A stretch of DNA of 64,000 nt from Nitrospirae bacterium MYbin3 (lineage in GTDB: Bacteria; Nitrospirota; Thermodesulfovibrionia; Thermodesulfovibrionales; Dissulfurispiraceae), in the NCBI GenBank assembly GCA_002753335.1, contig PEAD01000009.1, positions 1 to 64,000 of the forward strand, written 5' to 3'. A model generated the notes under the pieces. That model was not told the origin of the DNA. It saw only the letters and a program-made list of their open reading frames with translations, and ran no database searches. Below are positions 1 to 64,000 of this stretch, in pieces. Numbering within the stretch: the stretch's first letter is position 1; every line of letters starts with the position of its first letter. The position numbers were made by a program, and so were the translations under genes.

Positions 1-1475
1 GTATCGTGCATCCATCCCATGTTCCATTTCATGCTGAAGCCAAGTCCTCCGATATAGGTCGGACGTGTGACATTCGGCCATGATGTTGACTCCTCTGCGA
101 TGGTAATAACTCCCGGAAACTCTCCATGCACCACTTCGTTGAACCTTTTGACAAAATCTATCGCCTCTAAATTCTCCCTGCCGCCATATTTGTTTGGAAT
201 CCACTGATTCGGCTTTTTGGCATAGTCGAGGTAAATCATAGAGGCAACAGCATCAACCCTCAGGCCGTCGATATGGTATTTATCGAGCCAGAAAAGAGCG
301 TTCGAGATCAGAAAGTTCTTTACCTCATTTCTGCCGTAGTTAAAAATCAGTGTACCCCATTCCACATGCTCGCCTTTTTTCGGATCGGCATGGTCGTACA
401 GATGAGTGCCGTCAAAAAAAGCCAGGCCATGCGCATCGCGCGGAAAGTGTGCCGGAACCCAATCCATTATTACGCCTATGTCGTTCTGGTGGCACTGGTC
501 CACAAAATACATAAAATCTTCGGGCATTCCAAAGCGTCTTGTAGGAGCAAAATAACCTATGACCTGATATCCCCACGAGGCATCCAGCGGATACTCAGAA
601 ATCGGCAGAAGTTCGATGTGGGTGTATCCCAAATCTTTAACATAAGGCACAAGCTTATCCGCAAGCTCTCTGTAATTCAGAACCGCGTTTTCTTCTTCAG
701 AATAGCGCATCCACGAACCGAGATGCAGTTCATAAATCGAAATAGGTGCTTCATGCCAAACAGTATTTTTGCGCTTTTCGAGCCATTTCTTGTCATGCCA
801 TTTATGCTTGCCTTCAACAGAATAGACAACCGCTGCTGTCTTTGGCCGGAGCTCGCACAAGAATGCATATGGGTCGGTTTTATATTCGAGATAGCCTTTT
901 CTGCCTTTTACCTCAAACTTATAAGAAGTCCCCTCTTCAAACCCCGGAATAAATATCTCCCAGAAACCATGGTCTATAAAGCGTCTCATGACATGAACCC
1001 GACCGTCCCATCCGTTGATATCCGCGGTAACGCTGACCCTCTCTGCATTCGGGGCCCATACAGCAAAATGAACCCCCTCGACACCGCCGATTTCCATAAC
1101 ATGGGCACCAAGTTTTTCAAAACTCCTGTAATGATTGCCTTCGCATAAAAGGTGCAGATCGTATTCTGTCAAAACAGGACCGAAGCTGTAAGGATCGATA
1201 AATTCCTTGGTTTCTCCCCAATTCGTAAGCATTTTTATGCGGTATGAAAACGGTTCGTTTTTATCCTTAAACAAAACCTCCCAGACACCCTCATCATGAA
1301 CCCTTTCCATTTGATGAACTATCTTTGTAGTGCCTGCAACAACCCACACCTTACTTGCCATAGGCAGAAATGCGCGCACAAGAATGCCATCGTCAACTTT
1401 ATGGATACCAAGAAGCCTGAATGGATCTCCGTGATTGCCCTTGCAAAGAGTGTTTATCTCGCGATTCAATCCCAT
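1..1475 (-). CDS. glgB: 1,4-alpha-glucan branching enzyme GlgB (3' end outside window)
   Basis: Reverse-strand translation from ATG at 1475 runs open to the left edge, about 491 residues, beginning [19 protein letters not shown]. It shows the GlgB layout: an N-terminal CBM48-type beta-sandwich ([10 protein letters not shown], then GFWEIFIPG), then a GH13 barrel with YELHLGSW, the nucleophile region [11 protein letters not shown] and the acid/base region IAEEST. The enzyme makes alpha-1,6 branches in glycogen in the cytoplasm. Typical family members are about 630-730 aa, so the C-terminal third lies outside the window. It diverges from cdaA. The -10 box lies only 5 nt before the ATG and no Shine-Dalgarno is visible, so the mRNA may be leaderless. 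Identification is from conserved motifs. Confidence 0.95.
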
Positions 1476-1480
1476 AAGTT

Positions 1481-1489
1481 ATTATAGCA
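1481..1489 (-). promoter_or_regulatory. extended -10 promoter of glgB
   Basis: The reverse complement reads TGCTATAAT, a perfect extended -10 box, with no convincing -35. It ends 5 nt before the glgB ATG, placing the predicted transcription start on or next to the start codon. Confidence 0.55.
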
Positions 1490-1516
1490 TTAAGGATAAT
1501 AGGCTCACCCGTCTTG

Positions 1517-1556
1517 TGTTATAATATTCCACTTTTCAAACATGTTAGGAGGGGCG
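1517..1556 (+). promoter_or_regulatory. cdaA extended -10 promoter and Shine-Dalgarno
   Basis: TGTTATAAT lies at 1517-1525, so transcription should start near 1532. AGGAGG at 1547-1552 follows, 4 nt before a TTG codon at 1557. The strong ribosome site lies downstream of the ATG at 1542, so it argues for the TTG start. Confidence 0.5.
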
Positions 1557-2360
1557 TTGACAGAAATTTTCGGGCAGATTCGCTGGCAAGATCTATTCGA
1601 CATACTGCTCGTTTCGCTTATACTATACAGAATTCTGCTTATCATAAAAGGCACCAAGGCAGCCCAAATGCTTATCGGCCTTGGGGTTTTGCTGCTCGCC
1701 TCTTTTTTTTCGCGCTATCTCCAGCTTTACACTACAGACTGGATTATACAAAGCTTCTGGTCTCAGGTTGTGCTGGCGCTTATAATCCTGTTCCAGCCCG
1801 AAATTCGAAAAGCGCTTGCGCGCATGGGCGAATCCTCATTTCTGCCCAGTTTTACCACTGCGGAAGAGCTCAAGTCACTTGAAGAGATAGTGAGAGGTTC
1901 AGTAGCGATGGCCAACAGAAAAATAGGGGCCTTGATGGTAATCGAGCGCGACGTGAGCCTTAAGGACTATGTAGAGATAGGTGTTCAGCTTGATGGAAAA
2001 GTTTCGAAAGAGCTTCTTCTCAGCATATTCCACCCTACTTCACCTATACATGATGGCGCTGTAATAATCCGAGGGAACAGGATAGTGGCTGCCGGATGTT
2101 TTCTTCCGATAACACTTGGTTCCGATCTCAGCAAGGCGCTCGGAACAAGACACAGGGCAGCTATGGGCATAGCAGAGGAAACAGACGCAGTAGCCTTGAT
2201 CATATCAGAAGAGACCGGCACCATCTCCATGGCCATTGACGGCAAACTGGAAACACATATAGACATGGGCACATTAAGAGACATGCTTACAGAATTTTTC
2301 ACCGAGGCAAAAAAAGAAAAGCGCTCTTTAATCCCTAAACAAAAAGCGCAGGAGAAATAG
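1557..2360 (+). CDS. cdaA: diadenylate cyclase CdaA (DacA), membrane-bound
   Basis: Condenses two ATP into c-di-AMP. Counting from the in-frame ATG at 1542, three hydrophobic segments lie at roughly residues 18-36, 42-60 and 68-84. They are followed by the DAC (DisA_N) domain with DGA at 171-173 and RHR at 203-205, the two signature catalytic motifs. I prefer TTG 1557 as the start because AGGAGG lies just upstream of it, whereas ATG 1542 has no ribosome site and would sit about 10 nt from the predicted transcript start. It is first in the conserved order cdaA-cdaR-glmM, known from Firmicutes and many diderms, where CdaR and GlmM modulate the cyclase. 267 aa with TTG, 272 aa with ATG. Confidence 0.95.
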   Translation: MTEIFGQIRWQDLFDILLVSLILYRILLIIKGTKAAQMLIGLGVLLLASFFSRYLQLYTTDWIIQSFWSQVVLALIILFQPEIRKALARMGESSFLPSFTTAEELKSLEEIVRGSVAMANRKIGALMVIERDVSLKDYVEIGVQLDGKVSKELLLSIFHPTSPIHDGAVIIRGNRIVAAGCFLPITLGSDLSKALGTRHRAAMGIAEETDAVALIISEETGTISMAIDGKLETHIDMGTLRDMLTEFFTEAKKEKRSLIPKQKAQEK

Positions 2361-2362
2361 CG

Positions 2363-3010
2363 TTGAAGGCAGCGATACTCAATAACATTTGGCTCAAGCT
2401 TCTTTCTATAGTGATATCTTGCTCGCTTTGGTTTTTCGTCACATACCGAGGACAATCCGAGATTATGGTTGATGTGCCGATAGAAATAAAAAATATGCCT
2501 GCATCCATGGAAATACTAAGACAAAACACAAAGAGCATAAGCCTCAGCGTAAGCGGTCAGGAGCGGCTTTTAAAAGGCCTTAAACCGATGGACATAAGAA
2601 TTGTGGCTGATATGTCAAATACAAAAAAAGGCGAGAATGTATATTATTTTGACAACGGCAATGTCATAACATCAAGGTCAATAAAGGTTTTGCGCATAGA
2701 CCCACCTTATGTAAAATTTGTAGTAGATCAGTCTTTAAAAAAGAGTTTCAATGTAGAGCCTGTAATAACGGGAACCCCGGCCAAAGGTTTTAAGGTGGAG
2801 CATGTAGAGGTGGTTCCACGCATCATAGAGGCAGAGGGACCCAAGTCAGAACTAGAACGCATGGCAGTCCTCCGTACGGACCAGATAGATATAACAAGTC
2901 TTGACAGCAGTATATCGCCGACAGTTCATATAAACACAAACGGCAAAAACATAAGACTTAAGAATCAGGAAGTTACCGTAAAAATACAGATATCGGGTGC
3001 AAAACGATGA
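2363..3010 (+). CDS. cdaR: CdaR/YbbR-domain regulator of CdaA
   Basis: 215 aa starting at TTG 2363. AGGAGA at 2350-2355, inside the end of cdaA, supplies the ribosome site 7 nt before it. A single N-terminal membrane anchor (about residues 8-27) precedes YbbR repeats exposed outside the membrane (VDVPIEIKN, VEPVITGTPAKGF and similar). CdaR proteins bind CdaA and tune c-di-AMP synthesis. This one has only about two YbbR repeats, shorter than the four-repeat Bacillus protein. It starts 2 nt after the cdaA stop and overlaps glmM by 4 nt (ATGA), so translational coupling is likely. Confidence 0.85.
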   Translation: MKAAILNNIWLKLLSIVISCSLWFFVTYRGQSEIMVDVPIEIKNMPASMEILRQNTKSISLSVSGQERLLKGLKPMDIRIVADMSNTKKGENVYYFDNGNVITSRSIKVLRIDPPYVKFVVDQSLKKSFNVEPVITGTPAKGFKVEHVEVVPRIIEAEGPKSELERMAVLRTDQIDITSLDSSISPTVHINTNGKNIRLKNQEVTVKIQISGAKR

Positions 3011-4362
3011 AACTTTTTGGAACTGACGGTATAAGGGGAAAAGTAAACAAGCTGCCTATGACACCCGAAAATGTTCTCCGTGTCGGGATGGCTATAGCCT
3101 CTGTGCTCAGAAACGACCACGGCAGAAACATGGTACTGATAGGCAAGGATACACGCCTATCAGGGTATATGATCGAGAGCGCACTTACTTCAGGGCTCTG
3201 CTCAAAGGGTGTAAATGTAACTCTGGTGGGCCCTCTTCCAACACCCGGTATAGCATTCCTCACCCGTGCATTAAGGCTTGATGCAGGAATCGTTATTTCT
3301 GCATCCCACAACCATTTTGAGGACAATGGCATAAAAATATTTTCATCTGCCGGACACAAGCTTTCGGATGAACTCGAAAGAGAAATAGAAGAGCGTGTAA
3401 ATGACAAGAATTTCCCACGCAGAAGAAACACAGGGGACAAGATTGGACGTGCTTTCAGGCTTGATGACGCCACAGGCAGATACATAGAGTATGTAAAATC
3501 CACAGTGCCAAGAGGCATGGACCTTGACGGGTTAAAGATCGTTGTAGATGCAGCAAACGGCTCTGCCTACAAAGTTACACCTGTTCTGCTAAGAGAACTA
3601 GGAGCAGAGGTTATATCGCTTAATGATAAGCCGGACGGAATAAATATAAATGAAAATTGCGGCTCACTTCATCTCAAAAGCCTTTCTCAGGTGGTGCGCG
3701 AAACAGGAGCGGATATCGGCATAGCACATGACGGTGATGCTGACAGAACCCTTTTTATTGACGACAAAGGCGATATAATTGATGGGGACCGGATAATGGC
3801 GATATGCGCGGTCGAGTTCAAGAAAGAAAAAAAATTAAACGGAGACACCGTCGTTGCTACAGTTATGAGCAACTTCGGCTTTGAAAAATTTCTGAAAAAC
3901 AAGGGCATCAGCCTTATACGGGCTAATGTCGGAGACAGATACGTTGTTGAAGAAATGAGAAAGGGCGGCTTCAATCTCGGCGGTGAGCAATCGGGGCATA
4001 TAGTTTTTGCGGACTACAACTCTACCGGAGACGGCCCTATAACAGCGCTCCAAACACTTTCTATTATGAGAAAAAAAGGAAGAAAATTATCAGACCTATG
4101 CCGCGGTATCGAACTTTATCCGCAGGTGCTTTTGAATGTAGCCATATCCGAGAGAAAAGATATAAATAAAATACCTGCAATAAAAAATGCAATCGATAAA
4201 GTATCAGCAAAACTTTCCAATACAGGCAGGATACTCGTACGTCCATCAGGCACAGAGCCTAAAATACGCGTTATGGTCGAAGCAGAAGATTCGGTTATAG
4301 CCATGACATCGGCTCAAGAAATTGCGAGTCTTATACAGAAAAAGCTAGGCGCACAGGCATAG
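3007..4362 (+). CDS. glmM: phosphoglucosamine mutase GlmM
   Basis: 451 aa, normal length for the family. Interconverts glucosamine-6-phosphate and glucosamine-1-phosphate for UDP-GlcNAc, peptidoglycan and LPS. The family start MKLFGTDGIRG is present. The phosphoserine loop SASHNH has the catalytic Ser at 100, the Mg2+-binding DGDADR is at 242-247, and the C-terminal phosphate-binding RPSGTEPKIRV is intact. All key residues are present. It overlaps cdaR by 4 nt. In other bacteria GlmM binds and inhibits CdaA, consistent with this operon linking c-di-AMP to wall precursor supply. Confidence 0.97.
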   Translation: MKLFGTDGIRGKVNKLPMTPENVLRVGMAIASVLRNDHGRNMVLIGKDTRLSGYMIESALTSGLCSKGVNVTLVGPLPTPGIAFLTRALRLDAGIVISASHNHFEDNGIKIFSSAGHKLSDELEREIEERVNDKNFPRRRNTGDKIGRAFRLDDATGRYIEYVKSTVPRGMDLDGLKIVVDAANGSAYKVTPVLLRELGAEVISLNDKPDGININENCGSLHLKSLSQVVRETGADIGIAHDGDADRTLFIDDKGDIIDGDRIMAICAVEFKKEKKLNGDTVVATVMSNFGFEKFLKNKGISLIRANVGDRYVVEEMRKGGFNLGGEQSGHIVFADYNSTGDGPITALQTLSIMRKKGRKLSDLCRGIELYPQVLLNVAISERKDINKIPAIKNAIDKVSAKLSNTGRILVRPSGTEPKIRVMVEAEDSVIAMTSAQEIASLIQKKLGAQA

Positions 4363-4373
4363 CCGGTGCTGGC

Positions 4374-6749
4374 ATGCTTTTCTTTTCCCTATTCTTAGCA
4401 GGGACCGCCTCTTTTTTTATCAGCCGCTATTTTCCTTATTCGTCGATATTCTTCAGTATTATTCTCTTTACATACCTAACCATAAGGTTTCTAAAAAAAA
4501 GAACCATCTTCTTTTTATTGCTAGCGCTCGACTTTAGCGCAGGCTTCTTTTATGCTGAAGAATTCTCTTCTCCTTCGGTGCTGGCTATTGAGCTTGAAGG
4601 CAAAGAGATAACGATAAAATGTTCGCCAGTTTCTGAAGCAATACCTGCAGACACAGGCGCTGAAATCCTCTACAAACAGACCGTAAAAGTGCATGAAGCC
4701 GTTGACCGTCAAGAAACTCAGGTTGGTATAAATCAGCTGCGACTTTTAACACATAATCCGTTAGATGCAGAAGGTGTTTATCTTGCCACAGGAACATTTC
4801 CCCGCGGACGCATACGCCAAAACCCCGGCAGCATAGAAACAATGCCCGTTTTAAAAATTACTGCTGTTTCGAAAATAGGGAATACACGCTTTTCATTTTT
4901 TCAAAAAGCCAGGCACAGACTGAATGACTTCATGGTCAATAACTTCTCGCCTGACTCTGCAGGATTTCTAATGTCAATCGTAACCGGCGAAAGAGGGTAT
5001 ATCCAAAACGAGACAAAAAAGATCTTCAACATTACAGGGCTTGCTCATGTTTTGAGCATCTCGGGTGCTCATTTCGGACTTCTGCTCTTTGCCATCTTCA
5101 GAATATTCAAACTTATTATTACGTTTTTGCCTTACGGAGTTTTGGCAAGGCTTACTCTCCATTTAACTGTGTCTCAAATTTCGGCAATGATATGCCTTCC
5201 TGTAATAGCCTTTTATTTTATGCTTGCTGCCGAAAGCTTCCCTGCAACAAGGTCCTTCATCATGATCACGCTTTTCCTTGCAGGACTTTTGATTCAGAGG
5301 CGCGGTTTCTGGCTAAATACACTTCTCCTAGCAGCTTCTATGATTATTTTGATGCAGCCTGATGCCCTGCTGGACATCTCGTTTCAGCTTTCGTTTATCG
5401 CGGTTTTATGCATAGGAGCGGTTGTTGAAAAAAGAACGGACGAAAACCCGGACAAGTCTGACAAAGAAGGATTTATTAAAAAAAGTCTTGCTATTCTGCG
5501 CTCATCATTAATGATCTCACTGGCGGCAACCATAGGAACAGCGCCGCTTGTAGCCTATTACTTCCATTATTTTTCATTAATCTCACCAATCTCAAACCTG
5601 TTTATAACGCCTGTTATAGGCTTTATAATCCTGCCTCTTGCCTTTATCTCTTCAATCATTTATCTGCAGTCAGGCTATTTTCCTTTTCTTTCGTTTATTG
5701 ATGCGTCCACAATTAAAATGATAGACGCCATAAGAATCTTTGGCTCTCCTGACTTGGCAGGAACAGCGGTGCCTGCTTTCCCCCCTGCCCTATTGCTATT
5801 TTTCTATTCATCACTATTAATTTTGTGTGCAATAACTGCATCGGAAAACCGGGTGCATATTGCTAAAAAAACTATCATATTAACCGCAGTTGCTGCTGTG
5901 GCTCCATTTCTTTTCTATTTTGCAGCCGGCATCTTCAAAGACCAAGCGATTAAAATAACATGGCTTGACGTCGGTCAAGGAGACTCGGCTGTTGTGGAGC
6001 TGCCGGACAAAAAAATTCTGGTAGTAGATTCAGGCAGAAGCGGATACGAAGCCGCAGAGTTCCTAAAATACAGAGGGAGGACAACCATAGATGCACTTAT
6101 TATCTCACACGGACAGGAAGACCATTCCGGAGGCATAAAGTATCTCAAAAACAACTTCAAGGTTTCAGAAATATGGGACAACGGACGCAATATTTATGGT
6201 AAAGAAATCTTAGATGGCGTACTCCATAGAAAACTCAAAAGAGGTGATACTGTTGAAGGAAAGAATTACTCAATACTTATTCTGCATCCCCATGACTCTT
6301 TTGTTTCATCCGGCACCGGCGTAAATGACGACTCGCTATTTTTTAAAATTCAGGGCAAATCTTCATCATTTCTATTTACAGGAGATATTGAAGGCTCAGG
6401 CATTGACGACATCCTTTATTTGGGCAAAAATCTAAAAAACGATGTATTAAAAGTCCCACATCACGGAAGCCGCACATCGGTTTCTCATGACATGATAAAT
6501 GCGATATCTCCCGAGATAGCTATAATCAGCGCGGGACGAGGAAACTCCTACGGACACCCGCACGCAGAAACCCTTTCAGTACTTTCTGGAAGCCAAGTTT
6601 TAAGAACCGACAAGGATGGTGCGATAGGGATAGCGGCTCGCACAACGAACCTCAAAAAAATCAAAACGTTCGGAGAATTCAAACTTAAGCCAACCCGAAG
6701 CCTTAGCGAAGAGAAAAGAAACCTTATAAAGCTTTTTGAAGTATGGTGA
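4374..6749 (+). CDS. comEC: ComEC/Rec2 family DNA-uptake channel
   Basis: 791 aa, 11 nt after glmM. Domains in order: N-terminal membrane hairpin and DUF4131-type region (1-170), the multi-spanning Competence domain (about 190-500, with the family motif LSISGAHFG at 227-235), and a C-terminal metallo-beta-lactamase domain (about 525-765). The latter has the metal motif HGQEDH at 579-584 and the HHGS motif at 696-699. ComEC carries single-stranded DNA across the inner membrane during natural transformation, and the MBL domain is thought to degrade the non-transferred strand. The full domain set suggests a working channel. No other competence gene is in the window. Confidence 0.93.
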   Translation: MLFFSLFLAGTASFFISRYFPYSSIFFSIILFTYLTIRFLKKRTIFFLLLALDFSAGFFYAEEFSSPSVLAIELEGKEITIKCSPVSEAIPADTGAEILYKQTVKVHEAVDRQETQVGINQLRLLTHNPLDAEGVYLATGTFPRGRIRQNPGSIETMPVLKITAVSKIGNTRFSFFQKARHRLNDFMVNNFSPDSAGFLMSIVTGERGYIQNETKKIFNITGLAHVLSISGAHFGLLLFAIFRIFKLIITFLPYGVLARLTLHLTVSQISAMICLPVIAFYFMLAAESFPATRSFIMITLFLAGLLIQRRGFWLNTLLLAASMIILMQPDALLDISFQLSFIAVLCIGAVVEKRTDENPDKSDKEGFIKKSLAILRSSLMISLAATIGTAPLVAYYFHYFSLISPISNLFITPVIGFIILPLAFISSIIYLQSGYFPFLSFIDASTIKMIDAIRIFGSPDLAGTAVPAFPPALLLFFYSSLLILCAITASENRVHIAKKTIILTAVAAVAPFLFYFAAGIFKDQAIKITWLDVGQGDSAVVELPDKKILVVDSGRSGYEAAEFLKYRGRTTIDALIISHGQEDHSGGIKYLKNNFKVSEIWDNGRNIYGKEILDGVLHRKLKRGDTVEGKNYSILILHPHDSFVSSGTGVNDDSLFFKIQGKSSSFLFTGDIEGSGIDDILYLGKNLKNDVLKVPHHGSRTSVSHDMINAISPEIAIISAGRGNSYGHPHAETLSVLSGSQVLRTDKDGAIGIAARTTNLKKIKTFGEFKLKPTRSLSEEKRNLIKLFEVW

Positions 6750-6791
6750 TATTATATGCAAAACTGGATTGACATGACGGCCTATCTCTGC

Positions 6792-6818
6792 TTGACAGCC
6801 TGTTTTGTTTCTGATACT
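6792..6818 (+). promoter_or_regulatory. candidate sigma70 promoter of the SPFH/DUF4178/DUF350 operon
   Basis: TTGACA at 6792-6797 and GATACT at 6813-6818 (spacing 15) lie in the 107-bp gap after comEC. Another TTGACA is at 6769-6774. The spacing is short and the -10 is imperfect, so the exact hexamers are uncertain. Confidence 0.35.
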
Positions 6819-6856
6819 TTTATTAAGTAGTTACGCTTTAAGGGGAGGGGACAGTT

Positions 6857-7942
6857 ATGGGACTTTTTGACAAGATTCGCGGCGAATTTATCGACATCAT
6901 CGAGTGGCTCGATGATTCTAACAACACACTCGTACATAGATTTGAACGCTATGACAACGAAATCAAGTATGAAGCAAAACTAGTTGTAAGAGAAGCGCAA
7001 CAGGCTGTATTTATCAATGAAGGCCAGATAGCGGATGTATTCAAACCCGGGACTTTCACCCTTACAACGCAGAACCTCCCGATACTCACCACGTTAAAAG
7101 GCTGGAAATACGGCTTTCACAGCCCGTTTAAGGCTGAAGTCTATTTCTGTAGCACCCGCCAGTTTACAAACTTAAAATGGGGAACTCCGGGGCCGGTCAC
7201 TATGAGGGACAAAGAGTTCGGCGCTGTTCGTGTCACCTCCTTCGGTATTTATTCAATAAAAGTTAAAGACCCAGCAAAATTCATCAAAGAAATAGTCGGA
7301 ACAGAAGGCACCTTCACCACAGAATCGATAGAAGACAACCTCAGAGGCAAGATAGGCATGAGGATTAAAGAGGTCCTTCCAGAAACCGGCATTCCGGTTA
7401 TTGACCTCGAAAGCAAAGTGATCACTCTAAGCCAGATACTAAAAGACCGTATAGCTCCTGCATTTGAAGGCTTCGGCCTTGAGCTTACAGAGGTTCAGGT
7501 GCAGGACATCGGACTGCCAGAAGAAGTGGAGCGGGCTATCGATAAATCAGGTGCGATAAAGGCGGTCGGTGACCTACGCGCATTTACACAATATGAAACT
7601 GCAGATGCAATCTCTACGGCAGCAGCCAACCCGGGCGGGATTGCGGCTGCAGGAATCGGCATCGGGATGGGCTTTAATATGGCAAATCAGATGACTCAGG
7701 CAGGGCAGCAGCCCGGCGCTGTTCAGTCCCCACCACCCTTGCCTGTTTTTTATGCTGCCATCGGAGGCAAGCAGGCAGGCCCGTTCATGATGGATGCTCT
7801 AAAGCAAAAAGTTATGTCAGGAGAGATAACAAGAGAAACTCTGGTATGGCGCACAGGCATGGAGCAGTGGCTTCCTGCCGGACAGGTGCCTGATATGTCT
7901 GTATTGTTCGCTGATGTACCTCCCCCTCTTCCGGGAGCATAG
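6857..7942 (+). CDS. SPFH (band-7) domain protein with C-terminal GYF_2 domain
   Basis: 361 aa. GGGGAGGGG lies about 7 nt before the ATG. Residues about 20-240 form an SPFH/band-7 domain of the YdjI (virion-core-like) type, without an N-terminal membrane anchor. Residues 240-290 are Gly/Ala/Gln/Pro-rich, and about 290-345 is a GYF_2 domain (FYAAIGGKQAGPF, later RTGMEQWLPAGQV), a probable peptide-binding module. SPFH proteins form large membrane-associated rings. First gene of a five-gene cassette with DUF4178, a small membrane protein, DUF350 and an aminopropyltransferase; similar SPFH proteins occur beside PspA-type envelope-stress genes. Cellular role not established. Confidence 0.85.
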   Translation: MGLFDKIRGEFIDIIEWLDDSNNTLVHRFERYDNEIKYEAKLVVREAQQAVFINEGQIADVFKPGTFTLTTQNLPILTTLKGWKYGFHSPFKAEVYFCSTRQFTNLKWGTPGPVTMRDKEFGAVRVTSFGIYSIKVKDPAKFIKEIVGTEGTFTTESIEDNLRGKIGMRIKEVLPETGIPVIDLESKVITLSQILKDRIAPAFEGFGLELTEVQVQDIGLPEEVERAIDKSGAIKAVGDLRAFTQYETADAISTAAANPGGIAAAGIGIGMGFNMANQMTQAGQQPGAVQSPPPLPVFYAAIGGKQAGPFMMDALKQKVMSGEITRETLVWRTGMEQWLPAGQVPDMSVLFADVPPPLPGA

Positions 7943-7949
7943 ATAATTA

Positions 7950-9869
7950 ATGAAGGCTAACTGCCCCTCCTGCGGCTTTGAAGTAGCATTCAAGTCGAGT
8001 GTCTCTGTATTTTCGGTCTGCGATCAATGCAAGTCCATGCTAGTGCGTCACGACATGGATTTAGAGTCGCTCGGCAAGATGGCTCAGCTCCCAGATGATG
8101 TTTCTCCCCTTAAAATAGGCAGCCGCGGCAAATACCAAAACACCGTGTTCGAGATTATCGGACGCCTTAAGATTTCATGGAGCGAAGGATTCTGGAACGA
8201 GTGGTATCTGCTCTTTGAAGACGGCAGATACGGCTGGCTAGCCGATGCTGTGGGCTTTTACATGGTTAGTTTAGAAATAAACGAACAAAAGGGCGTGCCC
8301 AAGTTTGAGAATTTAAAAGTAGGAGTTGGATATAAGTTAGTCCCTAATAAAACCTTTGTTGTGGATGACATGAAGGAAACTGTATGCGAAGGCAGCGAGG
8401 GAGAGCTTCCGTTTAAAGGTTTTGTCGGACGACAAACAATAAGCGTTGACCTGAGCGACCATTCAGGGGAATTTGCCTGCATAGAATATTCGGATAAGGA
8501 CGGCAAGAGGCTTTATATAGGAAAATATGTGGAGTTCAATGAGCTTGAGCTGTCCAATCTCAGAGACCTTTCAACCGACATAAAAAAAATACGCTCTGCG
8601 AATCTCTTTAAATGCACATCATGCGGAGGACCATTCTCTCTGCGCACGCCCGGACTTACTGCATCCGTTGCCTGCAGGTACTGCGGATCAACGCTAGATG
8701 CAACCGACAAAAACTTTGCCATACTGAAAAAAGCAAAGGAAAAGATGAATATAAGCCCGATTATTCCGCTGGGCGCCAAGGGCAAATTGTCCGATATGGA
8801 ATGGGAGGTTACCGGATTCATGCGGCGCTCTGATGAGAGCGGGGTATATCCCTGGGATGAATATCTGCTGTTTAATCCTTACCATGGTTTCAGGTGGCTT
8901 ACGACTTACAACGGCCACTGGAATTTAGTCGAGATGATGCGCATCCATCCTTCGGGCGATGGAGATACGGAAGACATAAAATTTGAGAGCAAAACATACA
9001 AGAGGTTCTTGTTCGGAAAAGCCAAGGTGCTCTATGTCATAGGAGAATTTTACTGGCGTGTTAAACTCGGCGATATTGTAGAGATGAAAGACTATATCTG
9101 CCCTCCCGAAATACTATCAAGTGAAAGCGATAAATCAGAAACAACATGGTCACTCGGACGATACATAGAAGCGGATGAAATAAAAAAGGCGTTCGGTGTT
9201 GAAGATGAACTGCCGAAAAAAATCGGGGTCGCACCAAACCAGCCTTCACCATACACACCCCTTTGTCGTCAGGTATGGATTTCGTTTACTGCGCTTGCCA
9301 TGTTACTTACCATCCTTCAATTCTACTTTGCGGTAAACTCTCCAAACAATAGGGTTTATAGTGAAACTTTTAAATTAGACCCAACTCAGCCTGTAAAAAC
9401 CATTGTAACTAAATCGTTCAATATACCCGACGATTCAGGGAACTTGCTTGCAAAGATTCATTCACCGGTGCAGAATGACTGGATAGAGGCCGGAATTGAA
9501 CTCGTTGACGAAATCACAAATAAAGGCATCGCCTTTGAACAGGGCGTAGAGTATTATTCAGGCAAGGACAGTGACGGCTCATGGACTGAGGGCAATCAAA
9601 GCAGCGAACTTATACTTTCATCCATACCCGGAGGCCGTTACCACCTGTTGATCCAGCCCACCTCCGACATTCTCAGAAAAGGCGAGAAATCTCTATCCAT
9701 ATCGCTTCACAGAGGCGTAGCCACATGGTCAAATTATTTTGCGGCTCTTTTTATGCTGATGGTTTACCCTATTTATGTATGGATAAGAGGCAGCAGCTTT
9801 GAATCGAGAAGATGGTCAGAAAGCGATACAAAACCATCATTCACAGAAAGCGAGGGGGATGACGAATGA
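7950..9869 (+). CDS. double DUF4178 protein with zinc ribbons and membrane segments
   Basis: 639 aa, 7 nt after the SPFH gene. The N-terminal zinc ribbon has CPSCGF and CDQCKS (residues 5-28). A first DUF4178 domain follows (about 55-200: GSRGKYQNTVFEIIG, WNEWYLLFEDG, GWLADA), then a second ribbon (CTSCGG, CRYCGS, about 220-250) and a second DUF4178 (about 275-420: WDEYLLFNPYHGFRWL). The C-terminal half has a membrane segment near 445-465, a beta-rich extracytoplasmic region and a second membrane segment near 595-612. DUF4178 has no known activity. The duplication with two ribbons suggests a scaffold. Its stop overlaps the next small ORF by 4 nt (ATGA). Confidence 0.85.
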   Translation: MKANCPSCGFEVAFKSSVSVFSVCDQCKSMLVRHDMDLESLGKMAQLPDDVSPLKIGSRGKYQNTVFEIIGRLKISWSEGFWNEWYLLFEDGRYGWLADAVGFYMVSLEINEQKGVPKFENLKVGVGYKLVPNKTFVVDDMKETVCEGSEGELPFKGFVGRQTISVDLSDHSGEFACIEYSDKDGKRLYIGKYVEFNELELSNLRDLSTDIKKIRSANLFKCTSCGGPFSLRTPGLTASVACRYCGSTLDATDKNFAILKKAKEKMNISPIIPLGAKGKLSDMEWEVTGFMRRSDESGVYPWDEYLLFNPYHGFRWLTTYNGHWNLVEMMRIHPSGDGDTEDIKFESKTYKRFLFGKAKVLYVIGEFYWRVKLGDIVEMKDYICPPEILSSESDKSETTWSLGRYIEADEIKKAFGVEDELPKKIGVAPNQPSPYTPLCRQVWISFTALAMLLTILQFYFAVNSPNNRVYSETFKLDPTQPVKTIVTKSFNIPDDSGNLLAKIHSPVQNDWIEAGIELVDEITNKGIAFEQGVEYYSGKDSDGSWTEGNQSSELILSSIPGGRYHLLIQPTSDILRKGEKSLSISLHRGVATWSNYFAALFMLMVYPIYVWIRGSSFESRRWSESDTKPSFTESEGDDE

Positions 9870-10003
9870 AATTTAAAATATACTTGGTTTACGGAATAAT
9901 CATAAGCTCGCTGTTTTTTGCGGCAGGACTTAAAGGGTATGTAATTTCAAGCATGACGCAGCCAACTAAATGGGGGCCGCAGGGAAGCCATTATCACAAA
10001 TAA
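9866..10003 (+). CDS. 45-residue single-pass membrane peptide in the DUF4178/DUF350 cassette
   Basis: ATG at 9866 overlaps the DUF4178 stop (ATGA) and the frame runs to TAA at 10001-10003. The peptide begins MKFKIYLVYGIIISSLFFA and continues through a hydrophobic stretch to a polar tail rich in Pro, Gly and His ending SHYHK. GAGGGGG lies about 8 nt upstream. The 4-nt overlap, the ribosome site and the N-in membrane-segment composition support a translated gene. No family recognised; a small accessory subunit of the cassette is the simplest idea. Confidence 0.7.
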   Translation: MKFKIYLVYGIIISSLFFAAGLKGYVISSMTQPTKWGPQGSHYHK

Positions 10004-10033
10004 ATAATTTCACCGCAAATCTAGGAGGATATT

Positions 10034-10249
10034 ATGGAAAATCTTATCAGTATTAAGGCGTTGTTTTCTTCGGTTGTATTTTCTTTTTTAGGACTCGTGA
10101 TGCTCGGCTTGGCATTTTTCATATTTGACAAGCTTACGCCGGGAGACCTGTGGTGTGAAATACTCGAAAAACAGAACATGGCCGCAGCCATTGTGGTGGC
10201 GGCATTGACCATCGGAATTTCTATTATAGTGGGGCTGGCTATTCACTAA
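10034..10249 (+). CDS. DUF350 (YjfL/UPF0719) family membrane protein, single repeat
   Basis: 71 aa with AGGAGG about 5 nt before the ATG. Two transmembrane helices (about 8-30 and 48-70) flank the DUF350 signature around DKLTPGDLW and EKQNMAAAIV. Typical YjfL proteins contain two such repeats (about 130 aa); this has one, so it may act as a homodimer. Function unknown, but DUF350 genes recur next to DUF4178 and spermidine-synthase-like genes, as here. Confidence 0.85.
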   Translation: MENLISIKALFSSVVFSFLGLVMLGLAFFIFDKLTPGDLWCEILEKQNMAAAIVVAALTIGISIIVGLAIH

Positions 10250-10265
10250 AAGACGCTCATTCTTT

Positions 10266-11765
10266 ATGGCTTATGCCCTACTCTTTTCTGTCTTCATAAT
10301 CTCCACCTGCGGTCTGGTGTATGAACTGACCGCAGGCGCGCTTGCAAGCTATCTTTTAGGCGACTCTATCACCCAATTCTCAATCATAATCGGCATATAC
10401 CTCTCTGCTATGGGATTGGGGTCATATCTGTCAAAGTATATAGTCAAGAATCTTATTCCGGTCTTTATCAAGATTGAACTACTGATCGGACTTGTAGGCG
10501 GATGTTCCGCAGCTCTGCTGTTCACGGTATTTGAGATGGCGGTTCATTTCAGGCCGGTGCTCTATTCATTAATCTCTGTAACCGGTGTGCTCGTTGGAGT
10601 TGAGATACCTCTAATAATGCGTGTTCTGAAAAACAGGTTCGAATTTAAAGACCTCGTATCGAAGGTGTTCACATTCGATTATATAGGGGCGCTGTTCGCC
10701 TCTCTTCTTTTTCCGATCTTGCTTGTGCCTCATCTCGGCCTTATACGGTCATCTTTCATGTTCGGCATAATAAATGTACTGGTAGCACTGTGGGCTACTT
10801 ATCTTTTTAAAGAAGAAACAGCACGACATAAAGAGCTTGCTTCAGCAAGTTTTATACTGCTCGCGCTGCTCGGTACGGGGTTCGTATATTCAGACAATAT
10901 CCTGCATTTTGCCGAAACATTAAATTACAAAGGAAGCATCATTTATGCCCGCTCAACACCATACCAGCGCGTAGTTCTTGCGCGGGAAGGCGACAGTCTG
11001 CAGATGTTTATAAACGGCAACCTGCAATTCAACTCCCGCGATGAATACCGGTATCATGAAGCACTAGTGCATCCGGGGCTTCAATCGCTCAAAATGCCCA
11101 AGCAAGTCCTCGTGCTTGGCGGCGGAGATGGACTTGCGGTCAGAGAAATTCTTAAATATGATCCGGTGCAATCGGTGACAGTTGTTGACCTAGACCCTGA
11201 CATTACAGGACTGTTCAAGAACAACGAGCTGCTGGTAAAGCTCAACAACAACTCATTGAACTCTCCTAAAGTTAATGTTATCAATGCCGACGCTTTTGTA
11301 TGGATGAGAGACAACAACAACAAAAGGTTCGATTTTATTGCGGTCGATTTTCCTGACCCCTCCAACTTCTCTCTAGGCAAGCTTTATACCAACACCTTCT
11401 ACAGGCTTCTTTACAATGCGCTGAACAACAATGGAGTTATAGTTATCCAGAGCACCTCACCGCTCGTGGCCAGAAAATCTTTCTGGTGCGTAGTCAACAC
11501 TCTACAATCAGTAGGATTTGAAACAACGCCTTACCATGCCTACCTACCATCATTTGGGGAATGGGGGTATATCATAGCCACCAAAAAAGCTTTTGCCGTT
11601 CCAAAGCAGTTCATTGAAGGACTAAGATTTATCACTCCGGAGTCTGCAAGATCGATGACTGAGTTCTCACCCGATATGGGTTATCTCAAAACCGAAATAA
11701 ACAAACTCAACAATCAGGCTCTGGTCAGATACTTTGAGGAAGAGTGGTCGCGATATGTACACTGA
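10266..11765 (+). CDS. speE: membrane-anchored polyamine aminopropyltransferase-like enzyme
   Basis: 499 aa, 16 nt after DUF350. Residues 1-215 hold about seven transmembrane helices. Residues 220-499 form a spermidine-synthase fold: YRYHEALVHP near 261-270, the SAM-type loop GGGDG at 285-289, VVDLDP after the next strand, and VDFPDPSN at the catalytic-Asp position. Soluble SpeE moves an aminopropyl group from decarboxylated SAM to putrescine; membrane-fused members are widespread and their substrate is not settled. No SAM decarboxylase gene is in the window. MTA, the expected by-product, is the substrate of mtnP at 62 kb. Confidence 0.85.
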   Translation: MAYALLFSVFIISTCGLVYELTAGALASYLLGDSITQFSIIIGIYLSAMGLGSYLSKYIVKNLIPVFIKIELLIGLVGGCSAALLFTVFEMAVHFRPVLYSLISVTGVLVGVEIPLIMRVLKNRFEFKDLVSKVFTFDYIGALFASLLFPILLVPHLGLIRSSFMFGIINVLVALWATYLFKEETARHKELASASFILLALLGTGFVYSDNILHFAETLNYKGSIIYARSTPYQRVVLAREGDSLQMFINGNLQFNSRDEYRYHEALVHPGLQSLKMPKQVLVLGGGDGLAVREILKYDPVQSVTVVDLDPDITGLFKNNELLVKLNNNSLNSPKVNVINADAFVWMRDNNNKRFDFIAVDFPDPSNFSLGKLYTNTFYRLLYNALNNNGVIVIQSTSPLVARKSFWCVVNTLQSVGFETTPYHAYLPSFGEWGYIIATKKAFAVPKQFIEGLRFITPESARSMTEFSPDMGYLKTEINKLNNQALVRYFEEEWSRYVH

Positions 11766-11805
11766 GCTTGTGAAAAAAAACGTCGTGCAGAAAACTCATA
11801 TTGAT

Positions 11806-11835
11806 TTGATAAGTTACACTTTCACATGCTATTTT
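11806..11835 (+). promoter_or_regulatory. promoter of the diguanylate cyclase gene at 11870
   Basis: TTGATA at 11806-11811, an 18-nt spacer and TATTTT at 11830-11835, preceded by TGC (extended -10). The start codon is 34 nt downstream. Confidence 0.45.
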
Positions 11836-11869
11836 ACGCCTAAGCTCAAAAAGCAACCGAGGTGATGCC

Positions 11870-12841
11870 ATGAAAAAAAATGATGCTGCAGAATGTGATT
11901 ATATTTTAAAAAGGATTCATGAAGAAATACTTCCATTGATGGATAAAGCAATCTCTGATGATAGCGTACTTTTTAATAATGATAATTTAAAAACCTGCTG
12001 GGAAGAAAAAAATTGTGATAAAGAAGTCTGCCCTGTCCATAGCAAAAATGAACACCTCCGCTGCTGGCAGATTGCCGGCACTTACTGCGGCGGAAAAGTT
12101 CAGGGCTTCTTTGCTGAAAAGTATAAGAACTGCAAGGCGTGTGATATTTATACAGCAGCCTGCCCTACCGTAGTTGAGGAATTAGGTGAAGGCCTTAATA
12201 ATCTGCTATTTTTAATACGCAAGCAAAAAAGGTACAACGCAAAGCAGTTGGAAGAAATAAACCACCTGAACAATGAACTGTCTTCAGCCATAGAGAACCT
12301 CGATACAAAAAACAGAGCGATACAGGAGATGGTAATAACCGACAAGCTCACAGGATTGTATAATCGCAACTACCTTTTCACTGTTTTGGAAGATGAAATA
12401 TCACGCTGTCAACGATACAACACAACTTTCTCTATTTTCATGATAGATATAGATGACTTTAAAAGAGTGAACGATGAGTTCGGCCATTTGGTAGGAGATA
12501 AACTGCTGGCCTCATTGGGCGACGTGGTTAAAAAAGTGATCCGCAATACCGACCGTCCATTCAGATATGGAGGAGAAGAATTTGTAATTATCCTGCCTGA
12601 AACAGAACCCAGCATAGCAATAATAATAGCAAACAGAATAAGAACAGCATTTGAAGCTACTATCATAGAAATTGATGATGGTTCAGGCAAGAAAAATATT
12701 TCTAGGACATTAAGCCTTGGTGTTGCATTCTACAAAAAAGGAGCAACTTCTCAAGAGCTGTTAAAACAGGCTGATACAGCAATGTACACAGCAAAAGCCG
12801 AAGGTAAAAACAAAGTAATAAGATTTGATTTTCTAGACTGA
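11870..12841 (+). CDS. diguanylate cyclase with N-terminal Cys-rich sensor module
   Basis: 323 aa, start preceded by GAGGTGATGCC. Residues 40-105 carry a cysteine-rich module (CWEEKNCDKEVC, then RCWQIAGTYCGG, then CKACDIY) of a type often attached to signalling proteins in Nitrospirota and Deltaproteobacteria, plausibly a metal or redox sensor. A short coiled coil (about 115-150) links to a GGDEF domain with GGEEF at 234-238 and an intact RxxD inhibitory site (RNTD, 225-228). So it should make c-di-GMP and be product-inhibited. No transmembrane segment. Monocistronic, convergent with the small Cys-rich gene. Confidence 0.9.
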   Translation: MKKNDAAECDYILKRIHEEILPLMDKAISDDSVLFNNDNLKTCWEEKNCDKEVCPVHSKNEHLRCWQIAGTYCGGKVQGFFAEKYKNCKACDIYTAACPTVVEELGEGLNNLLFLIRKQKRYNAKQLEEINHLNNELSSAIENLDTKNRAIQEMVITDKLTGLYNRNYLFTVLEDEISRCQRYNTTFSIFMIDIDDFKRVNDEFGHLVGDKLLASLGDVVKKVIRNTDRPFRYGGEEFVIILPETEPSIAIIIANRIRTAFEATIIEIDDGSGKKNISRTLSLGVAFYKKGATSQELLKQADTAMYTAKAEGKNKVIRFDFLD

Positions 12842-12859
12842 CAATCAGAATCAGCAGTT

Positions 12860-13231
12860 TCAGAAAGTCTTCAATCTGATGTGAGAACAGGCCTTTGCTT
12901 TATTAAAAAGTATTTTCTGCATCTTGCTGCGATTCTCCTTGCTGTCATGCAATAAAATCTTGCTTTCTGTAACCACCTCTTCCCAATCTCTGTATTGAAG
13001 AACATTCGTTCTGACTATCTGGGCGCAAAAGCGACCGTTCTTGCAATAATAGGTCAAGGGTTCGGAATATAATCCGGTATCAAATTTGCCATATCTGCCG
13101 ATACCAGAATCATACTTGGCCTCTTTGATGACACAATGATAGCAATCCTCGCACGTAGGGCGCATAGCCTCCTGCGACAATTCATCGTCTTTATCTTTCT
13201 TGCGTAGAAGTTTTTTTATTTTCTTAAGCAT
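12860..13231 (-). CDS. small cysteine-containing hypothetical protein
   Basis: 123 aa; no family recognised. A highly charged N-terminus (MLKKIKKLLRKKDKDDELSQ) is followed by CEDCYHC, a middle region with YYCKNGRFC, and a last Cys near CSHIR, a pattern compatible with metal or cluster binding. It lies 18 nt downstream of the WD40-caspase gene on the same strand, so co-transcription is likely. It is cytoplasmic by composition, unlike the exported caspase protein. Similar CxxCxxC modules accompany signalling proteins in related genomes, but that link is inference. Confidence 0.6.
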   Translation of the reverse strand: MLKKIKKLLRKKDKDDELSQEAMRPTCEDCYHCVIKEAKYDSGIGRYGKFDTGLYSEPLTYYCKNGRFCAQIVRTNVLQYRDWEEVVTESKILLHDSKENRSKMQKILFNKAKACSHIRLKTF

Positions 13232-13249
13232 GCGATTATATTTTTCTGC

Positions 13250-16156
13250 CTACTTCTTAACCGCTATAGGAAAGTCAGGCACTGTATTAGGCTTTGTGGT
13301 TGTCGGTGTCTGCTTGCCTCCTGTAAGCTCCTTTACTCTTTCTGCTATATAAGCATCCAAGGTGTTGACCGTAATCTTGCCTTTGCCCATGAGGTCCGCC
13401 TTGCCGCTGACCCCCTCAACAAGGGCTTTGGTGAAAGCGCCATTGTTCCATTTGTCATTTTCGAGAGAGTATTGCTTGCCTGTTGATGATGCAAATACCA
13501 CCGCCCCGTTTTCTGCGCTTGATAGTTCATTGACCACCGCAGTTATGTCGGTTCCGCCGCGTCTTGAGCCCATAACATTTCCTGAATGGCATGTGTCAAC
13601 AAAAAGCACAGTCTTGCCTGCAAGCGAAGCCACTGTGTTTTTGATGTCTGAGAAGGCAACGCCTGTTCTTTTGAGTTTTTCAAGGTTTGCGTTGACCGGC
13701 AGATAATAATAAACTCCGCTTTGGTCATTAACCCCATGCCCTGCTATGAATACCATGGCAATGTCTTTGCTTGTGGTTTCTTTCTGCAGCCATTCAAGCC
13801 CATCCAGAATATCTTCTTTTGTTGCCATGCTGTCTGATAGAACCTTTGCTACCACTTCCCTGTAAAGCATACCTCTCTGCTTCTTCATAGCTTCAGCAAA
13901 ATCTTTGGCGTCTTTGGCAGGATATTTAAGCTTAAGATCCTTGTCCTGATAGGCGCTGACTCCTATTGAAAGAACATACAGTTTAGGCTGAATAATATAC
14001 TCATCTTTTTTCTTGCCTGCCCACCTAACCCTTATCGTAGAAGGCTCGCTTGCTGAGTATCTATTTTCGGCAATGAGAGATATTTCGGAATCTCTTTCGG
14101 GAACGGTTATACTTAATTCGCCAGTTTCTCCACCCTTAGGCTTCACAGTTACACCACGCTCCGAAGACACAGGCCTGCCGTCAACAAGGGCCTTTATAGA
14201 TGTAACCGGTTCACCTGAAGGCGTACGGACTGTGTACCGAATCTTCAATTCTGAAGATTGTATCGGAACATTATCCGTAGGGCTGACGATCGAGATCACA
14301 GGAGGCAATTGCTGCCGAACAGTGAGTTCCTGCTTTTTCCTGCCCGACTCTTCATTTGCCCATTTTACAGCTTCGTCCTCACTGCCGGCTTCGGTTATTT
14401 TTGCGATGATATCCGGACGATATAAGCTTGCCCTGAAACGAGAGGCAGGGAAGAAATCTGCCTCTCTGTCTTTACCCTGATTTACATGCCACCCTACAAG
14501 TTCATCAGCACCGGCAGAGGCATCGTAATAGCCTTTAGGGCTCCATGCAACCCATCGCTTCCTATCTTTATGCGGGAATAATGCGATTAGTTCCTTGCCG
14601 TCCGTCATACGATACCAGCGGATTGTTCCGTCTCCAAAAGCCGCAACAGCCATTTTTCCGTTTCCTGATATATTAACAGCCCATACCACTCCAGGGGTTG
14701 AGGTATTCCAGATTTCTGTGCCGTTTCTGTCAAAAAGGTGTAAGTACCATAATGTTCCCAAAAGAAAGCTTTCTCCTGACGGAGAGATGGCAAGACTGCA
14801 GGACCACTCGTACTGCTTTAGCTTTAAAGGTGTGCCATTAATTTTTGCATTGTAGGCGTATTTCCAATCTGATACATCAATGCCCAAGTATGAGGTTATG
14901 GGTGCTGAGAGTTCATAGTTGCTAATAGAGGATGCAGACTCTGGGGTTAAAAGACTTTCTTTCAAAGAAAAATAGGCTGGAGATTTTCCCCATACTTCAT
15001 ATCCAAACCGCACAATAGATCCATCGTACGAGACAAGGAACTCTTTCTGGCTATCTCGGTAATCGGCTATAGAGGCGGTCTTGTAGACGGTTCTTTCATC
15101 ATCCGCGTTTATAATGCCAAAAGCAGGATCGTAGGCTCCAAAAGCAATACCACCGTTTTTTAGCGGAAGAAGATGCATTATAGTACTTGTCGCCCCTTTT
15201 AGATCTTTTGGCCTGCCCCGACCTTCGTCTGGCCATTTAAGTATTGGGCATTCACCGCCTTTGCCATGCCGCCCCCCGGCATACAAAGATCTGCCGTCAT
15301 AAGACCAGGTGACACTATTGACGTTTATATTTACCCCTGATGTATCAGGAGAGTAAAGATACGAGAGGTCTTTACCTGATAGAACATCCACTTTTGTTGA
15401 ATCAGCATATCCCACAGCTATCTTGCCCCCATCATAAGAATATGAACCCGAAAAACTTACAGAAAATGGTTCTTTACCGCCTCTGCCTTTTTCCTTGGCG
15501 ATTAATTTCAGCGGTTTATTGCCTGATACCACATTATAAAGGCGAATATAACCGTCGTATGATACGGTCACAAGGCGTCCATTGCGGTCAAAATCGGCTC
15601 CGTAGATGTCGTTGCCATAATCCTTGTCTTCACCGATTAGACTGTAATCAGAAGTTTTGTAAAGACGTATGCCATTATTTACAACAAGGCAGGCAACTAG
15701 GTATCTGCCATCTTTTGAATATGCAAGATGGTCGATTGCACCGGATATACCTGTTATCCTCTGTTTAAGCCTGCCGCTTGAACGGTCAAAAAGATATATG
15801 TATGCCTTCCCTTCCCAATCCCAGCCTGTCCATCCACCTGCAGCCACAGTATTCCCATCAGGGGATATAGCCACCGCATATACTTTGCCTTCATTGCCTC
15901 CCCCAATCGGAGGCCTTAATGTTTTTATAAGCCTTCCTGTAGATACATCCCATACGCCGACTGTTTTGTCATCGGATGCGGTGACCAGATAACGGTTGTC
16001 CGCATCAATGCCTATTCGTCCTATCTTTGACGTATGCATTCCGCTTTCTATGCGAAGTATAGGCTCCGTTGGCGGCTCGGCTGCAACCAGGCATGACGCG
16101 TCAATAAAAATAAAACCAACAAGAATAAACCAGACAAATGAGCAGATATATTTCAC
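13250..16156 (-). CDS. exported WD40-repeat protein with C-terminal caspase-fold peptidase (C14)
   Basis: 968 aa from GTG 16156, with GGAGGG 6 nt upstream; an overlapping TTG at 16159 sits too close to that site. A signal peptide (about 1-27) is followed by a WD40-like propeller (about 35-560, recurring DGRYLVA, DGNTVAAGG, GKMAVAAFGDG), a beta-sandwich linker (about 630-715) and a caspase/metacaspase domain (about 735-960). Using TTG-based numbering, the catalytic dyad is His808 (IAGHGVN) and Cys857 (VDTCHSGN). Predicted periplasmic or surface protease. The target is unknown; no gasdermin-like partner is adjacent. Divergent from the HD protein gene at 16338. Confidence 0.88.
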   Translation of the reverse strand: MKYICSFVWFILVGFIFIDASCLVAAEPPTEPILRIESGMHTSKIGRIGIDADNRYLVTASDDKTVGVWDVSTGRLIKTLRPPIGGGNEGKVYAVAISPDGNTVAAGGWTGWDWEGKAYIYLFDRSSGRLKQRITGISGAIDHLAYSKDGRYLVACLVVNNGIRLYKTSDYSLIGEDKDYGNDIYGADFDRNGRLVTVSYDGYIRLYNVVSGNKPLKLIAKEKGRGGKEPFSVSFSGSYSYDGGKIAVGYADSTKVDVLSGKDLSYLYSPDTSGVNINVNSVTWSYDGRSLYAGGRHGKGGECPILKWPDEGRGRPKDLKGATSTIMHLLPLKNGGIAFGAYDPAFGIINADDERTVYKTASIADYRDSQKEFLVSYDGSIVRFGYEVWGKSPAYFSLKESLLTPESASSISNYELSAPITSYLGIDVSDWKYAYNAKINGTPLKLKQYEWSCSLAISPSGESFLLGTLWYLHLFDRNGTEIWNTSTPGVVWAVNISGNGKMAVAAFGDGTIRWYRMTDGKELIALFPHKDRKRWVAWSPKGYYDASAGADELVGWHVNQGKDREADFFPASRFRASLYRPDIIAKITEAGSEDEAVKWANEESGRKKQELTVRQQLPPVISIVSPTDNVPIQSSELKIRYTVRTPSGEPVTSIKALVDGRPVSSERGVTVKPKGGETGELSITVPERDSEISLIAENRYSASEPSTIRVRWAGKKKDEYIIQPKLYVLSIGVSAYQDKDLKLKYPAKDAKDFAEAMKKQRGMLYREVVAKVLSDSMATKEDILDGLEWLQKETTSKDIAMVFIAGHGVNDQSGVYYYLPVNANLEKLKRTGVAFSDIKNTVASLAGKTVLFVDTCHSGNVMGSRRGGTDITAVVNELSSAENGAVVFASSTGKQYSLENDKWNNGAFTKALVEGVSGKADLMGKGKITVNTLDAYIAERVKELTGGKQTPTTTKPNTVPDFPIAVKK

Positions 16157-16337
16157 CAATGTCCCTCCATGAAAACAGTAGCCTCAAACATAAACAAACA
16201 GATAAATAAACTATACAATATTTTGCAGCATATGTGGAATTCAAAGTGCGCTTTTAAGACCTGCATTGATAAGCGTCTCTTTCTCATGTTAATTTAGTTT
16301 CATTGTGATGCGCAATAAAACTGGGGAGGAATAAGTC

Positions 16338-17573
16338 TTGTCACGCATTTATAGATACGACAACAGCGAGCGCTATATTCCTATTAATCTCGACGAACTT
16401 GTAACAGGAGCACAAGTCCCTTTCGAAATATTCACCTTTGACGGCACTATATATAAATCTCTGCTCGATAAGGGTGCCACCTACAGTTACTATGTGCAAA
16501 GAATGATAGAGAATCAAGCTTTGAGCAAATTTTATATAAGACAGGGCAGCGCCCTTAATTTTGATGAATACATGCATAACGCAGCAAAACTGAAAAAGAT
16601 GCTTCTTGAGCCTGACTTTTTTAACTCGCGGTATAAAACCTTCAGAGACAAATGGTTCATTGTGGATAAACAAGTGATTAATTCAGGAATACCTTTCAAA
16701 ATACCGCTCGCTGGTCTCAGATTTCCTTTATTCGGAGAAATACCTTTCGCTATTGACAGCAACGAAGCATACAGAAATCTGCTCGACCTTAATTCTGACA
16801 TTGCGGTACGCAAACAGGATATTGATGCATATTACACATATCTAGATGCAGTACTAGATGTAGAAGATATCGAAGACCCTTTATTAAAGCTGCGGTGCCG
16901 TCGAGAAAAGCTCAATATCTGGTGCTACAGATTGTTCGAGGAGGCGCGCAACAATTCAATTTCACAAGATACTTTGCTGAAGCTCTACAAACACATAAGT
17001 ATCGTCATGACACTTATGGCAAATGATTTCAGCTATGCCGGCAAATTCCTTTTTTTTGATGTCTCGGACGTTTTCTTATGCATCCACTCCACAAATGTCT
17101 GCGTTATGTCCCTGATGTATGGACTAGCAACAAAAATGGACAATGCTTCAATCCTTAATCTGGGAATAGCCGCGATGCTCCATGATTTGGGGCGTGTTGC
17201 CATTGATGATGACATAACCGAAAATGCAACAGTTGAAATGGACCGAGAAATCTACAGGTCCCACGTAATAAAAGGCAAAGAATTACTCGACCCTCATAAA
17301 GAGGTTCCAAAAGTTGCAAAGATTGTGGCGCTGACTCATCATGAACGGCAGGATGGCAGCGGCTATGTGTCAGGCCTTGCAGGAGATGAGATTCCGCAGT
17401 TTTCGAAAATAGTATCCTTGGCAGACACCTTTGAAAACTATAGAGTGACAGACTTTAAGCATACATCCATAAAGCGCACAAAAATCATTGGCGAAATGGC
17501 GCATCAGGAACATCTCTTCGACCCTGATATGCTCAAGGAGTTCATTGGTTTTATTGCCCGAATAACGATATAG
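16338..17573 (+). CDS. HD-GYP-like phosphohydrolase protein, degenerate GYP
   Basis: 411 aa from TTG 16338, with GGGGAGGA 7 nt upstream. Residues 1-240 are an unassigned helical N-terminal region. Residues 245-405 are HD-GYP-like: HD at 282-283 (MLHDLGRVA), HH at 334-335, then DGSGYV at 339-344. The signature Pro of GYP is replaced by Val, and the following loop is shortened. Metal-binding His/Asp residues remain, so c-di-GMP hydrolysis is possible but uncertain. It stands 178 bp from the divergent WD40-caspase gene and 31 bp before yceH. Confidence 0.8.
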   Translation: MSRIYRYDNSERYIPINLDELVTGAQVPFEIFTFDGTIYKSLLDKGATYSYYVQRMIENQALSKFYIRQGSALNFDEYMHNAAKLKKMLLEPDFFNSRYKTFRDKWFIVDKQVINSGIPFKIPLAGLRFPLFGEIPFAIDSNEAYRNLLDLNSDIAVRKQDIDAYYTYLDAVLDVEDIEDPLLKLRCRREKLNIWCYRLFEEARNNSISQDTLLKLYKHISIVMTLMANDFSYAGKFLFFDVSDVFLCIHSTNVCVMSLMYGLATKMDNASILNLGIAAMLHDLGRVAIDDDITENATVEMDREIYRSHVIKGKELLDPHKEVPKVAKIVALTHHERQDGSGYVSGLAGDEIPQFSKIVSLADTFENYRVTDFKHTSIKRTKIIGEMAHQEHLFDPDMLKEFIGFIARITI

Positions 17574-17604
17574 GCATCTGTAATAAATGCATCTGGAGGC
17601 TTGA

Positions 17605-18267
17605 ATGGACTTTATGCTGAATGATATCGAGGCCCGCGTACTAGGTTGTCTTATCGAAAAAGAAAAGACAACACCGGACTATTATCCCCTTACCCTTAAT
17701 TCACTCTGCGTTGCCTGCAACCAAAAGTCCAACAGGCATCCGGTTGTAACCTATGAGGAAACCACAGTAGTTAGAGGTCTTGATGGACTAAGGGACAAGC
17801 ATCTCGCAGAAAAGGTGCATCTCGTAGACAGCAGGCTTCCAAAATATCGTCATCTCATGCAAAAAAAGCTCGAACTCTCGGAAGCTGAAACAGCTATCCT
17901 CTGTGAACTTCTTCTGCGCGGGCCGCAGACAACAGGAGAGCTACGTGGGCGCGCCGACAGAATGCATTCTTTTTCAAGTATTGATGAGGTCGAAACTGTA
18001 ATGAAAGGCTTGGAAGAACGTGATGCTCCCTTGATTATAAAGCTTCCGCGCCAGGTTGGACAAAAAGAGCGTCGGTATATACACTTGCTCTGCGGAGAGC
18101 CGCTTGATTCTGTATCTACTGCTGAACTTCCCGAAGAAGATGCAACAAAAAAAGTACGTGATGAGGGCTCAAGAATCTCGCGTCTTGAATCCGAAATCTC
18201 CCAAATTAGGGCCGACATTGATCAACTGAAAAAAACATTTGATGATTGGAGAAAACAGTTTGAATAA
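17605..18267 (+). CDS. yceH: YceH/DUF480 family protein
   Basis: 220 aa with GGAGG upstream of the ATG. Strong match to the UPF0502/YceH family: EARVLGCLIEKEKTTPDYYP, CVACNQKSNRHPV, LLLRGPQTTGELRGR. The family folds as two winged-helix domains and its role is unknown. The C-terminal 40 residues form a predicted coiled coil (SRISRLESEISQIRADIDQL). Confidence 0.93.
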   Translation: MDFMLNDIEARVLGCLIEKEKTTPDYYPLTLNSLCVACNQKSNRHPVVTYEETTVVRGLDGLRDKHLAEKVHLVDSRLPKYRHLMQKKLELSEAETAILCELLLRGPQTTGELRGRADRMHSFSSIDEVETVMKGLEERDAPLIIKLPRQVGQKERRYIHLLCGEPLDSVSTAELPEEDATKKVRDEGSRISRLESEISQIRADIDQLKKTFDDWRKQFE

Positions 18268-18285
18268 TTTACGAACAGGTAAAAC

Positions 18286-18627
18286 ATGCCGGAAGAAAAG
18301 TCAAAGCTAGTCTATTCCACAGACAGCGCTGTTCCCAGAAAAGAAAAATCGGTTGAGATAAAATTAAAGCCAACCCTGGATACTTCTCGGCAGAGCGTTA
18401 TTGTGCGGCTCGACCGCAAGGGAAGAGCCGGGAAGTCGGTCACGATAATTGAAGGCCTCCAGATTCCGGCAGATGCCAGAGAAAAACTCCTAAAGAAATT
18501 AAAGTCAGGACTTGGCACAGGCGGCACAGTCAAGGATATGACTATTGAAATTCAGGGAGATCACTGCGACGCAATCATTTCAGCATTGACAGAAATGTGC
18601 TATAAGCCTAAACGGTCAGGTGGCTGA
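18286..18627 (+). CDS. yciH: YciH/SUI1 family translation factor
   Basis: 113 aa. Residues 35-112 form an eIF1/SUI1 domain (RLDRKGRAGKSVTIIEGL, LKKLKSGLGTGGTVKD, IEIQGDH). Bacterial YciH acts on the ribosome and influences initiation fidelity and stress translation. 18 nt after yceH, so probably one transcript, closed by the hairpin at 18638. Confidence 0.93.
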   Translation: MPEEKSKLVYSTDSAVPRKEKSVEIKLKPTLDTSRQSVIVRLDRKGRAGKSVTIIEGLQIPADAREKLLKKLKSGLGTGGTVKDMTIEIQGDHCDAIISALTEMCYKPKRSGG

Positions 18628-18637
18628 GAGATAAAAA

Positions 18638-18662
18638 AAAGGGAGCGCAATGCGCTCCCTTT
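18638..18662. terminator. bidirectional intrinsic terminator between yciH and the CODH operon
   Basis: AAAGGGAGCGC pairs with GCGCTCCCTTT. On the minus strand the stem is followed by eight or nine T, a strong terminator for acsB-cooS transcripts. On the plus strand the T run is only three, so it is weaker for yciH. Confidence 0.85.
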
Positions 18663-18685
18663 AAAACGGTTTGGAATCCGCTGTT

Positions 18686-20662
18686 CTAAAGCCCTACATG
18701 AGGCTTTGCTGCTTTCATTTCACGCCTTGCTGTCATATCCATAAGAACCTTCTCTGTCGTAAACTTGCCCGGCTCGTACTTCTTTAACTTGAGCGCAGCC
18801 CTTGCCTTGTCGATATAATCAAGAGCTGTAGCAAGCATCTTTTCTGGATCCGGTTCAAACACAAAGGCTCCTCTGTATCTCTCAAACCAGACTTCTGTGA
18901 GAATCCTCGTGACCTCTTTAGAAGCCTTAACAGGAGATTCTCCGCCGAATATGACAGGAACACCCGAAGCCGCAAAATAGGCTCCGATCGAGACCGCTTT
19001 TTCGGTAATCCATTCAGGAGCAATACCTACAGCAGGCATTCCTCCAATTTCATCCGAAAGACCGCCTTCTGCAGCCATTGCGGTGGCTATTGTAAGTATC
19101 CTCGTATTGTCAACACAGGCTCCGAGATGCAGAATCGGCGGAATCCCTATAGCTTCGCAAACCTCACGCAGACCGGGGCCTGCATTTTCGAGCGCCATCT
19201 CAGGAGTCAGATACCCTGCGCCGCCGCATGCCGCTGAACTGCAGCCGGTAGAGACGATAAGAACGTCATTCTTTATCAACTCTGTAGCAAGGTATCTGTG
19301 GATACCCGTAGAAGGCCATCTTGGATTGTCGCATCCTGCAAGACCGACCACTCCGCGCACTCTTCCGGCTATAATAGCATCATTCAGTGGCCTGAAAGAG
19401 CCTCTGTACTTGCCGCCCTGCATATATTCTATGTACTCATGTGAGAAGCCGCCGACCATAGTAGATTTTTCGGTTATAAAGCTTCCCTTCTTGGTCCTGT
19501 TCGGGTAGTTGTCGATCGCAAGTCTAACAATCTGACGCGCCTGGTCTTTTGCTATATGCTCGTCAAACGGAATATGAACAGCTCCCGGAATCTTAACCTT
19601 ATCGGATGAAGTTATAATCTTTGTATGGAACTTCTTTGCAACATCCACAATCGCAGGAATAATACACTGAACGTCAACAGTAAACGCATCAATAAGACCG
19701 GTCATGATAGCCGGCTCCTGGTTCGTGAATCCGCCTGCAGTTGCTATGCCATGTCTCATTAGAACTTCGTTTGCGGTGCAGCACATTCCGCCCAAGTTGA
19801 TGCCTTTAGCTCCCTTTGATTTAGCATATTCTATAAGCTCTGGTTCACTTACAGCCTCAACGATCATCTCTGCAAGAGAAGGCTCATGGCCATGAACTAT
19901 TATGTTTACCTCATCCTCTCTGAATATGCCAAGACTCGCCTCGGCCCTTACCGGCATCGGCGTACCAAACAGGATATCGGTGACATCAGTAGATATCATA
20001 CTGCCGCCCCAACCGTTTGCAAGTGAGCAGCGAAGCGCAGCATCCAAAATCGATTCCGGATCAGCGTCCATTCCCATCGTGGTCCTGTCCATTACCTCAG
20101 CTATTTCCCTATCCATTCCTCTAGGAACAATGCCGTACTTCTTCCAGCGGTCCTGAGTTTTCTTCGGAGCGCGTTTAATGAAATTCATCTCTCCCCTCTG
20201 ACGGCCAAAATCCTCAAGAATCTTTGTTGCGACATCCTTAGCAACATCAAGAACAGGCCTGCCTTCAAACTCAATTCCTAAAATGTCGGCAGTTCTGTAA
20301 AGTTTCTTAACATCTTTCACCTGAAAATCTTTTGCATGTCCTTCTGCTACGGCAAGAAGTGTAAATGCCATATCTCTGCCGTGATCGCCGTGGCATGCTG
20401 TTCCTGCAGCAACCATGCGTGCAAAATACCTTGCAGTAACAACAGGCAGCTTGGCTCCGCAAACACCTTTCATGGTGTTCTCTGCATCCTTGCCAACAAG
20501 CCTGCATGGCCCCATGTGACAATTCTTGCAGCAGGCCCCTTCATGTCCGATAGGACAGGGTTTCATCTTATCTGCCCTGTCAAAACAGGTCTCCATATCA
20601 GGCATGCTGTCAATGATTTTTTCTGTACCAGACTGTGCCGTTCTTATTTTTTTCTTTTCCAT
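18686..20662 (-). CDS. cooS: Ni-carbon monoxide dehydrogenase catalytic subunit
   Basis: 658 aa, the usual length of CooS/AcsA. The N-terminal cluster ligands are C36 and C44 (D cluster), C45, C48 and C53 (B cluster) in KPCPIGHEGACCKNCHMGPC. C-cluster segments such as LNLGGMCCTANEV, GLAGCDN, STGCSSAACGG and HLGACVDN are present. Oxidises CO or reduces CO2 to CO, which in the ACS complex passes to AcsB. GAGGAGA 6 nt before the ATG. Last gene of the acs cluster, 25 nt after acsB, ending at the terminator. The acsB neighbourhood argues for the ACS-associated AcsA role over a stand-alone CooS. Confidence 0.95.
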   Translation of the reverse strand: MEKKKIRTAQSGTEKIIDSMPDMETCFDRADKMKPCPIGHEGACCKNCHMGPCRLVGKDAENTMKGVCGAKLPVVTARYFARMVAAGTACHGDHGRDMAFTLLAVAEGHAKDFQVKDVKKLYRTADILGIEFEGRPVLDVAKDVATKILEDFGRQRGEMNFIKRAPKKTQDRWKKYGIVPRGMDREIAEVMDRTTMGMDADPESILDAALRCSLANGWGGSMISTDVTDILFGTPMPVRAEASLGIFREDEVNIIVHGHEPSLAEMIVEAVSEPELIEYAKSKGAKGINLGGMCCTANEVLMRHGIATAGGFTNQEPAIMTGLIDAFTVDVQCIIPAIVDVAKKFHTKIITSSDKVKIPGAVHIPFDEHIAKDQARQIVRLAIDNYPNRTKKGSFITEKSTMVGGFSHEYIEYMQGGKYRGSFRPLNDAIIAGRVRGVVGLAGCDNPRWPSTGIHRYLATELIKNDVLIVSTGCSSAACGGAGYLTPEMALENAGPGLREVCEAIGIPPILHLGACVDNTRILTIATAMAAEGGLSDEIGGMPAVGIAPEWITEKAVSIGAYFAASGVPVIFGGESPVKASKEVTRILTEVWFERYRGAFVFEPDPEKMLATALDYIDKARAALKLKKYEPGKFTTEKVLMDMTARREMKAAKPHVGL

Positions 20663-20687
20663 TTATATTCTCCTCAGTTTGATTTAT

Positions 20688-22886
20688 TTAGATGATAGAC
20701 GGCATTTCCAAGGCCGGATGCCCGACACTTGTAAGATGCTCAAGGAGTTTTTCGGAATCTTCGCAAATCGATTCATCCGCTACCATATCAAGGAGATTAG
20801 GAACTCCGGCCTCTTCCGCCCTCTTCTTGAACTCATCGGCTATCCTTTCCTTCAACCCTTTAGGCATCCAAACCAGTCTTTTTAATCCGCCATCTCCAAA
20901 AAGGAATTTTTTACTGGTAACAAAATTTATGCCTATGCCCATAAACCCGGGGGTCTGTGCGCCGCCACCGACGGTTCCTGCAAGGGTTGAGAATTTCATT
21001 CCGATAGGTGTCATTCCGGTAAATCCTCTGTTGACTATCATGACTCCATTTGCCTCAGGAATGATCGCAAGAATACATTCAAAGCATCCGCATGAGGTCA
21101 TGGGGTTTTCCATGATGGTGTATAGATTCAGAGTCTCTACCGCGCCGCCTGAAGCCTTTTTTAGATACTCGTCAACGCCAGTATAGCGCCCGTATCTGGG
21201 GTCAACCAGCTCGCCTTTAGTAATAGGTTGGTTTCCGCCTGTCGGGTCTATTTCGTATGCGGCTTTTCCGTCAAGCCAGTTATAAGCACCGCACAAACCG
21301 AGCCTCTCGGGTGATATAACACAAACATGAGCAGGTGCAAAAGATTGGCAGAGCAGGCATGAGTAAAAGGTTTCGACAGATTCGTCAGTAAGACTGCCGA
21401 GCCTCTTATCTCTCTCCTTGTAGGCAGCCCTTGCTTCTTCCAGCATCTTATTGACGCTGGCCTCATCCGTGAATATCGTTGTCTGTACTTTATCAACAAT
21501 AGAGCGGAAGCGGTTGTGTGTCAATGTATTCTGTATTATGCCTATGTGCTCCAGGGTAAAGCCGCATATCTTAGCGCCAACGCTGATTCTAACCCAGTTC
21601 TGGTCGCGCTGTCCCATATGCCACACGCCTTGAGCTTCGTTTATATTTGAGTGTATCTTTCTCTCGATGACAGATTCGAAGTCCTTCTGCATCTTTCTTC
21701 CGGCAGCCTCTATAAGGATACCAATAGGCATCTTGCCTCCGGCCGCAAAACGCTCCTGCCACTTATCACCGACAATAATAACTTTATTGTCTTCTATATC
21801 CTCCATTTCACGCATACGAACCCACTCAAAAGCAGGAGTTCTCTGTCCGCCGAACTCGATGAACATATCCTCTTTTCTGATTCTCTCACCTTCAAAGGCA
21901 GGGCCGAAAGCAACAGGGATGTCAGGTCTCTCAACAATAATCTTAAGGCCTCTAACTTCTATCGCCTTCTGAACGATTTTTGTGTGGTCAAATTCTGTAT
22001 CAACCTCTTCATAAGTGCATACGCCGGTAGGGTGAATAACAGGAACATCCGTATCAGCCACGGCCGGGAATCCCATATTTATAGCACCTGCGCCGGTTGC
22101 CCATTTAACATCGTCAAGTGGACCGAGCGCTATTGCAAACGCAAACACTCTGTCTTTCTGGTATTTGAGATGATCTTTGAAATTGGCAGGCTTGATACCG
22201 CCGAAGATTAATGAGGCCCTAATCGCCCAGTCAAGAGCGTAAAGAGTGTGTTCTGTGTCAGGTCCGAGCGGAACAATCCATGAATCCCATCCAAGCTCTA
22301 CTCCCTTTCTCAGAAGCTGTTTTGTAACGCTGTCTCCATTAGACTGGCCAGAGAGGAAGGTAAGTATCTTCTTTTCTTGAAGCTCCCTGACTATGCTGAC
22401 AGCAATATCATCCGACGGGGCTGCTCCCAGTATTGCTGCAAATCCCGGCATTGTACCGTCAACAAGCTGAATACCCAAATTTCTCTGAATAGTATCTGTA
22501 ATGAATCCGTTATAAACATATCCAGTTTCTGGATCTTTGCAGGGTTCAAGACCATAAATATACCTGACCGCAAGAATTATCTCTTCTGCAAACAGTGTTG
22601 CCATGCCTGAATCAAGAGCCTCGCCTAAATAAGGCTTCCAGATTTTTTCATCAGGTTCAGCATGCTGCAGCTCTTTGGCAAAACCGAGAGCAACCTTCAT
22701 GTCACCCAAAGTCTTTACCGGAAATCCGGTCATGGCATAAATCATAGGAAGATAAAACGCCGTGTCCGGAAACTCAAAAACAAAGTCCTTACCCTTTTCG
22801 GCTATAGCCTTTTCGACCATCTCCTCTGCTTGGGCCACAAGTTTGTTTGCCGCCCTTATGGCTGCTGTTGCTATTAACTTGGACAT
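20688..22886 (-). CDS. acsB: CO-methylating acetyl-CoA synthase catalytic subunit
   Basis: 732 aa. Joins CO, the methyl group of the corrinoid protein and CoA into acetyl-CoA. A-cluster ligands are all present with the spacing of the Moorella enzyme: C510, C513, C522 and C532 (cubane and proximal Ni) and the C599-G600-C601 motif for the distal Ni. The protein has the three-domain bacterial form, keeping the N-terminal CODH-binding domain that archaeal CdhC lacks. AGGAGGGG precedes the ATG by 3 nt. Its own promoter and a hairpin separate it from acsC. Confidence 0.96.
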   Translation of the reverse strand: MSKLIATAAIRAANKLVAQAEEMVEKAIAEKGKDFVFEFPDTAFYLPMIYAMTGFPVKTLGDMKVALGFAKELQHAEPDEKIWKPYLGEALDSGMATLFAEEIILAVRYIYGLEPCKDPETGYVYNGFITDTIQRNLGIQLVDGTMPGFAAILGAAPSDDIAVSIVRELQEKKILTFLSGQSNGDSVTKQLLRKGVELGWDSWIVPLGPDTEHTLYALDWAIRASLIFGGIKPANFKDHLKYQKDRVFAFAIALGPLDDVKWATGAGAINMGFPAVADTDVPVIHPTGVCTYEEVDTEFDHTKIVQKAIEVRGLKIIVERPDIPVAFGPAFEGERIRKEDMFIEFGGQRTPAFEWVRMREMEDIEDNKVIIVGDKWQERFAAGGKMPIGILIEAAGRKMQKDFESVIERKIHSNINEAQGVWHMGQRDQNWVRISVGAKICGFTLEHIGIIQNTLTHNRFRSIVDKVQTTIFTDEASVNKMLEEARAAYKERDKRLGSLTDESVETFYSCLLCQSFAPAHVCVISPERLGLCGAYNWLDGKAAYEIDPTGGNQPITKGELVDPRYGRYTGVDEYLKKASGGAVETLNLYTIMENPMTSCGCFECILAIIPEANGVMIVNRGFTGMTPIGMKFSTLAGTVGGGAQTPGFMGIGINFVTSKKFLFGDGGLKRLVWMPKGLKERIADEFKKRAEEAGVPNLLDMVADESICEDSEKLLEHLTSVGHPALEMPSII

Positions 22887-22921
22887 CTACCCCTCCTGTT
22901 TATGGGATTATAAATTTTTTT

Positions 22922-22952
22922 AATATACTACAACGCTTCAGTATTCTGTCAA
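22922..22952 (-). promoter_or_regulatory. internal promoter for acsB-cooS
   Basis: On the minus strand TTGACA (22947-22952) is followed after 16 nt by TAGTAT (22925-22930) or after 19 nt by TATATT (22922-22927). It lies 36 nt or more upstream of the acsB ATG, so acsB-cooS can be expressed apart from acsCDE. Confidence 0.5.
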
Positions 22953-22972
22953 GCAATTTGTTTTTTGGGCTT

Positions 22973-23007
22973 TGCGAGCGCCCTCATTTACACAGAGGGC
23001 GCTCGCA
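22973..23007. other. strong intercistronic hairpin between acsC and acsB
   Basis: A perfect 13-bp stem (arm TGCGAGCGCCCTC) with a 9-nt loop begins 9 nt after the acsC stop. On neither strand is it followed by a T run, so it is not a standard intrinsic terminator; transcript stabilisation, processing or partial termination are alternatives. Confidence 0.75.
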
Positions 23008-23015
23008 GATAAACT

Positions 23016-24353
23016 CTATCTGGACTTAAGAAATGCAGGCAGAGCGTTTGCCTCTCTAGGGCCCACAGTAACTTTCCACCCTGGAAGTTTCTCCTCGATG
23101 GCTCCGCTCATTATTGCAACATATCCGGGTATTATAAGCTCCCTGTGCTTTATCTCGTTCTCGATGCCGCTGTCTTTAAGGAACTGTGCAATCTTGGAAG
23201 CAGTAAACTTTCCCGCAGCCCAAGCCGTAAGAACCGACAATCCTTCGGAATCCATTACAGCAAGCCTGCACGGAACCTTGCTGTTCTCAATTTCACCCGA
23301 CACTATAAAATATGTGAGCGAGAAGTTGGTCGTAATCATAAGAGGAGAATCCGCCGTAGGCTCTCCAATCTTGTATATCTTCTGCTCCACCTGCATAGGC
23401 ACCTGCGGGTCGGTATAGATATTCTGCCTGACGGTAAATAGCGCCAAGCTTTTCCATTTTTCAACACTGCTGAGAACAACGATAGAAGAATACTTGGCAA
23501 CACACGCCACAGCAATAAGCGTCTCGAGCATTACATCGTCTCTCTGCGCAAAGGTTATAACCGGATATCCCAAAGGTTTGAAATTCTTTTTTATCGCGGC
23601 CCTTCTGATCAGCGTATTTTCGTTAATTATTTCTTTCGCTGTTTTTGCGCCAGGATCTATCACCATATCTTCAACGCCCAAACCCTTGATCTTTTCGGTA
23701 AGAGCAGACAGCGCCTCAAGGCCTTTTGCGCTGACTCCAAGAGCTATCTTGTTTGCCTTTGCTATGCCTGCCATAGCTTCGGCATTAGAGCCGTTTGCCC
23801 CGAAGAGCAGCGGCTTCCTGTCCGCAACAGCCTTTACAGCCGCTTCAGCATTCTGTGCATTCTCTGTGCCAAGAATTATAGCCGCAGATGGAGCCTTTGC
23901 TGCCACTGTTTTTGCCGCAGCCTCAAATTTTGAGGCATCATTGGAAGCGTTGCTTATAAATATGGCATCAATCCTGAGTTTCTGACCAACCCTGTCCATT
24001 TCGGATGAGTTGACATCATCGCAAATCTTGTTAATGTCAGCTTCGGACATGGTGTCTTTGACTTCAACAGCAAAGGCGCACGGATTAACGAATTTCTTTT
24101 CATGCCTGAAAAGTACGGTCTCTTCGCCCATCTTGACAGACTTGTCGCCTGTGCCGAGAGTAATCGGTCTTACCGGAGGAGCGGAAGCCTCGCCTAAAAC
24201 CTTCTTGGCATCTTCAGAAACATCCGGGCACGCGTCAAGCGATGCCTGCCTCTGCGCCAGCTTCATAGCAAAGGCAAGACAGGTTGGATGCCCGCATTTT
24301 TTGCAGTTTGTTTTTGGAAGCAGTTTAAATATTTCAACGCCGGTTAAAGCCAT
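23016..24353 (-). CDS. acsC: corrinoid/iron-sulfur protein large subunit
   Basis: 445 aa. The N-terminal [4Fe-4S] motif has C17, C20, C25 and C42 (TNCKKCGHPTCLAFAM). A TIM-barrel middle and a C-terminal cobamide-binding domain follow (from about 325). With AcsD it carries the methyl group from AcsE to AcsB on cobalt. AGGAGGG 7 nt before the ATG; 13 nt after acsD. Confidence 0.95.
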   Translation of the reverse strand: MALTGVEIFKLLPKTNCKKCGHPTCLAFAMKLAQRQASLDACPDVSEDAKKVLGEASAPPVRPITLGTGDKSVKMGEETVLFRHEKKFVNPCAFAVEVKDTMSEADINKICDDVNSSEMDRVGQKLRIDAIFISNASNDASKFEAAAKTVAAKAPSAAIILGTENAQNAEAAVKAVADRKPLLFGANGSNAEAMAGIAKANKIALGVSAKGLEALSALTEKIKGLGVEDMVIDPGAKTAKEIINENTLIRRAAIKKNFKPLGYPVITFAQRDDVMLETLIAVACVAKYSSIVVLSSVEKWKSLALFTVRQNIYTDPQVPMQVEQKIYKIGEPTADSPLMITTNFSLTYFIVSGEIENSKVPCRLAVMDSEGLSVLTAWAAGKFTASKIAQFLKDSGIENEIKHRELIIPGYVAIMSGAIEEKLPGWKVTVGPREANALPAFLKSR

Positions 24354-24366
24354 GATCTAACCCTCC

Positions 24367-25305
24367 TTAATTTAACTCGTCTATGAATTTTTGGACTGCC
24401 TTGACAGCCTCGGGATGTCTCATTATGAGAAGCTCTGCACCAGAAACCATAAGACTTCCTGCCGTAACCACTTCCCATGTTATGCCCCTCTGCTCAACAT
24501 TGCCCCATGCAGGAACATCCGCCTCGGCCGCCTGAGTCTCTTTGACTTTCCAGACATACATGCCTACATCGGCCAGTATGGGCGGTTGCATAGTAGCATC
24601 ATTTTGTGTTAATGCCGCAAGCCTTATTCTCTCCATAACTGAGTAGGTATATTCCAACCCGTACCCCAAAGCAGAGCACATAGGGTCGGTTACCAGCCTC
24701 TCCTTGTCAAACCCCATCTGGGTTATAAGAATGTTAAGCTGCTTGGAAAGATTGATATCGAGTTCGGACATCGCTATCAATTTATGATTGTTTGCCATTG
24801 CGGCTGCCGCAATCGTTTTGTAGTTGGCCTCCTGCGCCTTTCCGATCACGCAGTTCTTGTCCTTTGCTGCCTCTGCTGCCGCCACCAACACAACAGAATC
24901 CTTTTCAGCATTATTGCTGCCAAGTATTATAAGAGGAACATTGATAGCCGCAAGAACTTCTTTCACCGTTTTGGCCGCATCTTCTGCTGAACGGTTCTCT
25001 CTGTCAGGATGTGTGCCTACAAGTCTGAGAGCAATAGCCTGAGCATTAAGCTCGTTCTGGCAATATTTTGCCCAAGTTACAGGATCTCCTGACACATTTT
25101 CATAGGCCTTCCTGACCGTATCCGGCCAGTCTGTAGGCGGAACATCCTGAATTTCGTATGCTATCACCGGCTTATTAGGATAGTTGCCGTCAACCGTTAA
25201 AAAAGGAAGGGCGTTCTCTCCGCCGAAAACAGCGGTCTTATCAGACCCTATGGTTAACTGATAGACCTTTCCTGCAAAAGATTCTTTAGGTTCAACAAAA
25301 GCCAT
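24367..25305 (-). CDS. acsD: corrinoid/iron-sulfur protein small subunit
   Basis: 312 aa TIM-barrel subunit (VIAYEIQDVPPTDWPDTVRK, LVTDPMCSALGYGLEYTYSV) typical of AcsD/CdhD. It forms the heterodimer with AcsC that holds the cobamide. GGAGGT 5 nt before the ATG. Lies 36 nt after acsE and 13 nt before acsC, within one operon. Confidence 0.95.
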   Translation of the reverse strand: MAFVEPKESFAGKVYQLTIGSDKTAVFGGENALPFLTVDGNYPNKPVIAYEIQDVPPTDWPDTVRKAYENVSGDPVTWAKYCQNELNAQAIALRLVGTHPDRENRSAEDAAKTVKEVLAAINVPLIILGSNNAEKDSVVLVAAAEAAKDKNCVIGKAQEANYKTIAAAAMANNHKLIAMSELDINLSKQLNILITQMGFDKERLVTDPMCSALGYGLEYTYSVMERIRLAALTQNDATMQPPILADVGMYVWKVKETQAAEADVPAWGNVEQRGITWEVVTAGSLMVSGAELLIMRHPEAVKAVQKFIDELN

Positions 25306-25341
25306 TTTCTACCTCCGTTTTTCAGCTATATAAGCCGTTAT

Positions 25342-26199
25342 TTACATTTCAAGATATGAGTGAGCGTACAACGTTTTGTTCATAAAGATATCCATAGTCT
25401 TTTTTATCTCGGTCATCTTGGCAGCATCAGATATAGTCTTACCTGACAAGACGTCATCTATAATTTTTTTCTCCTGCATAGCTTCGGCCATCTCATGTGC
25501 GTCAGCGATTGCGGAAGAAAGCCCTGCATCCATAAGCATGACAAAATAATATTTATTCAGAATAGGCCTTAACGTCTTTGGACATCCATTCGATATATTG
25601 CTTAACCCGACAACGGTTTTCATTGCTGGGTCGTTCATCTCCTGAAACATCTTTATGGCCTTCACTACATGCAAAGCATGGTCTTGTGATGTAGCCACCT
25701 GAAGAACAAGCGGGTCGAGATACAAATCTTCAAGAGGAATGCCGAATTCCATGGCGCGTCCCATGATCTCGGCAGCTATTCCAGCTCTTTCTTCTGCGTC
25801 GGCAGGCAATCCGCCTTTGCCTACAGTAAGTCCGATTATCTGTGCATTGTATTTCGCAGCAATCTCCATCATAGGAAAACGCTCAGGATCATTAGAAGTT
25901 GAATTTATGAGCGGCCGCCCCCACTGGTTATTGTGAACCTTAAGACCTGCCTCTACCGCACTAAAATTAGTTGTGTCGAGACAAACAGGAAGCGGAACAA
26001 CTTCCTGGATGGTGGTCACCATCCACTGCATCAAATCCTCTCCGCCATCTTCGGCAGGGCCGATATTGGCATCGATCATGCCCGAGCCCTCTTTCCACTG
26101 ACGGGTTGCTATCTCCTGAATAGGGCCCTTGTCCTTCTTCAACATAGCCTCTCTGACCCTCTTGGCTATGATGCTGAGCTTCTCACCGATTATGAGCAT
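25342..26199 (-). CDS. acsE: 5-methyltetrahydrofolate:corrinoid/iron-sulfur protein methyltransferase
   Basis: 285 aa from the ATG at 26199. GGGGG lies 7 nt upstream of it but only 1 nt upstream of the in-frame ATG at 26205, so the shorter start MLIIGEKL is better. Pterin-binding TIM barrel with GSGMIDANIGP, CLDTTNFSAVEAGL, INSTSNDPERF and VVGLSNISNG. Transfers the methyl group from methyl-THF to cob(I)amide of AcsCD. First of the acsEDC run; a palindrome lies 28-44 nt upstream of its start. Confidence 0.95.
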   Translation of the reverse strand: MLIIGEKLSIIAKRVREAMLKKDKGPIQEIATRQWKEGSGMIDANIGPAEDGGEDLMQWMVTTIQEVVPLPVCLDTTNFSAVEAGLKVHNNQWGRPLINSTSNDPERFPMMEIAAKYNAQIIGLTVGKGGLPADAEERAGIAAEIMGRAMEFGIPLEDLYLDPLVLQVATSQDHALHVVKAIKMFQEMNDPAMKTVVGLSNISNGCPKTLRPILNKYYFVMLMDAGLSSAIADAHEMAEAMQEKKIIDDVLSGKTISDAAKMTEIKKTMDIFMNKTLYAHSYLEM

Positions 26200-26226
26200 A
26201 CACATTCCCCCTTATAAGTTTTACTA

Positions 26227-26243
26227 ATTTCCAAATTGGAAAT
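26227..26243. promoter_or_regulatory. palindromic operator candidate upstream of acsE
   Basis: ATTTCCAAATTGGAAAT is a perfect 8+1+8 palindrome. On the minus strand it lies just downstream of a plausible promoter, TTTACT-18-TAGTAT (TAGTAT at about 26241-26246), overlapping the -10 end and the expected transcription start. That is a repressor-like position. The regulator is unknown. Confidence 0.5.
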
Positions 26244-26367
26244 ACTAATCGATTTATACGCAAAAAGTAAAGAGGTTTTTTGGCGTAGTCAAACAAAATA
26301 TTACAAAACTAACACAAAACAGCCGACAAATAAAAGCGCGAGCTTATTTTAATATTTAATACATTTA

Positions 26368-27135
26368 TTACGGTATTTGCAGTGAATCATATATTCCGAA
26401 CAAAGCCTGAACAGCAACCGATTCCTGAGGCAAATGATAAACCGGCTTGCCTTCGAGGTCAAACTTAAATATCCTATCGTCCTGCCTGACAAGGCCGGCA
26501 ACGGTTATGCCAAAACCTTCGGCCATCTTTTTTAGGTCTTCTCCTTCCGACCCCACTACTCTATTTATAATAAGTATCCTTTTTTCTACATCCAGCTGAA
26601 TTTCGTCAACAAGTTCATTTATCCTTTTCACAGTAAGTATTCCCTTTGCGGTAGGGTCGCTTACCATTACCAGCACATTAACCTTGTGCGTTGTTCTCCT
26701 GCTTAGATGTTCCATTCCCGCTTCATTATCTATGACCACGTAAGGGTATTTGTCAGAAAGTATATCGGTATATTTTCTTATTATATTGTTGGCGGCGCAA
26801 TAACAGCCCGGCCCCTCGGGTCTTCCCATGACCATCAAATCGAAACCGTCAGCTTCTATAAGAGACTGCTGCACCTGATAATCGAACAGCTGCTCCATAG
26901 ACATTCCGCCCGGCCTGTCGCCGCCGCTGCGCACAGCCTGAAGAGATTCCTCCCTCAATTTGCCGATGGTTGCATGTATCTGAACACCGAGCGCTTCGTT
27001 CAAACATGAATTACTGTCGGCATCAACCGCAAGCACAGGCCCTCGCCTCTTCTCCGTAAGATATTTAACCGTTAACCCGGCAAGACTCGTCTTTCCTGTT
27101 CCGCCCTTGCCGGCAAAAGCAATAACAAAAGCCAT
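26368..27135 (-). CDS. cooC: CooC/AcsF-type nickel-insertion ATPase
   Basis: 255 aa from ATG 27135; AGGAGG lies 9 nt upstream. The frame extends further upstream to 27213 but without a ribosome site, and known CooC proteins begin at the P-loop strand as here (MAFVIAFAGKGGTGKTS). Deviant Walker A GKGGTGKT; the Cys pair in GPGCYCAAN matches the Ni-binding CxC motif of CooC; switch region VVIDNEAGMEHLSR. It matures the Ni site of CODH and/or ACS. 160 bp upstream of acsE, same strand. Confidence 0.93.
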   Translation of the reverse strand: MAFVIAFAGKGGTGKTSLAGLTVKYLTEKRRGPVLAVDADSNSCLNEALGVQIHATIGKLREESLQAVRSGGDRPGGMSMEQLFDYQVQQSLIEADGFDLMVMGRPEGPGCYCAANNIIRKYTDILSDKYPYVVIDNEAGMEHLSRRTTHKVNVLVMVSDPTAKGILTVKRINELVDEIQLDVEKRILIINRVVGSEGEDLKKMAEGFGITVAGLVRQDDRIFKFDLEGKPVYHLPQESVAVQALFGIYDSLQIP

Positions 27136-27230
27136 TTTATGCATCCTCCTTAGGTTTCGCCATATTGCACATACAGAATTTTTATAATAATTAAGAACCC
27201 TCAAAAAGGGCAAATCATAAATCAGGCAAT

Positions 27231-27259
27231 TTGTTAAGGTTTTGTAAATCTGCTATAAT
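27231..27259 (+). promoter_or_regulatory. promoter of the haem-type diguanylate cyclase gene
   Basis: TTGTTA (27231-27236), a 17-nt spacer and TATAAT (27254-27259) preceded by TGC (extended -10). GAGGGGGG follows just before the ATG at 27280. Confidence 0.65.
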
Positions 27260-27279
27260 TCTAAAATGCGAGGGGGGCA

Positions 27280-28911
27280 ATGACCGAGATACAAAAAGAA
27301 CAGTGGTTTTTCGGGTACAAGAAGAAGCTCATTATAGGCATCTTAGCAGCCCTTACCCTATCTATAACTGTTGCAATGATTATACTCGCATTCCTTTTAA
27401 GAGACCGACTTGTAGAAGACACCAAGATAAAGACACGAGAACTTAGCAATATTATAAAAATGAGCTTGGGCCATCTTATGCTGGCCCGCGATCCAGAGAA
27501 AATACAAAGCAGCCTTGAGAACTTCCGCAACCACGAATCATCAATAATCAGAACAATAATACTCGACAGATATGGAAAGATAGCATACTCAACCGACAGA
27601 ACCGAGAGGGGAAAAGTGGTTGACAGGTTCAAAGACAGTTCCTGCCTGTCGTGCCATAAAAACAATATCGGCACCCACAAGATCACTACAACATTGCTTG
27701 ACATCAACGGTTCAAAGGTACTAAGGAGCGTTAATGTTATTTATAATGAGCCCTCATGCCACGGCTGCCATGACCCTGCAGAAAGAATTAACGGCAAACT
27801 TATAATAGACCGCTCTCTGGCTTCAACATATTCTCTCATCTTTACGCTTGAATTGATTATCGCTGTTTCAGGACTGGTATGCCTCGTGTTTTTGGTGCCT
27901 TTCCTGTCGCGATATCTTTCAAAAGGTCTCGACAGATATATTGATGAGATAATAGTAAAGTCAAAGGAACTGTCTTTCCTCTACAATGTTGTTGAGCGCT
28001 TAAGCCGGACCATCGAAATTTCTGACCTCAAGCACACGGTGGTGGATATAATCAGAGATGCGCTCGATGCTGATGAAATAGACATAATACTACCCAAAGA
28101 ATACAGGGATGCCGGTGCCATAGCATGGACAGGCTATGAAAACCGGATGTTCCGCAAAAAGATAGAACCATCCGACCACATATTTGAAATAACAAACAAA
28201 TGGCTTAAAGAAGATATAACAGAAGAATGGTTCTCTAAAGACCGAAAAGAGGTTTACGTCCCAATAAACAAAGGAGACACCAAACTTGCGCTTATAGTAG
28301 TCAGAAAAACCTTCAAAGACTTTGACAGAGTTAGGTTAGCGCTTATAAAGATTCTGAGCAGCCACCTGTCTGTGGCCTTCGAAAATGCTATGCTGTACCA
28401 CATAGCCATAACGGACGAACTTACCGGCCTTTATTCAAAGCGCCATTTCAGAACCACCATCGAAAAGAAGTTTCTTATGTATGAGACATACGGAGAAAAG
28501 CTTACACTTCTTATGCTCGACATCGACAACTTCAAGAAAGTAAATGATACTTACGGCCACCCAGCCGGCGACCTGGTGCTTAAAGAAGCAAGCAACTGTG
28601 TGCAGCTCGCGATCAGGGATGACGATGTAGCTTTCCGTTACGGCGGGGAGGAGCTCATAGTACTTCTTCCTGCAACGGACGAGGATAGCGGCAAGGTGGT
28701 TGCCGAAAGAATACGAGAGGCGATAGCGGCTCAGGAAGTTGATACGGGCGAGGTTAAGATAAAGGTTACGGTAAGCATCGGCGTAGCTTCATGCCCAGAG
28801 AACGCTCTGAGCATAAAAGACATAATCAATGAGGCTGACAAATCCCTCTACGAAGCAAAGAGAACCGGCAAAAATAAAGTCGTGCTCAGTTCGGCAAAAG
28901 CAACCTATTAA
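27280..28911 (+). CDS. membrane diguanylate cyclase with periplasmic two-haem-motif sensor and GAF domain
   Basis: 543 aa. Transmembrane helix about 15-38; periplasmic domain 40-185 with two CxxCH motifs, C122-H126 (CLSCH) and C160-H164 (CHGCH); second helix about 187-210; a GAF-like region about 235-370; GGDEF domain about 385-543. The signature is GGEEL at 455-459, with an RDDD inhibitory site before it. The haem motifs suggest c-type haem attachment and sensing of redox state or a gas; this is inference. The last Glu/Leu variation still keeps the metal-binding residues, so activity is likely. Its 3' end overlaps the convergent MBL gene by 4 nt. Confidence 0.9.
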   Translation: MTEIQKEQWFFGYKKKLIIGILAALTLSITVAMIILAFLLRDRLVEDTKIKTRELSNIIKMSLGHLMLARDPEKIQSSLENFRNHESSIIRTIILDRYGKIAYSTDRTERGKVVDRFKDSSCLSCHKNNIGTHKITTTLLDINGSKVLRSVNVIYNEPSCHGCHDPAERINGKLIIDRSLASTYSLIFTLELIIAVSGLVCLVFLVPFLSRYLSKGLDRYIDEIIVKSKELSFLYNVVERLSRTIEISDLKHTVVDIIRDALDADEIDIILPKEYRDAGAIAWTGYENRMFRKKIEPSDHIFEITNKWLKEDITEEWFSKDRKEVYVPINKGDTKLALIVVRKTFKDFDRVRLALIKILSSHLSVAFENAMLYHIAITDELTGLYSKRHFRTTIEKKFLMYETYGEKLTLLMLDIDNFKKVNDTYGHPAGDLVLKEASNCVQLAIRDDDVAFRYGGEELIVLLPATDEDSGKVVAERIREAIAAQEVDTGEVKIKVTVSIGVASCPENALSIKDIINEADKSLYEAKRTGKNKVVLSSAKATY

Positions 28912-29537
28912 AGGAACTGCTCCGAAAACATATTGAATTTTTTCTCGTGGCCTATACTGGAAGACGGTCCATGTCCAGGAATAACTTTAGTTACTTCAGG
29001 CAGCTCCATGAGCCTGCGAAAAGACTTGCCAAGTTTTTTTATATCACCTCCCGGAAGAGGCGTCCTGCCGACAGAGCCGGCAAACAAGGTATCTCCGGTT
29101 ATCACTATATCAGTGGAATAAAGACATATACCGCCTAGGCTATGTCCTGGTGTGTGAATCACCTTAAAGCTCAAACCGCCTGCGGTTATCACATCGCCGT
29201 CCTTCACAAACATATCCGGGGCCGGCTGAGTCTCACCTTCAAATCCCCAGAGAGCAGCGCTTTCTTTTGATAAATTATAGAGTTCAAGCTCCTCCTTATG
29301 CAGCACAACTTTTGCCCATGTTTCGTTTTTTATGTCTATCACCGCTCCGACATGATCAAAATGGCCGTGAGTGCAGATTATGTATTGCACGTCCAATCCG
29401 TTTTTGGCGACTACATCCATAATCATCTCAGGTTCATCTCCCGGATCAATCACAAATGCCTTCTTTGAAGCCTCGTCAGCTATAACCACACAGTTCACTT
29501 GCAAAGGACCTACAACAACGGTTTTTACAAACATCAT
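28908..29537 (-). CDS. MBL-fold hydrolase, glyoxalase II-like (YcbL type)
   Basis: 209 aa, compact MBL fold. Metal motif THGHFDH, then HTPGHSLGG, then DTLFAGSVGR and a final HGP (IPGHGPSS): all family metal ligands are present. Compact members hydrolyse S-lactoylglutathione or related thioesters; the actual substrate is unknown. Its start codon overlaps the stop of murJ by 4 nt, so the two are co-transcribed. Confidence 0.9.
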   Translation of the reverse strand: MMFVKTVVVGPLQVNCVVIADEASKKAFVIDPGDEPEMIMDVVAKNGLDVQYIICTHGHFDHVGAVIDIKNETWAKVVLHKEELELYNLSKESAALWGFEGETQPAPDMFVKDGDVITAGGLSFKVIHTPGHSLGGICLYSTDIVITGDTLFAGSVGRTPLPGGDIKKLGKSFRRLMELPEVTKVIPGHGPSSSIGHEKKFNMFSEQFL

Positions 29538-31114
29538 TTCCCTCCGAATTTATTTTTGATTTTTTCTGTAATGAAAAAAAGTTCTTCACTTTTCAAAATA
29601 CGCGCCGAAATCCCGAAGACCCCGAGACACAAAACAATGGTCCCACCGAGATGCAAAGCCTTATGTAGGCTGTTGCCGGATGAGGCCCATAGGGGGCTTA
29701 AGCTGACACTCAGCCCTGCTGCCGCCATTGCGACCGACGCCAGTACTGTCCTTAAAAAAGAGAGCATTATACTTTTTGTCCCAATGCCGCCAAGCCTCCT
29801 CCTGAGAAAATAAAACAACAGCATGAAGTTGCAGCAGGCCGCTATCGAATTTGCAAAAGCAAGACCGCTGTGCTTCATAGGCCCCATCAAGGCAAAACTG
29901 AGCGCTATATTTATCGCCATCCCTGCCGCCGCAATCTTAACCGGAGTTTTGGTATCCTGCATAGAATAAAAAACTGATGTAACAACCCTTACCCCCACAA
30001 TTGCCCATATGCCGACCGAGTAATACATAAGAGCATCTGCGGTGCCTACGGTCGCCTCATAACCGAATAATCCATGCTGAAATAACGTATTAACAATAGG
30101 AAGCTTTAAAGAGATAAGGCCTGCCATTGCCGGAACAGTTATAAAAAAAAGCAGCCTAAGCGCAAATGAAAAATCATCCTTCAATTTGCCGAAGTCCCCC
30201 TTGACCGCATGCTCGGAGAATGCCGGCAAAACAGCCATGCTCATAGCAACACCGAATATTCCGATCGGGAATTGAATAAGCCGCATCGAATAATAAAGAT
30301 AGGTTATGCTGCCGGTAACAAGGTACGAGGCTAAAATGGTGCTTACGAAAATATTTATTTGTGAAACCGCCATGCCGGCAGTTGATGGTATTATGAGTTT
30401 GCCGATCTTTTTCAGTCCGGGATGGTTCAAAATCTCCCTGAATGAAACTTTAAGGTGGATCCTGTATCCGCTTTTAACAAAAGACGGAACCTGAAACAAC
30501 ACCTGCACCAACCCTCCTGCAGTAACACCAACAGCAACAGACACTATAGGATTTATAAATTTTGAGGAGAGCGTAACGACACATAAGATGGTAACAATGT
30601 TAAGCAATGCCGGGGCGAGCGCCGGAATAAAAAAGATTTTTTTTGTATTGAGTGCGCCCATAAGCAGCGCAGCCATGCTTGTAAAAAGGAGAAACGGAAA
30701 CATTATTCTGGTAAGCAGCACCGCACTTTCAAACTTTACACTATCTGTCAAAAATCCAGGGGCTATTAAGGCAACAATCTGGGGCGCAAATACAACACCC
30801 AAGAGGCAGAGCATGCCAACAAAAAACAATATAAAAACAAATGTGACGTTGACGAGCCTGTTTGCCTTATCCTCTCCTTGTTTGTTTCGATATTCTGTCA
30901 GTACAGGCACAAAGGCAGAGGACATCGACCCTTCAGCAAAAAGCTCTCTCAGAAGATTTGGAATTCTGAAGGCCACAAAAAAAACATCTGCATAACTGGA
31001 AGCTCCGAAAAAGCCTGCCAGTATCATGTCTTTTACATAACCGAGTATCCGGCTTATCAATGTAGCCGCAGACATCACGCCCGCAGCCTTAGCTATCCTG
31101 TCTTGTGAACTCAT
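29534..31114 (-). CDS. murJ: lipid II flippase MurJ
   Basis: 526 aa with about 14 membrane helices in the MVF/MurJ pattern (SRILGYVKDMILAGFFGAS, FRIPNLLRELFAEGSMSSAFVP, YYSMRLIQFPIGIFG). Moves lipid-linked peptidoglycan precursors to the periplasmic face. AAGGA 9 nt before the ATG, plus GGGGA adjacent. It has an extended -10 promoter 28 nt upstream and forms an operon with the MBL hydrolase. Confidence 0.95.
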   Translation of the reverse strand: MSSQDRIAKAAGVMSAATLISRILGYVKDMILAGFFGASSYADVFFVAFRIPNLLRELFAEGSMSSAFVPVLTEYRNKQGEDKANRLVNVTFVFILFFVGMLCLLGVVFAPQIVALIAPGFLTDSVKFESAVLLTRIMFPFLLFTSMAALLMGALNTKKIFFIPALAPALLNIVTILCVVTLSSKFINPIVSVAVGVTAGGLVQVLFQVPSFVKSGYRIHLKVSFREILNHPGLKKIGKLIIPSTAGMAVSQINIFVSTILASYLVTGSITYLYYSMRLIQFPIGIFGVAMSMAVLPAFSEHAVKGDFGKLKDDFSFALRLLFFITVPAMAGLISLKLPIVNTLFQHGLFGYEATVGTADALMYYSVGIWAIVGVRVVTSVFYSMQDTKTPVKIAAAGMAINIALSFALMGPMKHSGLAFANSIAACCNFMLLFYFLRRRLGGIGTKSIMLSFLRTVLASVAMAAAGLSVSLSPLWASSGNSLHKALHLGGTIVLCLGVFGISARILKSEELFFITEKIKNKFGGK

Positions 31115-31142
31115 TCCCCATTATCCTTAGTTTTAATTGCGT

Positions 31143-31151
31143 ATTATATCA
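31143..31151 (-). promoter_or_regulatory. extended -10 promoter of murJ
   Basis: The reverse complement reads TGATATAAT, with no clear -35 box. The murJ ATG lies 28 nt downstream with a ribosome site in between. Confidence 0.5.
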
Positions 31152-31179
31152 GCTTGAAGAAATAAAAATGCAGAAAGCA

Positions 31180-32049
31180 TTATGCAGAAAAACCCCAGAA
31201 TATCCGTTCTATGGCGGAATAATCTTTATGGAAAGCGATATCTATAAAACCATTGTCCAGAGCTATTTTACGAATATCATCGGACTGGTCATGGCCTATT
31301 TCAAGGACAAGTAACCCACTGGGCTTTAAATATTCTTTAGCACCTGAAAAGATCCTTCGGTAAAAAACAAGCCCATCTTCACCGCCGTCGAGCGCCCCTA
31401 CAGGCTCATAATCCCTTATCTCTCGCTGAAGCCCGCTAATGTCTTTCGTCCTTATGTATGGAGGATTTGAAACGATTACATCAAACTTCTCGCCTTCTAC
31501 CGGAGAGAACAGATCACCTTTAAAAAATCTGACGTTGCAAATATCATTAGAATCGGCGTTCGCTATCGCATATCTAAATGCAGCATCAGACTGTTCAACA
31601 CCACAGACATCGGCATTGGGGAAATGGCTTGCTATAGCCAATGCAATGCAGCCGCTGCCTGTGCAAAGATCAAGAACAGACACAGGCCCCGCTTTAATTT
31701 TTAAATATTCGATAACCTTTTCTGCCAAAAGCTCCGTCTCTGGCCGTGGTATCAGAACGCCATCGCCTACTTTTATTTTCAAGCCTAAAAAATCCAGATG
31801 CCCAATTATGTATTGAAGCGGTTCGCCTTTCAGGCGTCTTTCAGCCGCGCTGCTTATCGTGTCCATCTGCTGATCGGATATGATGAGGCTGCCCGAATAG
31901 AGCACAGACGTATCAATATCAAGAACCCCGGCAATCAAAGCCTCTGCCTCTTTTGAGGGATTGTCCATACTGCATGACTTTAAAAGAGCTGTGACTTGAT
32001 TTAGAATCTTATGTATCTCTTTTTCCCTGCCCATATCACCATTTTTCAA
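31180..32049 (-). CDS. prmC: release-factor glutamine methyltransferase PrmC
   Basis: 289 aa from TTG 32047-32049, or 284 aa from an internal ATG at 32034; neither has a strong ribosome site. N-terminal helical domain, then a SAM-binding Rossmann fold (VLDLCTGSGCIALAIA) and the NPPY catalytic motif (SNPPYIRTKD). Methylates the Gln of the GGQ motif in RF1/RF2. TGGGATAAT (32058-32066 on the minus strand) lies 8 nt before the TTG, another start-proximal -10. Confidence 0.93.
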   Translation of the reverse strand: MKNGDMGREKEIHKILNQVTALLKSCSMDNPSKEAEALIAGVLDIDTSVLYSGSLIISDQQMDTISSAAERRLKGEPLQYIIGHLDFLGLKIKVGDGVLIPRPETELLAEKVIEYLKIKAGPVSVLDLCTGSGCIALAIASHFPNADVCGVEQSDAAFRYAIANADSNDICNVRFFKGDLFSPVEGEKFDVIVSNPPYIRTKDISGLQREIRDYEPVGALDGGEDGLVFYRRIFSGAKEYLKPSGLLVLEIGHDQSDDIRKIALDNGFIDIAFHKDYSAIERIFWGFSA

Positions 32050-32106
32050 CCGTTGATATTATCCCATAAAATAAACTAAACTGACCAAATTCAGGACTAA
32101 AAACCA

Positions 32107-32583
32107 ATGAGCAAAAAAATAAAAAAAATACATGCCCCCTCCTGCGACTGGAAAGCCCCGGTTAAGACTGATTCTGCCACAAAAAACAAAGACAGGATTA
32201 ATCGCTACAAAGGCGATGGCAAATGGGCTGGCGTAAAAGTTGAGAAATACAAAAACCAAGCCGGCGGATGGGCATCGATAGCCAGAAATGTTCTGATAGG
32301 AAACTGTGGAGAATCGGCAAAGTTTCACCTTAGATATTTTGAGATATCCCAAGGAGGCTTCAGCAGCCTTGAAAAGCACAGGCACGAACATGTGGTCATC
32401 TGTATAAGAGGCAAGGGTAAAATTCAAATCGGAAAGAAAAAACAGACACTAAATTTTTTAGATGTGGCTTACATTGCGCCAAATACAGCGCATCAACTCT
32501 CAAATCCCTGCACTGAACAGTTCGGTTTTTTCTGTATAGTTAACGCAAAAAGGGACAGGCCTACACAAATTAAAAAAGTTTAG
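32107..32583 (+). CDS. cupin-domain protein
   Basis: 158 aa. The N-terminal 75 residues are basic and unassigned. Residues 78-150 form a single cupin barrel with the metal motif in EKHRHEH, then GKGKIQIG and YIAPNTAHQL. Small metal-binding cupins include sensors, isomerases and dioxygenases; no substrate can be named. The 3' end overlaps the convergent caspase gene by 4 nt. Confidence 0.82.
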   Translation: MSKKIKKIHAPSCDWKAPVKTDSATKNKDRINRYKGDGKWAGVKVEKYKNQAGGWASIARNVLIGNCGESAKFHLRYFEISQGGFSSLEKHRHEHVVICIRGKGKIQIGKKKQTLNFLDVAYIAPNTAHQLSNPCTEQFGFFCIVNAKRDRPTQIKKV

Positions 32584-34838
32584 TAAAGTTCGCCGAACTT
32601 GCGTTCGTCTATCTTGCCTTCAAGAAAAGCTTCAAGCATCTTCGATTTTACCGATGCCTTAAGTTCATCAACACTCTTGCTCAATTGTTCTGCAGTTATA
32701 AGCCCTTTTTCAAAAGCGGCTTTAAGCTTAGATTTCGCGATATCAACATGCATTATTTTTGCGCGCTCCCAGTTGCGGGTCACCGGAAAGTTCCCGGTTC
32801 CTGAAATCTGAGGAATCTGCTCAACTCCCTTCAGTTTTCTGACCGCCTTCGGCACATTTTCTTTGATGTATCTGGCAATATCATCAACACTATTCCATAC
32901 ATCTTTGTTCGACCTGCCGGTAAGGCTTTCGATAAAGTAATGGCTGAAGATGCCTGATTTTAGCTCTGTCTCGTCTTCCCATGATTGCTGATTAACAGCT
33001 GAAGAAGTAATTATGACTTTCTGCTGACCTTGAACCTTTATCAACTCGGAAGAGGCCATCATTCCCACCAATGGTTTGCCGCCTTTCGGTATAATCGACT
33101 TCCCTCCTCCGGTAAAGCAGGCATCAAGGGCAACCATCACGCCTTTGGCCTGTGATGAATCAACAAGCTCTTTGAGATATGATATTTTGATGCTCGTATC
33201 CTCCATCGCTTCAGGATCGGTCACAACCGCATCATAGGGAACAAGAAAGCCGTCCGAGAATTTATCGTCCTTAGTTTTAGGCGCTCCGTGCCCCGAATAA
33301 TAGACATACACATAGCCGTCCCAGTTTTTTGCCTTTCTCAATGCAGCCACCATCTCGTTTCTGGTCGCCTTCTCGTTGAGCAGCAGCATAACATTTTCTT
33401 GAGGAACCCCTCCGTAATATGGGTCGGTGAATATGTCATAAACCTTTTTGGCATCGCTGGATGCAAACTGGAGATTAGGAATATCCTGGCGTCCCTTGTA
33501 GTCAATGCCTATGATTACAGCGTAAGTATCGGTGCGCAGAGGCGCCGACTTATCGTCAGTCTGGGTTCTGAATGAAGGTCTTTGTTGAGGAGCCGAAGAT
33601 GCATAAGCCCTGCCGCCTTTCTTTTTAGAGAGTATTGGAATGACAAGCTCTTCGACGTCCATCCGCATTTCTGCCGAGCCTACGCGCAGCCTTATATCCT
33701 TTTCAACACCTTCCCTTATAATTCTCATCGTGGCCATAAGCCCGGGAGTAAGCACTTTTACCTTATTAAAAAAATCGCCGTCGTCTTTGATAGCCTCATT
33801 ATTTAGGCTGAGTATTATATCACCCTTCATTATCCCTGCAGACTCGGCCGGCCCTCCCTTGGTTACAGCGTCAACCTCAACTCCGAATACTGTGCCTTTG
33901 CTGTAACTTTTAGAGTTTACACCCACCATCCCCTTGCCGCCCCTGAATTGCCATGCTCTTTCTTTGTCGCCAATCGCATAATACATCATCGACAGCTCAT
34001 AGCTCGAATCGTATTGCTGTGCCTCTTTTGCCTTCTTAATAAGTCCAAATGCGGTTTCGGCATCTCCCATCCCAAGATAAGACCACGCCTTGCCGCGATA
34101 ACCGGACTGAATGGTCTCTTTGTCGATATTTGCGGTCTCCAAAAGTTTATTAAAATCTTTTAACGCCTCTTCGAAATTGCCGATGAAATAATTGGACCAG
34201 CCCCTGCCTGTTATCGCATAAGTCAACTTAGAGTCGAGTTGAAGGGCCTTGTTGAAATTTTTGGCAGCCTCTTCGTATTTGTTTTTATTGTAGTATGACC
34301 AGCCTAAATTGCCGTATGCTGTACCGTCATCTTTCATCTCAACAGACCTTTTGAAATATTCTATCGCATCATCATACTGCCCGAGCTGATAGTGGCCATA
34401 ACCGATATTGGTCAAAAACACAGGCTGTTTTGGGTCAACCGCAATCGCCTCTTTCATAAGTGTAATAATCGCACTAAATTGCTTTGAGTTGCGCAGCTCC
34501 TCAAACTGTGCGACATAGGCGTCCCTTATGCCATCCCAGCACTCTCTTTCGAGCTCCACCCTCTGGGGTCTGTGCTCTATCGCTTTTTTATAAGACTCAA
34601 TAGACTTGCGGTAGTCTTTGTTGCGGTAATAGGCGTGGCCAAGCCAGCGGTAATGGTTGCTGTATCCCGCAATATTCGGAGAGTAAGACACCACTTCAGG
34701 CATGGTCCAGTAAGAAATAGCGAGGCCGTACTGTCCCCTGTCATAGGCGCTTTTGCCTTCGAGCCAATAACCTGAGGGTGATATGCAGCTTGATATTAAA
34801 AGAACAAACAGCAGGTAGAAAAACAGGTGCCGCTTCAT
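32580..34838 (-). CDS. TPR-PDZ-caspase lipoprotein
   Basis: 752 aa. A lipoprotein signal peptide with lipobox LISSC (Cys18) is followed by about seven TPR-type repeats (about 25-290), a PDZ-like domain (about 305-390: GVEVDAVTKGGPAESAG, KGDIILSLNNEAI), a caspase-fold domain (about 440-680) and a helical tail. The catalytic dyad is His517 (YYSGHGAP) and Cys574 (LDACFTGGG). Predicted membrane-anchored periplasmic protease whose TPR and PDZ modules would recruit partners. Last gene of a four-gene operon with a nucleotide cyclase and two LysM-like proteins; 6 nt after the preceding gene. Confidence 0.88.
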   Translation of the reverse strand: MKRHLFFYLLFVLLISSCISPSGYWLEGKSAYDRGQYGLAISYWTMPEVVSYSPNIAGYSNHYRWLGHAYYRNKDYRKSIESYKKAIEHRPQRVELERECWDGIRDAYVAQFEELRNSKQFSAIITLMKEAIAVDPKQPVFLTNIGYGHYQLGQYDDAIEYFKRSVEMKDDGTAYGNLGWSYYNKNKYEEAAKNFNKALQLDSKLTYAITGRGWSNYFIGNFEEALKDFNKLLETANIDKETIQSGYRGKAWSYLGMGDAETAFGLIKKAKEAQQYDSSYELSMMYYAIGDKERAWQFRGGKGMVGVNSKSYSKGTVFGVEVDAVTKGGPAESAGIMKGDIILSLNNEAIKDDGDFFNKVKVLTPGLMATMRIIREGVEKDIRLRVGSAEMRMDVEELVIPILSKKKGGRAYASSAPQQRPSFRTQTDDKSAPLRTDTYAVIIGIDYKGRQDIPNLQFASSDAKKVYDIFTDPYYGGVPQENVMLLLNEKATRNEMVAALRKAKNWDGYVYVYYSGHGAPKTKDDKFSDGFLVPYDAVVTDPEAMEDTSIKISYLKELVDSSQAKGVMVALDACFTGGGKSIIPKGGKPLVGMMASSELIKVQGQQKVIITSSAVNQQSWEDETELKSGIFSHYFIESLTGRSNKDVWNSVDDIARYIKENVPKAVRKLKGVEQIPQISGTGNFPVTRNWERAKIMHVDIAKSKLKAAFEKGLITAEQLSKSVDELKASVKSKMLEAFLEGKIDERKFGELY

Positions 34839-34844
34839 CGGAGA

Positions 34845-35969
34845 TTAAATATCCTTGAGCTTCTTAAGAAGTTCCCTTGCTTTTTCTATGTCTTCCTTTG
34901 CCTTTTTATGGGTGGGATCAATTTCAAGCGTGTACTCCCATTCGGAAACAGCCTTCTGGTAGTTGTTGTTTATATAGAAGTTTACACCCTTTTTATAGGA
35001 ATCCTCAGCCTTGCCCTTCACTATCTTCTTTGTCGAATCGATGTAACTAGCAACATCACGGTAGCCGGCATCAATCAGGCTGAACAACTTAAGAGACTCA
35101 GAATATTTTTCACCCTTAACAAGAGCGACTCCCACCTGATAATAAAAATCGTTCTTAACATCCTTTTCTACATTGAAGTTCATTATCTGATAGGCAATGG
35201 CTAAAGCCTCGCCGTATTTGTGAGAATTAACAAAAGCGACAGCCTTTGATATCATTTCCTTTACGTTTACATTTGTATCTTTCTCGGATTTTGCAGCCCC
35301 TAATTTTGCGGCCTCTATGTTAGCCATCTGCTTAGGCTCCGAACCGGTGATAGGCACACGCAGAACCGTGCCCGGCTCCAGATTGGCTTTGACATCGACA
35401 TTGTTGAAAAAGGCTATAAGAAAATCCTTATCAGGATCACTATACGCCTGCTCAGCAATCTCCTGAAGGGTAGCGCTCCTCTTTATCTCGAAATACCTGA
35501 AATTATCCTCTTCAGCCTTGCCCTGAAGATAGTCCAATGCCTCACGGTGAGCAGGATTATAAAGCAGCGCAGCCAAAAATTCTTTTCTAGCCTCGTTAAA
35601 AGATTTGTTTCTGTGATGGTTCACACCTCGATCAAAGTGGCTCTCGGCAAGCTTCTTTATCTTGGCCTTCAAATCCCTTACCTTCTGAGATATCTCGGCA
35701 TCATTGGGAACAAACCCGCTCACTATCTGCCAGCATTGAAGAGCCTTTACAAATTCTGCGTTCTTCTCATACTCACCGGCCATTTCCTGATACTTTTCGA
35801 AAAGTTCCACAAAAGGATCATCCAGATTTAAATTGTACATTAGAGGCTTGAAAAACTTGTCCTTAATCTCGTCCAGTTTATCGCCTTTTTGTTCTGCCGC
35901 ATAGGCAGGCAGGCTTACACAAAGAGCCAGCATAAAGATAATAGCCTTCAAATGATTTCTCATTTCCAT
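34845..35969 (-). CDS. exported LysM-like/TPR protein
   Basis: 374 aa. Signal peptide about 1-24 (LALCVSLPAYAA), TPR-like helices about 60-165, a LysM-like domain about 165-225 (FEIKRSATLQEIAEQAYSD, ending VLRVPITG), and more TPR units about 255-370. The LysM-like segment shares a DPxKDxxI..FN core with the next upstream protein, suggesting duplication. LysM domains bind peptidoglycan glycan chains; the TPR parts suggest an adaptor. It overlaps the upstream gene by 10 nt. No specific family name. Confidence 0.75.
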   Translation of the reverse strand: MEMRNHLKAIIFMLALCVSLPAYAAEQKGDKLDEIKDKFFKPLMYNLNLDDPFVELFEKYQEMAGEYEKNAEFVKALQCWQIVSGFVPNDAEISQKVRDLKAKIKKLAESHFDRGVNHHRNKSFNEARKEFLAALLYNPAHREALDYLQGKAEEDNFRYFEIKRSATLQEIAEQAYSDPDKDFLIAFFNNVDVKANLEPGTVLRVPITGSEPKQMANIEAAKLGAAKSEKDTNVNVKEMISKAVAFVNSHKYGEALAIAYQIMNFNVEKDVKNDFYYQVGVALVKGEKYSESLKLFSLIDAGYRDVASYIDSTKKIVKGKAEDSYKKGVNFYINNNYQKAVSEWEYTLEIDPTHKKAKEDIEKARELLKKLKDI

Positions 35970-36946
35970 TCGAGCACCTCACGCCTGAAAAGCGACAGGC
36001 TTCTTTCGAACATGGACAAAGTGAAGTTTCCGGCAATCACCGAACGGTTAATGCGGTCGCGCTGAACAAAAAAAGGATTGCCTTCCTGTTTTACGGCAAA
36101 TGCACCCTGAAAATCATGCCTCCTAACTATCTCGCTGACAAGAATATTCGGCTCACTAAGAGGATATGCAAGATATCTAAGCTCTTTTTTCAGCTCATTA
36201 CGCATGACTAATTTCGATGACGAAATGCTCTCGTTCACCGTATCAAAAAGACTACGTGACAACTCCTTTTTATCGAGCTTGCCCATTTTTGCAATAGACT
36301 TGCTCTGACACTCTATGCTAATTCCGCTTTTCGACATCTCGCTGAGAATATCCCATGAAGGAGGCGCATTGCTGTCCGCAATATCGTCCACATCAATAAA
36401 CAAAACCGCAGGATAACCGTATTTTTTCAGAATCGGATAAGCAATATCATAGACGTTTTTCCAGTCGTCCTCAAAGGTTATAAGCACAGATTTCTTGGGA
36501 AGCCTTATTTTAAAATCGAGGAATGCAGCGAACTGATCTATAGTGATCACATTAAAGCTGTTCTCTTTTAAAAACTTCATCTGGTCTTCTAATGACTCTT
36601 TCAGCACAGCGCCTTTATCCAGCCTGTTGGTAGTAAGCTTCTGGTAGGCAATAACAGGCACAGTCTGGTACCCTTTAGCTGTCAAGCCTCCTTTTTCGGG
36701 TTCACTGAGAGGTATTATCAGCTTCTGTCCGGGCGAGACCGCAGTTATATCGTTGAACTCAGAAATAATCCAGTCTTTAGACGGATCCTTTAGATGTGTT
36801 GCAGCAAGTGATTGAAGTGTTTCCCCGGGCTGAACCATGATTGCCGTATATCCATTTAGGTCTTTCGAGGAAGACGTTGTAACACAACCTGAAATACAAA
36901 ACAATGCAACTAGTATAAATACAACAAAGCTACGACCCAAAATCAT
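35960..36946 (-). CDS. LysM-like lipoprotein with degenerate polysaccharide-deacetylase (NodB) domain
   Basis: 328 aa. Lipobox CISGC at about 17-21, LysM-like domain about 33-82 (MVQPGETLQSLAATHL), then a NodB-fold domain about 95-320 (VPVIAYQKLTTNRL, VLITFEDDWKNVYDIAYPIL, GYPAVLFIDV). The canonical TFDDG reads TFEDD. The zinc-binding HxxxH after strand 3 is missing: the equivalent segment is IECQSKSIAKM. It therefore probably lacks deacetylase activity and may be a glycan-binding pseudoenzyme. It overlaps the cyclase gene by 4 nt and the LysM/TPR gene by 10 nt. Confidence 0.8.
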   Translation of the reverse strand: MILGRSFVVFILVALFCISGCVTTSSSKDLNGYTAIMVQPGETLQSLAATHLKDPSKDWIISEFNDITAVSPGQKLIIPLSEPEKGGLTAKGYQTVPVIAYQKLTTNRLDKGAVLKESLEDQMKFLKENSFNVITIDQFAAFLDFKIRLPKKSVLITFEDDWKNVYDIAYPILKKYGYPAVLFIDVDDIADSNAPPSWDILSEMSKSGISIECQSKSIAKMGKLDKKELSRSLFDTVNESISSSKLVMRNELKKELRYLAYPLSEPNILVSEIVRRHDFQGAFAVKQEGNPFFVQRDRINRSVIAGNFTLSMFERSLSLFRREVLEWK

Positions 36947-38376
36947 TTTTTATCCTTGATAGATAGGACTTTGAAAGTCTCGACCGGCTCTGTCTTTCCT
37001 TTTATCTTCTGCGGAGGCAGGGCCTCGACCGTTATAATATCTTTAAGTTTTTCGTAAATTCCTTTGCTTACCACCGTCTCGCCGTCCTTAGCAAGTCCGT
37101 TAAGTCTTGATGCCACGTTCACAGTATCGCCGATAGCCGTATATTCCATCTTTATATCAGAACCTAAATTACCGGAAACAACAACACCTGAATTCACACC
37201 TATGCCTATCCTCGACAGAAGAACGTTCTTGCCGGATGCTCCAGCCTTATTCAGCTCTTTCTGCATAGCAAGACAGGCCCGTACCGCCCTCTCCACATGG
37301 TCTTCATGCTTTACAGGCACTCCAAACAAGCCAAGCACAGCATCGCCAACGAACTTGTCAACATGCCCGCCGTGGTCAAGAATGGCCTTAGTTGCTATCT
37401 CAAAATATTCGTTAAGCGATTCTACGATCTCTTCAGGTTCATGAGTTTCTGAATATGCAGTAAATCCTCTTATGTCTGTAAACAAAACAGTGGCTTCATT
37501 ACGCATGCCCTTAAGCCATGTCTGCTCAGGATTCTCCATGATCATCTTAACAATCTCGGGGCTCACATATTTGCCAAAGCTTGCCTTCATGGTTTCCTTA
37601 AGACCAAGCTCCTCTGCCATATAATTGAAAGATGATGAAAGGTCGCCCAGTTCATCATTCTGTTTAATATCTACCCTATGCTTAAAATTGCCCTTACCGA
37701 TTTCCCTTGTGGCTCTAACAAGCTTGGATATAGGCTTTGCAAGCCCTATTCCCATAATTATAGCTATAACTATACCGCCTAAAATTATGAAAGAAGCCAC
37801 CATCAAAATAAACAGCGCCTCTTTCTTTATCATCTTCTCGATAAAATCAACCGAGATGCCTACATGCACCTCTCCGAGCACTTTGTCCTGAATCTTTACT
37901 TGCCTCGAAAGATTAAGGATATTGGATCCGGCAGATGTTACATATTGATAGAAAGTTACGGTGCCATCCGAAACAGCATCTTTGGTCTGTCCGAAAGGCT
38001 GAAACGGCTTGCCTATCTGGTTGCTGTCTGTATGGGCCTTAACAATTCTTTCTCTGTCAATAATTATTCCGTAAAGCAACCCCTCGGTAGAAGATGTTTC
38101 CTTTATAAGCTTATTCAGCTCAAGTATGTTGTCGTTCAAAAGCGGAATGCTTGCGTTGCTCACAAAATAGTTAAGGCTTATCTTGCCGGTTTCTATGGTT
38201 TGAACATAGAGCTGTTCTTTTTGTTTGTTAAGGAAGATAACACTTAAAGCTAATATGGTTAAACCAATTACTATGGTAAAAGCGATAGCAAGCTTTACCT
38301 TTATAGAAACCCTTAACCCTGAATTCTCATTCTCTGAAACAACTGCTTGGCTGATATCTGTTTTATCTGTATTCAT
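36943..38376 (-). CDS. membrane class III adenylate/guanylate cyclase with HAMP
   Basis: 477 aa. Transmembrane helix about 27-48, periplasmic sensor about 50-185, second helix about 190-212, HAMP about 213-265, catalytic domain about 290-470. Metal Asp residues sit in VLFTDIRGF and FVGDAVLGLFG; Lys of VDKFVGD is the purine-recognition Lys. Asn and Arg of NVASRL are present, and Thr in EYTAIGDT replaces the adenine-selecting Asp, as in class IIIb. It should make cAMP. First gene of the LysM/caspase operon. A TTGACA lies at 38408-38413 (minus strand) without a good -10. Confidence 0.9.
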   Translation of the reverse strand: MNTDKTDISQAVVSENENSGLRVSIKVKLAIAFTIVIGLTILALSVIFLNKQKEQLYVQTIETGKISLNYFVSNASIPLLNDNILELNKLIKETSSTEGLLYGIIIDRERIVKAHTDSNQIGKPFQPFGQTKDAVSDGTVTFYQYVTSAGSNILNLSRQVKIQDKVLGEVHVGISVDFIEKMIKKEALFILMVASFIILGGIVIAIIMGIGLAKPISKLVRATREIGKGNFKHRVDIKQNDELGDLSSSFNYMAEELGLKETMKASFGKYVSPEIVKMIMENPEQTWLKGMRNEATVLFTDIRGFTAYSETHEPEEIVESLNEYFEIATKAILDHGGHVDKFVGDAVLGLFGVPVKHEDHVERAVRACLAMQKELNKAGASGKNVLLSRIGIGVNSGVVVSGNLGSDIKMEYTAIGDTVNVASRLNGLAKDGETVVSKGIYEKLKDIITVEALPPQKIKGKTEPVETFKVLSIKDKK

Positions 38377-38479
38377 AAAGTTTAGTTTCTCCGAAAAAGC
38401 ATCTTAATGTCAAGACTGTGATGATTTTTTTGTGATTTAAACGGTAATATAGTTTACTAAATCTTCTGACACTTTTAAA

Positions 38480-39124
38480 ATGGAAAACATTAAAACTGAT
38501 CCACTTATAGAGCAGAAACTGCTTCTCAGCGAGCAGGAATCGGTAATCGTGCTTGAGCGCATCTCAAAGATTAAAGACGCCTCTATGGGCAACCACAGCC
38601 TGCGCACCGGACACTATGCAAGGCTCATTGCCGAAAACATAGGCATGAGCAAAGAAGATCAGGACATTATTTTTCATGCGGCTCAGATACACGATATCGG
38701 CAATGTCTGCATATCCGACAAAATACTTTTCAAGCCCGGCAAACTGACTGATGAAGAATTCAAAATTGTTAAGAGCCACACAATCGAAGGATACCAGTTT
38801 CTGAAAGACCGTGAAAATCGTTACTTAAAAGCTGCCGCAATAATCGCACTCACTCATCATGAGAGGCTTGACGGGAGCGGATATCCGCATGGCTTATTGA
38901 GCCCAGACATACCAGTATGGGGCAAGATTATGGCTGTGGTTGACGTGTTTGATGCACTGACCTCAAAAGGCCCATATAGAGAGCCGTGGACTATAAATGA
39001 CGCAGCAGCGGTACTAGCAAAAAATAAAGGAATCCTCTTCGCCACCGAATTCGTTGATATATTCATACTGCATCTTGATAAAATAAACGAAATACGCCTT
39101 AACCTCAGCGACTCACAACTATAA
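38480..39124 (+). CDS. stand-alone HD-GYP domain protein
   Basis: 214 aa consisting of an HD-GYP domain with short flanks. The motifs are complete: HxxR-type first helix (NHSLRTGHYARL), HD in IHDIGN, GH-type KSHTIEGY, HHERLDGSGYP and VVDVFDALTS. Expected to hydrolyse c-di-GMP. No receiver or sensor domain, so activity may be set by partners. No Shine-Dalgarno seen before the ATG. Divergent from the cyclase/caspase operon (103-bp gap); its 3' end overlaps rluD by 6 nt. Confidence 0.9.
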   Translation: MENIKTDPLIEQKLLLSEQESVIVLERISKIKDASMGNHSLRTGHYARLIAENIGMSKEDQDIIFHAAQIHDIGNVCISDKILFKPGKLTDEEFKIVKSHTIEGYQFLKDRENRYLKAAAIIALTHHERLDGSGYPHGLLSPDIPVWGKIMAVVDVFDALTSKGPYREPWTINDAAAVLAKNKGILFATEFVDIFILHLDKINEIRLNLSDSQL

Positions 39125-40060
39125 TCTTCTTGCAGCCTCAAGCTTATCAATGCAGCTAAGAATGTCCTCAGGCATATCTGCGTTGAATTCAAGATATTCT
39201 CCGGTTATGGGGTGAATAAATCCAAGCGTTTCAGCATGAAGCATCTGGCGTGGAAAATCTATCTGCCCTTTCCCGATTTTAAGCGCATTTTTTCTTCCGT
39301 AGGCGTCATCTCCCAACACCGGATGGCCTATTGCCGCAAAATGGACACGAATCTGATGGGTCCTGCCTGTGCCAAGCTTGGCAGATATCAGAGCCGCATG
39401 CCCAAACCTTTTTACGACCCTCCATGCGGTGAATGCCGGCTTCCCGCGACGAACACGTGTTGACATGCGCTTCCGGTCAGAATCGGACCTGCCGATATTT
39501 TTTTCTATCACGCCCGAATCGTCCTTGAAATCTCCAAGCACGAGCGCCTTATAGACCCTGTTAATAGTCCTTTCCCTGAACTGCTCCACAAGGTTATAGT
39601 AGGCCTCATCAGAAAGAGCCACGACCATAACGCCTGACGTGTCCTTGTCAAGCCTGTGAACAACTCCCGGCCTGAGCGGAGAGCCTATTGACGCCAGCTT
39701 TTTGCAATGGTAGGCAACTGCATTCATAATAGTATTGCCTGTGTGGCCCGCCGCTGGATAAATCACAAGGCCTGCAGGTTTATCAATAACAACAATATGC
39801 TCGTCCATAAGCAGTATTTTAATCGGAATATTTTGTGGAACGAGGCATAAATTATCCTCCTCCTGCCTGTTCACCTCAATCTCGTCCGATGCTTTTATCT
39901 TGTAATTCGGAGATTCAGGATTGCCGTTGACCAGCACAAAGCCATATTTAATAAGCCTCTGCGCCTGAGAACGCGTTATACCGGCCTTCTCCGAAACAAG
40001 AAAGTCAAGACGCTTAGATGCGTCATCCGGGCAAATTTCAAGATAGTTATCTGACGTCAT
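39119..40060 (-). CDS. rluD: RluD-family 23S rRNA pseudouridine synthase
   Basis: 313 aa: S4 RNA-binding domain (about 12-75, RSQAQRLIKYGFVLVNGN) and the RluA/RluD catalytic domain with HRLDKDTSGVM (catalytic Asp in RLDKD) and ALISAKLGTGRTHQIRVH. Modifies uridines in 23S rRNA helix 69 in the RluD subgroup; RluA/C-type specificity cannot be excluded. Confidence 0.92.
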   Translation of the reverse strand: MTSDNYLEICPDDASKRLDFLVSEKAGITRSQAQRLIKYGFVLVNGNPESPNYKIKASDEIEVNRQEEDNLCLVPQNIPIKILLMDEHIVVIDKPAGLVIYPAAGHTGNTIMNAVAYHCKKLASIGSPLRPGVVHRLDKDTSGVMVVALSDEAYYNLVEQFRERTINRVYKALVLGDFKDDSGVIEKNIGRSDSDRKRMSTRVRRGKPAFTAWRVVKRFGHAALISAKLGTGRTHQIRVHFAAIGHPVLGDDAYGRKNALKIGKGQIDFPRQMLHAETLGFIHPITGEYLEFNADMPEDILSCIDKLEAARRL

Positions 40061-40123
40061 AGTTGATGATAAGACTCTGGAAATTCAATCTACAGTTGAG
40101 CTCATGAGAACAACTCGTGTTTT

Positions 40124-42388
40124 TTATTTGTCAAGCATCCGGCGTATCTTTGTCATAAGCATTTTCATTTCGAGCGGCTTGGGTATGAATTCAAGATCTT
40201 CGGCATATACGCCCTTTGAAGTAAGAATATTCTGTGTGTAGCCGCTCATGAATATTACTTTTACATCCGGGCATTCTTTCTTGATAGCATTATAGACTTC
40301 TTTGCCGTTTTTGCGAGGCATGACAACATCCAAAAGTATAAGGTCAATAGAGTCTTTATTCTGGTTATATTTTACGATCGCATCTTCACCATCTTTTGCG
40401 AGAATAATGTTATAGCCGAACTTCTCTATGGAATCCTTTAAAAAACTTCTTACAGCCCCTTCATCTTCAGCTATCAGTAAAGTTTCTGTGCCTGATAAAT
40501 CCATATCTTCAGAGTGTGTCTGTTCTTCATTAAATTGTCTAACCTCGGCACCTTCCATGGCAGGAAAATAGATTTTAAAGGTAGTGCCCACGCCCATATC
40601 GCTCTCTATGTCCAAGACTCCATTATGCTGTTTGACTATCCCATAAACCATCGCCAGACCAAGTCCGGTGCCCTTCCCCTTTCCCTTGGTTGTAAAGAAC
40701 GGTTCAAAAACCCGGCTCATCTGTTTTTTATCTATGCCCGTCCCCGTGTCGCTTACGGTGAGAAGCATATACTTTCCGGGAGTGGTGGAATACCTTTCTG
40801 CAAAATCCTGATCCACCAGAACAGAAGATGTTGATACAGTGAGAACTCCGCCTTCATTCATGGCATCTCTGGCGTTGGTAACAAGATTGATCAAAATCTG
40901 CTCTACCTGATGGAGGTCTCCGAATATCGGCAGTTCATTTTGTCCCAAACTGATATTAAGCTCGATATCTTCACTTACCAGACTCCTGATAATCTCCGAA
41001 ATGTCGGTAATTATAGCATTAAGCGCTATCTGACGCGGTTTAATAATCTGTTTGCGGCTGAATGCCAGCAACCCGGCAGTAAAGCTCTGCGCCCTGTCTG
41101 CAGCATCTATGACCTGTTGAAGGTATTTTTTTATGTTTGGCGGGCTGTCCTCAAGCGACTGCTGAAGCATCGAAGAATAGCCGGTTATAGCGGTCAGCAA
41201 ATTATTAAAATCATGCGCCACTCCGCCGGCAAGCATCCCGAGGGACTCCATCTTTTGTGACTGAACAAGCTTCTCTTCAAGCTCCTTCCTCTCGGTGATA
41301 TCTTTTACTATGTGTATAGTGCCGATAATGCGGCCGTCGCCGGCGAGAATAGGCGTTGTGGTTTCTTCAAGAAACTTCTGGCTATCTGAGCTCTCAAAAG
41401 GCCCTAAATGCTCGGACTGCTTTGTAAACAGTGATTTCATATGAGGACAGCCGTCGATTTGACTATCGGTTTTATGAAATATCTCATAGCATTTTTTGCC
41501 CATAATTTCTTCAAGCGGCATTTCAAAAAGTTTTGCGGTCGAAAGGTTAGCTTTAATTATGGTTTGGTCAGGGTCAAGAATCACAATCGAATCTTCGATA
41601 GAATCAAAAGTGTTCTGCCATTCCTTGAGGGTATTTTCGAGCTGCAGATAACTCGTTTTCAGGCTGCTGCTCATAATATTGAAGTGTTTCGCAAGCTCGC
41701 CGAACTCAGTGCTGTCCTGATATGAAATAGTGTGGCCAAAATCCCCAGAAGCGATAACTCGCGTAGCTGTTAAAAGTTCGTTCATAGGTTGGGTTACAGA
41801 CTTTACAAGCCGTATCGCTACGCTGACAGCAAGAATAAGCGCCGCAAGCAAAGTGGCCGCAAGTATTATCCTGGCATTTTTTATCTTATTTAGCGCTTCA
41901 CCGGTTGTTGCATTCAGTCTTTTGCCTGCCGTAAGCGACATCTCTTCGCTTTTCACCAAGAGCTTGTTGCCTATTGCGGCTGCATCAAATTTCAGTTTTT
42001 CTATGCGCTGGGCATCTGCAGTGGCGGTTACGTAATAGCTCAGCGCATTTTCGTATTTTTCGGTATATTTCTGCAGCTCAACAAGGCGCTCCGTTACTTC
42101 CGGGCTATGGTGACAGCCTGTGCATCCGGTCACTGCATCGGTAAGCTTTATTACGCTGCTTACGATCGAATCCAGTTCCTTAGCCTGAGGCGTGGCAACT
42201 GTGTAGAGGTCTGTCTGTACACTCTGGATGCTTATAACCAGATCCTGCCGAAGATGCTCTATTTGATACAGTTCAATCAGCCTGCTCAACGATGCTGTGG
42301 TGTTGGAGATATACACCATAGCAAGCAGGCTGCCGGCGGTAAAAAGCGCAAATAAAGCAAATAGCGCTATATAGATTTTTCTTTTCAT
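40124..42388 (-). CDS. hybrid sensor histidine kinase with CxxCH periplasmic sensor
   Basis: 754 aa. TM about 7-28; periplasmic helical sensor to about 172 with one CxxCH (C89-H93, CTGCH); TM about 173-195; HAMP about 196-250; PAS about 255-365; HisKA with H392 (AHDFNNLLTA); HATPase (NLVTNARDA, GTGLGLAMV); C-terminal receiver about 630-754 with LLDVVMP phospho-Asp. The single CxxCH could bind c-type haem. Translation overlaps the PhnD-like gene by 4 nt, so the binding protein may be its periplasmic input. Confidence 0.92.
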   Translation of the reverse strand: MKRKIYIALFALFALFTAGSLLAMVYISNTTASLSRLIELYQIEHLRQDLVISIQSVQTDLYTVATPQAKELDSIVSSVIKLTDAVTGCTGCHHSPEVTERLVELQKYTEKYENALSYYVTATADAQRIEKLKFDAAAIGNKLLVKSEEMSLTAGKRLNATTGEALNKIKNARIILAATLLAALILAVSVAIRLVKSVTQPMNELLTATRVIASGDFGHTISYQDSTEFGELAKHFNIMSSSLKTSYLQLENTLKEWQNTFDSIEDSIVILDPDQTIIKANLSTAKLFEMPLEEIMGKKCYEIFHKTDSQIDGCPHMKSLFTKQSEHLGPFESSDSQKFLEETTTPILAGDGRIIGTIHIVKDITERKELEEKLVQSQKMESLGMLAGGVAHDFNNLLTAITGYSSMLQQSLEDSPPNIKKYLQQVIDAADRAQSFTAGLLAFSRKQIIKPRQIALNAIITDISEIIRSLVSEDIELNISLGQNELPIFGDLHQVEQILINLVTNARDAMNEGGVLTVSTSSVLVDQDFAERYSTTPGKYMLLTVSDTGTGIDKKQMSRVFEPFFTTKGKGKGTGLGLAMVYGIVKQHNGVLDIESDMGVGTTFKIYFPAMEGAEVRQFNEEQTHSEDMDLSGTETLLIAEDEGAVRSFLKDSIEKFGYNIILAKDGEDAIVKYNQNKDSIDLILLDVVMPRKNGKEVYNAIKKECPDVKVIFMSGYTQNILTSKGVYAEDLEFIPKPLEMKMLMTKIRRMLDK

Positions 42389-43254
42389 TTATTTACGAAT
42401 TTATAGTTTGCGATGTCTATACCCGCTTTCTTTGCAAAATCGAATACAGCAGCGTAATCTTCCTTGCTTGTGGTAATAAATTTAATAGCCTCAAACTTCT
42501 TTAACACCTGTATACCTTCCGCATCGCTAGACATATTTATCAACGCGTCCTTTATCTTCTTCTTTGTATCAGCATCGATATTCTTTCTTAAACCAAGTCC
42601 GTTTGACGGCACATGCGGCGATGTAGCCAGAATCTTCAGCTCTTTTTGTATTGCCGGATTCTTCTTTGCAACCCTGTCAAACATAGAATGTTTGGCACAT
42701 CCTATATCAGCCTTTTTTTCTAGCACCGCATTTATCGCAGCATCATGGCTGCCGGCAAAATAGAGTTCTTTAAAATATCCTTCGATGTTATCTACTCCCT
42801 GATCCTTAAAGTAAGCTATTGGGTATATATAGCCGGCAGTTGTGGCTTTGTCAACAAAGACAATTTTCTTGCTTTTCATATCCTTAACATTGGCAATACC
42901 GCTGTCGTTCCTTACAAAAATATAACCATAGTAAGTCGAACTACCATCAAGATTTACCGGTCTTGCGATAAAATCCACACCCAGTTTTTTAATCGCAAGA
43001 GCTCCAGTAAAACTTCCAAAAAAAGCGCCGTCCATTTTTTCGGAAACAAAACGGTCGATAATATTACCGTACCTGGACAAAACCGTAAATTTTATTTTTA
43101 TACCGGTTTTTTTAGTAATATATTCCCCAAGAGGCTTATAGCGCTCCCTCTGCTTAAAGACATTCTGTTCAGGAATAAGTCCTATCGTAAGTTCTGATGC
43201 GTAGGTTTGGACCTCAAATACCAAAATAAAAAACAGCGCGAACAAAATTTTCAT
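42385..43254 (-). CDS. PhnD-like periplasmic binding protein paired with the sensor kinase
   Basis: 289 aa with signal peptide (about 1-17). PhnD/TctC-like two-lobe fold: LTIGLIPEQNVFKQRERYKP, DGAFFGSFTGALAIKKLG, KKIVFVDKATTAGYIYP. GGGGAGGAG 6 nt before the ATG. No ABC permease or ATPase follows; instead it overlaps a histidine kinase gene by 4 nt. So it is probably a ligand sensor, not a phosphonate importer. Ligand unknown. Confidence 0.85.
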   Translation of the reverse strand: MKILFALFFILVFEVQTYASELTIGLIPEQNVFKQRERYKPLGEYITKKTGIKIKFTVLSRYGNIIDRFVSEKMDGAFFGSFTGALAIKKLGVDFIARPVNLDGSSTYYGYIFVRNDSGIANVKDMKSKKIVFVDKATTAGYIYPIAYFKDQGVDNIEGYFKELYFAGSHDAAINAVLEKKADIGCAKHSMFDRVAKKNPAIQKELKILATSPHVPSNGLGLRKNIDADTKKKIKDALINMSSDAEGIQVLKKFEAIKFITTSKEDYAAVFDFAKKAGIDIANYKFVNK

Positions 43255-43305
43255 AACATGCTCCTCCCCAAAGCATTATTTAAAGACTAATTATATATCA
43301 TATTC

Positions 43306-43318
43306 TTTCCAAAGGAAA
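43306..43318. promoter_or_regulatory. TTTCC-AAA-GGAAA palindrome in the phnD-like/korA divergent region
   Basis: Perfect 5+3+5 palindrome between the two divergent genes, about 20 nt upstream of the korA -10 and next to a TATAAT (minus strand) for the PhnD-like gene. It resembles the larger palindrome near acsE (same TTTCC/GGAAA arms, different spacing). Confidence 0.35.
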
Positions 43319-43338
43319 ACATCTCATTCAAAAAACTA

Positions 43339-43347
43339 TGTTATAAT
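43339..43347 (+). promoter_or_regulatory. extended -10 promoter of korA
   Basis: TGTTATAAT ends 7 nt before the korA ATG at 43355, so transcription should start at the start codon. No ribosome site is present, consistent with a leaderless mRNA. Confidence 0.55.
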
Positions 43348-43354
43348 TAGCCTA

Positions 43355-45073
43355 ATGGACTACTCGATAAAAATAGGCGGAGAAGCAGGACAGGGGATAC
43401 AGACGATCGGCGACACGCTGTCGCTAGTATTTTCAAGGTCCGGATACAATGTATTCACACATCAGGATTACGAATCGCGCATAAGAGGCGGACACAATTT
43501 TTATCAGGTCAGGGTGTCGGGGAATCCTGTTATGGCTCCGAAAGAAGCGATTGACATACTCGTAGCCCTTGATGCAAAAAGCATCGAACTCGATACAGCC
43601 GGCCTTACCGATATAGGACAGGTTATTTATGACTCCTCCGCTTTGAAGCAGAAACATGAGGGGGCAAAGTTTCTTGACATACCGTTCACAGCCCTTGCAC
43701 TTGAACACGGCGGCAGCAAAATAATGGCAAACACGGTTGCCACAGGCGCTGTTCTGGGAATGCTAGGAATTGGACTGGATATTCTCCTCGGCATAATCAA
43801 AGACACCTTTAAAAAGAAGGGCGAAGAGATTATAAAGGCAAACTCCAGCGCTGCCATGGCCGGACACGATTACGCTGTCAAGCAGTGCATTAAATGCTCT
43901 TTTTCTGCGGCTGTCGAGGGAAAACCGAAAATGCTTATCGCCGGCAACGATGCGATAGGCTTGGGAGCGGTGGCTTCGGGCTGCAAGTTTTACTCTGCAT
44001 ATCCTATGACACCGGCAACAAGCATAATGCTTTATGTTGCTAGCAAGGCTAAAGAATACGGAATCATAGTTGAGCAGGCAGAGGATGAGATCGCCGCCAT
44101 CAACATGGCTTTAGGCGCATCATTTGCGGGTGTCCGCGCAATGACCGGAAGTTCGGGTGGAGGATTCGCGCTTATGGTTGAAGGTTTGTCCCTTGCGGCT
44201 ATTACAGAAACCCCTGTTGTCATAGCGCTTGCCCAAAGGCCGGGGCCTGCAACAGGGCTTCCAACAAAAACAGGACAGGCTGACCTTAACTTTGCCCTTT
44301 ATACTTCGCACGGTGAATTCCCGAGAGTCATTTTTGCTCCGGGTACGCCTGAGCAGGCTTTCTTTCTTACAAACAAGGCATTTGAACTTGCCGAGAAATA
44401 TCAGATCCCGGTGCTTATACTCACAGACCAGTATCTTGCGGATTCGCAATGGACCTTTGATGGCTTTGATTTAACAAAACTCAAATACAATGATTACAGG
44501 CTGCGCGGAGAAGCATTCAGCAGTCTTGCGGAATATAAAAGACATGCCTTTACCGAATCGGGCGTGACTCCTATGGCTGTTCCGGGAGATGCAAAACATG
44601 TTGTTGTCACAGACAGCGACGAGCATGACGAAGCGGGGCATCTTACCGAAGACATAGACCTGACGCTGAAAATGATGGATAAGAGGCTCTTCAAAAAAAT
44701 GCCTCAGATAACCGCAGAGATTGAACCTCCAAATCTTTATGGAAATGCAGACCCCGAGATTATTCTTGTTGGATGGGGTTCAACATACGGCGTGATAAAG
44801 GAAACGGTTGATGCTTTTGCAAAAAACAAGAAAATCGCAATGCTTCATTTCAGCGAAATATATCCTCTGCCTTCAACTAAAAAGCTCAACTATCTTGGTA
44901 TGCTTAAGAAGGCACAAAAGACAATATGCATAGAACTCAATGCCACAAGCCAGTTTGCAAAGCTGCTCAGAACAGAATCGGGCTATACATTTAACAGGCT
45001 CGTAAACAAGTACGACGGAAGGCCGTTTACGGTTGAAGAACTTACAGGAGAGATAAATGCCCTCATTGGATGA
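43355..45073 (+). CDS. korA: 2-oxoacid:ferredoxin oxidoreductase, fused gamma-alpha subunit
   Basis: 572 aa. Residues 1-180 are the gamma domain (GGEAGQGIQTIGDTLS, SRIRGGHNFYQVRVS) and 190-572 the alpha/pyrimidine-binding part (FYSAYPMTPATSIM, GASFAGVRAMTGSSGGGF, QRPGPATGLPTKTGQADL). With KorB it interconverts 2-oxoglutarate (or a related 2-oxoacid) and its acyl-CoA using ferredoxin, for a reductive or partial TCA route. Likely leaderless. Its end overlaps korB by 17 nt. Confidence 0.92.
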   Translation: MDYSIKIGGEAGQGIQTIGDTLSLVFSRSGYNVFTHQDYESRIRGGHNFYQVRVSGNPVMAPKEAIDILVALDAKSIELDTAGLTDIGQVIYDSSALKQKHEGAKFLDIPFTALALEHGGSKIMANTVATGAVLGMLGIGLDILLGIIKDTFKKKGEEIIKANSSAAMAGHDYAVKQCIKCSFSAAVEGKPKMLIAGNDAIGLGAVASGCKFYSAYPMTPATSIMLYVASKAKEYGIIVEQAEDEIAAINMALGASFAGVRAMTGSSGGGFALMVEGLSLAAITETPVVIALAQRPGPATGLPTKTGQADLNFALYTSHGEFPRVIFAPGTPEQAFFLTNKAFELAEKYQIPVLILTDQYLADSQWTFDGFDLTKLKYNDYRLRGEAFSSLAEYKRHAFTESGVTPMAVPGDAKHVVVTDSDEHDEAGHLTEDIDLTLKMMDKRLFKKMPQITAEIEPPNLYGNADPEIILVGWGSTYGVIKETVDAFAKNKKIAMLHFSEIYPLPSTKKLNYLGMLKKAQKTICIELNATSQFAKLLRTESGYTFNRLVNKYDGRPFTVEELTGEINALIG

Positions 45074-45908
45074 TTTCGGCGGACTTACCCCAACATGGTG
45101 TCCGGGCTGCGGCAACTTCAGCATCCTGAAAACATTTAAAGAGACCGCTGTTGAACTCGGGCTTGAGCCGCACCAGTTTACTATTGTGTCAGGAATAGGA
45201 CAAGCTGCAAAATTCCCTCACTACCTCAAATGCAACACCTTCAATGGTCTGCATGGCCGTTCCCTGCCTGCCGCAACAGGAATAAGGCTTGCCAACCACT
45301 CAATGATTGTTATTGATGTGGCCGGAGACGGAGACTGCTACGGCGAGGGTGGCAATCACCTGATGCACACTATAAGGCGCAACGTAAACATAAAACTTTT
45401 TGTGCATGACAACCAAATCTACGGGCTCACAAAAGGTCAGGCTTCACCTACCAGCATGGAAGGCACAGTTACTAAGAACCAGCCTTTCGGAGTTATATCC
45501 GAACAGTTCAATCCTATGGCCTTTGCTGTGGGGCTTGATTGCAGTTTTGTGGCGCGCGGCTTTGCAGGTGATCAGGAGCATTTAAAGATGCTGATCAAAG
45601 AGGCTGTGAACCATAAGGGATTCACCCTTGTTGATATTCTCCAGCCCTGTGTTTCGTTCAACAAGGTGAACACGTATGAATGGTACAGGCAGAGGGTTTA
45701 CAAGCTCGGCCCGGACTACAACCCAGAAAACCGTGTAGCCGCATTCGAAAAAGCGCTCGAATGGGGAGACAAAATTCCTATCGGGATTATCTATCGCAGC
45801 AACCGTCATGACTTTGAAGAAAGAATGCCGGTAATAAAAGACGAGCCGCTCGTTCGCCAGCCCTTCGATATTTCAAAAGTAGAAAAGACCTTAAAAGAGT
45901 TTTATTAA
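45057..45908 (+). CDS. korB: 2-oxoacid:ferredoxin oxidoreductase beta subunit
   Basis: 283 aa, the TPP and cluster subunit. Cys ligands start in TWCPGCGNF; the TPP motif is GDGDCYGEGGNHLMH with NNQ-equivalent HDNQIYGLTKGQ. Overlaps korA by 17 nt, so coupled. GAGAG precedes its ATG inside korA. 2-oxoglutarate is the likelier substrate by similarity; pyruvate is not excluded. An IS1380-family element inserted 19 bp past its stop. Confidence 0.92.
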   Translation: MPSLDDFGGLTPTWCPGCGNFSILKTFKETAVELGLEPHQFTIVSGIGQAAKFPHYLKCNTFNGLHGRSLPAATGIRLANHSMIVIDVAGDGDCYGEGGNHLMHTIRRNVNIKLFVHDNQIYGLTKGQASPTSMEGTVTKNQPFGVISEQFNPMAFAVGLDCSFVARGFAGDQEHLKMLIKEAVNHKGFTLVDILQPCVSFNKVNTYEWYRQRVYKLGPDYNPENRVAAFEKALEWGDKIPIGIIYRSNRHDFEERMPVIKDEPLVRQPFDISKVEKTLKEFY

Positions 45909-45926
45909 AAACTTTACAATTTTAAA

Positions 45927-47368
45927 CCCAGATTTGTCATTAGAGATGTGAAGGGAAATGTGCAGGCAGGTCAAAAGACATAGACTTGCCCCATGATCCC
46001 TCAAACCATTGCCGTCTTTTCATAGCCATACAGAGCTTCAAAATGCGTTTGTTTCCCTCTTTGATTACGTATCCGCCATTTGCAAAAATCTTGTACCGCA
46101 TTGTTTTCAGCGTTGGCTGTACTTTTCCGCATACAACCACCTGCCTGAATAAGCTCATGAGATTATAGGCAAGCATGACACAATTCATGGCAGCCTCAGT
46201 AGCGCTGAAACCGTTCACATTGAAGCTGTCTGCGCCGAAATCATATTTCAGTTCCTTGATACGATTCTCAGCATCGGCCCTCATCCGGTAAAGCTTCCAC
46301 ACTAAATGTGCAGGAAGTTCAAGGCTTGTCACAAAACAGCCATATCTGTAATTGCTGATTTCAACATCTTCGGCAAATAGCTTCAGCATTTTCCCTGTTG
46401 CCTTAGGCCTTCTTTCAATCCTTTGCCTTACCATCACCATTCTACGTTTCTTATCCCAGCCATAGGACTCAAAGTTAACTGATGCCACCTCTATGCGTCT
46501 TCAACTTCAAACCACTCCCCATGCCGTGCAAGCATTCGCTGTATTGGCGCATGAAGCCTTGCAGCTATTATATAGGGTATTGGCCGCTCTTGCTTTTCAA
46601 GATACTCAAGTATTGATGTCTGGCAAAAACCACTGTCCGCCCTTAGTAGTCCTATCGTCTTTCCTGCAAGGTTGTTTAGCGTGTCTTGTAGAAACCCCTC
46701 AAAGTTATTTGCTGTGTGTGCATCTCCGGAGCGTAGCCAGAAGTTTGCCACCATTTTACAATCAGCCACAAATGCAAGCAAAGGATGATGTGAGTTTCTT
46801 CCTGGCTTGTGAGGATTGTACCCGCGCCGTGCTCCTTCCTGCTGGCCGTATCTGCTGATTACCGTTGAATCCAAATCCAGTGTGAAGTTGTCAAAATGCA
46901 ACTGCTCAAAAAACCAGTTGTATATTCCATGAAATACCGTTGAAAGGCTTTGTGCCCTGCCATTGTCTTGCAATCAAATATCTTACGTATCACCTCATCA
47001 TGTCGGGTGACTTCCATATGCTCAAATCTGTTAGCACCACACCACACGCTTACTAAAAATTGCTCTATAAGTTGCTCCGGGGGATACCCTCGATTGGAGC
47101 CCTGCTTAGGCAAATCCACTTCCCCTAATGCCTCACGAAATCCTATCTTTTGCAGCATGCGGCTCATAAGGGCCATGCCTCCCCATGGGGTTATCTCTTT
47201 GTCGCTGAAGCTCAGTTGAAGGTCTTTTGCCATGTATGATTTCCTTACACGTATTTTGACTTCATTTGCGTTAGACGCTTCACAATATCTTATAGCCTTT
47301 TCAATATGTTATCAATCACAACCCCTAATGGCGGTCATTAGAAATTATCCACTAACGACTTTTCTGGG
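45927..47368 (-). mobile_element. decayed IS1380-family insertion sequence
   Basis: About 1.44 kb. Imperfect terminal inverted repeats: left CCCAGATTTGTCATTAG (45927-45943), right, read inward, CCCAGAAAAGTCGTTAG. A 5-bp direct repeat TTAAA flanks both ends (45922-45926 and 47369-47373), consistent with a target duplication. The single transposase frame is broken in two places, so the element is probably immobile without help. Confidence 0.85.
45940..47233 (-). pseudogene. IS1380-family transposase, two frame breaks
   Basis: Three consecutive fragments: 47233-46859 (starts MAKDLQLSFSDKEITPWGG), 46973-46491 (DDE region: LDLDSTVISRYGQQEGA, LLRADSGFC) and 46488-45940 (C-terminal: MRADAENRIKELKYDFGAD). 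At the first break the frame runs RYF, then in the next frame VFHGIYNW, with the expected linker missing: an apparent deletion between two GTATTT-like copies. The second break, near 46490, joins EVEDA to IEVASV in another frame (small indel). Catalytic Asp/Glu residues are still readable. Confidence 0.85.
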
Positions 47369-47373
47369 TTAAA

Positions 47374-47786
47374 ATTACCCTAGCAACAATAAGTTCCTTA
47401 TATCGTTAAAACAGGTTGGAGCTCCCCCCCCGAATCAGTAGACATTTTGAGATGTTCTAACTTGTGTTCCATTGCCCATAAAGCTCACAGAAATCGCTAT
47501 CGGTGAGGTTGCCAGTGGCTATCAATATTTCTTTTAGAAATTTCTATTATCTGGAAAATATCAGCGCTGGTCTTTTACTCGTTAAGATTTGCAGCCAAAA
47601 TTATCCTTTAGAAATTATTGGTAGAAAAATTGATTGATGAGCAGCGGAAAGGATAGGGTTCAGGTTCTTGCTCCTTGGATGCGAATGCCTTCTACAAACC
47701 TTCATTGAGGGCCCATCTTCAATTCTGAGAATTATCGAAGGAAAGTGAGATAACTCTGAAGTTGAGCGAGTTAGCACTGTAGAATT
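47374..47786. other. non-coding stretch between the IS and the third caspase gene
   Basis: About 410 bp without a convincing gene on either strand. It holds a C8 run near 47425, the palindrome AGAAATTTCT at 47536-47545, and TTTAGAAATT twice (near 47534 and 47608). No terminator or RNA family recognised. It may contain degraded remnants or a long 3' region. Confidence 0.5.
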
Positions 47787-50078
47787 TTAATTTATCTTAG
47801 CTACCGGCATTTTCAACCGACTATTAGCCGCATCGGAGAAAGGAAACAGAACTGGAGTCTGGTCTCTATTAAGATCGAGCGAGGCCTTATCAGAAACATT
47901 TGTTTTTACATAGTCATAAAGTTCGCCAAGTTCAATAATGCCGTTTCCATCTTTATCGGCCTCCCCTCTCATGCCCCTTAAAAGATAGTATGTGAACAGG
48001 CCGTGCTTGACACTTTCATAATCAGAGCTAATCTGGCTTCCGGTTGAGGCTGCGATTACGTTTAGCTTTCCATTTTCAAGCGCATGATTTTCTATGGACA
48101 GTATCAATGGTCTCGAGCCCACCTTGGTTACACTTCTGCTTCCAGCGCCTGAAAAACAACTATCGAGCATTACAACCACATTTTTAGCAGGAAGTTTGTT
48201 AAGCGACTCGTACATTCTTTTTAATGGATACAGTTTAGACGGGAAATCAGGATGTCCTTCGTAGGGGACTATGTATGCTTCTTTACTCTCTGCATCAGGT
48301 GTGCCATGACCTGCATAATATATGAAAACAGTAGAATCTTTGCTGATTCGCCTTGGGAGCCAGTCTTCTATATAGGCTTCAAGATCGCTTTTTGTAACAG
48401 ATGTATCTGTTAATAATTTAATGTTATCTCTAGGAATACCGCCCACATTTTCGAGATATTTTGCTACAACTTCGGCGTCCCTGCTTGCATACTTGACAGC
48501 AGGAATGACTTCCTCACGATATTTACTGATTCCGATTACTAGGGCGAATGACTCTTTCCTGATAAAGTTCTTTGTCTTCAATGGAATGTCATCTACATTA
48601 ACCTCTGAAATTATCTCAACAGATTCCTTTATCTCTTTAGGTCGCATTGCGACTTTTAATATTTTTACATCTGAAGACAGATTCTCCGCAGTATCTTTTA
48701 GTTCTATTCTCAGCATTGCTGACTCTGATGGAATTCGGGCGGGCAAGACCGTTTTAAATTCAGCTGTCTTCTTTTCACCAGGTTTGATGTCTCCTACAAA
48801 TTTTTTTTCGCCGAGGTACTCGATAAGTTTTTTATTGCCTGACAAGACAACCTGAAGATCTTTTGCTGAACCTTCTCCTTTATTCTCAATAACCACTCTT
48901 AGAGAAACCTCTTCACCACCATCAAGAACACGGTTATTATTCTGGTCTTTTAATTGTGTTGAAAATACAAGACGTGGGATCTCTGATATAACTTCAACTG
49001 TCTCCTTAGTTTCGGCTCGTCTTGTAGCAATCTTTAGTGTTTTGATATCAGGAAGAGAGAATCCTTGGGCCTCTTTTATTTCAACTTTTATGTCTATCTC
49101 ACCTGAAGGTGTCTGTGGAGGCAAAACAGCTTTATATTCAGCCGTCTTTTTCTCTCCGGGTTTTATATCTCCAATAGACTTTCTTTCACCAAAATAACCA
49201 ACAAGCATTGGGTTTCCAGACAGTATAATCTGAACGTCCTTAGCCGCTCCTTCGCCTTTATTTTCAACCTCTACTCTCAGAGCAGCCACTTCTCCGCCTT
49301 CAAGTATCCGGTTGCCGGATGCTTCGGTGAAAACAATATTTGCAGAGAGAGACGGCTGCAGAAGCTTAGGAGATTCAACTGCAGTTTGAGCAGTTTCAAT
49401 TTTCTGCGGCTCATTGATAATTTTAGAATCCACAGCTGCCAATTGTTTATCCTTAATACTCCCTTCACTTAATTTGACAAGTTGGTATCCGCTGCCGCCT
49501 CCAAAACCGGTGCCAACTACTTTGATAGAATAATGGGCACCCAGCACCTTATTGTCTAAATCTATGTAATCTATAAGCCATTCTGTAGGACTCCCCCATG
49601 GTGCAATTAACATTGTCCCAAATGCCGAATAATTCACCCTAATCTCTGTCAATGACTTTATAGACAAAATCCCGTCGGTCGTAGAAGTATAAAGAGGAAC
49701 TGCAAGCCAAGTCTGTTTATCCCATACCTTGAATTTAATCTCCATATTTTCACGGTCGATATAGAGTATATCTGTAAACCTTACAGAAGTCCTGGTCGCC
49801 ATGCCTGGTAACGGTCCACCCTGAACAAAATACCCGATGCCCTTATTCTCAAAGGTTCTTTTTTCAGGACTGGACTTAAATAATTCATTATCCTTATCTT
49901 CAGAACCTTTTAGGAGATTAAATATTTTGACCAGCAGTTCTTCCTTTGAATCAGCATCCGTCAGATATCTGCATCGTTGATTTTCGCAAAGCGTAAGATG
50001 CTCTACCTTCACATTTTCAAGAGAAGCGCAGCCGGAAAGAAATGCAAACATCAATAATAAGATGAGGACTTTCGTCAT
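47787..50078 (-). CDS. lipoprotein with tandem CARDB-like domains, caspase domain and EF-hand
   Basis: 763 aa. Lipobox LSGCA (Cys17). Residues 20-215 unassigned. Two near-identical CARDB-like beta domains follow (about 240-350 and 370-480, sharing GGE, ENKGEG, AKD and DIKPGEKKTAE blocks). The caspase-fold domain is about 505-755 with His591 (YYAGHGTPD) and Cys641 (LDSCFSGAG). Near the C-terminus DKDGNGIIELGE matches a complete EF-hand loop, suggesting Ca2+ control, which is known for metacaspases in general. Predicted membrane-anchored and extracytoplasmic. Monocistronic; no partner gene adjacent. Confidence 0.87.
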   Translation of the reverse strand: MTKVLILLLMFAFLSGCASLENVKVEHLTLCENQRCRYLTDADSKEELLVKIFNLLKGSEDKDNELFKSSPEKRTFENKGIGYFVQGGPLPGMATRTSVRFTDILYIDRENMEIKFKVWDKQTWLAVPLYTSTTDGILSIKSLTEIRVNYSAFGTMLIAPWGSPTEWLIDYIDLDNKVLGAHYSIKVVGTGFGGGSGYQLVKLSEGSIKDKQLAAVDSKIINEPQKIETAQTAVESPKLLQPSLSANIVFTEASGNRILEGGEVAALRVEVENKGEGAAKDVQIILSGNPMLVGYFGERKSIGDIKPGEKKTAEYKAVLPPQTPSGEIDIKVEIKEAQGFSLPDIKTLKIATRRAETKETVEVISEIPRLVFSTQLKDQNNNRVLDGGEEVSLRVVIENKGEGSAKDLQVVLSGNKKLIEYLGEKKFVGDIKPGEKKTAEFKTVLPARIPSESAMLRIELKDTAENLSSDVKILKVAMRPKEIKESVEIISEVNVDDIPLKTKNFIRKESFALVIGISKYREEVIPAVKYASRDAEVVAKYLENVGGIPRDNIKLLTDTSVTKSDLEAYIEDWLPRRISKDSTVFIYYAGHGTPDAESKEAYIVPYEGHPDFPSKLYPLKRMYESLNKLPAKNVVVMLDSCFSGAGSRSVTKVGSRPLILSIENHALENGKLNVIAASTGSQISSDYESVKHGLFTYYLLRGMRGEADKDGNGIIELGELYDYVKTNVSDKASLDLNRDQTPVLFPFSDAANSRLKMPVAKIN

Positions 50079-50216
50079 TTTATTAAGTATACCTATCTAA
50101 ATATTTTTCATCCACCTTGATTTTTTCTGCAGATGAAAAATATTTTATTGTTAATTCCCAGTAAAAATCCTGACTCTTAGGCAGAATAACAAAAATGAAT
50201 AGTTCAGGAAGCAACC

Positions 50217-51323
50217 TCATTCCTGTTTAAGAAGCGACTCAAGGGGTTTGTGTCCGAATGTGTTTCTTTTTGACTGAACTGACACCCATTGACGTAATTT
50301 GTTCATAGCCATACCGCTTTTTATTGCATCTCGTGATAGCTGAACTCCATCTTTAATGCTGTCGCATTTTCCGGCCACATATAAAATAGCGCCTGCGTTC
50401 AGGCTAACAAAATCTACACATGCTTCATGCCCATTACCGGATAGCACCGAAAGAAACTTTTTAGATTCCTTCTTGATGCTTCCAGAAAAAGCGATCTCAG
50501 AAAACTTGAAGGTCTTGATTCCTGCATTTTCAGGCACAAAAGAGTAATTTTTTACCTTGTCTTCAGAAAATTCATAAATAATGGTTTCACCGCACGGTGA
50601 GATCTCGTCCATGCCCAACCCTGAATCACTATCAATGCCATAAACAACCATTCCTTTTTTGTATCCGATTTTCTGCATAACCTCAACTACGCTTTGCATA
50701 ATAGAATCAGCGTAAACTCCACGCAGCCCAAGCGTTGGGCGTGCGGGATTTGCAAGGGAGGCGGCAATGTTCAAGGTAGAGCCGAAGCGTATCTGGCTCA
50801 GTATCCTGCCGAGCGCTCCAGGATGGACATTCGAGCTCATGCCATTAAACAGGCCAATGCCAACTTCTTTAATGCTGTTCTCAACAACACTGACTTCACA
50901 TTCAACATCGACCCCCACTGATTCAAGCATATCCACTGTGCCGCATTTCGAAGTAAGCGCTCTTGCGCCATGCCTTGCCATAGGAACACCGCATGCAGCG
51001 GCTACTATTGCTGATGCGCTGCTGACATTAAAGGTCTTTAATTTGTCCATGCCTGTGCCGGAGTTATCAAATAGTCCAGATGGAAGATCGCCGTTTGTGT
51101 GAATCGTATCAATCTCATCAATGGCCTTCCATGCCCCAACTATCTCATCTACGGTCTCCCCTTTGGCTGCAAGCGCAGCAAGAAAAGCACCCTGCTGAAG
51201 ATCAGGCTGGACATTCTCAAGCACCTGCTTGAACATATGGTATGTTTCTTCGCCGCTTAAATCTTCCCCTTGTATGAGTCTTTGAACCCCCCGACCAAAA
51301 TCAGCAATTGCAGTTGTGTTCAT
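50217..51323 (-). CDS. TrpD-like phosphoribosyltransferase in a cobalamin-riboswitch operon
   Basis: 368 aa; AGGAGA 5 nt before the ATG. Full anthranilate-phosphoribosyltransferase-type fold: N-terminal helical domain (GEDLSGEETYHMFKQVL), NSGTGMDKLKTFNVSS, RHGARALTSKCGTVDMLES, LANPARPTLGLRGVY. Deviations from true TrpD: GTGGD is GTGMD, and KHGNR is RHGAR, losing the Asn that contacts anthranilate. No trp gene is nearby. 20 nt after a zinc dehydrogenase gene and under the B12 riboswitch, so another aromatic or base acceptor is plausible. Annotation as trpD would be unsafe. Confidence 0.82.
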   Translation of the reverse strand: MNTTAIADFGRGVQRLIQGEDLSGEETYHMFKQVLENVQPDLQQGAFLAALAAKGETVDEIVGAWKAIDEIDTIHTNGDLPSGLFDNSGTGMDKLKTFNVSSASAIVAAACGVPMARHGARALTSKCGTVDMLESVGVDVECEVSVVENSIKEVGIGLFNGMSSNVHPGALGRILSQIRFGSTLNIAASLANPARPTLGLRGVYADSIMQSVVEVMQKIGYKKGMVVYGIDSDSGLGMDEISPCGETIIYEFSEDKVKNYSFVPENAGIKTFKFSEIAFSGSIKKESKKFLSVLSGNGHEACVDFVSLNAGAILYVAGKCDSIKDGVQLSRDAIKSGMAMNKLRQWVSVQSKRNTFGHKPLESLLKQE

Positions 51324-51342
51324 CTTTTTCTCCTGTATGAAA

Positions 51343-52308
51343 TTATGGGTAAAGCAGTATTTTCATGCCTTCGCGGCGTTCTACCAAACAAAGGGCTGCT
51401 TCAAGCTCGGCAAGCGGCATTTTATGAGAGATCATATCTTTTACCTCCACTTGCCCTGCAGCTATCATTTTTAGGGCCGTAACCCCGTGGCGGTAACTGC
51501 ATCCATACGCCCCAACTATGGTCTGTTCAACATAATGCAGGTGATTGAAGTCCACTAAGATCGATGAATCGTTTTTCGCAAGGCCAGAAAAGACAACAAG
51601 CTTGCCACGAGGACCAAGCCCTCCGATAGCCTCAAGGTAAGCATCTTTGTCTCCAACCGCAACAAACGCTGCATCAAGATCATTGCAATTAAGTTTTTCA
51701 TGTCCCTCGGCAACAAGTCTTCTGCGCAGGTCTTTCTCTATAATTACAGTTTTTGCTCCAAGAGCTTTTGACGCACGACTTAATAGGGTACCTGCTGGTC
51801 CTGCTCCCCATATGCCGACCTTATCACCTTCTTTTATAGCTGCAAGCTCTATGGCATTCAGACAACATGAAAGAGGCTCTGTAAGGATGGCTTCATCATC
51901 CGAAATCTCAGGTGGGACAATATTCAGACTTTGAAGAGGTGCAACTACGTATTCTGCGAATCCCCCATCGCGATGGAAACCCATGATCTTCATGCTAATA
52001 CAAAGGTTGCCTGCTCCATTTTTGCATTGCTTGCATGCTCCGCAGCTTATTCCCGGATAGATGTAAACCCTTTGTCCTATCTTAATATCCGAAGTTTCAC
52101 TGCCAAGTGCCACCACCGTTCCTATGACCTCTTCCCCCGGCACTCTTGGAAGAGTCAAGTCTCTATGCCCAACCCTGATAATTTTAAGGTCAGTTCTGCA
52201 AAGCCCTGTCACCGTGACTTTAACAAGAGCCTCACCTATTGCCGGAGTGGGCATGGCAATATTCCCATAGATAAATGAACCAATGTTCTCAATCCAGACA
52301 GCTTTCAA
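51343..52308 (-). CDS. zinc-dependent medium-chain dehydrogenase, riboswitch-controlled
   Basis: 321 aa from TTG 52308 with GGAGGTG 6 nt upstream. The open frame extends to 52374 but would encode the riboswitch terminator, so that start is wrong. Features: catalytic Cys in GLCRTD, structural-zinc cysteines in CGACKQCKNGAGNLC, GEEVIG, cofactor loop WGAGPAG followed by an acidic residue (IIEKD), favouring NAD. Closest to sorbitol/threonine-dehydrogenase-type alcohol dehydrogenases; substrate unknown. First gene of a two-gene operon with the TrpD-like enzyme. Confidence 0.88.
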   Translation of the reverse strand: MKAVWIENIGSFIYGNIAMPTPAIGEALVKVTVTGLCRTDLKIIRVGHRDLTLPRVPGEEVIGTVVALGSETSDIKIGQRVYIYPGISCGACKQCKNGAGNLCISMKIMGFHRDGGFAEYVVAPLQSLNIVPPEISDDEAILTEPLSCCLNAIELAAIKEGDKVGIWGAGPAGTLLSRASKALGAKTVIIEKDLRRRLVAEGHEKLNCNDLDAAFVAVGDKDAYLEAIGGLGPRGKLVVFSGLAKNDSSILVDFNHLHYVEQTIVGAYGCSYRHGVTALKMIAAGQVEVKDMISHKMPLAELEAALCLVERREGMKILLYP

Positions 52309-52321
52309 CTGTTCACCTCCA

Positions 52322-52369
52322 AATAAAAAAAGAGGTCCAATGGAAGGTATGCTTCCACAGGACCTCTTT
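52322..52369 (-). terminator. riboswitch expression-platform terminator
   Basis: AAAGAGGTCC pairs with GGACCTCTTT around an inner TGGAAG/CTTCCA stem and is followed by a T7 run on the minus strand. It ends 13 nt before the dehydrogenase TTG, so B12 binding would switch transcription off. Confidence 0.9.
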
Positions 52370-52372
52370 ACC

Positions 52373-52551
52373 ATCGAGTGTCGTATTTATGCTTGTCTCA
52401 GCACGTCTTCTGGCTCTCGGGTCAACCACTTTCGACTGCGCCTTCCCAGCAGATTGATTTCTGCCAGTGGCCTCTATAGTAGAGCAGTCAGTGTACCGAT
52501 TACAGCGGCGGGACCGCCACGGATTTAAACCGTGTTCCGTATTGCTAAGAC
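52373..52551 (-). ncRNA. cobalamin riboswitch aptamer
   Basis: The minus strand reads, in order, GGTTTAAATCCGTGGCGG, CCCGCCGCTGTAATC, the B12-box element GCCACTG, GGGAAGGCGC, then AGCCAGAAGACGTGC: the conserved blocks of the adenosylcobalamin riboswitch in correct order. It begins at the predicted transcription start (about 52551) of a consensus promoter and leads into an intrinsic terminator. Controls the zinc dehydrogenase and TrpD-like gene. Confidence 0.95.
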
Positions 52552-52557
52552 GGTTTA

Positions 52558-52586
52558 ATTATATGAATAGAAAAAAGTTATGTCAA
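52558..52586 (-). promoter_or_regulatory. consensus sigma70 promoter of the cobalamin riboswitch
   Basis: On the minus strand TTGACA (52581-52586), an exact 17-nt spacer and TATAAT (52558-52563): a perfect consensus promoter. Predicted transcript start about 52551, at the aptamer 5' end. Confidence 0.9.
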
Positions 52587-52587
52587 C

Positions 52588-52620
52588 AATTCGAACACAA
52601 TTCGAACACAATTTCGAATG
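52588..52620. repeat. three tandem 11-bp repeats upstream of the riboswitch promoter
   Basis: AATTCGAACAC (52588-52598), AATTCGAACAC (52599-52609) and AATTTCGAATG (52610-52620), each containing TTCGAA, end 1 bp before the -35 box. The 11-bp period puts the sites on one face of the helix, a likely activator or repressor array. Confidence 0.7.
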
Positions 52621-52713
52621 CATGGATGGGGCTGAAAAACAAGTCCATGTCATTTATTCCGAATAGAAACTTTGACTTTTGCTAATATCAATAAATATGA
52701 ATACTTCAGTCAA

Positions 52714-53490
52714 CTATCTATTAACGCTCAACCATATTCGTCCTTTTGTTTTGTGAACATTGACCGGCATCTCGAAAAAATCGGATAAGGTTTCGGTCGT
52801 AATAAGGCTTTCCCTTTTGCCGGCAGCATATATCTCTCCTTTTCTAAGTAAGAGCAGATGGCTGAATGAAGGGATTATCTCTTCTATATGATGCGATACA
52901 TAAAGAATAGAAGGGACAAACGATTTTGTTGCTAAATGTTCAATTGTCGATAGCAGATGTTCCCTTGATACGAAATCAAGTCCGGCGCAAGGTTCATCAA
53001 GAATCAGGATATTCGGATCGCATATTAATGCCCTTGCGATAAGGATCTTTTGCTTTTCTCCCTGTGATAGAGTCCCGTATGTTTGTTCGGTAAGCTGGCT
53101 GCAGTTCATTTTTTCAAGGAGGGTCAGAGCGGATGCGATCTTTTTCTTGCCTGGGGTGTCATAGAGCCCAATTGTTGCATCATAGCCGCTCAATACTATC
53201 TCCAGAGAGGTCTCTCCAGAATAAAACCTCTGTTGCAGAGAAGCGCTTACTATTCCTATAGACTTTCTGAGATCACGGACATCACATTCACCGAAACGGC
53301 TGCCAAGGACAGATACCTCTCCGGTGGAAGGCCAGATATAGCCGCTTATCATATTGAGAAGCGATGTCTTCCCTGAACCGTTAAGACCTATTACAGCCCA
53401 GTGTTCCGCAGGCCTAACATCCCACGAGATGTTTCTTAATATGTGTTTGCCATCAATACGCCATGAGACGTTACGCATACGCATGACCAT
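52714..53490 (-). CDS. ABC transporter ATP-binding protein (YlmA/ModF-like)
   Basis: 258 aa from ATG 53490 (in-frame ATGs also at 53484 and 53478); GGGAGG lies about 13 nt upstream, so the start is uncertain. Walker A GLNGSGKTS, signature LSQGEKQK, Walker B ILILDEPCAGLD, H-loop YVSHHIEE. No membrane permease gene is adjacent, so it is an orphan ATPase. Resembles YlmA/ModF-type proteins of unclear substrate. Divergent from the selenocysteine peroxiredoxin gene. Confidence 0.88.
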   Translation of the reverse strand: MVMRMRNVSWRIDGKHILRNISWDVRPAEHWAVIGLNGSGKTSLLNMISGYIWPSTGEVSVLGSRFGECDVRDLRKSIGIVSASLQQRFYSGETSLEIVLSGYDATIGLYDTPGKKKIASALTLLEKMNCSQLTEQTYGTLSQGEKQKILIARALICDPNILILDEPCAGLDFVSREHLLSTIEHLATKSFVPSILYVSHHIEEIIPSFSHLLLLRKGEIYAAGKRESLITTETLSDFFEMPVNVHKTKGRIWLSVNR

Positions 53491-53575
53491 AACAGTAATA
53501 GAATCCTCCCGAATATGATTGAAGCCTAAAATAAAATATTCAGTCAGCACAGTGCAAATATTCCTGACAAAAACA

Positions 53576-53584
53576 TGATAGAAT
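53576..53584 (+). promoter_or_regulatory. extended -10 promoter of the peroxiredoxin gene
   Basis: TGATAGAAT, an extended -10 with one mismatch, about 38 nt before the ATG at 53623. AGGAGG at 53608-53613 lies 9 nt before that ATG. No clear -35. Confidence 0.45.
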
Positions 53585-53622
53585 TTAAATAAAGCCAACA
53601 TAATGGCAGGAGGTCTATTGTT

Positions 53623-54243
53623 ATGAACGAAACATGTTGCAGAGAGTTAAAGGTAGGTCAGGTCGTCCCGGAGTTCAAGATTGAAGCATATGACCCGTTA
53701 AAAGGAGATTTCAGGGAAATAAGCAGCGAATCTCTTAAAGCAAGCGGAAAATGGATCATACTTTTCTTTTTCCCTGCAGCATTCACCTTTGTCTGAGCTA
53801 CGGAATTTGCTGCTCTGGGAGAGCAGTATGACAGATTCAAAAAGATGGGGGCCGAAGTAATTACTGTAAGCACCGATACAAAGTATGTTCAGCTTGCGTG
53901 GCAACGGGAAGAGAAAATGCTAAAGGATGTCAAATATCCTATGGGCTCTGATCCATCAGGTAAGCTTTCAAAGCTGTTCGGCGTGTATGATGAGGAAAAA
54001 GGGCTTGATTTGAGAGGGACTTTTATAATCAGTCCGGCAGGCATAATATTAAATGCCGAGGTCAACTTTTACAACATGGGCAGAAATATCGAGGAGCTCA
54101 TGAGAAAATTCAAAGCAAATCTGCATATGTCAAAAAAGACTCACGAAGTCTGCCCATCCAAATGGAAGGAAGAGGGGGACCAAACCCTTTCTCCAACTCC
54201 CCAGATGGCAGGGAAAGTGCACGAGGCCCTCGAAAAGAAATAA
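53623..54243 (+). CDS. selenocysteine-containing AhpC/Prx-type peroxiredoxin (in-frame UGA)
   Basis: 206 aa if UGA at 53794-53796 is read as selenocysteine (residue 58). The context FPAAFTFV-U-ATEF aligns the UGA with the peroxidatic Cys of AhpC (usual FTFVCPTE). The frame is otherwise open from an AGGAGG-preceded ATG to TAA at 54243. Downstream features are intact: active-site Arg131 in LRGTFIISPAG and the resolving Cys177 in HEVCPSKW, so this is a typical 2-Cys layout with Sec as the attacking residue. A hairpin suited to a bacterial SECIS follows the UGA. Reduces hydrogen peroxide or alkyl peroxides in the cytoplasm. A UGA-unaware gene call would start at 53845 and miss the active site. 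Confidence 0.9.
53810..53826 (+). promoter_or_regulatory. candidate bacterial SECIS hairpin
   Basis: CTGCTCT (53810-53816), loop GGG, AGAGCAG (53820-53826): a 7-bp perfect stem within the coding region. The loop starts 20 nt after the UGA and begins with G, matching the spacing and loop rule for bacterial SECIS elements bound by SelB. Confidence 0.75.
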
Positions 54244-54367
54244 TGTATTGAGATGTATGAGGCTATAGCAAGGGTAATAAGTGCTCAGGGCATATACCGG
54301 ATTTTAACTTCGTACACATAGAGCATGTATCTTAATAGAGCCTAAGAATTTCATGTGGAATTGAGTT

Positions 54368-56470
54368 ATGGCTATCGAAACTCCAGATAAAGACAAACAG
54401 CATAACCGCCTAATAAACGAAAAGAGCCCTTATCTGCTGCAGCACGCAGCAAACCCTGTGGACTGGTATCCATGGGGAGATGAGGCCTTTGACAAAGCGG
54501 GACAGGAAAACAAGCCTGTCTTCCTGTCCATCGGATATTCAACCTGCCACTGGTGTCATGTGATGGAAAGGGAGTCGTTTGAGGACCGGGAAGTTGCCGG
54601 GCTAATGAACGAGACTTTTGTCTCGATCAAGGTGGACAGGGAAGAGAGGCCTGACATAGATCATGTATACATGGAAGTCTGCCAGATGATGTCCGAAAGC
54701 TGCGGGTGGCCCTTGACTATAATGATGATGCCGGACAAAAGACCGTTCTTTGCAGGAACCTATATACCCAAAGAAAACAGGTTCGGTCGTATTGGCATGC
54801 TCGAACTGGTGCCGCGCATCAAAGAGGCCTGGCAAAAGAATCACGACAATGTGCTGACGATCGCAGCGCAGATAACCGGAAAATTAAACAAAGAGGCGGC
54901 GTTTCCATCCGACACAGGGCCTGCTGAAACACTGCTGAATACAACATTCGATGAGCTTGCCGGCCAGTTTGACGAACAGAACGGCGGATTCGGCGGCGCA
55001 CCTAAATTCCCCACCCCGCACAGACTGCTTTACCTGCTGCGCTTCTGGAAAAGAACCGGCAGCGCCGAGTCCCTCGAAATGGTAGAGAAGACCTTGCGGG
55101 GAATGAGGAACGGCGGCATGTATGACCATGTCGGATACGGGTTTCACCGGTATTCCACTGACGATATATGGCTTCTCCCGCACTTTGAAAAGATGCTATA
55201 TGACCAGGCCCTTCTTGCTATGGCATATACAGAGGCTTACCAGGCTACAGGCAGGAAAGAATACAAAAAGACAGCAGAAGAGATCCTTGCATATGTCCAA
55301 CGGGACATGACCTCTTCATCAGGTGGTTTTTATTCGGCAGAGGATGCCGACAGCGAGGGGGAGGAAGGAAAGTTTTATACATGGACAATTGAAGAAATAA
55401 GGGAGATACTCGGCACAGAGGCAGATCTTTTTATAAAGGCCTCACGTATCGAAAAACAAGGGAACTTTGCTGAACAGGCAACAGGAGAAAAGACCGGAGA
55501 AAATATCTTTCATATAAGCAAGCCAATAGAAGAACTTGCAGCTGAATTAAAGATCTCTGAAGCAGAACTCAAAAACAGGCTTGAAGATGTGAGGCAGAAA
55601 CTTTTTAGCGTAAGGCAAAAGAGGATTCACCCGCATAAAGACGACAAGATACTGACCGACTGGAACGGTCTTATGATAGCCGCTTTTGCCAAGGCTGGAG
55701 CTGCCTTTGATCAGCCTGAGCTTATCTGGGTTGCCAAAGCAGCAGCCGATTTTATCCTTGCAAACCTAAGAAGAGATGATGGACGGCTTCTGCACAGATA
55801 CAGAGACGGGGAGGCGGCTGTTCTTGCAAATGCAAATGATTACGCCTTTATGATATGGGGACTGATCGAAATTTACGAGGCGTCGTTTGATATAAAATAT
55901 CTGAAAGATGCCCTTGATCTGAACAGCGATATGCTTAAATATTTCTGGGACGACAAAACAGGAGGTTTCTTTTTTACCGCCTCCGACGCTGAAAGCCTGC
56001 TTGTCCGCAAAAAAGAGCTTTACGATGGAGCAACTCCTTCAGGAAATTCGATGGCAATGCTCAATTTCCTGAGGTTGGGAAGATTGACCGGAAACGCTTC
56101 CCTTGAAAACAGGGCCGATCAGATAGGCAAGGCTTTTATCAATCAAGTAAAGGGAATTCCTTCCGCTTATACTCAATTCATGTGCGCCGTTGATTTCGCA
56201 CTTGGCAGTCCCTTGGAAGTTGTAATTTCAGGGGACACCGGCGCTGATGATACAAGATTCATGCTCAATGCATTATTGTCAAAATTCCTGCCTAATGCCG
56301 TGTTTATCCTCAGGCCGACCGAACAGACATCTCCTGAAATCCTTGGCCTTGCCGGATTCACAGAGCATCAAACAGCAATACAAGGCAAAGCAACCGCATA
56401 TGTCTGCCGCAATTACGCCTGCGCTTCTCCGACAACTAATCCGGAAGAGATGCTGAAATTATTGCAATAG
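54368..56470 (+). CDS. DUF255 thioredoxin-fold / N-acylglucosamine-epimerase-like protein (YyaL type)
   Basis: 700 aa. The N-terminal DUF255 thioredoxin-like domain (about 10-170) has the family start [20 protein letters not shown] and the CHWC motif at 60-63. An alpha/alpha six-hairpin barrel follows (about 190-690: [44 protein letters not shown]). Widespread (human SPATA20 family); function not established, redox or carbohydrate-related roles proposed. Follows the selenocysteine peroxiredoxin by 124 bp on the same strand, so a shared redox role is possible but unproven. Confidence 0.9.
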
Positions 56471-56793
56471 CACTTCAGGCGGAACTTTCTATTAAAGGAA
56501 GTTTAAGTAGAAATGTTGATAGCCAGCTATAGCTTTACCTATAACAGTATAGCAGGAAGTAGTTTTTCATGGAATCGTCTTTTGGTCATATTTTGCCTTT
56601 GAAATTTCCCAAACATTAAGTATGCGATTTTCCAAACGTTGATGTTTTTATATTAGGAATTTCCAATCTTTAACATTTTGGACTTTTTTTATCCGGCAAT
56701 ATAAATAAATATGTTAGACAAACTTTTTTTCAAACTTTAATGGTTAATGACAAAAACATATTCGGCCTGATTAATAGATCAGTCTTTTTTATT
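56471..56793. other. 323-bp intergenic region with imperfect TTTCC repeats
   Basis: No gene seen. Three imperfect copies of a TTTCC(C)AA..TTrA motif occur at 56605-56619, 56627-56644 and 56658-56676, each followed by A/T-rich DNA. Two T runs and a small hairpin with T tract close the region. Possibly a regulatory array or a long 3' untranslated region. Confidence 0.5.
56767..56790 (+). terminator. weak intrinsic terminator candidate, plus strand
   Basis: CTGAT (56767-56771) and ATCAG (56778-56782) form a 5-bp stem followed by TCTTTTTT. Short and AT-rich, 300 bp after the DUF255 stop. Confidence 0.35.
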
Positions 56794-57537
56794 TTACCCG
56801 TAAAGCTTTTCGAGGAAATAAGGAAACTGAATCCGCCACCACGGCCAGTCATGGTTGACGTCATGCCCCCAGAAATCTATTATGCATGGAATATTTTTTG
56901 ACTCCAGGATTTCTTTAATCCTTGCGGTATCAGAAATCATCGGTTCTTCCCACGCTCCCTGTCCCACACAAATTACGATGGCGCTTTTCCGATATTTATC
57001 CAAATACCATTCGTCATTCAGGTTTGGGAGAAAATCGAGGGGAGAGTTGTAGTAAATATCCAAGCTGTTACCCTGATACCCATTCAGGAAAAACCTGAAG
57101 TTGTATATTCCGCTCAATGCTATGGTGCCGTTAAAAACATCAGGATGCTTGAAAAAGAACAGTACGGAATGTGAGGCGCCCATGCTGACGCCTGTGCACA
57201 TAATTTGGGCATTTGCGGCACAATGTGTCTTGATAAATGGAACAACCTCCGAGATTATATATTGGTCATAATCGTTATGACGCCGGGCTTTTTCTTCGGG
57301 CGACTTCTGTGTATTGTCCCATGATTGAGCATCAATGCTGTCAACGCAGAACAACTTTATTTTCCCTTCTCTGATAAAACGCTCGGCCGCATCCACCATC
57401 CCATTGTCTTCAAAATCATAAAATCTTCCGCTTGAGGTCGGAAAAACTATGAAGGGCTGGCCTGAATAGCCATACACCTTTATTTCCATGTCCTGCCCTA
57501 GGCTTCGGCTCCACCACTTATGATATTCAACATTCAT
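56794..57537 (-). CDS. esterase-family alpha/beta hydrolase paired with ATP-grasp gene
   Basis: 247 aa, esterase-D/PHB-depolymerase-like fold with nucleophile elbow GVSMGAS (Ser118), a late His in GHDVNHDWPWW and a probable Asp between. No signal peptide. Its ATG shares one base with the stop of the ATP-grasp gene, so the two are translationally coupled. Such pairs suggest that the hydrolase acts on the product or precursor of the ligase; substrate unknown. Confidence 0.85.
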   Translation of the reverse strand: MNVEYHKWWSRSLGQDMEIKVYGYSGQPFIVFPTSSGRFYDFEDNGMVDAAERFIREGKIKLFCVDSIDAQSWDNTQKSPEEKARRHNDYDQYIISEVVPFIKTHCAANAQIMCTGVSMGASHSVLFFFKHPDVFNGTIALSGIYNFRFFLNGYQGNSLDIYYNSPLDFLPNLNDEWYLDKYRKSAIVICVGQGAWEEPMISDTARIKEILESKNIPCIIDFWGHDVNHDWPWWRIQFPYFLEKLYG

Positions 57538-58709
57538 CAGCTTCTATCCTCCATTGCGTGAACAACACCTATGGCCTTATGTATTTCATCAAGGTTTTGT
57601 GATCGCACAAGATATACGTAGTCACCGATTGCGGACCTGAAAACACCACTCACAGGCATATGGTTCACAATTAATCCCGATAGTTTTTCGAGCACCTGTT
57701 CATGAGAATACAGATAGTGCTTGCTATGTTTTCTTCCAATGTAGCAGCAGTGGTATTTTCTTGAATTGTCCGAATCAAATTTATTATGCACGACAACATT
57801 TGCCCATTGCTGGTAGATATTCAGATCATTGGCATAGTTGAACATATCTGTTGTATAGCCTCCGGGAGGTCTCATATTGGCTTCAAGCGCGACTATACTC
57901 CCCTCCTTATGCGTTCTGAAAAATTCTATATGGAAAAATCTTTCTTTTATTCCGAAAGATTTAACCGAGTTTCTACCTGCCTCTTCGAGATCTTTCGGCA
58001 GTTCGCGGTAGGAGTAATAGTAGATATGCGTGTCATCGTTCACGGTTTCCATAATACCCTGCATATATGAGTGGCCTGTATAGAAAACTATATTTCCATC
58101 CCTGTCGGTCAACCCGTCAAAGCTTGATATGTCACCAGAAATGAATTCTTCAAAAATATATTCTGCGGACGGTTTATGCGCAAAAAAATCTTTCAGCTCT
58201 TTGTCGTCTTTTATCTTATAGGTGTTCAGCGCCCCCACACCTCTGTCCGGTTTTGCCACAACAGGATAGCCGACTTCAGCCACAAACGATTTAGCGGTTT
58301 TAATATCGTTAATTACCGTGCCCTTTGCAACCGGCACGCCTGCATCGATAAATTTCTGCTTCATTAATGATTTGCGTTTTATGACATCAATGCCGTCGGT
58401 TTTTATTCCGAACATATTAAAGTCGGTGCGTATTTTGGCTTCGAGGTCAAGCCAGTATTCGTTAAATGAATCTATCCTGTCTATTTTGCCGTGCTTGTGT
58501 GTAAGGTAGGCAACTGCCCTAAGAATCTGCTCATAATCCTCCATATTATCGACTTTGTAATACTCGGATATTGCCCATTTAAGTTCATCGCGCAAATTTT
58601 CATACGGCTCATCGCCTATGCCTAAAACATTAGCTCCGGCATTTTTAAGCCCAACGCTGAAAAGATAATAATTGTCCGGAAAGTGTGGAGAAAAATGTAT
58701 TATATTCAT
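57537..58709 (-). CDS. ATP-grasp carboxylate-amine ligase-like protein
   Basis: 390 aa. Pre-grasp domain about 1-100, ATP-grasp about 110-310 (VAEVGYPVVAKPDRGVGA, YIFEEFISGD, FFHIEFFRTH, ALEANMRPPGG), then a C-terminal lobe. The N-R-P metal motif and Lys for ATP binding are present. Similar proteins join a carboxylate to an amine in peptide-like metabolites; substrate unknown. First gene of a two-gene operon with the esterase. Confidence 0.87.
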   Translation of the reverse strand: MNIIHFSPHFPDNYYLFSVGLKNAGANVLGIGDEPYENLRDELKWAISEYYKVDNMEDYEQILRAVAYLTHKHGKIDRIDSFNEYWLDLEAKIRTDFNMFGIKTDGIDVIKRKSLMKQKFIDAGVPVAKGTVINDIKTAKSFVAEVGYPVVAKPDRGVGALNTYKIKDDKELKDFFAHKPSAEYIFEEFISGDISSFDGLTDRDGNIVFYTGHSYMQGIMETVNDDTHIYYYSYRELPKDLEEAGRNSVKSFGIKERFFHIEFFRTHKEGSIVALEANMRPPGGYTTDMFNYANDLNIYQQWANVVVHNKFDSDNSRKYHCCYIGRKHSKHYLYSHEQVLEKLSGLIVNHMPVSGVFRSAIGDYVYLVRSQNLDEIHKAIGVVHAMEDRS

Positions 58710-58800
58710 GAAAGATATATTAGCATTTTGAGGGCTGTTCTAAGCAAAAGCATGTCTTACTAGCTTTGCAGATACCACGCTTTATCGTTTATAGTTATCT

Positions 58801-59862
58801 ATGCGCCTGTTACACCGCTCCATATTAAAAGAGCTTCTTCTGAACTTTTCGCTGTCGCTGTTGTTCCTGACTTTTACGCTTATGATGGAACACCTTCTGC
58901 GTTTAAGCCGACTTTTATCCGGCGTCGGTGCATCTGTGGCCGACATAATAAGAATGATTTTTTATCTCCAGCCCCAGATATTAATATTAACGATACCTAT
59001 GGCGCTTTTGCTTTCCACACTACTGACCTACGGCCGGATGAACTCAGACAACGAACTGATAATTATGCGCGGCGCCGGAATATCATTTAGAATGATTTCA
59101 TTACCGGTAGGCTATTTGGGCGCAGCCTGCTTTTTTGCCGGAATTGTTATGAGCTTTTACCTGAGCCCCCTCGGCAGTGGCCTGCTGAATGCGAAGGTTT
59201 CGGAGATATTGACAACAAAGGCTTCTATGGCGATAGAGGAGGGCGTTTTCAATACAGCATTCAAAGATACGGTAATCTTGGTGAAAGAGAAGCCGTCTCC
59301 TAACAGACTGTCCGGAATCTTCATCGTTGATGAGAGAAAAAAGGACGAACCCAAACTGATTACGGCCACTGAAGGAATCATTGTGCCCGAAAATAATGCG
59401 CTTAGTTTTTCGTTGAAAGACGGTCAGATTTATATCACAAAAAAAAATACGGTGACCGAAATAAGATTCAAAACCTACAATTTCAAACTCAATCTTTTAT
59501 TCGACCCTCCGGTCAAGAGCAACAGTGAACTTACTCCTAAAGAGCTTTTGAAAAGAGCGAAGGGAGATGAGCAGCGCCGCATACCGATAATGCTTGAGTT
59601 TCACCGAAGAATATCTATGCCGGCCATATGCATCATAATAATTTTTCTTGGACCGGCGCTCTCATTGCTTTCGGGCAAGTCGGGCAAGCTCGGCGGCCTT
59701 ACCATCGGGCTTTTTGTCTTTGCGGTGTATTACACCCTTCTGCTTTACGGAGAGAACCTCTCACGTTCAGGAAAAGTGCCTGTTTTTGCAGGCTCTTGGC
59801 TTTCTTTTTTGTTGTTGAGCTTTTTTGCGGTACTAGTTTTTGAAAGGGTAAATAAACGCTGA
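58801..59862 (+). CDS. lptF: LPS export permease LptF
   Basis: 353 aa: three N-terminal helices (about 15-120), a periplasmic beta-jellyroll (about 125-260), three C-terminal helices (about 265-350). YjgP/YjgQ motifs such as LTIPMALLLSTLLTYGRMNSD and YLSPLGSG are present. With LptG and LptB it extracts LPS from the inner membrane. TATAGT ends 5 nt before the ATG with no ribosome site, so it may be leaderless. Directly abuts lptG. F versus G assignment is by gene order only. Confidence 0.88.
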   Translation: MRLLHRSILKELLLNFSLSLLFLTFTLMMEHLLRLSRLLSGVGASVADIIRMIFYLQPQILILTIPMALLLSTLLTYGRMNSDNELIIMRGAGISFRMISLPVGYLGAACFFAGIVMSFYLSPLGSGLLNAKVSEILTTKASMAIEEGVFNTAFKDTVILVKEKPSPNRLSGIFIVDERKKDEPKLITATEGIIVPENNALSFSLKDGQIYITKKNTVTEIRFKTYNFKLNLLFDPPVKSNSELTPKELLKRAKGDEQRRIPIMLEFHRRISMPAICIIIIFLGPALSLLSGKSGKLGGLTIGLFVFAVYYTLLLYGENLSRSGKVPVFAGSWLSFLLLSFFAVLVFERVNKR

Positions 59863-60978
59863 ATGCTGATAGTCCAGAGATTATACCTCAAAGAATTTCT
59901 TAAAACATTAGCGGTGCTGACTTTCGGGATCGCTGCGGTGTTTAGCATTATCGGCCTTGTGAACAGGGTTGGAGATTTCCTACAGTACAACCCGCCTACG
60001 GCAATGCTTGTTCAATACACGCTGTTGGGGTTCCCTAAATATGTCCATTATCTTCTGCCGATGGCAATACTTTTGAGCAGTCTTTTTATCTTTTCTCAGG
60101 CGCTTAAAAGAAAAGAGATTGTTACGGTGAAATCAGCTTCCGGCAGAATGAAAAAACTTCTTCTGCCCTTTGTTTATACCGGACTTGTTCTTACGCTCTT
60201 CGGCTTTGTGATAGGAGAGGTGGTAGTGCCAGCTTCCACAAAAAAGATGCACCAGATAAAAAACAAGATAATAAAAAAAGACAAAAAGCATCTATTTCGC
60301 GAAGGCACGCTTTACATGCGGGGGAAAAATAACTCGATAGTCAGGGTGGGGCTTTACCTGCCTGATAAGAATATATCAAAGGATGTTTCGATTTTTGTTT
60401 TTGATGAGGCAGGTCTTACGGAAAGAATTAATGCAGAGTCTGCCGAGTGGGATGAAGACGCGTGGGTGTTGAAAAAAGTGTCGATACAAAATATAGCAAA
60501 AGGCAAAACAACAGAAAAAGCAGCGCTTCGCTACGAAGGCATGGAGTCGCCGAAGATTTTTCAGGAAGACATATGGAATACCGAGGAAATGACTATTCAA
60601 GAACTTTTTTCGTACAGAAAACGGCTGAACGACGCTGGCTTTAAGAACGTGCGGCTCGTTGTTTATATCAACTCGCGTCTTTCGTATCCTTTTATAAACT
60701 TTTTTATGCTATTGCTTGGAATTTCTCTATCAATAGGCGGGGAGCAGAAGCTGTTCCAGAAAATATACCATTCGGGGATACTCTCACATTCGCGTGCCAA
60801 TGCAGGCATAATATCGGCCGCAATAGGACTTTTGGTAAGCCTTGCATACTGGTTTGGCTATTCTCTGTTCCTTTCGCTGGGCTATGCCGGCACCGTGCCT
60901 CCGGCAGCAGCTCCATGGATAGTGCCTGCTTTGTTTGCCGGAATATCCGCTTATCTGTATAAGGAGATTCCTGAATGA
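59863..60978 (+). CDS. lptG: LPS export permease LptG
   Basis: 371 aa with the same six-helix plus jellyroll layout (LPMAILLSSLFIFSQALKRK, VVVPASTKKMHQIKNKI, SLAYWFGYSLFLSLGYAG). Begins at the base after the lptF stop and overlaps the OYE gene by 4 nt. Partner of LptF in the LPS transporter. Confidence 0.88.
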   Translation: MLIVQRLYLKEFLKTLAVLTFGIAAVFSIIGLVNRVGDFLQYNPPTAMLVQYTLLGFPKYVHYLLPMAILLSSLFIFSQALKRKEIVTVKSASGRMKKLLLPFVYTGLVLTLFGFVIGEVVVPASTKKMHQIKNKIIKKDKKHLFREGTLYMRGKNNSIVRVGLYLPDKNISKDVSIFVFDEAGLTERINAESAEWDEDAWVLKKVSIQNIAKGKTTEKAALRYEGMESPKIFQEDIWNTEEMTIQELFSYRKRLNDAGFKNVRLVVYINSRLSYPFINFFMLLLGISLSIGGEQKLFQKIYHSGILSHSRANAGIISAAIGLLVSLAYWFGYSLFLSLGYAGTVPPAAAPWIVPALFAGISAYLYKEIPE

Positions 60979-62075
60979 GCATGCTTTTTGAACCTTTTAC
61001 GCTTGCAGGAATCGAGCTCGACAACCGTATGGTACGGTCCGCCACCTACGAGAAGCTGGCGGATGTGGACGGTTTTGTAACGGAAGAGCTGATTGTTCTT
61101 TACAGAAGCCTCGCAAAAGGGGGCGTCGGGCTCATTATAACCGGCAATGCACTTGTGCATGTGTCTGGCCGCTCCGTACCTCAGGCCATCTGCATTCACA
61201 ATGATTTTTATATCGATAAACTGAAAAAACTTACATATGCTGTACACAAAAAATCGGGCAAAATAGTTCTTCAGCTCGTTCATGGGGGCAGGCAATGCTT
61301 CCCGTCAATGCTCGGAGCAGAGCAACCGCTCGCACCATCAGAGGTGTACGAACCAACATTAAAAATGACTCCTAGGCCGATGACTGATGAAGAAATATGG
61401 GGGGTTATAGAGGCGTTCGGCGATGCTGCGAGAAGGGCGATGTATGCCGATTTTGACGGCATACAAATCCATGGCGCACATGGCTATCTTGTAAATAACT
61501 TTCTTTCACCTCATACAAACAAGCGGACCGACTATTGGGGCGGAGATGAAGAGCGCAGATTTCATTTTCTGGAGGAGGTATTCAAAGCGATCCGCAAAGA
61601 AGTGGGAGATCATTATCCGGTGCTGATAAAGCTTAACTCTGCAGATTTTGTGGCGGGGGGGCTTGCGATTGATGAATCTCTAAGAATAGCCAAACGGCTT
61701 GAGGACTTGGGGCTTGATGCGATAGAGGTTAGCGGCGGGATTTATGAATCTGAGCTAAAGTCGGCCAGAACAAATATTAAAACCGTAGAGCAGGAAGCTT
61801 ATTTTAGAGAAGCAGCAAGCAGATTCAAAAAAGAGCTGAATATTACTGTTATCATTGTAGGCGGCATTCGCTCTAAGGCTGTCGCAGAAAAGATTCTGAA
61901 AGAAGGTGATGCAGACCTTATATCTTTTTCAAGACCCTTGATAAGAGAACCTGATTTGCCTAACAAGTTTAAAGAGGGCAAAGAAAAGGCCGACTGCATT
62001 TCGTGCAATGGCTGCATGCGGTTTATGAAGCTCGATATGGTTAAATGCACCCAGCTTGGAAAGGAAGGAAACTGA
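60975..62075 (+). CDS. Old-yellow-enzyme family NADH:flavin oxidoreductase
   Basis: 366 aa FMN TIM barrel: MLFEPFTLAGIELDNRMVRS, LVHGGRQCFP, DFDGIQIHGAHGYLVNNFLS, TNKRTDYWGG, GGIRSKAVAEKIL. The C-terminus keeps a cysteine set (CISCNGC, then KC ten residues on) like the 4Fe-4S site of 2,4-dienoyl-CoA reductases, but lacks the following flavin/NADH domains. Reduces activated alkenes; substrate unknown. Fourth-base overlaps link it to lptG, and mtnP starts 1 nt beyond its stop. Confidence 0.87.
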   Translation: MSMLFEPFTLAGIELDNRMVRSATYEKLADVDGFVTEELIVLYRSLAKGGVGLIITGNALVHVSGRSVPQAICIHNDFYIDKLKKLTYAVHKKSGKIVLQLVHGGRQCFPSMLGAEQPLAPSEVYEPTLKMTPRPMTDEEIWGVIEAFGDAARRAMYADFDGIQIHGAHGYLVNNFLSPHTNKRTDYWGGDEERRFHFLEEVFKAIRKEVGDHYPVLIKLNSADFVAGGLAIDESLRIAKRLEDLGLDAIEVSGGIYESELKSARTNIKTVEQEAYFREAASRFKKELNITVIIVGGIRSKAVAEKILKEGDADLISFSRPLIREPDLPNKFKEGKEKADCISCNGCMRFMKLDMVKCTQLGKEGN

Positions 62076-62076
62076 T

Positions 62077-62862
62077 ATGCTGCTCGGAATTATTGGCGGC
62101 AGCGGGATTTATGACCTTGAGGGCCTTAAATCAGCAGGAGAAACTTTTGCTGAAACCCCTTTTGGCAAGCCTTCTGCCGGCTACAAAACCGGAGATATTG
62201 ATGGCCGGGAAATCCTATTTTTGCCGCGCCACGGCGCAGATCATTCGATAGCACCGCACAAAATAAATTACAGAGCAAACATCTGGGGATTCAAATCTCT
62301 TGGTGTGCAGAAGATAATCGCTGTGGGAGCGGTAGGCGGTATAAGCGGTAATCTAAAGCCTGGAGATATAGTGATTCTTGATCAGTTGATCGACTTTACT
62401 TTTGGAGCGCGTCAGTCAACCTTTTTCGAGGACAATAAAGTTGCGCATATAGATTTCACAGAACCGTACTGCTCCGAAATGAGAAGCCTGATGATATCAA
62501 CCGCTGCAAAAACAGGGGTTGAGGTAAAAAACAGCGGCACCTATATTTGTGTAAATGGCCCTAGGCTTGAGACTGCTAAGGAGATTCAGTATTTTTCGTC
62601 AATCGGGGCTGATGTTGTGGGCATGACAGGTATGCCTGAAGCGGCTTTGGCAAGAGAGGCAGAGATTTGCCTCTGTGGCATTGCTGTTGTTACAAACTAC
62701 GCAGCAGGAATTTCGAACCAAAAGCTTACGGTTACCGAGGTGATCGATACCATGAAGCGATCTAATGATAAAATCAAAAGGCTGATAAAAGAGTTTGCTC
62801 TTCAGTTTTCTGACGAACGTTTATGCACCTGCAAAGACGCGTTGAAAAATGCGGTGATGTAA
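62077..62862 (+). CDS. mtnP: S-methyl-5'-thioadenosine phosphorylase
   Basis: 261 aa from ATG 62077 (MLLGIIGGSGIYD), with AAGGAAGGA about 8 nt upstream; the frame also has an ATG at 62056 but that overlaps the OYE gene. Motifs: LPRHGADHSIAPHKINYRAN, AVGAVGGISGNLKPGD, CVNGPRLETAKEI, GMTGMPEAALAREA. Cleaves MTA to adenine and methylthioribose-1-phosphate. MTA is the by-product of aminopropyltransferases such as the one at 10.3 kb. Confidence 0.93.
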   Translation: MLLGIIGGSGIYDLEGLKSAGETFAETPFGKPSAGYKTGDIDGREILFLPRHGADHSIAPHKINYRANIWGFKSLGVQKIIAVGAVGGISGNLKPGDIVILDQLIDFTFGARQSTFFEDNKVAHIDFTEPYCSEMRSLMISTAAKTGVEVKNSGTYICVNGPRLETAKEIQYFSSIGADVVGMTGMPEAALAREAEICLCGIAVVTNYAAGISNQKLTVTEVIDTMKRSNDKIKRLIKEFALQFSDERLCTCKDALKNAVM

Positions 62863-62893
62863 GGATTGGGAAAAGTTTTAGAAGTTGAAAGAG

Positions 62894-63247
62894 TTAAGCT
62901 GTGGGGTTATTTTTTGAGTCTAGTTTCATTATGGCCGGAACGAATTCGGGCTTAATCTCGCTTTCGTTCATGTAGCAGTATGAAAAAATAATTATTTTAT
63001 CTCCAACCACGCCTTTGCGGGCGGTGGGGCCGTTCAGACAGAACTCTCTTGCACCGCGTTTGCCAGGAATCACATATGTTTCAAAACGCTCTCCGTTGTT
63101 TAGATTGCTGATCATTACCTGCTCGTAAGGAAGAATTCCGGCCTTATCCATAAGTTCGCTGTCTATTGTGATGCTTCCTTCATAGGCAAGGTTCGACTCT
63201 GTGACGGTCGCCATATGTATTTTTGATCTTAGGAAGCAGCGGAGCAT
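62894..63247 (-). CDS. panD: aspartate 1-decarboxylase precursor PanD
   Basis: 117 aa, the normal length. Self-cleavage site in NLAYEGSI (Gly-Ser), generating the pyruvoyl group at Ser25. Catalytic-region motifs IHMATVTESN, NGERFETYVIPG, GPTARKGVVGDKIIIF are present. Makes beta-alanine for pantothenate and CoA, which acetyl-CoA synthase needs. 9 nt after gatC; convergent with mtnP. Confidence 0.95.
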   Translation of the reverse strand: MLRCFLRSKIHMATVTESNLAYEGSITIDSELMDKAGILPYEQVMISNLNNGERFETYVIPGKRGAREFCLNGPTARKGVVGDKIIIFSYCYMNESEIKPEFVPAIMKLDSKNNPTA

Positions 63248-63256
63248 AAGGCAGAT

Positions 63257-63544
63257 CTATTCTATTATTTTAGGAACCCTGTAAAATTTTTCGGTTCCGT
63301 CGGGAGCGTTTCTGAGAGCTTCTTCAATCGGTAGAGAATCTTTCACGAGGTCTTCGCGCATGACATTATTTAAGGGCAAAACATGAGAAGTTGGCTCAAT
63401 ATTGGCAGTATCAAGCTTGCCTAGCTGTTCAACATAATCAAGAATAGAGTTAAGCTGTCCGCGAAGTGTTTCGGCTTCTTTGTCCAAGATGCTGAGCCGA
63501 GAAAGACCGGCTATGTGCATCACTTCATTTGTTGAAATTTCCAC
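63257..63544 (-). CDS. gatC: Asp/Glu-tRNA(Asn/Gln) amidotransferase subunit GatC
   Basis: 95 aa, full length. Family pattern: HIAGLSRLSILDKEAETL, ILDYVEQLGKLDTANIEPT, MREDLVKDSL, GTEKFYRVPKIIE. Bridges GatA and GatB in the transamidase that amidates misacylated tRNAs. gatA is not adjacent, as panD follows. 2 nt after the helicase stop. Confidence 0.94.
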   Translation of the reverse strand: MEISTNEVMHIAGLSRLSILDKEAETLRGQLNSILDYVEQLGKLDTANIEPTSHVLPLNNVMREDLVKDSLPIEEALRNAPDGTEKFYRVPKIIE

Positions 63545-63546
63545 CG

Positions 63547-64000
63547 CTACACCTTTTCGAGATTCACAAACTTGATCGCAAGACGCTTAAGGCCTATGCC
63601 CGGAAAGTTTACCGTAACTTTTGTATCATCGCCTTCACCTGAGCAGTCCCTGACAACGCCAACGCCCCATGCCGGATGTTTAACCCTGCATCCAATCACA
63701 TAGGCGCAAGATAACTTTTGGGGTGAGGGCTTTAAAGGCTTGCAAGCTACGTCCGGTTTTTTCAATGCCTTCTCGGTCCAGTGGCAACAGTCTTTGGGAA
63801 TGTCCTGTAAAAAGCGGGTTGGCTCCTGATCCTGAATCTTTGAATAAAGGCGCCTTTTTTTTACGCCGGTAAGGCAAAGCATATCTTTTGCCCTCGTCAT
63901 TCCTACGTAGAAAAGTCTTCGCTCTTCATACATCTCATGCGGATCGTCCATAGCTTTGAAATAAGGAATTATGCCTTCCTCAAGGCCTACTAGAAATACA
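63547..64000 (-). CDS. uvrD: UvrD/PcrA-type DNA helicase, C-terminal part (5' end outside window)
   Basis: 151 residues visible, open to the right edge. Motif V region VFLVGLEEGIIPYF and motif VI region EERRLFYVGMTRAKD, then the C-terminal tail with a Tudor-like domain (VIGCRVKHPAWGVGVV). Translocates 3'-5' on single-stranded DNA in repair. The N-terminal helicase domains are outside. uvrD or pcrA cannot be distinguished from this portion. Confidence 0.9.
   Translation of the reverse strand, partial: VFLVGLEEGIIPYFKAMDDPHEMYEERRLFYVGMTRAKDMLCLTGVKKRRLYSKIQDQEPTRFLQDIPKDCCHWTEKALKKPDVACKPLKPSPQKLSCAYVIGCRVKHPAWGVGVVRDCSGEGDDTKVTVNFPGIGLKRLAIKFVNLEKV

Follow-up and report, generated by a model that had tools for sequence, protein, structure and literature searches.

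A predicted selenocysteine form of AhpC-like 2-Cys peroxiredoxin from Nitrospirota, in a clade separate from PrxU

The gene at 53623-54243 on the plus strand of our window, the whole 64,000-nucleotide stretch of Nitrospirae bacterium MYbin3 DNA that was analysed, is best explained as encoding a typical 2-Cys (AhpC-like) peroxiredoxin that would carry selenocysteine (Sec) in place of the peroxidatic Cys, a reading to which, taken as a whole, we assign a probability of about 0.95. It draws on the coding anatomy of the gene, a conserved and covarying SECIS hairpin, the Sec machinery of the same genome and the clade formed by the relatives. Judged from sequence comparisons, this clade of Sec peroxiredoxins is widespread in bacteria and recognised by none of the enzyme-family models searched.

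Results

With the UGA read as Sec, the frame translates into 206 residues, running from MNETCC through FTFV-TGA-ATEF and VCPSKWK to EKK-TAA, and its sole internal TGA is the codon of residue 58 (53794-53796). The product matches the Pfam family AhpC-TSA with 115.9 bits, and in phmmer alignments to solved AhpC chains (1yf1, E = 1.1e-41), residue 58 falls on the peroxidatic Cys of FVCPTE and Cys177 (54151-54153, in VCPSKW) on the resolving Cys of VCPAKW. Thr55 and Arg131 (54013-54015) also align with their AhpC counterparts, the latter with the conserved active-site Arg of RATF or RGTF, and the protein thus has the resolving Cys, Thr and Arg by which typical 2-Cys peroxiredoxins are broadly recognised; its PAAFTFVU follows the PxxxTxxU pattern of the TxxU class, with the UGA at the peroxidatic position. 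Upstream, the Shine-Dalgarno sequence AGGAGG can be read directly at 53608-53613, and the ATG follows 9 nt further on. An earlier note on this DNA, made from the letters alone, had placed the UGA exactly at the peroxidatic codon, regarded the parts on either side as intact and warned that UGA-blind annotation would lose the active site. The alignments bear this out and, without recoding, the ORF caller does put the start at 53845, downstream of the active site. The N-terminal Cys5-Cys6 pair (53635-53640) recurs across the family, whether the form has Sec or Cys: of the 73 rows of our tree, 57 have CC near the N-terminus and 6 have one Cys there, and the PrxU rows lack the pair. The rest of the frame is under purifying selection, with dN/dS approximately 0.06-0.08 where computable.

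The UGA is common to many relatives. A scan of genome contigs matched 26 loci, mostly labelled Nitrospirae/Nitrospirota and Thermodesulfovibrionia; Planctomycetes, Krumholzibacteriia and Acetothermia are named once each, perhaps through transfer or misbinning. Among the 100 nearest genomes there were 62 matches, the majority with UGA at the same codon, and in a sample of the phylum, 114 of 396 genomes had a match, about 79 of these with UGA as counted by eye; the gene was not found in the sole same-genus genome searched. Among distinct sequences, the peroxidatic codon is UGA in 50 and TGC or TGT in 21, and the full-length UGA relatives are up to 77% identical to the window protein.

Beyond the UGA, two arms of 7 bp (53810-53816 and 53820-53826, plus strand; -12.1 kcal/mol) enclose a GGG loop at 53817-53819, the hairpin reading CTGCTCT-GGG-AGAGCAG. 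The earlier note had likened this stem and loop to a bacterial SECIS, and its description of them stands, with covariation in the relatives, but the distance of 20 nt from the UGA that it gave to the stem belongs to the apical loop, the stem starting at 13 nt. The bSECIS model calls for a loop of 3-9 nt with G in its first two positions, a stem of 4-16 bp, a UGA spacing of 16-37 nt and an energy of -7.5 or lower (PMC13188914), and the window hairpin lies within all of these bounds on loop size, stem, loop G, spacing and energy. No Rfam family matched at the locus. As the fold of the window sequence alone is unremarkable (z = -0.91, not significant), the significance of the hairpin was judged from the relatives. 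All seven pairs are formed in 44 of the 50 distinct UGA genes, as opposed to 0 of the 21 Cys genes, and 400 draws under a synonymous-codon null gave on average 0.45 complete stems in 50, with a maximum of 3; stem energies of -7.5 or lower are seen in 48/50 UGA genes vs. 1/21 Cys genes. Compensatory pairs are found at 53811/53825 (T-A to C-G, A-T and G-T), at 53813/53823 (C-G to A-T) and at 53814/53822 (T-A to C-G). The loop is GGG in the window copy and GGC in the other 49 UGA rows, with both leading G retained.

The earlier note had proposed a search of the genome for selA, selB, selC and selD, with the absence of all of them counting against its reading; all four are present. A tRNA-Sec with anticodon UCA scores 71.3 bits, and SelA, SelB and SelD score 617, 369 and 361 bits, respectively. 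The SelD gene has a UGA of its own in the active-site motif SCAGUAAK, and its product is thus itself a selenoprotein.

The idea that the UGA arose through faulty sequencing or assembly, or as a nonsense mutation in a pseudogene, has a probability bordering on the negligible. The assembly (2.93 Mb in 66 contigs, 94% complete) and the long branch of the window copy (0.38) could be taken in its favour, but an identical UGA is shared by dozens of independent genomes, selection has maintained the remaining frame, and the SECIS is conserved only alongside the UGA, by which the idea is refuted for the family. Because the UGA is common to the relatives and the hairpin covaries in the UGA genes only, error, pseudogene and chance hairpin can all be excluded in practice. 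Very improbable, if a shade less so, is that the UGA is read as some other amino acid or that translation restarts at the ATG at 53845 and produces a short regulatory or inactive protein: the upstream half, conserved in all relatives, is required for the fold, and covariation of the SECIS together with the full Sec machinery predicts Sec.

The Sec-peroxiredoxin PrxU was first described in Eubacterium acidaminophilum, and the earlier note assigned our gene to that family. PrxU likewise is bacterial, belongs to the same fold family and has Sec as the peroxidatic residue of PxxxTxxU; its model (NF040737) is the second-best NCBIfam match of the window protein, and reviews group all TxxU peroxiredoxins as one class (PMC13188914, PMC9312934). 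Even so, ordinary membership of PrxU is very unlikely, albeit the least far-fetched of the alternatives, and the assignment has to be abandoned: the window protein scores 183.7 bits against a curated cut-off of 270, whereas the true PrxU of the phylum, present in 14/396 Nitrospirota genomes and always with UGA, scores 364-425. In the 73-row tree, PrxU, the two AhpC references and the window family fall apart, and the PrxU rows L105 and L107 (364-406 bits) split from the window clade with full support. In those two rows, ATP or VTP replaces the resolving-Cys motif, and they are missing from the 70/73 rows that retain CPxxW; the window clade, in contrast, has an AhpC-type resolving Cys and, often, the N-terminal CC. 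Its SECIS sequence is distinct as well, and the hairpin of the Nitrospirota PrxU (L118-L131) is a different one. Membership of AhpC (TIGR03137) was also rejected, with 189.8 bits against a cut-off of 272. The window protein resembles AhpC in layout, in the catalytic Thr and Arg and in the resolving Cys of VCPxKW, and scores approximately 146 bits to solved AhpC chains, but differs in having Sec for Cys and then Ala for Pro. The comparisons argue for a clade separate from PrxU, of a Sec peroxiredoxin (TxxU) kind that is already known, the clade itself being uncaptured by the models searched. Our literature search of openly readable papers found no description of Sec-AhpC or of Nitrospirota Sec-peroxiredoxins.

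By the tree, the family also includes Cys peroxiredoxins of Nitrospirota with the motif CPTE (L095, L097-L100, L102-L104) or CATE (e.g., L059, L060, L065), most of which have the N-terminal CC, as does the window protein. Unlike the window gene, these have a Cys codon and no SECIS hairpin. The motif of the window clade is FTFV-U-ATE and its nearest Cys sisters are CPTE; the FTF(V/I)CPTE proteins fall outside a fully supported UATE/CATE clade. Within that clade, AU tests reject a single clade of CATE rows (p = 0.0026) as well as a single clade of UATE rows (p = 5e-5), and there has therefore been more than one switch between Sec and Cys. A single gain of Sec followed by several reversions to Cys is what the tree favours, though the exact sequence of changes is uncertain, since the bootstrap is unsettled and long branches come together close to the root. 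A general rule that the Cys form marks loss of the Sec machinery fails: 91 of the 100 relatives have SelA, most of the Cys carriers among them, and the only CATE Cys genomes without it (G005, G017 and G029) are all of low completeness.

The residue after Sec or Cys is Ala in all UATE and CATE rows and Pro in the CPTE rows. The Ala that the earlier note had pointed out in place of the usual Pro is thus no quirk of one gene but fixed in the clade, and among the Nitrospirota PrxU, Ala follows Sec in 10/14 and Pro in 4/14. This pattern suggests a parallel change that came after the acquisition of Sec.

Discussion

The predicted enzyme would destroy hydrogen peroxide. SelB, bound to the hairpin just past the UGA, would bring Sec-tRNA to 53794-53796. 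In the protein, Thr55 and Arg131 would hold the selenolate of Sec58, which would attack the peroxide and be converted to a selenenic acid, with which Cys177 of the partner subunit in the presumed oligomer would form a selenenylsulfide; a thioredoxin-like or AhpF-like reductase could then regenerate the enzyme.

As to its origin, there is in our view an even chance that the UATE form represents a second, independent recruitment of Sec at the catalytic position of PrxU, coupled with a switch from Pro to Ala in the residue that follows, and that several lineages later reverted from Sec to Cys and kept the Ala as a footprint. As Ala dominates in the Nitrospirota PrxU too, it may be favoured by the chemistry of Sec or by the decoding context of the UGA (UGAG rather than UGAC), a thought that we offer as speculation.

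The surroundings of the relatives hint at the role of the enzyme. Around them are homologues of flavodiiron-like proteins (24 loci), Fur (23), desulfoferrodoxin (18), FMN reductase (13), rubrerythrin (11), hemerythrin (9) and the carboxymuconolactone decarboxylase family (6); Pfam served to check these names and gave a weak flavodiiron match on the submitted fragment (26.7 bits, cut-off 27.2). Such a set of neighbours is the oxygen and peroxide defence toolkit of anaerobes. As the gene in relatives often adjoins Fur/PerR, superoxide reductase, flavodiiron protein and rubrerythrin, a role in the peroxide defence of anaerobes would fit. The window copy stands outside the oxidative-stress cluster, next to an ABC ATPase and a DUF255 protein, and has left the arrangement seen in relatives. 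This departure, the long branch, the GGG loop and the lack of the gene in the same-genus genome count against our reading. The window gene may be the only AhpC-type peroxiredoxin gene in the assembly, since the other PF00578 matches whose frames were read (L109-L114 and L116, with L115 outside this count) are TlpA/ResA-like and not peroxiredoxins. Three of these TlpA-like frames (L113, L114 and L116) are without CxxC, reading WATWSANS, WTTWSGRS and WSTESEHS; they have repeat-rich C-terminal regions or lie ahead of them.

Dozens of genomes carry the enzyme, and with UGA-blind annotation truncating its start and dropping the active site, peroxide defence in such bacteria would be under-reported. 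The clade also offers many natural pairs of Sec and Cys forms, with switches in both the active site and the SECIS, and with these it can be tested directly why Sec comes and goes and what becomes of the recoding signal and the adjacent residue.

Elsewhere in the window, three successive minus-strand ORFs at 45940-47233 look, by reading, like a fragmented transposase, and the minus strand at 47787-50078 holds a lipoprotein-like ORF of 763 residues whose C-terminal part, with YYAGHG and DSCFSG, reads as caspase-like.
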